Source: a virus
Strand: one strand, 5' to 3'
Length of the DNA stretch: 25,510 bases
Virus record (IMG/VR): IMGVR_UViG_3300030101_000346
Coordinates: 1 to 25,510 of that record
In this document: piece after piece, positions 1 through 25,510 of the stretch
Layout: every line of letters begins with the position of its first letter
Position numbering within the stretch: the stretch's first letter is position 1
Position numbers and translations under genes: made by a program
The notes under the pieces: generated by a model
What the model was told of the DNA's origin: nothing
What the model saw: only the letters and a program-made list of their open reading frames with translations
Database searches by the model: none

Positions 1-1302
1 TATTGTAGTAGAGACAAGCATGTGAAGGTGATCTATCACCACCCACTTACACTCACACCCTACAATCATAAAGCGTAACTTACTGAATATAGAATCTATA
101 TCATTAGATCCAAAGTGAGCATGTATCCAAACCCTGCTGTGATTATCACCATCGTACATTATGTCAAAGAACTTATCTAATTCTTCTTCGGTGTACTGAT
201 CTCTGATCCTATCAATATGCAGCTTGGCATTAGCTTCAATACTTAAAATACCATCCACTGTTCTATTGAAAGTTTCTTCAAGTGCAATCACACCCACATT
301 GTCAGATGTAGTTTTAATTAGCCAGTGCTCTAGTTCTCTGGTAACACTTGACTTACCAAGACCTGTACCACCTGTCAATGTGATGAGTTCTCCATGTCTA
401 AGTCCCTCTAGCTTCTCGTTCAAGCCTGTCCAAGGATAAGGAAAGGATTGTTTCTTCTCTCTGTTCTTATACTTCTCACGCTCATCAGATACGCTAAGAA
501 CACCTGAAGGAGTATATACTTTAGCTGCCCACCATGCGGTCACATAATCTTTATGATTATGTTGTTTGAGCATATCATTTGCATCTTTAAATCCCTCTGG
601 CAAAGACATGATTTTAGTCTTAGCTGGTTTCAAAAGCCTAGCCACTCTTTTGGCTGCTTCTTTACCCTGCTTATCTTCATCAAAGTTTATGATCACAGTG
701 TCAAATGATTCAAGGAACTCAAGTGATGCACGTACATCTCTCTCTGCTCCTTTTGCTCCTGACTTTATACTAACTACCGGCCACTTAGACCCCAGTAGTT
801 CGTATGCTGCCATCGCATCACACTCACCTTCAACTAAAGTAATATACTTACCACCTTCATTAAATAAGTTTTCACCAAACAAGCCAGCATCTCTGATAGC
901 ACCTTTAGAGAAAAAGTTTTGTTTGCCTGTGTCTCCTAACACACGCTCTTTGTAAGCAACTATCTCCTTATCTTTGTAGTAAGGATATATATGCTTTGTT
1001 ATTGAACCTGTAGGAGAAAGAGTACATCTAACTCCAAACTTACGAGCAGTATCTTCAGAGATACCACGATCTTTCAAACCCATGAACTCTCCCTCTTCAG
1101 CGAAAGTTAAAGGCTCATTTTGTACTACGTTAATTTGAATGTCTCCCATCTGTTTGAATGTTGTTCCAGTTATAGACTCATATCTGCTTTTACTAAACCA
1201 CTGTCCACATGAAAAGCAAAATGCGCTACCGTCATCATTAACAGATAGCGCATCGCTAGATCCACAATCAGGACAGGGTTGATGGAGTTCTACGAAACTC
1301 AA
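1..1302 (-). CDS. T7 gp4-like DNA primase-helicase (C-terminus beyond window)
   Basis: This bifunctional replisome protein makes RNA primers and unwinds DNA at the phage fork. Reading the minus strand gives 434 codons that run off the left edge. Visible motifs in order: an N-terminal zinc ribbon (C10, C13, C29, C32), a TOPRIM catalytic core with VEGECDA at about 157-163 and NFDED at 206-210, a linker, then the RecA-like helicase with Walker A GGTGLGKS at about 311-318 and Walker B VVID at 421-424. That order is diagnostic of T7 gp4-type proteins. Motifs H3/H4 and the C-terminal tail lie outside the window. No ATG fits; a TTG at 1300-1302 sits 7 nt after AAGGAG and gives the full zinc ribbon, so it is the chosen start. 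The preceding gene stops at 1304, one base before this start, implying translational coupling. Confidence 0.93.
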   Translation of the reverse strand, partial: MSFVELHQPCPDCGSSDALSVNDDGSAFCFSCGQWFSKSRYESITGTTFKQMGDIQINVVQNEPLTFAEEGEFMGLKDRGISEDTARKFGVRCTLSPTGSITKHIYPYYKDKEIVAYKERVLGDTGKQNFFSKGAIRDAGLFGENLFNEGGKYITLVEGECDAMAAYELLGSKWPVVSIKSGAKGAERDVRASLEFLESFDTVIINFDEDKQGKEAAKRVARLLKPAKTKIMSLPEGFKDANDMLKQHNHKDYVTAWWAAKVYTPSGVLSVSDEREKYKNREKKQSFPYPWTGLNEKLEGLRHGELITLTGGTGLGKSSVTRELEHWLIKTTSDNVGVIALEETFNRTVDGILSIEANAKLHIDRIRDQYTEEELDKFFDIMYDGDNHSRVWIHAHFGSNDIDSIFSKLRFMIVGCECKWVVIDHLHMLVSTTI

Positions 1303-1303
1303 A

Positions 1304-1588
1304 TCAAATCTCCTTGGTTGTTGGCTCCTCTTCCTCTACTAACTCATCCATGTACTGAGTTACTGGCTCTTCCTCAAGTAACATATCATCAGTCAACTGC
1401 TTGTTGATAGTGTCCTTGTAAGTAATAGATGCAGCTTGTGCATCATTTAACTGCTCAGTAAGTTGACTAATAGCTCTGTTTAATCTGGCAACAGCAGCCA
1501 ATGCTAACTTACCCTCGTCGGTAAACTTATGTGCATCATAAGACTTATCCTCATAGGTGTAAGTAATTTGCTGTTTAGCTTCTTCCAT
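1304..1588 (-). CDS. Small acidic helical protein, DUF6447-like, between SSB and primase genes
   Basis: A 94-residue protein of unknown function. The N-terminal part (about 8-35) alternates beta-like residues with the pattern of a short 'KSYDAHKFTDEGKLAL' domain. A predicted helix (about 30-65) follows, and then a strongly acidic tail with several EEE runs. From memory this layout (short strand, then a heptad-like helix with 'LNRAISQLTEQL') resembles the DUF6447 family of small phage proteins, which is a family guess only. The start ATG is preceded by a perfect AGGAGG six bases upstream. It lies between the ssDNA-binding protein and primase-helicase genes, so a replication-accessory role is inferred from context. 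Confidence 0.8.
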   Translation of the reverse strand: MEEAKQQITYTYEDKSYDAHKFTDEGKLALAAVARLNRAISQLTEQLNDAQAASITYKDTINKQLTDDMLLEEEPVTQYMDELVEEEEPTTKEI

Positions 1589-1596
1589 GTATCCTC

Positions 1597-2052
1597 CTAT
1601 GCTGAGAAAGCTGGTTGCTGAGTTTCGGCAGGTGCGTACTCAATAAGATCCACAATATGCACACCTAATAATCTAGGACGTACTATCTTGTTTACTTTAC
1701 CGTACTCATACCTGTCATACTCTACTGCGATAGTAGACCCATTACCTATACGAATAGAGTCAGCAGCTATTTGATTACCTGCTTTATCATACATAGCAGG
1801 TGGTGGGTTCTGCTCTCCGTTTGTACTATGCCCAAAGGTAGCAAACTTAATCACCGCATCTGGTGTAAAAGTTTTATCTCCGGGCGGTCTGAGAAAGACA
1901 CTACTAAACCCTGCCTCTTTGAACATCTTAAAGATGTCATCAGATACAGCTAGGTTAACTTCGTAGAAAGTTTTAGTCTTGTCCATGTTCCAGTTAGGAA
2001 TGGAAAGGTGAGGCCAGTATGCCTGTCCCTCAACTTTAGTAGGTAGATCCAT
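1597..2052 (-). CDS. Probable single-stranded DNA-binding protein (gp2.5/DUF2815-like)
   Basis: The 151-residue product has the features of phage OB-fold ssDNA-binding proteins of the DUF2815/Enc34 type. These are an N-terminal 'VEGQAYWPHLSIPN' strand, many aromatic residues, and a C-terminal 'RIGNGSTIAVEYDRYEYG ... RLLGVHIVDLIEY' stretch typical of the last two strands. It would coat unwound DNA for the adjacent primase-helicase. Unlike T7 gp2.5, no strongly acidic C-terminal tail is seen (it ends PAETQQPAFSA). Two ATGs are possible. The upstream one (2056-2058) is only one base after AAGGAG, whereas the ATG at 2050-2052 has a 7-base spacing and is preferred. It could instead be an unrelated beta-barrel protein. 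Confidence 0.7.
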   Translation of the reverse strand: MDLPTKVEGQAYWPHLSIPNWNMDKTKTFYEVNLAVSDDIFKMFKEAGFSSVFLRPPGDKTFTPDAVIKFATFGHSTNGEQNPPPAMYDKAGNQIAADSIRIGNGSTIAVEYDRYEYGKVNKIVRPRLLGVHIVDLIEYAPAETQQPAFSA

Positions 2053-2067
2053 AAGCATTCTCCTTAA

Positions 2068-2283
2068 TTAAGATCTTCGATTGTACTCCATTAGGAAGGG
2101 TGTGTAAACATCTTTTAGCAGATCAAGGTCAATTCCTTCACCTATCTCCACAGCATGTTCACCCATCCCAAAGTAGTTCTTTATCACATCCATAGTTCTT
2201 TTGTCTTTATACAACAGGCCAATAAACCTAGATGATTTAAAGAACTTTAGTTGTGCGTCATTCATATACAGTATGTCACTCAC
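2068..2283 (-). CDS. Hypothetical phage protein, 71 aa, GTG start
   Basis: Unrecognised. The product starts at a GTG that overlaps the TGA of the upstream gene (GTGA), a tight coupling that supports a real gene. The sequence is mixed alpha/beta with no signal peptide or membrane segment. It carries 'KFFKSSRFIGLLYKDKRTMD' near the N-terminus and an acidic middle. It is part of a run of four very short, overlapping genes between the DUF932-type gene and the SSB gene. Confidence 0.75.
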   Translation of the reverse strand: MSDILYMNDAQLKFFKSSRFIGLLYKDKRTMDVIKNYFGMGEHAVEIGEGIDLDLLKDVYTPFLMEYNRRS

Positions 2284-2498
2284 CCTGCTAACTCCTCTAA
2301 GAAGTCACTAAGTAAATGACCTAAGCCTCCATCTAGTTTCCAATCGTCAACTTCACTGCATCTGTATTTAACGTAGTGGTAGAACTTATCTTTAAATCTA
2401 CCTTCAGGAGCAGGTTCCTGCACATCGTGCGACCAGAACTTGCAATACAGATCATCGAAGTAACTATAGAACTCAGCCTCTGGATCAGGTGCGCTCAT
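2280..2498 (-). CDS. Hypothetical acidic phage protein, 72 aa
   Basis: Unrecognised. The small acidic protein is rich in Asp, Glu and aromatics ('AEFYSYFDDLYCKFWSHD' near the N-terminus) and ends in a helix 'LGHLLSDFLEELAG'. The ATG overlaps the stop of the upstream gene as ATGA, and its own stop overlaps the next start, so it is translationally coupled on both sides. Acidic small proteins in phage left arms are often inhibitors of host enzymes, but nothing here identifies a target. Confidence 0.75.
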   Translation of the reverse strand: MSAPDPEAEFYSYFDDLYCKFWSHDVQEPAPEGRFKDKFYHYVKYRCSEVDDWKLDGGLGHLLSDFLEELAG

Positions 2499-2677
2499 AC
2501 ATATTCCTCCGTAATAGTTTTTAAATAATTTTCAATGAACATTATGACAAATCTTTCTCCGTGTATCAAGCATAGATCAAGTGCCTCTTCTTGTAGTTCA
2601 AGTGTTGGCGGTAGTCTGAATGCATAAGTTTCAGAATACTTTAAAATATGATTGCACACATCAATTACGTTTTGCAT
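2495..2677 (-). CDS. Hypothetical phage protein, 60 aa
   Basis: Unrecognised. The short, mostly helical protein ('NVIDVCNHILKYSETYAF ... ALDLCLIHGERFVIMFIENYL') has two cysteines. The hydrophobic stretch near the C-terminus is too short and interrupted for a confident membrane segment. The start lies inside the 3' end of the upstream gene (17-base overlap) and the stop forms ATGA with the downstream gene. Confidence 0.7.
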   Translation of the reverse strand: MQNVIDVCNHILKYSETYAFRLPPTLELQEEALDLCLIHGERFVIMFIENYLKTITEEYV

Positions 2678-2861
2678 TTAGTTCATCCATATATTCTCTA
2701 ACCGTGAGGTCAGATCTAGTTACTTTACTTAGAGCTTTCTCCCATGAGGTGAGAGTCCAAGGATCATTAGAACTATTGTAAATAACATTAGCCAAGTAGT
2801 CCCACAGGGGATCATCATCACCCCTGTTTGGAACGTACCTGACTTTGTTATCGAAGTTCAT
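2661..2861 (-). CDS. Hypothetical phage protein, 66 aa
   Basis: Unrecognised. The ATG shares one base with the TAA of the DUF932-type gene (TAATG), so translation is probably re-initiated. The protein is hydrophilic and Trp-containing ('DPLWDYLANVIYNSSNDPWT', then 'TVREYMDELNAKRN'), probably alpha-helical, with no catalytic motif. It overlaps the next gene by 17 bases in another frame. Confidence 0.72.
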   Translation of the reverse strand: MNFDNKVRYVPNRGDDDPLWDYLANVIYNSSNDPWTLTSWEKALSKVTRSDLTVREYMDELNAKRN

Positions 2862-3799
2862 TAAGCAGCCAAGCAGGACTTAACAGCAGACCGTATAGCT
2901 TCTTCACGCCGTACCTTGATAGCTAAGATATTAGCTTGTGCAGTCTTCTTGGTTGCAGGTGCGTGGGTACTCCAGTGAGTCAAAGCATTGTAAGCAGCCC
3001 AATGTGTAGACCCTAGATGCTTCTGCTCATCAGTGGTGTACTGAGTCCAGATCCATTTGAGTGCTTGGTTCCTGTATACTTCAGGCTCCTCAAACAACTG
3101 GTGAACTGTCATATCTTGCCTAGCTAAAACAAACTTACACTTAGTAGCCATTGCAAATAAGTTCAGAGCTTCTCTGTCTGTGATGCTATTCTCAGTCCAT
3201 CTCTTCCATCTAGCAGCCTCATTCTTGTATGACTCTAGTGCAGCAACTAGCTTGCGCTCTGCATGTTCAGGATTCATACGCAAGGTGTGCTTGGCTTTAT
3301 ACATGCTGAAGCTATCAATGAAAACCTGACCGTTTGTGCAGACCATACGAACCGCACCTATCTGTAACACTACAGCCCATGACCCATCAAAGGATGTACG
3401 TCCAGTTATCTGGAACTGACTCTCATCTCCGTTCCTAGTCTCGATAGTATACTCAGGTAGAGTCATCGTAATGAAACCACGCTCTCCTCCTTGAGTCATA
3501 TCAGACTTAACCTTAGCACCTCTACAATCAACACCAGAAGCTTTGAGTATGTTAATCATAGATCTGTATAGATCTTCATACTGTGCGCCCTTGAAGCTGT
3601 AGCTTCCTTTAACAATGTTAATCGGAGGAGATTGTTCTCCTTTAACAAACAAACCTCTTCTGCTAGGGTCAGTACATAGAGCACCATACTGATCTCTAAA
3701 CAAGATAGGTCTATCTTCTATCACTGTGTTAACAATGTCAGGTGGAGCTATCTCATCTAAAGGGTGAGATGAGATTGAGTTTAACGCATATACGTTCAT
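2861..3799 (-). CDS. DUF932-like phage/plasmid protein
   Basis: The 312-residue protein resembles the DUF932 (phage/plasmid-like, TIGR03299-type) family. It has a beta-rich N-terminal half, the characteristic 'RMVCTNGQ' segment at 151-158, a following 'SFSMYKAKHTLRMN' segment, and a long helical C-terminal half. Family members occur beside replication and recombination genes on phages and plasmids, but their biochemical role is not established. It is the longest gene of this accessory block and leads the set of four small coupled genes. The ATG is 5 bases after AAGGA. The upstream spacer (3800-3889) holds TGTTAC-type repeats and AT-rich sequence, so a local promoter is likely. Confidence 0.75.
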   Translation of the reverse strand: MNVYALNSISSHPLDEIAPPDIVNTVIEDRPILFRDQYGALCTDPSRRGLFVKGEQSPPINIVKGSYSFKGAQYEDLYRSMINILKASGVDCRGAKVKSDMTQGGERGFITMTLPEYTIETRNGDESQFQITGRTSFDGSWAVVLQIGAVRMVCTNGQVFIDSFSMYKAKHTLRMNPEHAERKLVAALESYKNEAARWKRWTENSITDREALNLFAMATKCKFVLARQDMTVHQLFEEPEVYRNQALKWIWTQYTTDEQKHLGSTHWAAYNALTHWSTHAPATKKTAQANILAIKVRREEAIRSAVKSCLAA

Positions 3800-3855
3800 A
3801 ATATTCCTTATAATATTGTATCTGACTCATTTGAAATACTAGGGTAGCACACAAA

Positions 3856-3903
3856 TGTTACAGAATGATTTCCGAATTGTAACAAGATGTTACAAATTGT
3901 TAC
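3856..3903. promoter_or_regulatory. TGTTAC-type operator-like repeats upstream of the DUF932-like gene
   Basis: TGTTACA lies at 3856-3862, an inverted pair TTGTAACA/TGTTACAA at 3877-3884 and 3888-3895, and a further TTGTTAC at 3897-3903. The same hexamer occurs as pairs in the central control region (7301-7316 and 7396-7412). Its placement just upstream of a leftward gene suggests a binding site for a shared regulator. This is inferred from sequence only. The right part overlaps the 3' end of the small gene at 3890-4060. Confidence 0.45.
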
Positions 3904-4060
3904 TGATCCTTACACTCTTGCCAAGTGTACAGCTCACACATTGCAGCAAGTCATTGATGTAAACCATTGATTTGGTTAGATGTAACTTGCCACAACGTGA
4001 GCATTTACTTTTAGTTTCTTGCACCTCCTCAGTTAGATTTAATTTTGAAGATGTAACCAT
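3890..4060 (-). CDS. Small zinc-ribbon protein, 56 aa
   Basis: This minus-strand frame encodes a 56-residue protein with two CxxC knuckles (C20/C23 and C41/C44) separated by 17 residues, the layout of a treble-clef or zinc-ribbon metal site. The first knuckle is followed by Gly (CSRCGK), as usual in such folds. The ATG lies inside the 3' end of the upstream 75-residue gene (32-base overlap) with AGGGA immediately before it, which is close for a ribosome site. A GTG at codon 13, within AGGAGGTG, is the alternative start. Conserved cysteine spacing makes chance unlikely. A nucleic-acid-binding or regulatory role is plausible but unproven. Confidence 0.6.
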   Translation of the reverse strand: MVTSSKLNLTEEVQETKSKCSRCGKLHLTKSMVYINDLLQCVSCTLGKSVRISNNL

Positions 4061-4256
4061 TCCCTACTCTGTATAGAGAATACTTACCTTTTACATACAG
4101 GTTAGCGTTAGTAGCCACGTTGCCACGTTGATCTTCGCTAACTTCAAACCAGTCGCCTACGCCCATGCTTTCAAACTTCTGTCTCCATTGAGATCGAGAG
4201 TTTTCTTTCTCAGGTGCAGGGGTGACATCACCTCTTTTTATAGAAAAATATTCCAT
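4029..4256 (-). CDS. Hypothetical phage protein, 75 aa
   Basis: Unrecognised in detail. The layout is a short N-terminal strand ('YFSIKRGDV'), a basic linker ('ENSRSQWRQKF'), a 'MGVGDWFEVSEDQRGNVATNANLY' core and a closing 'YRVGNGYIFKIK' strand. It recalls the small phage proteins in which a 'VGDSFFV' motif and a terminal 'RVWRIK' strand flank a DNA-binding-like core. The frame stays open upstream, but the ATG at 4254-4256 is chosen because AAGGAG lies 4-5 bases before it, while the longer version would overlap the HhH gene extensively. Confidence 0.7.
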   Translation of the reverse strand: MEYFSIKRGDVTPAPEKENSRSQWRQKFESMGVGDWFEVSEDQRGNVATNANLYVKGKYSLYRVGNGYIFKIKSN

Positions 4257-4278
4257 AAGACTCCTTATGTAGTTTAAG

Positions 4279-4890
4279 TTAATGTGGAAGATAGCTGTAG
4301 TGTACCTCAGATACTTCTTCGGCACTCTTGAATCTCTTAGGGTTCTGAACCCATATAAGATTACACCAGCTATCCCACAACCAAGAGCATCTACGCTTCT
4401 TACAGAAGTTAACGTATAACTCTATCTTAGCCAGCCTCTTAGGTAGTTGTTCCTTACCAGTAACACTAAGATTACCGATAGATTCTCCACCTTTGAGCCT
4501 TCTCTGATTGTGTGTATCAATACACCCAACTCGCCCAGCAAATAGCTGACACACGAAACCTGCCTTGGCTAAACCTAGACCATCCACTTTTAGGAATATA
4601 TCCATCAGTCGAATGTCTAACTTTGAACCCTTGCACTGCTTTAGTGCAGCCATTGCCTCATCATACAGAGCAACAGAATTAGAATTAAGATACCTCAATG
4701 TCTTCTTCTTGTTGCCCCATACAAACCTAGATCTCATCCCCTTCTTCATGTAGTCCTGCATCTGATTGCCTACCTGATACCAAGGCATCTTGATAGAAAG
4801 AACCACCATCATAATCACATGCTTGAGATTATCTGGTGACTTCTGTGCATACCTGTTGATCTTGGGGTTATGCTTCTTGAAGTTGCTCAT
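4279..4890 (-). CDS. HhH-GPD-like DNA glycosylase (base-excision fold)
   Basis: The 203-residue protein contains a helix-hairpin-helix followed by an Asp-Thr-His, 'VDGLGLAKAGF' at about 102-112 and 'GCIDTHN' at 122-128. This parallels the endonuclease III pattern in which LPGVGRKTA is followed by VDTH. D125 aligns with the catalytic Asp of that superfamily. The Lys used by bifunctional glycosylases aligns with Ala here, so a monofunctional or altered activity is likely. Three C-terminal cysteines are present but do not match the usual 4Fe-4S spacing. The ATG at 4888-4890, 3 bases after GAGGAGGAAG, is favoured over an upstream one. Its start lies inside the 3' end of the gene at 4868-5005. A structural HhH protein without catalysis remains possible. 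Confidence 0.62.
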   Translation of the reverse strand: MSNFKKHNPKINRYAQKSPDNLKHVIMMVVLSIKMPWYQVGNQMQDYMKKGMRSRFVWGNKKKTLRYLNSNSVALYDEAMAALKQCKGSKLDIRLMDIFLKVDGLGLAKAGFVCQLFAGRVGCIDTHNQRRLKGGESIGNLSVTGKEQLPKRLAKIELYVNFCKKRRCSWLWDSWCNLIWVQNPKRFKSAEEVSEVHYSYLPH

Positions 4891-5005
4891 CTTCCTCCTC
4901 CACAATAGGGAACCCAATTACAATCGCACCATAATCATCTTCATGGATGTCGTAGTCACCAAGAGGATGAGTATTCAACCAAGTCCAAAATTCTTCTCTA
5001 GTCAT
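4868..5005 (-). CDS. Small acidic phage protein, 45 aa
   Basis: This short gene lies between the HhH protein and the 110-residue protein. The product has 45 residues: an N-terminal helix ('EEFWTWLNTHPL'), then a strand-rich acidic section ('YDIHEDDYGAIVIGF') and a Glu-rich tail. The ATG overlaps the TGA of the upstream gene as ATGA and is preceded by GGAGG, so translational coupling plus ribosome site support it. Its 3' end contains the ribosome site and first codons of the HhH gene (23-base overlap). The pattern is like small conserved phage proteins near replication genes, with no function known. Confidence 0.75.
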   Translation of the reverse strand: MTREEFWTWLNTHPLGDYDIHEDDYGAIVIGFPIVEEEDEQLQEA

Positions 5006-5334
5006 TCCTCCTCCGTTCCTTTAACTAGATTCACATACTTGTAAGGAGTTGAGTACTCCTCGTTCTCTTCGTTCTTGATGCTCACATTAAACCTGAAGTC
5101 TTTTTCATTGTCACAGTAAAATGTGAAATCTTCTGTACCTTGGAATGTAGACATCATAACCGCTCTACCCAGAAGAGTAGGATCAAGTTCTAGTTCTTTG
5201 GCTACTTGATTTATTACCTCTTGTGCTACGGTAACATACACATTCCTCTTGATCTCTAACTTAATCCAGCGATTATCTGAATCTATTTCAACATTTAGAT
5301 CAGTGATGTTAAAACGATGATTTGAACTTGTCAT
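5002..5334 (-). CDS. Hypothetical phage protein, 110 aa
   Basis: Unrecognised. The acidic alpha/beta protein has beta-rich ends ('HRFNITDLNVEIDSDNRWIK' and 'DFTFYCDNEKDFRFNVSIK') around a helix ('VAQEVINQVAKELELD'). No membrane segment, metal site or nucleotide-binding motif is visible. The ATG has AAGGAG five bases upstream, and the first 26 bases lie inside the preceding membrane-protein gene. The stop overlaps the following ATG. Confidence 0.75.
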   Translation of the reverse strand: MTSSNHRFNITDLNVEIDSDNRWIKLEIKRNVYVTVAQEVINQVAKELELDPTLLGRAVMMSTFQGTEDFTFYCDNEKDFRFNVSIKNEENEEYSTPYKYVNLVKGTEEE

Positions 5335-5560
5335 TCTTTCTCCTTAATAAATCAAATTGCATAGCCCTATATATTTGATAAGGCAAACAAGATACAAATA
5401 TACTACACACTACAAACAAACTATCAAGCATTATTTCTAATGGTTGTATATTAAAACCTACTGACCACGCATCAATTAATAATGCACCTGTCAGCACCCA
5501 CACTGTCATACAAGCTAACGTAAATGTCGTTAGTATGAAGATCCATATACCTCTAACCAC
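5309..5560 (-). CDS. Small two-helix membrane protein, 83 aa
   Basis: Two clear hydrophobic segments are predicted, residues about 4-28 (rich in I, L, T, V, A) and about 43-63 (IMLDSLFVV onward), joined by a short loop, with a basic C-terminus (RRKNDKFKSSF) that would be cytoplasmic by the positive-inside rule. The start is GTG, overlapping the upstream TAG (TAGTG), with AGGAGG about 9 bases before. It could be a holin-like or superinfection-exclusion protein. Position among replication and accessory genes, not next to a lysin, argues against naming it a holin. Confidence 0.72.
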   Translation of the reverse strand: MVRGIWIFILTTFTLACMTVWVLTGALLIDAWSVGFNIQPLEIMLDSLFVVCSIFVSCLPYQIYRAMQFDLLRRKNDKFKSSF

Positions 5561-5766
5561 TATTCCATACCTCCTTCTAGCTTATACTCCAGAGTATCTC
5601 CATAGAGAGCTTCCCTAACAGCTATGAAGTTCTGAGCCTTCTCCACCGCTGCCTTTATCCCATAGTAATCAATAGGGTAAGCATGTTCCATTCCCCATTG
5701 TTTACCTGAGTTCTTTCGCCTTTGCATCACTAGGATGTGAGGCCTTGCTTTTAATTTCACTGTCAT
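5560..5766 (-). CDS. Hypothetical basic phage protein, 68 aa
   Basis: Unrecognised. The N-terminal half is basic ('TVKLKARPHILVMQRRKNSG'), followed by a mixed helix ('GIKAAVEKAQNFIAVREAL'). No catalytic motif is visible. The ATG overlaps the upstream TGA as ATGA and its stop overlaps the next GTG start, placing it in a tightly coupled three-gene string. Confidence 0.75.
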   Translation of the reverse strand: MTVKLKARPHILVMQRRKNSGKQWGMEHAYPIDYYGIKAAVEKAQNFIAVREALYGDTLEYKLEGGME

Positions 5767-5948
5767 TCATTCTCCTCCATTTCCCAACCTTTAGCCTCGA
5801 ACTCTTCCTGAGATGGTTCAAAGTATGGTGCTTCCTCCATCGCTACTCTGGCCTTCTCTGCTGCTATCCTCACCGCATCTCGTCGCTTCGCTATCTGGCG
5901 AAAAGCACGAGTATTCCTTACCTGCCTTTTTAATTGCTTCCTAGTCAA
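5763..5948 (-). CDS. Small bipolar (basic then acidic) phage protein, 61 aa, TTG start
   Basis: Unrecognised. The N-terminal half is very basic ('RKQLKRQVRNTRAFRQIAKRR'), then an alanine-rich helix and an acidic C-terminus ('EEFEAKGWEMEENE'). The basic helix could bind nucleic acid. The start is a TTG at 5946-5948 with a strong AGGAGG four bases upstream. No ATG is available. It is the first gene downstream (leftward) of the tmRNA-like RNA and its hairpin. Confidence 0.72.
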   Translation of the reverse strand: MTRKQLKRQVRNTRAFRQIAKRRDAVRIAAEKARVAMEEAPYFEPSQEEFEAKGWEMEENE

Positions 5949-5977
5949 CTTACCTCCTTTTATTTAAGACACAAAAA

Positions 5978-6002
5978 TAGGACAGTTTTACATCATGTCC
6001 TA
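5978..6002 (-). terminator. Stem-loop between the tmRNA-like RNA and the next gene
   Basis: TAGGACA at 5978-5984 pairs perfectly with TGTCCTA at 5996-6002 around an 11-base loop. On the minus strand it is followed, after 'T', by a run of T (about 5977-5973), so it could be a weak intrinsic terminator or 3' processing hairpin for the RNA immediately upstream. An operator is an alternative reading. Confidence 0.4.
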
Positions 6003-6029
6003 GGATGCAGGGGAGTAATCCACCTAATC

Positions 6030-6259
6030 TGGGGGCGTGGGAAGGAGTCGAACCTTCCATCACTTCACTTGCACTAACGAAAGTTTTCCCTAAGTTAGAT
6101 GCGATCTACTTTAGGTTCAGTTACTTCTGCGATGATAATGCTGGTTATTTGTACCCATGACATAATTTTATTTTATGTCAATTATGGTACTTCTTTATTG
6201 TTATTACATTACCTCATGCATTAGTGTCGCATCAAATAAAATGATTTACCCAACACGCC
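6030..6259 (-). ncRNA. tmRNA-like RNA (tRNA-like domain with long H2 helix and encoded CCA)
   Basis: The gene-free stretch folds, on the minus strand, into the architecture of a transfer-messenger RNA. The 5' strand GGCGTG (6259-6254) pairs with CACGCC (6039-6034). A short D-loop-like TTGGGTAA follows. A long helix then replaces the anticodon stem: 6245-6233 pairs with 6071-6059 (13 pairs, 4 of them G-U) and 6226-6219 with 6079-6072 (8 pairs), with a six-base bulge. A perfect T arm (GAAGG, loop TTCGACT, CCTTC, 6057-6041) leads to the acceptor and encoded CCA (6032-6030). Inside the helix are a hairpin (6180-6173 with 6165-6158) and a candidate tag frame starting GCA at 6130 (A-E-V-T-E-P-K-V-D-R-I, stop TAA at 6097-6095) partly inside another hairpin (6115-6088). 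Oddities: about 230 nt, C at the discriminator, and C3-G70 instead of the alanine G3-U70 pair. A fossil or different charging is possible. Confidence 0.6.
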
Positions 6260-6302
6260 ATAATTCATTGTCTCTTATACATGCCCACTATCAGGTTAGT
6301 GT

Positions 6303-6788
6303 TTAAGCTTGTGCTTTGTTGTGCTCTAATTCAGAAGAGATAAGCGCGAAGAATCGCTCAATTTCGGTAGAAACTTTTGCGGTTCCTTCTTCTTTTCTTT
6401 TCTGAAACTTGTTGTTTAACTTCTTCAATTCAGCGATGTAGTCCATATCTGGAGTTACTTTACCGGCATTGTCGAATTCGTACCATAAAGAAGTAATTTC
6501 TTTTACTTCGATTGATCCTTTGCCCACTTTCTTAACTGAAAGTGTTGAAAGATCCTTGCTAGGAACAAACTTCACATTGGCATGAGCCTTTATAAAAGCT
6601 TTCAGAGTATTACCGCGAATGCTAGCCATACTCTTCACGCCATTAATAAGACGCTCTAACCGTGAAGTATCCCCATGCTCACCATAAGTAGAGATTGCAG
6701 ACTCGACCAACTTTTGGATGTTGTCTCTGTTAGTTCTCTCTGAACCTATGACGTTCTCAAGTAGCAGGTTAAAATATACTGTTTTCAT
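6303..6788 (-). CDS. Hypothetical phage protein, 161 aa
   Basis: Unrecognised. The protein is mostly alpha-helical and basic, without membrane segments. The N-terminal half is helical ('RDNIQKLVESAISTYGEHGD'), a central strand-like part ('VKFVPSKDLSTLSVKKVGKG') follows, and the C-terminal half has a heptad-like helix ('DYIAELKKLNNKFQKRKEEG'). A nucleic-acid-binding or replication-initiation role would fit its place as the first sizeable leftward gene beside the control region, but no family motif is seen. The ATG is preceded by AAGGGG with a 6-base spacing. The leader (6789-6980) is full of inverted repeats that could regulate it. Confidence 0.8.
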   Translation of the reverse strand: MKTVYFNLLLENVIGSERTNRDNIQKLVESAISTYGEHGDTSRLERLINGVKSMASIRGNTLKAFIKAHANVKFVPSKDLSTLSVKKVGKGSIEVKEITSLWYEFDNAGKVTPDMDYIAELKKLNNKFQKRKEEGTAKVSTEIERFFALISSELEHNKAQA

Positions 6789-6840
6789 AATATCCCCTTT
6801 TCAAAATGTTTTAAGAAGTGGGCATATATAAAAGACAAAA

Positions 6841-6975
6841 AACAATAGGAACGAGGAAATATTAAAACCAAAAAGGCTCTAATAAGACCCGGTTCCTATA
6901 TTGTTTTAATTTCGATATTTCTCAGCGCATTACTTTGCTGAGTTGGTCTTATTTGCAGAACGCAGTGACAGAGCC
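6841..6975 (-). promoter_or_regulatory. Interleaved inverted repeats in the leader of the 161-aa gene (attenuator-like)
   Basis: Several complementary pairs overlap here. GGCTCT (6875-6880) pairs with AGAGCC (6970-6975) and AATAAGACC (6881-6889) with GGTCTTATT (6945-6953). GAAATAT (6856-6862) pairs with ATATTTC (6915-6921) and TTAAAAC (6862-6868) with GTTTTAA (6903-6909). AACAATA+GGAAC (6841-6852) pairs with a copy carrying a 2-base insert (6892-6905). CTCAGC/GCTGAG forms a small hairpin (6921-6942). On the minus strand the first helix ends in five T (6874-6870), as in an intrinsic terminator, and the others cannot form at the same time. This looks like alternative or pseudoknotted RNA folds controlling leftward read-through. 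Confidence 0.5.
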
Positions 6976-7037
6976 TCCCTCGCCGTTAACTGGGTAGTCA
7001 ATAACCGTCGATAATTCGCGGCCATCCCGGTGCGCAC
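6930..7037 (-). CDS. Possible mini-gene, 35 aa, basic
   Basis: A 35-codon frame starts with GTG at 7037-7035, four bases after GAGG, and ends TAA at 6930. The product (R-T-G-M-A-A-N-Y-R-R-L-L-T-T-Q and on to S-A-K) is basic and helical. Base composition here is more GC-rich than the surroundings, as for the frame just upstream. It follows the 50-codon frame by 14 bases, as in a small operon. Such short open frames also arise by chance, and the opposite strand is open over part of the stretch. Confidence 0.38.
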   Translation of the reverse strand: MRTGMAANYRRLLTTQLTAREALSLRSANKTNSAK

Positions 7038-7051
7038 AATTCCTCTTTACG

Positions 7052-7204
7052 TCACCCATTCACCACACACGGATCACCTACTCGCGCATAAAGGAGCAGT
7101 ACCCCAACTAATCGCTGCGCTTTGGCCATGTGGCTAAGTTCGGCTGATATCAGAGCTTTTGACTCTGCGCTTTGTAGCGACTGAACACGAACTATAATAA
7201 TCAT
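7052..7204 (-). CDS. Possible small gene, 50 aa
   Basis: A 50-codon frame starts at ATG 7204-7202 and ends at TGA 7054-7052. The predicted product is helical with a protein-like pattern ('VQSLQSAESKALISAELSHM', then 'AKAQRLVGVLLLYARVGD'). It is the first leftward frame after the minus-strand sigma-54 promoter (7361-7377), and if expressed it would be an early leftward gene. No ribosome site precedes the ATG, and the internal ATG at codon 26 has none either, so confidence is limited. GC-rich local composition suggests a different history from its neighbours. Confidence 0.4.
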   Translation of the reverse strand: MIIIVRVQSLQSAESKALISAELSHMAKAQRLVGVLLLYARVGDPCVVNG

Positions 7205-7210
7205 ATAAAA

Positions 7211-7257
7211 CAAAATATCTACTATTATTTACGCAACAATAGATATTTTTGTGTTGC
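7211..7257. repeat. Overlapping inverted repeats upstream of the leftward mini-genes
   Basis: AAAATATCTA (7212-7221) is the exact inverse of TAGATATTTT (7240-7249). Between and beyond them GCAACA (7233-7238) pairs with TGTTGC (7252-7257), so the two helices interleave. It sits in the leader of the 50-aa frame. The function (operator, RNA structure or weak terminator) is not clear. Confidence 0.45.
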
Positions 7258-7275
7258 ATAAATGCAGCTAGTAGT

Positions 7276-7291
7276 TGGCATAATGTTTGCA
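7276..7291 (+). promoter_or_regulatory. Sigma-54-type (-24/-12) promoter candidate, rightward 1
   Basis: TGGCAT, five bases, TTGCA gives the GG and GC doublets of the sigma-54 consensus at the exact 10-base separation. Transcription would start near 7302, just where the TGTAACA/TGTTAC repeat lies. It is the weakest of the four because the base after TGGCAT is A rather than G. Confidence 0.5.
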
Positions 7292-7300
7292 ATAGGGAAA

Positions 7301-7316
7301 TGTAACAAAATGTTAC
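7301..7316. promoter_or_regulatory. GTAACA/TGTTAC inverted repeat
   Basis: GTAACA (7302-7307) and TGTTAC (7311-7316) are exact inverses around AAA. Identical hexamers occur at 7396-7412 and at 3856-3903. It is positioned between two rightward sigma-54-type promoters and is a candidate site for a phage or host regulator. Confidence 0.45.
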
Positions 7317-7337
7317 GAATTGGGAAATAAAATAAAC

Positions 7338-7353
7338 TGGCACGATACTTGCA
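7338..7353 (+). promoter_or_regulatory. Sigma-54-type (-24/-12) promoter candidate, rightward 2
   Basis: TGGCACGATACTTGCA matches the YTGGCAYGRNNNTTGCW consensus at every defined position, with GG and GC 10 bases apart. Predicted transcription start is about 7365, pointing toward the terminase genes. It is back to back with the leftward copy at 7361-7376. Confidence 0.6.
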
Positions 7354-7360
7354 ATTAATT

Positions 7361-7376
7361 AGCAATAATCATGCCA
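7361..7376 (-). promoter_or_regulatory. Sigma-54-type (-24/-12) promoter candidate, leftward
   Basis: On the minus strand TGGCATGATTATTGCT (7376-7361) matches the sigma-54 consensus fully, including the G after TGGCAT and 10-base GG-GC spacing. It would start transcripts near 7349 reading into the left arm, making the central region a divergent sigma-54 control point. Confidence 0.58.
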
Positions 7377-7395
7377 AGCCAAAAAAGAGGGAGAA

Positions 7396-7412
7396 TGTTA
7401 CAAAATGTTACA
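7396..7412. promoter_or_regulatory. Paired TGTTACA direct repeat, possible upstream activator site
   Basis: TGTTACA occurs twice (7396-7402 and 7406-7412) exactly one helical turn apart. It lies about 115 bases upstream of the third rightward sigma-54-type promoter, a normal distance for an enhancer-binding protein site. The activator is unknown. Confidence 0.42.
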
Positions 7413-7523
7413 GGAAAATGTCTTCGAGAACGGCCTGTAATGCGATCTCAGCATGTTTTTTTTGGGGTAAGGTATACACCGACTAAAAAAAGTTTTGAGC
7501 GTAGCGGAGTTTTAGAATTATTT

Positions 7524-7539
7524 TGGCATGGTTCTTGCA
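7524..7539 (+). promoter_or_regulatory. Sigma-54-type (-24/-12) promoter candidate, rightward 3
   Basis: TGGCATGGTTCTTGCA again fits the sigma-54 consensus with correct doublet spacing. Transcription would start around 7551, just before the AT-rich 25-bp repeats, and read rightward toward the packaging genes. Confidence 0.58.
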
Positions 7540-7559
7540 TGCTGGAAATGCTGGTAAGT

Positions 7560-7774
7560 TTTTGAAATATTTCAAATAGGTTCAAAAAGTGAGTGCAAAT
7601 TTTGAACATTTTAAATCTGTCACGAGATCGTAAATCTTGATCGTATTTTGAATATTTAAAATAAGTTCAAAAAATAGGTTCAATATTTGAACATATTTTT
7701 CGGATCTTTATTTTGAGTATTTAAAATAGGTTCAATAGTTGGGCTGGTTTTTTGAATCTTTAAAATACGTACAA
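7560..7774. repeat. Four dispersed AT-rich 25-bp repeats (iteron, origin or phage-promoter candidate)
   Basis: Four imperfect copies of a 25-base unit, beginning TTTTGAAT and ending AATAGGTTCAA in consensus, lie at about 7560-7585, 7646-7670, 7711-7735 and 7750-7774, all in the same direction. Each is bounded by TTGAA and TTCAA inverted ends. Extra half-sites make a perfect palindrome GTTCAA-TAT-TTGAAC at 7679-7693 and a GTTCA/TGAAC pair at about 7782-7796. No gene is present. AT-rich iterons fit a replication origin. Binding sites for a repressor or promoters for a phage RNA polymerase are alternatives. Confidence 0.6.
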
Positions 7775-7800
7775 TATTTGAGTTCAAAATGTGAACATAT

Positions 7801-7836
7801 CGCCAGCCGGGGCAGGAGGCCACCCCACCCCCTACC
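7801..7836. other. GC-rich island with C-tracts (G-rich on minus strand)
   Basis: A compact GC-rich block interrupts otherwise AT-rich DNA immediately after the repeats. The plus strand has GGGG at 7809-7812 and C4-C5 tracts at 7822-7832, so a hairpin or a two-tier G-quadruplex on the minus strand could form. The next 100 bases (7837-7948) show only a possible 14-codon frame (ATG 7908) and nothing firm. Confidence 0.35.
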
Positions 7837-7948
7837 ACATAAAAGGCAATCTCAAACATTTTAAACTATTTTTCAATTGTAAAGCTTTGGAGGGATGTAG
7901 TCAAGTATGTTAAATATTAAGAATGATTTAACGGAGATTAAGAAGGTA

Positions 7949-8026
7949 TGATACACTGTATCAGATCTTGTTTAATAAATAATTTATTATACAACGTAGT
8001 TTACGTATCAAACCGTATCATACGGT
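7949..8026. promoter_or_regulatory. GTATCA palindromes, operator candidate upstream of the terminase promoter
   Basis: A perfect 7-1-7 palindrome TGATACACTGTATCA lies at 7949-7963 and another, ACCGTATCATACGGT, at 8012-8026. A further GTATCA at 8005-8010 is one helical turn from the one at 8015-8020. Shared GTATCA half-sites suggest one dimeric DNA-binding protein. They lie about 70-140 bases upstream of the sigma-70 promoter and beside a TTGACA at 8028-8033. Confidence 0.5.
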
Positions 8027-8092
8027 ATTGACAATATTATAAGGCTCAGATGAGGATCTGTCAAGTCTTTTTCAAAGAAAATCAAAAAAAGC

Positions 8093-8121
8093 TTGACAAA
8101 TCTCAAATTCAACCCTATACT
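8093..8121 (+). promoter_or_regulatory. Sigma-70 promoter for the packaging/structural operon
   Basis: TTGACA at 8093-8098, a 17-base spacer and TATACT at 8116-8121 match the consensus almost perfectly. The start would be near 8128, 14 bases before the small-terminase ATG at 8142, leaving almost no leader. It probably serves the whole rightward gene string. Confidence 0.8.
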
Positions 8122-8141
8122 TAGTGTTATTTCATAGAGTT

Positions 8142-8585
8142 ATGTCGCACATATCAAAGTTTGTACCTAAAGAAGTTAGACCCTCTAAGACTAGAGAGTT
8201 AACTGAAAAGCAGCAAAAGTTTTTGGATAATCTGATTACAACAGGAGGTGATCCAAAGAGAGCAGCAGAGCTAGCAGGATATGCAGAAGGCAGTCACCCA
8301 CAAGTCATACGAAGTTTGCAACAAGAGGTGATTGATCTGGCCTCTGGTATCCTAGCTCAATCTGCACCACAAGCTGCTTTTAAACTTGTTGAGGTTATGA
8401 ACTCTGATGATGCCATACCTCAAGTTAACACTAAACTACAGGCTGCTCAGACTATTTTAGATAGGGTGGGTATATCTAAGAAAGATAAATTAGATGTCAA
8501 CCATAATTTAGATGTTAACACAGGTAGTTTGTTTATTCTACCTGCGAAAGAAGAAACTGTATACGAAGGTGAGATTGTAGAGTAG
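8142..8585 (+). CDS. terS: Terminase small subunit
   Basis: This 147-residue DNA-recognition component of the packaging motor would bind phage DNA and hand it to the adjacent large subunit. Residues about 20-62 form a helix-turn-helix of the kind seen in small terminases and phage HTH proteins ('LTEKQQKFLDNLITTGGDPK', then 'RAAELAGYAEG'). A helical oligomerisation region and a flexible acidic tail follow. The frame opens earlier at a GTG (8124), but that lies upstream of the predicted transcript start, so the ATG at 8142 is chosen. No good Shine-Dalgarno is seen, consistent with a short-leader mRNA. Its TAG directly abuts the large-subunit ATG. Confidence 0.85.
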   Translation: MSHISKFVPKEVRPSKTRELTEKQQKFLDNLITTGGDPKRAAELAGYAEGSHPQVIRSLQQEVIDLASGILAQSAPQAAFKLVEVMNSDDAIPQVNTKLQAAQTILDRVGISKKDKLDVNHNLDVNTGSLFILPAKEETVYEGEIVE

Positions 8586-10442
8586 ATGGAGTTTCCTCAA
8601 CGAAAGAAGAAGACTTCAGGCTCTGTTCCTTTCGGATATGAGTTAACTGATGATGGTTCTGAACTAATAGCAGTACCTGATCAGATAGAGTTACTAATAG
8701 AAACTATAAATGGTTTAATATCTGGTAAGATTGCTAGTCTAAGAGAAGCCAAAGATATTATTGAAAATTCTTCTGAAGATGTCAAAATATCTCACCAGAC
8801 TATTAGTAAGTATGTCAAGAAGGAGAAGATAGAACTAGGATTACTAGATCCTGATGCTCCTAAAAGAGGGTACAACTATCATAGCAAAACAAAGGCTAAG
8901 ATAGCTGCCCAACGATCTATTAGAGAAAAGAAGAAGAGAGAAAAAACATTAGAGAAAAAACTTAAAAGTGTAAGAACAAGTTTAAAGAAACAAACTAATA
9001 TACATAAAAAGTTTGATGAACCAGCCAACGCTAAAACCACAGAAGGTAAAGTAGTTGACAGCAAGGATCTAGATCTTTTACCTGATAATTTACAAAAAGA
9101 ACTAGATAAACAAGAAGTAATATTTAGGCCAAATGATGGCCCACAGACAGACTTCTTAGCAGCTCCTGAAACAGATGTGCTGTATGGTGGTGCAGCCGGG
9201 GGAGGCAAGTCCTATGCTATGCTGGTTGATCCCCTCAGATTCGCACACAAGGCAGCTCATAGGGCGTTAATTCTGCGACGATCCATGCCAGAACTGAGGG
9301 AACTTATTGACAAGTCTAGGGAGTTATATCCCAAGGCTTTTCCGGGTTCTAAGTTTAGAGAAGTAGAAAAGATATGGACTTTTCCTTCAGGAGCTAAAAT
9401 AGAGTTCGGATTCTTGGAAAGAGATGCAGATGTGTACCGATACCAAGGACAAGCATATTCTTGGATCGGGTTTGATGAGATTACTCATCTTAATACAGAG
9501 TTTTCTTGGAACTATCTGTCCTCACGATTGAGAACGACAGATCCAGAGATTACACCGTACATGAGGTGTACGGCTAACCCCGGTGGCGTAGGTGCTACTT
9601 GGGTTAAGAAAAGATATGTAGATCCTAATGAGCCTAATGAGGCTTTTATGGGAGAGGATGGACTGACACGTAAGTTCATACCTGCTAGGTTAGAAGATAA
9701 CCCTTATCTTGCAAAAGATGGCAGATATGAGCAGATGTTAAAATCTTTACCTGCTGTACAACGTAAACAGTTGTTAGAGGGTAATTGGGATGTAACAGAA
9801 GGAGCAGCATTTACAGAGTTTGAATTAAATACACATGTTATTACTCCTTTTGAAATACCTATACATTGGGAAAGAATAAAAGGAATTGACTATGGGTATG
9901 CTTCTGAAAGTTCTTGTGTTTGGGGTTGTATTGATCCTACTGATGGTACTTTAATCATATATAGAGAATTGTATCGTAAAGGTTTAACAGGAGCAGATTT
10001 AGCAGATCTTATAACTAATATGGAATTAGATGATCCTATGTCTGTTCAAGGTGTATTGGACACAGCAGCTTGGAATAGAACAGGAACAACTGGCCCTACA
10101 GTAGGAGAAACTTTAGTCCGTGCAGGTCACAAACTCCGTAGGGCCGATAAGAATAGAATACAAGGTAAGATACAGATACATGAATATTTAAAAATTAGAT
10201 CAAGTGGTAGACCTAAATTACAAATATTTAACACTTGTCCTAATTTAATAAAAGAATTGCAAAGTCTTCCTCTAGATAAAAGTAATCCAGAGGATGTAAA
10301 TACACATGCACCTGATCATGCATATGATGCACTAAGATATTTAATTATGTCAAGACCTAGGATTAATGATCCTATGAGTCAATTAAGACACATGAGAATG
10401 GAGCAAGCATATACTCCTGTTGATTCGGAGTTTGGATACTAA
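8586..10442 (+). CDS. terL: Terminase large subunit with recombinase-like N-terminal extension
   Basis: This is the ATP-driven DNA packaging motor and headful or site nuclease. Walker A GGAAGGGKS is at 201-209, Walker B ending in D297-E298 ('WIGFDE'), and a coupling segment follows. The C-terminal RNase H-like nuclease has acidic residues D435 ('GIDYGY'), D492 ('VLDTAAW') and D581 ('DHAYDAL'). All catalytic positions look intact. The first roughly 180 residues are not part of a usual terminase. Residues 11-80 ('SVPFGYELTDDGSELI' onward) resemble the accessory 'Recombinase' domain of large serine recombinases, and 90-150 is a very basic helix. The 618-residue length is correspondingly long. 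The extension may bind DNA or the small subunit. Confidence 0.95.
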   Translation: MEFPQRKKKTSGSVPFGYELTDDGSELIAVPDQIELLIETINGLISGKIASLREAKDIIENSSEDVKISHQTISKYVKKEKIELGLLDPDAPKRGYNYHSKTKAKIAAQRSIREKKKREKTLEKKLKSVRTSLKKQTNIHKKFDEPANAKTTEGKVVDSKDLDLLPDNLQKELDKQEVIFRPNDGPQTDFLAAPETDVLYGGAAGGGKSYAMLVDPLRFAHKAAHRALILRRSMPELRELIDKSRELYPKAFPGSKFREVEKIWTFPSGAKIEFGFLERDADVYRYQGQAYSWIGFDEITHLNTEFSWNYLSSRLRTTDPEITPYMRCTANPGGVGATWVKKRYVDPNEPNEAFMGEDGLTRKFIPARLEDNPYLAKDGRYEQMLKSLPAVQRKQLLEGNWDVTEGAAFTEFELNTHVITPFEIPIHWERIKGIDYGYASESSCVWGCIDPTDGTLIIYRELYRKGLTGADLADLITNMELDDPMSVQGVLDTAAWNRTGTTGPTVGETLVRAGHKLRRADKNRIQGKIQIHEYLKIRSSGRPKLQIFNTCPNLIKELQSLPLDKSNPEDVNTHAPDHAYDALRYLIMSRPRINDPMSQLRHMRMEQAYTPVDSEFGY

Positions 10443-10444
10443 AT

Positions 10445-12628
10445 ATGGCAGAAAATAATTTAACATCTAATGATCTTTACTTTCAAGAAGTAGAAGATGA
10501 GCAGGGTTTAAATTTAACTCTTGAAGAAAACCTTCGTAATAACTTAGTAGGTCTTATACAAGATAGATTTATATCTGCTGAATCTGCAAGAGATTTAGAT
10601 GAAAAGAGATGGCTTACTTCATATCATAACTATCGTGGATTATATGGTAAGAACATACGCTTTAGAGAATCAGAAAAATCTAGAGTATTTGTAAAGATTA
10701 CAAAGACAAAAGTGTTAGCTGCCTATGGTCAGTTAGTAGATGTTATTTTTGGAGCTAATAAGTTTCCTATAGGTATTAGTGAAACTAAAGTTCCTGAAGG
10801 TGTAGCAGAACATGCACATCTAGATACACAAAATCCTGTACCCGGATTAGAGTCTTCTATGGGAGAAATGACTGGAGGACAGGAGGAAACGGAGAATCCC
10901 TATGATGTTGGTTTTGAAGGTGACGGGCGTACGCTCAAAGCAGGAGCAACAATCGGGACAGGGAAGTTTGAAGAAAAAAGAATTGAAAAAGAAGCAGAAG
11001 ACAGACTTGTTGAAGGACTCTCTCCAATTCCAGAAATGCTTGAAATCAGTCCTGCTGCAAAAGCAGCAAGGAGAATGGAAAAGTTAATCCATGATCAGAT
11101 TGAAGAATCTAATGGTTCAAGCGAAATAAGAAATTCTTTATTTGAAGCTGCATTATTTGGCACAGGGATAATAAAAGGGCCATTTAATTTTAACAAAACT
11201 TTAAACAGGTGGACTAAAAACGATGATGGAGAAAGAACATATTCTCCTATATCAGTTAGAGTACCACGAATAGAGTTTGTTAGTATATGGGACTTTTTCC
11301 CTGATCCTAATGCAACTACAATACAAGAAGCTGAGTATGTGTTTCATAGGCATCGTATGAATAGAACACAGCTTAGAGGCCTTAGAAACCTTCCGTATTT
11401 CGACAATGACGCAATACGTGAATGTTTGCAGATGGGGCCAAACTACGTAGAGAAAGACTACGAACAGGAGCTAAAAGATGACAGCCGTACAGATGAGTAC
11501 GGTGCTAGTCAATTTGAAGTTCTTGAATATTGGGGCGTTATGGATGCAGAATACGCTAAACAAGTAGGAATGGAATTACCACAGGAGGTAGATGACTTAG
11601 ATGAGATCCAAATCAATGCATGGATCTGCAACGGAAAAATGCTTCGTACGGCGGTCAATCCCTTCACACCTTATAGAATCCCTTACCATGCTTTTAGTTA
11701 TGAGCGTAATCCCTATAGCTTTTTTGGAATTGGTATAGCGGAAAACATGGAAGATTCGCAAAAGATTATGAATGGTCATGCAAGAATGGCTATTGATAAC
11801 TTAGCGTTATCTGGATCGGTTATATTTGATGTAGACGAAACTGCCTTAGTAGGCGGTCAGAATATGGAGATATACCCCGGAAAGGTGTTCAGAAGACAGG
11901 CTGGCGTTCCCGGCACTGCTATAAACGGACTTAAATTTCCTAATACTTCTAACGAGAATATGATGATGTTTGATAAGTTTAGGCAGCTTGCAGATGAACA
12001 GACAGGCATTCCTAGTTACTCTCATGGACAAACTGGTGTCCAGAGCATGACTAGGACTGCCTCTGGGATGTCTATGTTGCTTGGAGCAGCCTCTCTAAAT
12101 ATTAAAACGGTAATTAAAAACCTAGACGATTTTCTTTTGAAGCCTCTTGGAGAAGCATACTTTCAATGGAATATGCAGTTTTTAGAGGCTGATTTAGGAG
12201 TGGAGGGTGATCTTGAAGTTAAAGCTACAGGCACTAACAGCCTTATGCAAAAAGAGGTACGGAGCCAGAGACTTACTATGTTTCTTCAAACTGCATCTAA
12301 TCCTGCTGTTGCTCCGTTTATTAAAGTTAATAAGCTTATTAGCGAGCTTGCTTATAGTCTGGATCTTGATCCTGATGAGCTTCTGAATGATCCAGAAGAA
12401 GCAGCTATGATGGCGCAAATAATAGGAATGCAAAATGCTGGACAAAATGTTGGCCCGGAAGCTGGCTCCAATAACCAAGAACAAGGCCCAATGGGAAGCC
12501 CTGAAGGAGCACCTCAACAACCTCAAAACCTTGGAGCTACAGGTACTGGTGGGGGCAACATCGGAACTGGAGGTGTACCGCAGTCAGGGGAAGATGAATT
12601 TGCTGGGACGCTTAGAGGAGTTAGATAA
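10445..12628 (+). CDS. Portal protein (P22-like)
   Basis: The 727-residue protein follows the large terminase and has the length of P22-type portals. It would form the dodecameric ring through which DNA enters and leaves and on which the tail assembles. Features are an acidic N-terminus, 'YHNYRGLYG' at 60-68, a long helical central domain, 'FYS..GIG' type segments ('NPYSFFGIGIAENMED') in the middle and 'GMSMLLGAASLNIKTVIKNL' near the start of the C-terminal crown. The last 64 residues (664-727) are low-complexity Gly/Gln/Pro/Asn-rich, because the DNA also encodes the next protein in another frame. Assigned by position, length and segment pattern. Confidence 0.88.
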   Translation: MAENNLTSNDLYFQEVEDEQGLNLTLEENLRNNLVGLIQDRFISAESARDLDEKRWLTSYHNYRGLYGKNIRFRESEKSRVFVKITKTKVLAAYGQLVDVIFGANKFPIGISETKVPEGVAEHAHLDTQNPVPGLESSMGEMTGGQEETENPYDVGFEGDGRTLKAGATIGTGKFEEKRIEKEAEDRLVEGLSPIPEMLEISPAAKAARRMEKLIHDQIEESNGSSEIRNSLFEAALFGTGIIKGPFNFNKTLNRWTKNDDGERTYSPISVRVPRIEFVSIWDFFPDPNATTIQEAEYVFHRHRMNRTQLRGLRNLPYFDNDAIRECLQMGPNYVEKDYEQELKDDSRTDEYGASQFEVLEYWGVMDAEYAKQVGMELPQEVDDLDEIQINAWICNGKMLRTAVNPFTPYRIPYHAFSYERNPYSFFGIGIAENMEDSQKIMNGHARMAIDNLALSGSVIFDVDETALVGGQNMEIYPGKVFRRQAGVPGTAINGLKFPNTSNENMMMFDKFRQLADEQTGIPSYSHGQTGVQSMTRTASGMSMLLGAASLNIKTVIKNLDDFLLKPLGEAYFQWNMQFLEADLGVEGDLEVKATGTNSLMQKEVRSQRLTMFLQTASNPAVAPFIKVNKLISELAYSLDLDPDELLNDPEEAAMMAQIIGMQNAGQNVGPEAGSNNQEQGPMGSPEGAPQQPQNLGATGTGGGNIGTGGVPQSGEDEFAGTLRGVR

Positions 12629-12671
12629 GCTTGTTGAAGAAGCTATAGAAAGGAAAGAAGATGGCAGATAA
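12435..12671 (+). CDS. Overlapping gene in the portal 3' end, 78 aa helical protein
   Basis: The frame is shifted relative to the portal and shares 194 bases with it (12435-12628), then overlaps the next gene's ATG by 11 bases. The product is amphipathic and helical ('WEALKEHLNNLKTLELQVL', then 'ELEVYRSQGKMNLLGRLEEL'). It strongly resembles the small 'W..L..HL ... E.yrsQGk..lL..L..L' proteins that follow portal genes in many phages. The real-looking product in this frame, against low-complexity portal sequence in the other, suggests this frame is under the stronger selection. AGGA seven bases before the ATG may serve as ribosome site. A virion-assembly role is inferred from position. Confidence 0.75.
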   Translation: MLDKMLARKLAPITKNKAQWEALKEHLNNLKTLELQVLVGATSELEVYRSQGKMNLLGRLEELDKLVEEAIERKEDGR

Positions 12672-13557
12672 AAAAGAAATGACATTTACAGAGGCTGCTA
12701 AACAAATTGAAAAACTTTTAGCTGATGATAAATCAGATTTTTTTAGAGATGATGCACATAGAGAAAGTTATAAAAAATTAGCTCAACAATATAGACAATT
12801 AGATGATCCTAATTTGACACCAGAAGAAATGAAAAAAGCATTGGAAGAACAAGCAATCCGTGATATGGATCGTAATATGCAAAAGGCTGCTGAAAAACAT
12901 TCAAGAAGAAAATTATTAGTAGGTGGTCAAGAAAAATTAGATGCAAACAAAGATGGTAAAATATCTGGTGAAGATTTTAAAATGTTGCAAGAAAGAGAGA
13001 AAAAAGCAGATGGTTCTCTTATGATGCCATCAGAGGGTATGCCAGTAGATACATATCCAAACATACCACCAGATGAAATGGAAGAGGTAATGGCCTCACA
13101 ACTTCCTGATAATGAAATGGAAGAAGATTACATTAAATTTGTAATGGATGAATCACTTGATGATAATGAACAAAATTATTTAGCAGAAGTACTTACTAAA
13201 GATCCAAGACTTTCAGATATATTGGATAAAGTAATTACTACTGCTTCAGAGTTTTCGGGTGCTGGCGAAGTAGACGGCCCCGGAACAGGTGTATCAGATT
13301 CTATACCAGCCCGATTATCGGATGGAGAATTTGTATTCACCAGAAAAGCAACCGACCAATTAGGTGCAGATAATCTCCAAAGAATGATGGATGATGCTGA
13401 ACGTGCCTATGATGGTGGGCTACAACAGATGAACGTAGGAGGAATGCCTCGTCAAGATGAAGAAGAACTTGAAGAGGATAGATTCGACATGAGCAAGACT
13501 GACGAAGAAATCAAGAAGCTTATGATCGGAGCTAATAAGATGCCTAGCGTTCAATAA
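12661..13557 (+). CDS. Virion-associated protein with EF-hand-like loop
   Basis: The 298-residue acidic protein lies between portal and scaffold genes. The N-terminal third is helical and charged. Residues 94-105 form a canonical EF-hand calcium loop (D94, N96, D98, K100, S102, D105). The C-terminal part, about 196-245, carries the segment 'GPGTGVSDSIPARLSDGEFV', followed by a helix 'QLGADNLQRMMDDAER'. From memory that motif is widespread in marine phage structural and internal proteins. It could be a head-completion, internal or peptidase-associated protein. Its second half uses more GC-rich codons than the first half, so it may be a mosaic. Function unproven. Confidence 0.75.
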   Translation: MADKKEMTFTEAAKQIEKLLADDKSDFFRDDAHRESYKKLAQQYRQLDDPNLTPEEMKKALEEQAIRDMDRNMQKAAEKHSRRKLLVGGQEKLDANKDGKISGEDFKMLQEREKKADGSLMMPSEGMPVDTYPNIPPDEMEEVMASQLPDNEMEEDYIKFVMDESLDDNEQNYLAEVLTKDPRLSDILDKVITTASEFSGAGEVDGPGTGVSDSIPARLSDGEFVFTRKATDQLGADNLQRMMDDAERAYDGGLQQMNVGGMPRQDEEELEEDRFDMSKTDEEIKKLMIGANKMPSVQ

Positions 13558-13562
13558 TTTTT

Positions 13563-13607
13563 ATGGCTACCTTGGTAAGTCAAGCCCCATTTACTCGACG
13601 GAGTTAA
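13563..13607 (+). other. Hairpin/mini-ORF element, copy 1
   Basis: ATGGCTACCTTG, six variable bases, then CAAGCCCCAT. CTTG pairs with CAAG to form a hairpin. It also opens a 14-codon frame (M-A-T-L-V-S-Q-A-P-F-T-R-R-S) with no ribosome site. A second copy follows 46 bases on. Confidence 0.45.
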
Positions 13608-13608
13608 T

Positions 13609-13686
13609 ATGGCTACCTTGCGAAACACAAGCCCCATGAAGGAGAATGAGTATGTCCGAAGCAATTTTAGAGGAGGAAACCCCTAA
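13609..13686 (+). other. Hairpin/mini-ORF element, copy 2, overlapping the scaffold start
   Basis: The ATGGCTACCTTG and CAAGCCCCAT arms recur (13609-13637) around a different loop. The frame encodes 25 residues starting M-A-T-L-R-N-T-S-P, has GGAG five bases before the ATG and runs 35 bases into the scaffold gene, so it could act as a leader peptide or a duplicated vestige. Confidence 0.45.
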
Positions 13687-14485
13687 CCCATATAATGCAC
13701 GTAAGTCTTGGCACACGCCAGATAAGGACAAAGTAGGCGATGCTGATGGGTTGTTTTATGCACCTGAACAGGCTACCCCTGATGAAGTGGCCCCTGAAGA
13801 AGAAGTGCAACCAAAACAAAAAGCAAACTATAAAAAAAGATATGATGATTTAAAACGTCATTATGATCAGAAACTTTCTGAGTTTAAACAAAAGGAACAA
13901 GAACTGGAAGCTGCTGCTCGTGCATCACAACCAGTTTATGAACCCCCTAGATCTGAAGAAGAACTAGAAGCATTTAAACAAGAATATCCTGATCTTTATA
14001 ATACAGTAGAATCTGTAGCTCACATGCAAAGTCAAAGACAAGTTGCAGATCTTGAAGCACAATTAACATCCATGCGTCAGCGTGAGACAGAAGTTATGCG
14101 TAGAGAAGCTGAAACTACTTTGAAAGAGCGTCATCCAGATTTTGAAGACTTGAGAGGGTCTGATGAGTTTCATGAGTGGGCTAAAGAACAACCAGAGCAA
14201 ATTCAAGATTGGATATACAATAATCCTGATAATGCTACGTTGGCTTCTAAAGCTATAGATCTTTTTAAAATAGAAAACGGAATAACTCAAACTAAATCAC
14301 AGCCCAAACCTAAACAGGCAAAGGGCAGCGCAGCAGATATGGTTTCTACAAAAACTACTTCTGTTGATGCTGGTCAGCCTAAGATTTGGACTGAAAGGGA
14401 AATCGCTGCGATGTCTCTTGATCAGTTTGATAGACTAGAAGATGAAATCAAACAAGCTATGATTGAGGGCAGAGTAGTAAAATAA
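13652..14485 (+). CDS. Capsid assembly scaffolding protein
   Basis: The 277-residue, highly charged protein sits directly before the major capsid gene, the usual scaffold position. It has an acidic disordered N-terminus, a heptad-like coiled coil at about 58-92 ('YKKRYDDLKRHYDQKLSEFK') and a second helical segment around 125-160. A basic/proline linker and a C-terminal helix ('ERE..AMSLDQFDRLEDEIK') that probably binds coat protein complete it. Of two candidate ATGs, the one at 13652 is 7 bases after AAGGAG, while 13646 is only one base after it. Its translation start is overlapped by the mini-ORF element, a possible control point. Confidence 0.85.
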   Translation: MSEAILEEETPNPYNARKSWHTPDKDKVGDADGLFYAPEQATPDEVAPEEEVQPKQKANYKKRYDDLKRHYDQKLSEFKQKEQELEAAARASQPVYEPPRSEEELEAFKQEYPDLYNTVESVAHMQSQRQVADLEAQLTSMRQRETEVMRREAETTLKERHPDFEDLRGSDEFHEWAKEQPEQIQDWIYNNPDNATLASKAIDLFKIENGITQTKSQPKPKQAKGSAADMVSTKTTSVDAGQPKIWTEREIAAMSLDQFDRLEDEIKQAMIEGRVVK

Positions 14486-14509
14486 ATGTTTTACTAGGAG
14501 TATATTAAC

Positions 14510-15499
14510 ATGGCTTTTAATCAATCAGACCAGTTTTTTGAACCAAGTACAGATACTGACGCAAACTTTGCTAACTCTGTATCGGGTCAAACAAACTCTT
14601 TCTTCCTGCCTAAAGTTTATTCTAAGCAGGTACTTAACTTTTTCCGTAAGGCTTCTGTCGTAGAAGCGATTACGAACACTGACTATGCTGGTGAAATAGC
14701 ATCGTTTGGTGATACCGTAAGAATCATCAAGGAACCTGAAATTACTATCGTACAGTATGAAAGGGGCCAAGATGTAACGGCTACTAAGCTAACCGACCAA
14801 GAACTAACCTTGACGGTAGACGTAGCAAACGCATTTAAGTTTATTGTTGATGACATTGAAACAAACATGTCTCACGTAAACTTCCGTGAGGTAGCAACCT
14901 CTTCAGCAGCTTATGCATTGCGAGATGCCTTTGATGCTGGCGTAATTGCTGAAATGTTTGCTGGTGTATCAGCTTCAAGCCCTAACCATGTGCTTGGTTC
15001 TGATAATGCTACTGACCTTGCTGCTGGAACCTTTGATGGTACTGGTAACTTGGACATTGGTTTTGGTACTAGTGAGCATGACCCTATTGATGTCATGTCT
15101 CGTATGGCTCGTCTTCTAGATGAGCAAAATGTTCCTGAAGAGGGACGATGGTTCGTAGCTAGTCCTGAGTTCTACGAAGTGCTTGTTCAAAGCTCTTCTA
15201 AGTTGTTGTCAGTAGACTTCAACGCTGGACAAGGATCAATCCGAAATGGATTGGTAAGCTCTGGTAAGCTGCGTGGATTTGATATGTACAAGTCAAACAA
15301 TATTGCTGCAACGTCTAACGCTGCTGGTAAAGTATTGGCTGGTCACATGTCTTCTACGGCTACCGCACAAACTATTACTAATACTGAAGTGATCCGTGAT
15401 CCTTCTAGCTTTGGTGATATTGTACGTGGTCTACACGTTTATGGCGCACAGGTTCTTCGTGGCGAAGCTCTTGTCTCAGCCTTCTACGGTATTGACTAG
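14510..15499 (+). CDS. Major capsid protein
   Basis: The 329-residue protein follows the scaffold and precedes small and tail-connector genes. Its N-terminus is Phe/Asn/Ser-rich, with 'FFLPKVYSKQVLNFFRKASV' early and 'GDTVRIIKEPEITIVQY' next. Then comes the alternating strand/helix pattern of HK97-fold coat proteins, with 'MSHVNFREVATSSAAYALRD' forming a likely spine helix. Codon usage is more GC-rich and even than in neighbouring genes, as expected for a highly expressed coat protein. A good ribosome site (AGGAG) precedes the ATG, and a stable hairpin follows the stop. Confidence 0.92.
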   Translation: MAFNQSDQFFEPSTDTDANFANSVSGQTNSFFLPKVYSKQVLNFFRKASVVEAITNTDYAGEIASFGDTVRIIKEPEITIVQYERGQDVTATKLTDQELTLTVDVANAFKFIVDDIETNMSHVNFREVATSSAAYALRDAFDAGVIAEMFAGVSASSPNHVLGSDNATDLAAGTFDGTGNLDIGFGTSEHDPIDVMSRMARLLDEQNVPEEGRWFVASPEFYEVLVQSSSKLLSVDFNAGQGSIRNGLVSSGKLRGFDMYKSNNIAATSNAAGKVLAGHMSSTATAQTITNTEVIRDPSSFGDIVRGLHVYGAQVLRGEALVSAFYGID

Positions 15500-15512
15500 A
15501 CCTACAACGGAT

Positions 15513-15532
15513 GGGGCTGCTTCGGTGGCCCC
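15513..15532 (+). terminator. C(UUCG)G hairpin after the major capsid gene
   Basis: GGGGCTGC and GTGGCCCC pair over 8 bp (two G-U) around a TTCG tetraloop, an exceptionally stable type. Short GGA/TCC flanks extend the stem (about 15509-15535). Only a weak T-rich stretch follows, so it is more likely a partial terminator or mRNA 3' stabiliser raising coat-protein output. Confidence 0.65.
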
Positions 15533-15555
15533 TTCCATTTAAGGAGAAAGATAAA

Positions 15556-15765
15556 ATGGCACAGATTGGTTCAGACGCAAATCCTATGATGTTTAGAAAA
15601 GCTATTGTTAGTAAACCCAGTAGATTTAGGAGAGGTATGAATCTTTCTCAGTACAAAGATAATTATGATAGGATCTTTAGCAAAGGACAAGATACTTCAG
15701 AGTATCCTACAGAAATAGAAGCTGCTAGAGATAAAAGTAAAACTTTTTCAATGGAGCAAGATTAA
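15556..15765 (+). CDS. Small virion-region protein, 69 aa
   Basis: Unrecognised. The basic protein has 'ANPMMFRKAIVSKPSRFRRG' near the N-terminus and a Tyr/Asp-rich middle ('YKDNYDRIFSKGQDT'). An upstream in-frame ATG (15511) would sit inside the hairpin and has no ribosome site, so the start at 15556, nine bases after AAGGAG, is chosen. It is the first of three short coupled genes after the major capsid gene. A minor capsid or decoration role is possible but unsupported. Confidence 0.72.
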   Translation: MAQIGSDANPMMFRKAIVSKPSRFRRGMNLSQYKDNYDRIFSKGQDTSEYPTEIEAARDKSKTFSMEQD

Positions 15766-15962
15766 TGCCGGGATATAAAATGATGATGGAGCGTAAAAAA
15801 GCTGCTATGGGTTATTCACCTATGGATGAAGACATGGATGATAAAATGCGTAAGCAAATGATGGCTGGAAGCAGAATGCAATACAATCAAGGCAGCTACG
15901 TATCCATACAAGAGATGGAAAAACATTGTGCATCTAAAATGAAAAGGAATACAATGAAATGA
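15765..15962 (+). CDS. Methionine-rich small protein, 65 aa
   Basis: Unrecognised. Fourteen of 65 residues are Met ('YKMMMERKKAAMG', 'MDEDMDDKMRKQMM'), with abundant Lys/Arg and Asp/Glu. The start shares one base with the preceding stop (TAATG), and the next gene starts within its stop (ATGA). Possible roles include a structural peptide or a nucleic-acid- or metal-binding protein, but no family is recognised. Confidence 0.7.
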   Translation: MPGYKMMMERKKAAMGYSPMDEDMDDKMRKQMMAGSRMQYNQGSYVSIQEMEKHCASKMKRNTMK

Positions 15963-16156
15963 AAAAACCAGCTAAAAAGAAAATGATGATAAAAGGAGCA
16001 GATGTCTCAGATTTAACTCCAAGACAGCAAGCTACTATGAAAAAACATTCTGTTCATCATACTGGAAAGCATATGAAAGCTATGACATCTATGATGAAAA
16101 AAGGGACATCTTTTACAGAAGCGCATAAAAAAGCACAGAAAAAAGTAGGTAAGTAA
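15959..16156 (+). CDS. Lysine-rich small protein, 65 aa
   Basis: A very basic protein (many Lys, five His) containing 'LTPRQQATMKKHSVHHTGKH' and ending 'SFTEAHKKAQKKVGK'. From memory, short proteins with an 'HHT.KHM ... SFT.AHK.A.K.VGK' pattern are common in marine phage genomes near head genes, but their function is not known. DNA packing inside the head would fit the charge. It overlaps both neighbours by 4 and 1 bases. Confidence 0.72.
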   Translation: MKKPAKKKMMIKGADVSDLTPRQQATMKKHSVHHTGKHMKAMTSMMKKGTSFTEAHKKAQKKVGK

Positions 16157-16926
16157 TGGCTACAACATATTTACAATTAGCTAATGAAGTACTTAGGGAG
16201 ATGAATGAAGTAGAACTTACTTCTACTAACTTTGGATCTTCTACAGGTATTCAAAGCCATGTAAAGGATGCAATTAATCGTGCATACTTTGATATTGTAA
16301 ATGAAGAACCTCAGTGGCCTTTTCTTAGTGCAGGAGAAAGTGGTAATCCAGATCCTAACTATGGTAATGTATTCATAGAGACTGAAGCAGGAACTAGATG
16401 GTATGAATTAAAACCAGCTAGTTCCAGTATAACTACTGACTATGGATATGTAGATTTTGATAATTTTCTTTTAACTACTGTGGGAGTATCTGGTGAATCT
16501 GCACCATTTACAATACGTAATTTACGTTTTACTACAATAGAAGAATGGAAAGATTATTTACGATTAGCACAGAATCAAGATGATGCAGATACTCAAAACT
16601 ATGGAGTCCCTGACAGAATCATTAGAAGTCCTGATAGTCGTAACTTTGGACTAAGCCCTATACCTGATAAGGTTTATAGGGTTTTCTTTTATGCATACAA
16701 TCAACCTACAGCGTTGTCAGCACATTCTGATGAGATAGTGTTTCCAGATACTTATAGTTCAGTTCTTATTGCTAGAACAAGATACTATGTTTATCAATTT
16801 AAAGAAAATCCACAAATGTCTGCTTTTTCACTTGAAGACTACAAGCGTGGTTTAAAATTAATGAGATTACATCTTATGGAACCTGCACCGGGATATTTTA
16901 AAGATGATCGCATGAGGATGGTTTAA
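16156..16926 (+). CDS. Head-tail adaptor / tail tubular protein A-like
   Basis: The 256-residue protein would join the portal ring to the tail. The N-terminal helical region ('YLQLANEVLREMNEVELTST', then 'DAINRAYFDIVNEEPQWPFL') is the pattern of podovirus adaptor/gp11-type proteins, where a Trp-Pro-Phe segment ends the second helix. A beta-rich middle and a C-terminal helix ('EDYKRGLKLMRLHL') follow. It overlaps the preceding stop by one base (TAATG) and the next start by one, consistent with coupled translation. Assigned from layout and segment similarity. A generic connector is the cautious alternative. Confidence 0.78.
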   Translation: MATTYLQLANEVLREMNEVELTSTNFGSSTGIQSHVKDAINRAYFDIVNEEPQWPFLSAGESGNPDPNYGNVFIETEAGTRWYELKPASSSITTDYGYVDFDNFLLTTVGVSGESAPFTIRNLRFTTIEEWKDYLRLAQNQDDADTQNYGVPDRIIRSPDSRNFGLSPIPDKVYRVFFYAYNQPTALSAHSDEIVFPDTYSSVLIARTRYYVYQFKENPQMSAFSLEDYKRGLKLMRLHLMEPAPGYFKDDRMRMV

Positions 16927-18548
16927 TGTCCCAACCCTATGGTTTGTCATCTAAGGGAGGTTTATTTACAAGCTTAAACCAGCTTGAAATGACAGGACAG
17001 CCCGGAGTAGCTAGTACACTTCGTAACTTTGAAGTAGATGCGGATGGTGGCTATAGGCGTGTGAATGGTTTTAGTCCTTTTGGAGGAGCGTCAGCAGTTA
17101 GACCTAATGGTGCTACTCCTATACTAGGATTACAAGTATATGCAGATGGTGTTATAGCCACAGCAGATGACGATATGTTTTTTAGTCAAGATGGTACAAG
17201 CTATCTACAACTAAATAAAGCTAGTGTATCAGGAAGCGGAGATAACTTTTCTACATTTAGTGGTAGATCAGTGTCAGCGTTTACTTCACCAGAACAGTCT
17301 CAGTTTGCAGTCTTTGAAGGTGTAGATGACTTTGGATCAGTTATAATGACTGATAAGAGTGGTAGTAATAAACCATTCTTTTTTAAAATGACAGGAACAG
17401 GAGCACTCAGTAGTAGAACATTTTTTGCTGAGAGCATAACAATAGATGGGTCTAAGACTGCTAAGTTTTGTACGGTACACGATAAGCACTTAGTAGTAGC
17501 AGGAGATCCGTCAACACCTAGCACAATATATTTTAGTGCTACAAATGATCCTACAAGTTTTAGTGGAACAGGATCAGGAAGCATAGCCTTAGAAGACCAG
17601 ATAGTTGGTATTAAGAGCTTCCGTAATGATTTGATTATATTTTGTCAGAACTCATTGTTTAAACTTATAAACATAAATGATTCTAGCAATATAGCAGTTG
17701 TACCTATTACGCAGAACGTAGGTTGTATGGATGGAGCGTCTATACAGGAAATAGGTGGTGACTTGCTATTTTTAAGTCCTGATGGACTTCGTACTGTTGC
17801 AGGTACGGCACGTATTGGTGACGTAGAGTTAAGCTCTGTTAGTAGACCAATACAAAGTATTATTCAAAATATTGCAGATAACATAAATAATTTTACAATT
17901 ACAAGTGCAGTATTAAGAAGTAAATCACAATACAGATTATTTTACAACATACCTACTGGTGCTTCAGAAACAGCAGACTCATCAGCTAAAGGTATTATAG
18001 CTACAATTACTAATCAAGGTTTTCAATATTCGGAAACAGCAGGAATAAAAGCTACAGCAATTAGCTCAGACTTTGATAACAATGGAATAGAAAAAACATT
18101 TCATGGTGACTCTAACGGTTTTATATACAACCATGATGACGGTAATTCTTTTCATTCAGGAGCTACTGCAAGAGATATAGATGCAGCATATCAAACGCCA
18201 AGCTTAGACTTTGGTGATGCTGGTACAAGAAAAACATTATATTACATGAGACTATCTGTCAGTCCAGAGGGAGCAGTTCAACCTAGTTTAAGAGTTAGGT
18301 TTGACTTTGAAGACCCTGATGTGGCACAGCCACCTGACTACATATTTGACTCTATACCTCTACCAAGTATTTTTGGTACAGGTATTTTAGGAACAAACGT
18401 ATTTGGTGCGCCTTCAGATCCACTGGTTAGGCAAGCGATACAGGGTAGTGGTCATACCATAAGTTTTATTATAAAAAGCAATGATCAAAAAGCACCTTAC
18501 ACAGTAAATGGTATGTACGTAAACTACGCACCTTCAGGAAGGAGATAA
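16926..18548 (+). CDS. Tail hub / DNA stabilisation-like protein
   Basis: The 540-residue, beta-rich protein has repeated aromatic and Gly/Asp turns suggesting a beta-propeller. N-terminal 'LSSKGGLFTSLNQLEMTGQP' precedes 'LRNFEVDADGGYRRVNGF', and 'NVGCMDGASIQEIGGDLLFL' lies mid-protein. The pattern recalls P22 gp10-type DNA-stabilisation or tail-tubular-B proteins that seal the portal. Its place between the adaptor and the fibre genes supports that role. Starts at the shared base of the adaptor stop (TAATG). No enzyme motif is seen. Confidence 0.72.
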   Translation: MSQPYGLSSKGGLFTSLNQLEMTGQPGVASTLRNFEVDADGGYRRVNGFSPFGGASAVRPNGATPILGLQVYADGVIATADDDMFFSQDGTSYLQLNKASVSGSGDNFSTFSGRSVSAFTSPEQSQFAVFEGVDDFGSVIMTDKSGSNKPFFFKMTGTGALSSRTFFAESITIDGSKTAKFCTVHDKHLVVAGDPSTPSTIYFSATNDPTSFSGTGSGSIALEDQIVGIKSFRNDLIIFCQNSLFKLININDSSNIAVVPITQNVGCMDGASIQEIGGDLLFLSPDGLRTVAGTARIGDVELSSVSRPIQSIIQNIADNINNFTITSAVLRSKSQYRLFYNIPTGASETADSSAKGIIATITNQGFQYSETAGIKATAISSDFDNNGIEKTFHGDSNGFIYNHDDGNSFHSGATARDIDAAYQTPSLDFGDAGTRKTLYYMRLSVSPEGAVQPSLRVRFDFEDPDVAQPPDYIFDSIPLPSIFGTGILGTNVFGAPSDPLVRQAIQGSGHTISFIIKSNDQKAPYTVNGMYVNYAPSGRR

Positions 18549-18551
18549 TAA

Positions 18552-21500
18552 ATGGCTCAAAGCTATACCAGACAAAGTACATTTTCAGACGGTGATACAA
18601 TTACAGCATCACTGTTTAATAATGAGTATAACCAACTTCTAAATGCTTTTGCATACTCTTCTAGCAGTTCTACAAATACAGGACACAGACACGATGGCAC
18701 AGCAGGACAAGGTGGTAACGTACCTCAAATTGGTGATTTAGATTTTCTTAATAAGGTTGTAGTAGACGGTACAAATAATAGAGTTGGATTTTTTGTAGAG
18801 GTATCTAGCAGTGCAGTGGAACAGATACGTGTTCAGGACGGTGTTATTGTTCCTGTCACCGATAATGATATTGATTTGGGTACATCTTCCCTTGAGTTCA
18901 AAGATCTATACCTTGATGGTACTGCTCATATTGACACGCTGGATATAGATGAGAATGCTACAGTAGCAGGTACATTAGGCGTAACAGGAGCAGCTACACT
19001 ATCTAGCACTTTGGCAGTTACAGGTGCAGTTACAGCTAATGCAGGAGTTGTAGTAGATAATATTACAATAGATGGTACAGAGATAGATTTAAGCTCTGGT
19101 GATCTTACTGTAGACGTAGCTGGCGATATTATATTAGATGCAGACGGTGGAGATGTAGTACTAAAAGACGCTGGTACTCAGTATGCTGCACTAACAAATA
19201 CTTCAGGTAACTTAATAATTAAATCTGGTTCTACTACTATGCTTACAGCTAGTGGAGCTAATGCTACGTTTGCAGGTAATGTAGATGTAGATGGTAATCT
19301 TACAGTCACAGGTACTACTACGTTTAACGGTGGTACACTTACTTTAGGAGACTCAGCTTCAGACAATGTTGTATTTGGTGCAGATGTAGATTCTAACATT
19401 ATACCTGATGATGACGATACCCACGACTTAGGAAGTTCTTCACAGCAATGGAAAGATATATACATTGATGGTGTTGCATACTTAGACGCTATTGATTTTA
19501 ATGGCACTGCTATATCAGCAACCGCTGCTGAACTAAATATTATGGATGGCGTAACAGCCACAACAGCAGAACTTAATATAATGGATGGTGTAACTGCTAC
19601 AACAGCAGAGCTAAACATTATGGATGGAGTTACTGCAACCACTGCTGAAATAAACACGTTAGACGGCATCACAGCCGTTGTAGGAGAGTTAAATGCTCTA
19701 GACCTAGGTAGTACAGCAGTAGGCACAGCAATCGCCTCTAAAGCCGTTGTATTAGACGCTAACAAAGATTATACAGGTATTCGTAACCTTACGATTACTG
19801 GTGAGCTAGATGGAGCTACTTTAGATATATCAGGCAATGGTGATATTGCTGGGACATTAGGTATTAGTGGAGGCTCTACAAATGGAGTCTTAATCTCTCA
19901 AGGTGCTATAAAAATTAAAAATGGTGGCACTCAGTCTTATATAGATTTTTATTGTGAAAGCAATAATGCTCACTATCTAAGATTACAAGCACCTGCACAT
20001 GCTAACTTCAGCGGTAATCCTACAGTTACTTTACCAAATACAGCAGGTACTATTGTAGGAACAGGAGATACTGGTAGTGTAACAAACACTATGCTTGCAG
20101 GTAGTATTGCAAATAGCAAACTAGCAAACTCTACAGTTTCTTATGGTGGTATTAGTTTAGCACTAGGAGCTTCTGATGCTACTCCTGCTTTTGATCTTAG
20201 TGATGCAACTAATTATCCTACATCTAGTTTGTCAGGAACTATTACTAACGCACAACTAGCAGGATCTATTGCAAACGCTAAACTTGCTAACTCTAGCATT
20301 ACTGTAACGGATGGTAGTAACTCTACTGCAACTGCACTAGGAGGAACTATAACCTTTGCAGCAGGAGAAGGTTTAGATGTAGCAGAAAGTTCTGGTACTG
20401 TAACATTCTCTGGAGAAGATGCAACTTCTTCTAACAAAGGTATAGCTAGTTTTGATTCTACAGACTTCTCCGTATCTAGCGGAGCAGTAACACTACAAGC
20501 AGAAAGAATACAAGATATTGTTGGAGCTATGTTTAGCTCTAATACTGAAACAGGTATTACAGTAACATATCAAGATGGTGATGGTACTATTGATTTAGCA
20601 GTAGGTAATGTAGTTACTGTGTCAGATGGATCTAACTCAACTGCTGTTGCTTCTGGTGGAACAATTACGTTTGCAGGAACTTCTAATGAAGTAGAGGTAG
20701 CAGAAAGCAGTGGTACAGTAACCATAGGATTACCTAATAATGTAACTGTTGGAAATAATTTAACAGTATCTGGTAACTTAACTGTATCAGGCACAACTAC
20801 ACAGACAGGCCCAATAGTATCAGATGATAACTTTACAGGTCTTCTAAACTCTAACACAGGTAATTCAAGTGACTTTGGATTCTTTGGTAAATATGTAGAA
20901 TCTAGTACAACTAAGTTTGCTGGATTATTCTTTGATGCTTCTACTGATAATACATTTAGATTATTTACAGATACGCAAACAGAACCTGCTGCTACAGTAA
21001 ACACTAGTGCAACAGGATATGCTGCTGCTGACTTAGTAGTTAACAATCTTACAGGTACGATAGCTACTGCTGCACAAACTAATATTACAAGTGTAGGTAC
21101 GCTTAGTGCTTTAACAATCTCTGGAGACTTAACTGTAGATACTAATACCTTAAAGGTAGATAGTTCTAATAATCGGGTAGGTATAAATCAAGCATCACCA
21201 AACGTAACTTTAGATGTAGGGTCTAATACAGATGCTATAAGAGTACCTGTAGGTACGACAGCACAAAGACCTTCAGGTGCAGCAGGTGACTTTAGATTTA
21301 ATAGTACACTAGGTAAGTTTGAAGGACATGACGGTACAGAGTTTGCTGCTATTGCTGGGAGTGGTGGTGGTAACAGCACTAACATGGATACCGACATCTT
21401 TACTGGTGATGGATCAACTACTGCATTTACTTTGAGCACAGCAGCATCAGATGAGCAAAACCTAATGGTCTTTGTAGACGGTGTATTCCAAGCTCACAAT

Positions 21501-23378
21501 GCGTATAGCGTGTTAGGCACAGCATTAACTCTTAGTGCTGCTCCTGCAACTGGTAGGGTAATAACAGTTTATCATAGCACTACTACTGTAGGTGGATCAA
21601 ACAATACTATTAACACTATGACAGGTGACGGTAGTGATACTACTCTGACATTATCTACGCAGCCAGTACATGAGAATAACGTACAGGTATATTTTGATGG
21701 TGTATATCAAAGTAAATCAAACTACACAGTCTCAGGAACTACAGTAACCTTTGCTACTGCTCCTCCTGCTAATGTCCTAGTAGAAGCTATTACTAATACT
21801 AATACAGACATTACAACAGCTACACAGCTAGTAGATGCAGACAGCGATACTAAGATTCAAGTAGAAGAGTCTAGTGATGAAGATACTATAAGGTTTGATA
21901 TTGCTGGTACTGAGCAGATTGTATTAGCTGATGGAGTTTTAAGACCTACTACTAATAATGATATAGATTTAGGTACAAGCTCTTTACAGTTTAAAGATTT
22001 ATATGTAGATGGTACAGCTAATTTAGATGTGGTAGATATTGACGGTGCTGTAGATATGGCAAGCACTCTAGAAGTTGATGGAGATGTTAAAGCCCGACGA
22101 GCAAGAAGCAATACAGCAGGAGAGGTTGCATTAAGTTTACAGCCGACTGATAGCACGATCCATTACGGTTTCCGCATTGACTCATCTGCTAACTCTCTCA
22201 ACCTTGATAGAGCTGACTCAGGGAATGAGGCTCAATTACTATCAATAGGTAGTAGCGGTGGTGTAATTATTGATAGGTCTGATAACGGAGATAATCTTAC
22301 CCTAAGAACTTCTGATGCAGATGCAAGCGTTGGCCCTGTTCTTACCCTTAACAGAAACTCAGCTAGTCCAGCAGATTCTGATGTGATTGGCTCAATAGAC
22401 TTTGATGGGCGTAACGATGCTGGTCAAGCTGTGGAGTACGCTCAAATTATTAGTCAGATAATGGATGCAAGTGATGGCACAGAAGATGGCGCTCTTTACT
22501 TGCAAACTATTGTCGCAGGAACCAAAAGAGAGCGTGTTTCTCTTTTAGAAGCAGAAACAGCTTTCAACAATGCTGGAGTTGATCTAGACTTCAGAGTTGA
22601 GTCAGACACGCATTCACACGCATTCTACGTTAACGGTGGTAACAATTCAGTAGGCATAAATACACATGTTCCTGATGGTGCTTTAACAGTAGTTGGAACA
22701 TCTACATCTGGTGATATGATTGCTCGTTTTCAACACGGAGTAAATGATAATGCTGTTAAAGTAATTAGAGTTAATGCTCCTAATGCAAGCGGTACTCATG
22801 GATATGTAGATGTAGGAGTAGATCCAGAAACTACACAAGGTGGTTTAGCTGTAGCTACAAGTAGTGGAGGTTTACTAGCTGGTCAAGCTAATTTAACAAA
22901 TTATGCAGCAATTGTATGGGATGCTAATAGGCACGTTACCATGCCGGGGCAGACAGCGTTTTCTGTTTACAAGTCAGCACAACAATCTAATCTTTCAACA
23001 GGTTATAACGATGTAACCTTTGATAGCGAATTTTATGACGTAAATGGAGACTTTGCCAGTGACACTTTTACTGCTCCAGTTACAGGCAAATATCTGATTG
23101 TCTGTAATATTAGTTTTTTCTCAATACCGACAGATGCAGAGTGGTTCTTTACGCAGATTCTTACTAGTAATAGATCGTACAATAATTCAACTTCTTTGGA
23201 TCAATTTGATGCTACTAGTGATGGCACTCATCCAACAACATTTTCACATACCGTTGTTGCAGACATGGATGCAAACGATACTATGACAATTAGAGTTTAC
23301 CAGTTTTCAGGTACTACAAGTGCTGATATAGCTAATGGCTCTAATTATACCTATGTACAAGGAACTTTATTATGCTAG
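18552..23378 (+). CDS. Large modular tail fibre with C1q-like tip
   Basis: The 1608-residue fibre begins with 'SFT'-type attachment residues ('FSDGDTITASLFNNEYNQLL' near 10-30) followed by 'GHRHDGTA', a common N-terminal fibre motif in marine phages. The shaft is built of repeats: three DLG-SS-FKDLY-DGTA-type modules (about 106, 297 and 1136), three exact A-E-L-N-I-M-D-G-V-T-A-T-T units plus two degenerate ones (from 326), two T/SDGSNSTA modules (about 590, 690) and two GDGS..TFTLST/VFVDGV modules (about 950, 1020). Residues 1469-1608 resemble a C1q/TNF-like jelly-roll tip. It would trimerise and bind the host surface. Low-complexity Thr/Ser/Gly/Asn composition is typical. Exact receptor unknown. 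Confidence 0.85.
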   Translation: MAQSYTRQSTFSDGDTITASLFNNEYNQLLNAFAYSSSSSTNTGHRHDGTAGQGGNVPQIGDLDFLNKVVVDGTNNRVGFFVEVSSSAVEQIRVQDGVIVPVTDNDIDLGTSSLEFKDLYLDGTAHIDTLDIDENATVAGTLGVTGAATLSSTLAVTGAVTANAGVVVDNITIDGTEIDLSSGDLTVDVAGDIILDADGGDVVLKDAGTQYAALTNTSGNLIIKSGSTTMLTASGANATFAGNVDVDGNLTVTGTTTFNGGTLTLGDSASDNVVFGADVDSNIIPDDDDTHDLGSSSQQWKDIYIDGVAYLDAIDFNGTAISATAAELNIMDGVTATTAELNIMDGVTATTAELNIMDGVTATTAEINTLDGITAVVGELNALDLGSTAVGTAIASKAVVLDANKDYTGIRNLTITGELDGATLDISGNGDIAGTLGISGGSTNGVLISQGAIKIKNGGTQSYIDFYCESNNAHYLRLQAPAHANFSGNPTVTLPNTAGTIVGTGDTGSVTNTMLAGSIANSKLANSTVSYGGISLALGASDATPAFDLSDATNYPTSSLSGTITNAQLAGSIANAKLANSSITVTDGSNSTATALGGTITFAAGEGLDVAESSGTVTFSGEDATSSNKGIASFDSTDFSVSSGAVTLQAERIQDIVGAMFSSNTETGITVTYQDGDGTIDLAVGNVVTVSDGSNSTAVASGGTITFAGTSNEVEVAESSGTVTIGLPNNVTVGNNLTVSGNLTVSGTTTQTGPIVSDDNFTGLLNSNTGNSSDFGFFGKYVESSTTKFAGLFFDASTDNTFRLFTDTQTEPAATVNTSATGYAAADLVVNNLTGTIATAAQTNITSVGTLSALTISGDLTVDTNTLKVDSSNNRVGINQASPNVTLDVGSNTDAIRVPVGTTAQRPSGAAGDFRFNSTLGKFEGHDGTEFAAIAGSGGGNSTNMDTDIFTGDGSTTAFTLSTAASDEQNLMVFVDGVFQAHNAYSVLGTALTLSAAPATGRVITVYHSTTTVGGSNNTINTMTGDGSDTTLTLSTQPVHENNVQVYFDGVYQSKSNYTVSGTTVTFATAPPANVLVEAITNTNTDITTATQLVDADSDTKIQVEESSDEDTIRFDIAGTEQIVLADGVLRPTTNNDIDLGTSSLQFKDLYVDGTANLDVVDIDGAVDMASTLEVDGDVKARRARSNTAGEVALSLQPTDSTIHYGFRIDSSANSLNLDRADSGNEAQLLSIGSSGGVIIDRSDNGDNLTLRTSDADASVGPVLTLNRNSASPADSDVIGSIDFDGRNDAGQAVEYAQIISQIMDASDGTEDGALYLQTIVAGTKRERVSLLEAETAFNNAGVDLDFRVESDTHSHAFYVNGGNNSVGINTHVPDGALTVVGTSTSGDMIARFQHGVNDNAVKVIRVNAPNASGTHGYVDVGVDPETTQGGLAVATSSGGLLAGQANLTNYAAIVWDANRHVTMPGQTAFSVYKSAQQSNLSTGYNDVTFDSEFYDVNGDFASDTFTAPVTGKYLIVCNISFFSIPTDAEWFFTQILTSNRSYNNSTSLDQFDATSDGTHPTTFSHTVVADMDANDTMTIRVYQFSGTTSADIANGSNYTYVQGTLLC
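19527..19721 (+). repeat. Tandem 39-bp coding repeat in the tail fibre gene
   Basis: Five 13-codon units: three encode identical peptides (19527-19565, 19566-19604, 19605-19643) and two diverge (19644-19682, 19683-19721). The first three differ only at third codon positions (6 to 9 silent changes between pairs). Confidence 0.85.
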
Positions 23379-23409
23379 GCGAAATAACCAATCTTAAAGG
23401 AGATTAAAA

Positions 23410-23685
23410 ATGGCAGATTTAACAGTAACAATAACACTTAACGATACTCAACAAGCAATACTTAATAATGATTTGTTGGACATAAAGACATGGATAGAAG
23501 ATGCAGTAACTGGCAAACAGAATAATTGCTGGAAGCGTATGCAGACTGAATGGACTACAAAGCTTATGAATGATGAAAGCTTCACAGATCCTATCCCTAG
23601 CAATCAAGCTGACTTTGTAACTCTTGTAACTGGCAGAAGTGATTATCAGACCAGAGCAGAAAGAGATAAAGCAAATACTCTTTAA
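23410..23685 (+). CDS. Small conserved tail-region protein, 91 aa
   Basis: Unrecognised function. A hydrophilic helix 'LNDTQQAILNNDLLDIKTWI' leads to a Trp/Lys-rich middle ('KQNNCWKRMQTEWTTKLMND') and an acidic end. It lies between two fibre genes with AAGGAG before the ATG. Small proteins of this type directly after large fibre genes are frequent in marine phages and may be fibre-assembly chaperones, which is inference only. Confidence 0.72.
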   Translation: MADLTVTITLNDTQQAILNNDLLDIKTWIEDAVTGKQNNCWKRMQTEWTTKLMNDESFTDPIPSNQADFVTLVTGRSDYQTRAERDKANTL

Positions 23686-23699
23686 AGGAGAATAGATAA

Positions 23700-25043
23700 A
23701 TGGCATTAACAACAGCCCCAGTAGAACTAGTTAGTTTAGATGGTACAGTTACTATTAATGACTCTTCTGCTGATGTAGATTTTAGAGTAGAAAGTAATGG
23801 CAACCAACATATGTTATTTGTTGATGCTGGGAATGACAGAGTTTCAATAAAAACAGGCACTGCTATTAACAGTTCAACGCTTAGTGTTGCTGGCTCTATA
23901 GCTTTTGATGGGCAAAGCGTAGGCACTTACAACGATGCGAGTGGTTGGATTGATTTCACAAGCACCTCAAATACAAATTTAATGAGACTTCATTCTGGAG
24001 GTGATTCCGGTGAAAGCTCTCAAATTGAAATCAGTACAGTTGTAAGCGGTAGTCAATCTGATGCAATCACTGTGGAGTCAGGTGGCACTATTGTAATTAA
24101 CCAAGATAGCAATGCAGCGCGAGACTTCAGAGTGGAGTCTGACGGCAATGCTAATATGTTATTCGTTGATGCAGGTAACGACAGAGTTTTAATTGGAACA
24201 ACTGCTTCAAGATCTTTATCAGGAGTAACACCTAACTTATTAAAAGAAGGAACTGGGTATAACGATTCTGCTATGGCTCTAGTGGGAAATACAGGGACAA
24301 CTGCTGCTGTTGCTCCTTTACTTTTATTTGGTAGAAGTAGAGGTACATCTAACGGAACTTCTACTTCTGTTGCATCAGGAGATAGACTTGGTGGTATTTT
24401 CTTTACTGGTGCTGATGGTACAGACATAGAAAGTCTAGCTGCTGTTATCCAAGCAAAAGTAGACGGTACTCCCGGTAGTAATGATATGCCCGGTAGGTTG
24501 GAGTTTTACACAACTCCTGATGGATCAGAAACTACTGTAGAAAGAATGCGAATACATAGTGGAGGTGTAGTTTCAATAAGTGAAGGTGTAGAACTAGGAA
24601 ATAGTTTTAATGGGGCTGCTTCAAATACGCTTGACGATTATGAAGAAGGTACATGGACACCAGTAATGATTTCTGGAGGTTCTACAAACCCAACAGGAGG
24701 AGGAGCATTGAATCCGGGCGGTTGGTATCAAAAAGTTGGAAATACTGTAACCGTCACGTTCTACGTTGGAAGGTCATATACAAATAGTCCGAATGGATCA
24801 ATTATGGTTTCAGGATTGCCCTTTACACTTAACTCAACAGCTACAACGGCTTATAACCCAGTCTCGACCTATAGAGTAACTTTTGGAGATCAACACATCC
24901 CATTTGTGATACCGACTGCCAATAACACAAATTTTGGACTTTATTCGGCTTCAAACGGAGGAGGCTGGTTTGCGATGACTTGGCAAGACCACGCAAACAG
25001 TGCAGGTACTTATGTAGCTGGGCAGTTTTCATATATTGTTTAA
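23700..25043 (+). CDS. Second tail fibre protein, 447 aa
   Basis: The beta-rich fibre carries two copies of 'DFRVES.GN..MLFVDAGNDRV.I', at about 28-55 and 141-168. The module also occurs near residue 1344 of the 1608-residue fibre. The C-terminal quarter has 'DYEEGTWTPVM' followed by a Gly/Asn-rich jelly-roll-like domain, as seen in cyanophage and other marine phage fibre tips. The ribosome site (GGAGAATAGATAA before ATG) is repeated before the next fibre gene, suggesting duplication of the unit. It would be an additional receptor-binding or accessory fibre. Confidence 0.8.
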   Translation: MALTTAPVELVSLDGTVTINDSSADVDFRVESNGNQHMLFVDAGNDRVSIKTGTAINSSTLSVAGSIAFDGQSVGTYNDASGWIDFTSTSNTNLMRLHSGGDSGESSQIEISTVVSGSQSDAITVESGGTIVINQDSNAARDFRVESDGNANMLFVDAGNDRVLIGTTASRSLSGVTPNLLKEGTGYNDSAMALVGNTGTTAAVAPLLLFGRSRGTSNGTSTSVASGDRLGGIFFTGADGTDIESLAAVIQAKVDGTPGSNDMPGRLEFYTTPDGSETTVERMRIHSGGVVSISEGVELGNSFNGAASNTLDDYEEGTWTPVMISGGSTNPTGGGALNPGGWYQKVGNTVTVTFYVGRSYTNSPNGSIMVSGLPFTLNSTATTAYNPVSTYRVTFGDQHIPFVIPTANNTNFGLYSASNGGGWFAMTWQDHANSAGTYVAGQFSYIV

Positions 25044-25063
25044 TTTCAAGGGAGAATAGATAA

Positions 25064-25510
25064 ATGTCAATTACAAAAGCATCACTAATAGATCTCAACG
25101 GTCAAGAGCTTATTCTTGATGCTGATGCAGATACGTCTATTACTGCTGATACAGATGATCAGATAGATATAAAGATTGCAGGTTCTGATAGTATTAGAAT
25201 CAAAGCTAATGAAATTGAGAATGTTTCTGGTAATTTAACTTTAGATGTAGCAGGTACTTTAATTCTTGATGCTGATGGTGCAATACTTGAGTTTCAAGAT
25301 GGAGGAACAAGTATAGGAACTATTGAAAGTGGCAGTCAAAATTTAAATATTAAAACAGCTATTGCAGATAAAGATATTAGATTACAAGGTTTTGATGGCG
25401 ATTTATCAACATTAGTTACAGCCCTTACCCTTGATATGTCAGAAGCAGGTGCAGCTACATTCAACAGCAGTGTAACTGCGACGAAACTCACTAGCACGAA
25501 CGGCGTATTA
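25064..25510 (+). CDS. Third tail fibre protein (C-terminus beyond window)
   Basis: 149 codons are visible before the window ends. The N-terminal part has 'LILDADADTSITADTDDQID' and later 'LDVAGTLILDADGAILEFQD', the same module type as around residues 185-210 of the 1608-residue fibre. Threonine/Asn/Asp-rich repeats and the conserved ribosome site GGAGAATAGATAA link it to the preceding fibre. The C-terminal tip domain cannot be seen. Confidence 0.78.
   Translation, partial: MSITKASLIDLNGQELILDADADTSITADTDDQIDIKIAGSDSIRIKANEIENVSGNLTLDVAGTLILDADGAILEFQDGGTSIGTIESGSQNLNIKTAIADKDIRLQGFDGDLSTLVTALTLDMSEAGAATFNSSVTATKLTSTNGVL

Follow-up and report, generated by a model that had tools for sequence, protein, structure and literature searches.

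The 25,510-bp IMG/VR virus record IMGVR_UViG_3300030101_000346 (positions 1 to 25,510; hereafter the window) comes from an uncultured marine phage and carries on its minus strand a genuine 230-nt element with the ends of a tRNA. We rate at about even the chance that it is a tRNA-derived or tRNA-like, non-decoding phage RNA gene in which a structured cargo replaces the anticodon. This reading is supported by signal at the level of structure, by the slot that the element occupies, by its flanking motifs and by analogous tRNA-like RNAs in related phages. The preliminary description of the element, as a compact tmRNA-like RNA with a non-alanine acceptor, is partly supported: most of the architecture that it reported is present, but the tmRNA identity is not borne out. 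By terminase and portal, the nearest relatives of the window are the Pelagibacter phages HTVC115P, HTVC103P and HTVC104P, while HMO-2011 and the Roseobacter CRP phages are more distant.

Predicted fold of the 230-nt RNA

The element and its surroundings contain the following features.

6030–6259, minus strand: tRNA-like RNA, whole element, 230 nt (5′ end at 6259, 3′ end at 6030)
6254–6259, minus strand: acceptor 5′ strand GGCGUG, pairing with 6034–6039 (pair probabilities 0.98–1.0)
6246–6253, minus strand: D-arm replacement loop UUGGGUAA, 8 nt, without a D stem, unpaired in the MFE fold
6233–6245, minus strand: 13-nt 5′ strand of the long helix that replaces the anticodon stem (pair probabilities 0.89–0.97)
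6219–6226, minus strand: 5′ strand of the upper helix extension, uncertain (MFE fold)
6151–6190, minus strand: cargo hairpin GUACC(UGACAUAA..UUAUGUCA)GGUAC, in both the MFE and the centroid fold
6095–6130, minus strand: candidate 11-codon GCA frame AEVTEPKVDRI, proposed tag, at chance level
6072–6079, minus strand: 3′ strand of the upper helix extension, uncertain (MFE fold, pair probabilities)
6059–6071, minus strand: 3′ strand of the long helix, abutting the T stem (pair probabilities, shuffling)
6040–6058, minus strand: T arm with 6-bp stem GGAAGG/CCUUCC and loop UUCGACU (sequence, fold, descriptor)
6034–6039, minus strand: acceptor 3′ strand CACGCC (pair probabilities)
6033, minus strand: discriminator base C73 (sequence)
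6030–6032, minus strand: encoded CCA (sequence)
6303–6788, minus strand: 161-aa gene, phrog_14737/1448, no assigned function, marker of the slot in relatives
5763–5948, minus strand: 61-aa ORF downstream, positional counterpart of the genes after the slot in relatives
6268–6289, minus strand: 22-nt promoter-like motif AGTGGGCATGTATAAGAGACAA, upstream and separated from the 5′ end of the RNA by 8 nt
6817–6838, plus strand: second copy of the promoter-like motif, rightward, context only (counted in the window; compared with contig L011)
5978–6007, minus strand: downstream H-type pseudoknot motif CATC-CTAGGACAT-GATG-TAAAACT-GTCCTA with T5 behind it (variants in relatives)

The preliminary description had noted a 6-bp acceptor, a D-loop-like sequence, a T arm directly next to the helix, an encoded CCA with C as discriminator and a location in a gene-free stretch. 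All of these are found on the minus strand, which has acceptor GGCGTG/CACGCC, TTGGGTAA and T arm GGAAGG-TTCGACT-CCTTCC, and there is no ORF of at least 60 aa between 5949 and 6302. Of the 21-pair helix that was described, the 13 pairs beside the T arm are robust, whereas the 8 pairs past a 6-nt internal loop are weak (probability 0.24 for the outer pairs CACTAA/TTAGTG).

The fold as a whole has an energy of −62.5 kcal/mol, which none of 200 dinucleotide shuffles reached (z −4.24), and when the ends are fixed and only the middle is shuffled the signal persists (z −3.3, reached by 0 of 300). With the ends fixed, an uninterrupted 13-bp helix at the given position arose in 2 of 20,000 shuffles (P about 1e-4). 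The ends themselves were examined with a descriptor made up of a 5-bp T stem with a UUCRANN loop, an acceptor and CCA. It had no site in 10.2 Mb of Markov sequence, and in 1.9 Mb of phage DNA (both strands) it found only recognizable tRNAs, tRNA-like RNAs of this phage group and the window element. These controls show that the tRNA-like ends are not due to chance.

The RNA thus has the acceptor stem, the T arm with a UUCGANN loop and the CCA of a tRNA, while the D arm and the 7-nt anticodon loop are absent from the predicted fold; lacking both, it cannot decode. A cloverleaf with a D hairpin ATCA-TTTTATT-TGAT was considered and rejected, being 5.4 kcal/mol worse and having an ensemble probability of 0. 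A tRNA interrupted by a group I intron was also rejected: there is no Rfam match, and the intron proposed by ARAGORN is only 156 nt long. Known group I introns are longer than that.

Searches with known models returned nothing. Rfam scans of the window and, even at E ≤ 10, of a 301-base stretch around the element matched neither tmRNA nor tRNA nor group I intron models, and the default run of ARAGORN called neither a tRNA nor a tmRNA at the element. The intron and relaxed modes of ARAGORN gave several mutually inconsistent calls, which we do not count as evidence; its tmRNA call appears only at a relaxed threshold, alongside obviously false ones. The G3–U pair of tmRNAs is the identity element for AlaRS, and the earlier remark that C3–G70 stands in its place, so that charging by alanine is not predicted, holds. 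In tmRNAs, helix 1 has 7 bp with invariant G2–C and G3–U pairs, and the single-stranded D region spans 10–13 nt (PMC1168896). In the window RNA, helix 1 has 6 bp with C–G as its third pair, and the D region (UUGGGUAA) has 8 nt.

The proposed tag adds nothing to the tmRNA case. The GCA frame of 11 codons exists at 6130–6095 as described, but its role as a tag carries no evidential weight, because a GCA frame of 8–35 codons occurs in 72% of shuffles and a GCN frame in 93%. With the failed model searches, the missing G3–U70 pair and the short acceptor and D region, this tells against the tmRNA identity put forward earlier.

The slot behind the 161-aa gene in related phages

On the minus strand, the 161-aa gene is immediately followed by the window RNA. 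This gene has homologues in Zobellviridae, e.g. Pseudoalteromonas phage RIO-1 and Vibrio phages; in RIO-1 the homologue is the first gene inside the left terminal repeat. By this gene order, the element comes right after the gene that opens a leftward unit, probably an early one. The 230-nt sequence itself is a singleton, with no homologue in phages, IMG/VR or 84,980 genomes. The two contigs closest to the window by neighbouring genes (L011 and L115) stop short of the element. The link between the window RNA and the RNAs of relatives is one of position and architecture, not of sequence homology.

Three kinds of RNA occupy this slot in related contigs. (i) A normal tRNA-Tyr follows the 161-aa gene in L017/L091 and L118, and a tRNA-Cys is also among the tRNA genes of related contigs. 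(ii) An 82-nt tRNA-like RNA is present in L095, L160 and L156, with a predicted layout close to that of the window RNA: the acceptor has 6 bp, a GG-containing D-like loop has 8 nt, there is no D stem, and a helix abuts the 6-bp T arm. It ends with CCA in L095, whereas in L160 and L156 it has a T-stem mismatch and no CCA. The window RNA shares with these three the D-armless ends and the helix on a 6-bp T arm, a resemblance of architecture only, and a search of genomes for the core of the 82-nt type found none. (iii) A 112–115-nt RNA is present in L008 (5519–5634), L017 (3224–3339) and L095 (3100–3214). Its acceptor, D arm and T arm are normal; the anticodon loop, however, is 48 nt long instead of 7 and can form two crossing 7-bp helices. 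The Rfam tRNA model scores it at 44.8 bits in L017 and 45.6 bits in L095 (cut-off 29).

Every pair cell (108/108) is standard across the three sequences of the 112–115-nt type, two double compensatory changes are seen, and conservation of the insert equals that of the body; with just these three related sequences, the shuffle control (83/500) does not decide the matter. We inspected by hand whether splicing could restore an anticodon, and no possible 7-nt loop yields a consistent, usual one. The default run of ARAGORN leaves the tRNA with the 48-nt loop unreported in L008, L091 and L095. Where L008 carries this RNA, the site in L007 is empty and the sequence is otherwise continuous, which indicates that the slot RNAs are discrete, gene-sized units.

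Two minor observations concern the same region. In L099 (3443–3540), the intergenic slot holds a candidate hammerhead-like core (CUGAUGAG ... CGAAA) with an imperfect stem II. Before the RNA slot, relatives (L017 at about 3340–3400, L160 just upstream of 2202, L002 and L093) repeatedly show a G+C hairpin with a ACTATGKTTTCTAT-like sequence behind it.

Interpretation of the tRNA-like architecture

The window RNA resembles several known systems without matching any of them. With bacterial and phage tmRNAs (RF00023 and related models) it shares the acceptor, a stemless D loop, a long helix on the T arm, the CCA and an internal insert; it differs in dividing its acceptor and T-arm pairs as 6 + 6 instead of 7 + 5, in its C3–G70 pair and 8-nt D region, and in having neither a supported tag nor supported pseudoknots and no model match. 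Like phage tRNA genes (RF00005), including the tRNA-Tyr and tRNA-Cys of related contigs, it has the slot, T arm, acceptor and CCA, but it has no D arm or anticodon loop and contains a long insert. The D-armless mitochondrial tRNA-Ser(AGY) also combines a D-replacement loop with a lengthened anticodon stem beside the T arm, as the window RNA does; that tRNA decodes, whereas the window RNA, at three times its length, is without an anticodon. A CDS-less form of tmRNA in mycobacteriophage DS6A has been reported as a decoy-type RNA that inhibits tmRNA (PMC4131195; PMC11915505). Like this form, which we compared by its published description, and the plastid forms of ~65 nt, the window RNA has a tRNA-like domain without a credible tag and is a possible decoy. 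The DS6A and plastid forms are recognized by tmRNA homology, however, while the window RNA has neither G3–U70 nor a tmRNA D region, and its cargo measures about 170 nt. In the engineered tRNA scaffold of Ponchon and Dardel, acceptor and T arm are likewise kept and cargo replaces the anticodon stem-loop, and such tRNA bodies are processed and stable in Escherichia coli (PMC3753655). That scaffold is artificial and retains the D arm, which the window RNA does not have.

If the element is a tRNA-scaffold RNA, a minus-strand early transcript would start at or near the promoter-like motif (6289–6268). Host RNase P would then cut before G1, guided by the 12-bp stack of acceptor and T arm and by the CCA, and the 3′ end would be trimmed back to the encoded CCA. 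The product would be a stable, nuclease-resistant RNA in which the anticodon stem gives way to the 13-bp helix and the roughly 170 nt of structured RNA that it bears, and the scaffold would most likely present and stabilize this cargo during infection. The cargo would most probably bind a host factor or act as a decoy for it, e.g. for a tRNA-binding nuclease, EF-Tu/SmpB or similar. A decoy role of the cargo is the most plausible by analogy with the TLD-only RNA of DS6A that inhibits tmRNA, and with phage tRNAs for which a part in countering tRNA-cleaving defences has been proposed (PMC10264068); the decoy option of the preliminary description is possible. Several points count against the scaffold reading: the 230 nt have no homologue in the collections searched, the RNAs of relatives resemble it in architecture and not in sequence, C73 is an unusual discriminator, an atypical elbow is expected without a D arm, and the tRNA model does not recognize the RNA.

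A decaying captured tRNA gene, with an anticodon arm interrupted by insertions and function lost in the window copy, would account for the singleton sequence, the lost D arm, a U7–C66 mismatch if the acceptor is read as 7 bp, and the T-stem mismatch and missing CCA in L160 and L156. We find this doubtful: all 12 acceptor and T-arm pairs, the 13-bp helix and the CCA are intact, a promoter-like motif abuts the RNA, and the 112–115-nt relatives keep all helices through compensatory change together with a conserved insert. A decoy derived from tmRNA could instead titrate SmpB, EF-Tu or the A site of stalled ribosomes and so block host trans-translation. The D-armless, TLD-like layout with the helix directly on the T arm, the precedent of a phage TLD-only tmRNA that inhibits tmRNA (PMC4131195; PMC11915505) and the 82-nt relatives, which are too small for a tag, all agree with such a decoy, but it is unlikely given that the tmRNA D-loop consensus and G3–U70 are absent, helix 1 has 6 bp, the D region has 8 rather than 10–13 nt and no tmRNA model matches. 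A working compact tmRNA, charged with an amino acid other than alanine and tagging nascent chains, seems to us very unlikely, since the tag frame is at chance level, invariant tmRNA features are missing, neither ARAGORN nor Rfam finds the element and tag-free tRNA-like RNAs fill the slot in relatives; this is despite a layout and length near those of the smallest tmRNAs (250 nt in Synechococcus, 189 nt in mitochondria), a stop inside a hairpin in the GCA frame and the tmRNAs, mostly two-piece, of marine phages (PMC9004378).

The element could also be a processing signal in an early mRNA, where a cut by RNase P separates the message of the 161-aa gene from the downstream genes and the released RNA has no role. 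Its place between genes of one leftward unit, the 12-bp stack with CCA as a plausible RNase P substrate and the real tRNAs at the same position in relatives fit this idea. A minimal acceptor/T hairpin would be enough for that purpose, however, which leaves the long conserved cargo of relatives unexplained, and the 161-aa gene and the RNA have a promoter-like motif between them; we consider this explanation quite unlikely. Temperate phages carry tRNA 3′ ends as attP, so the element might be an attachment site copied from a host tRNA 3′ end rather than an RNA gene, or else a chance arrangement. The probability of either is remote: the 21-nt T-arm/acceptor string occurs in 0 of 84,980 genomes, an attachment site needs neither the matching 5′ acceptor strand nor the helix, no integrase family is found among the ten window proteins searched, and chance is excluded by the descriptor controls and helix shuffling.

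Extending the tRNA-scaffold reading to the whole group is tentative, and on balance we think it rather improbable. In marine podophages of this group, natural tRNA-scaffold RNAs may have arisen as a class: matured by the host and non-decoding, they would hold interchangeable structured cargo (a hairpin, a pseudoknot-like fold or a 170-nt domain) where a tRNA has its anticodon, occupy an early-region slot reserved for them, and serve to counter host defences or reprogramme the host. If this is real, these phages keep tRNA-shaped genes that are unable to decode, which bears on why phages carry tRNAs at all; the RNAs would be the natural equivalent of a scaffold used in the laboratory to stabilize RNA, and candidates for decoys of ribosome rescue or of defences that target tRNAs. 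Routine annotation overlooks such RNAs: ARAGORN at default settings found none of the unusual ones, even where the Rfam tRNA model gives 45 bits.

Promoter-like and pseudoknot motifs around the element

The 22-nt motif AGTGGGCATRTATAARAGACAA has exactly two copies in the window, against 0.00 expected. The copies diverge and flank the 161-aa gene; the minus-strand copy points into the RNA, and each copy is followed by a structured RNA. The second copy is kept in L011, whose terminase is identical to that of the window. Judged from sequence, the pair are candidate phage promoters.

Downstream of the RNA, the pseudoknot motif has a layout of ~30 nt (S1, C, S2, S1′, T(T)AAAACT, S2′, often with a T run next). 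About two dozen variants occur in related phages (at L003 6023, L008 5704, L088 2334, L099 3567 and others), with both stems altered yet pairing, and in relatives the motif stands after tRNA-like genes. It has no Rfam match in the loci scanned, and is possibly a terminator, a 3′-end protector or a regulatory element.

A hairpin lies directly 3′ of the rightward promoter-like motif, both in the window (6840–6904, plus strand) and in L011 (about 304–357). The stem sequences differ between the two and both pair (z −3.7 and −3.0), which suggests a conserved structured leader. From 6838 to 8124, before the terminase genes, the window has 1.3 kb without a convincing gene and with repeated AAATAGGTTCAA / TTTGAACAT units, possibly a region for replication or packaging close to the end of the genome.
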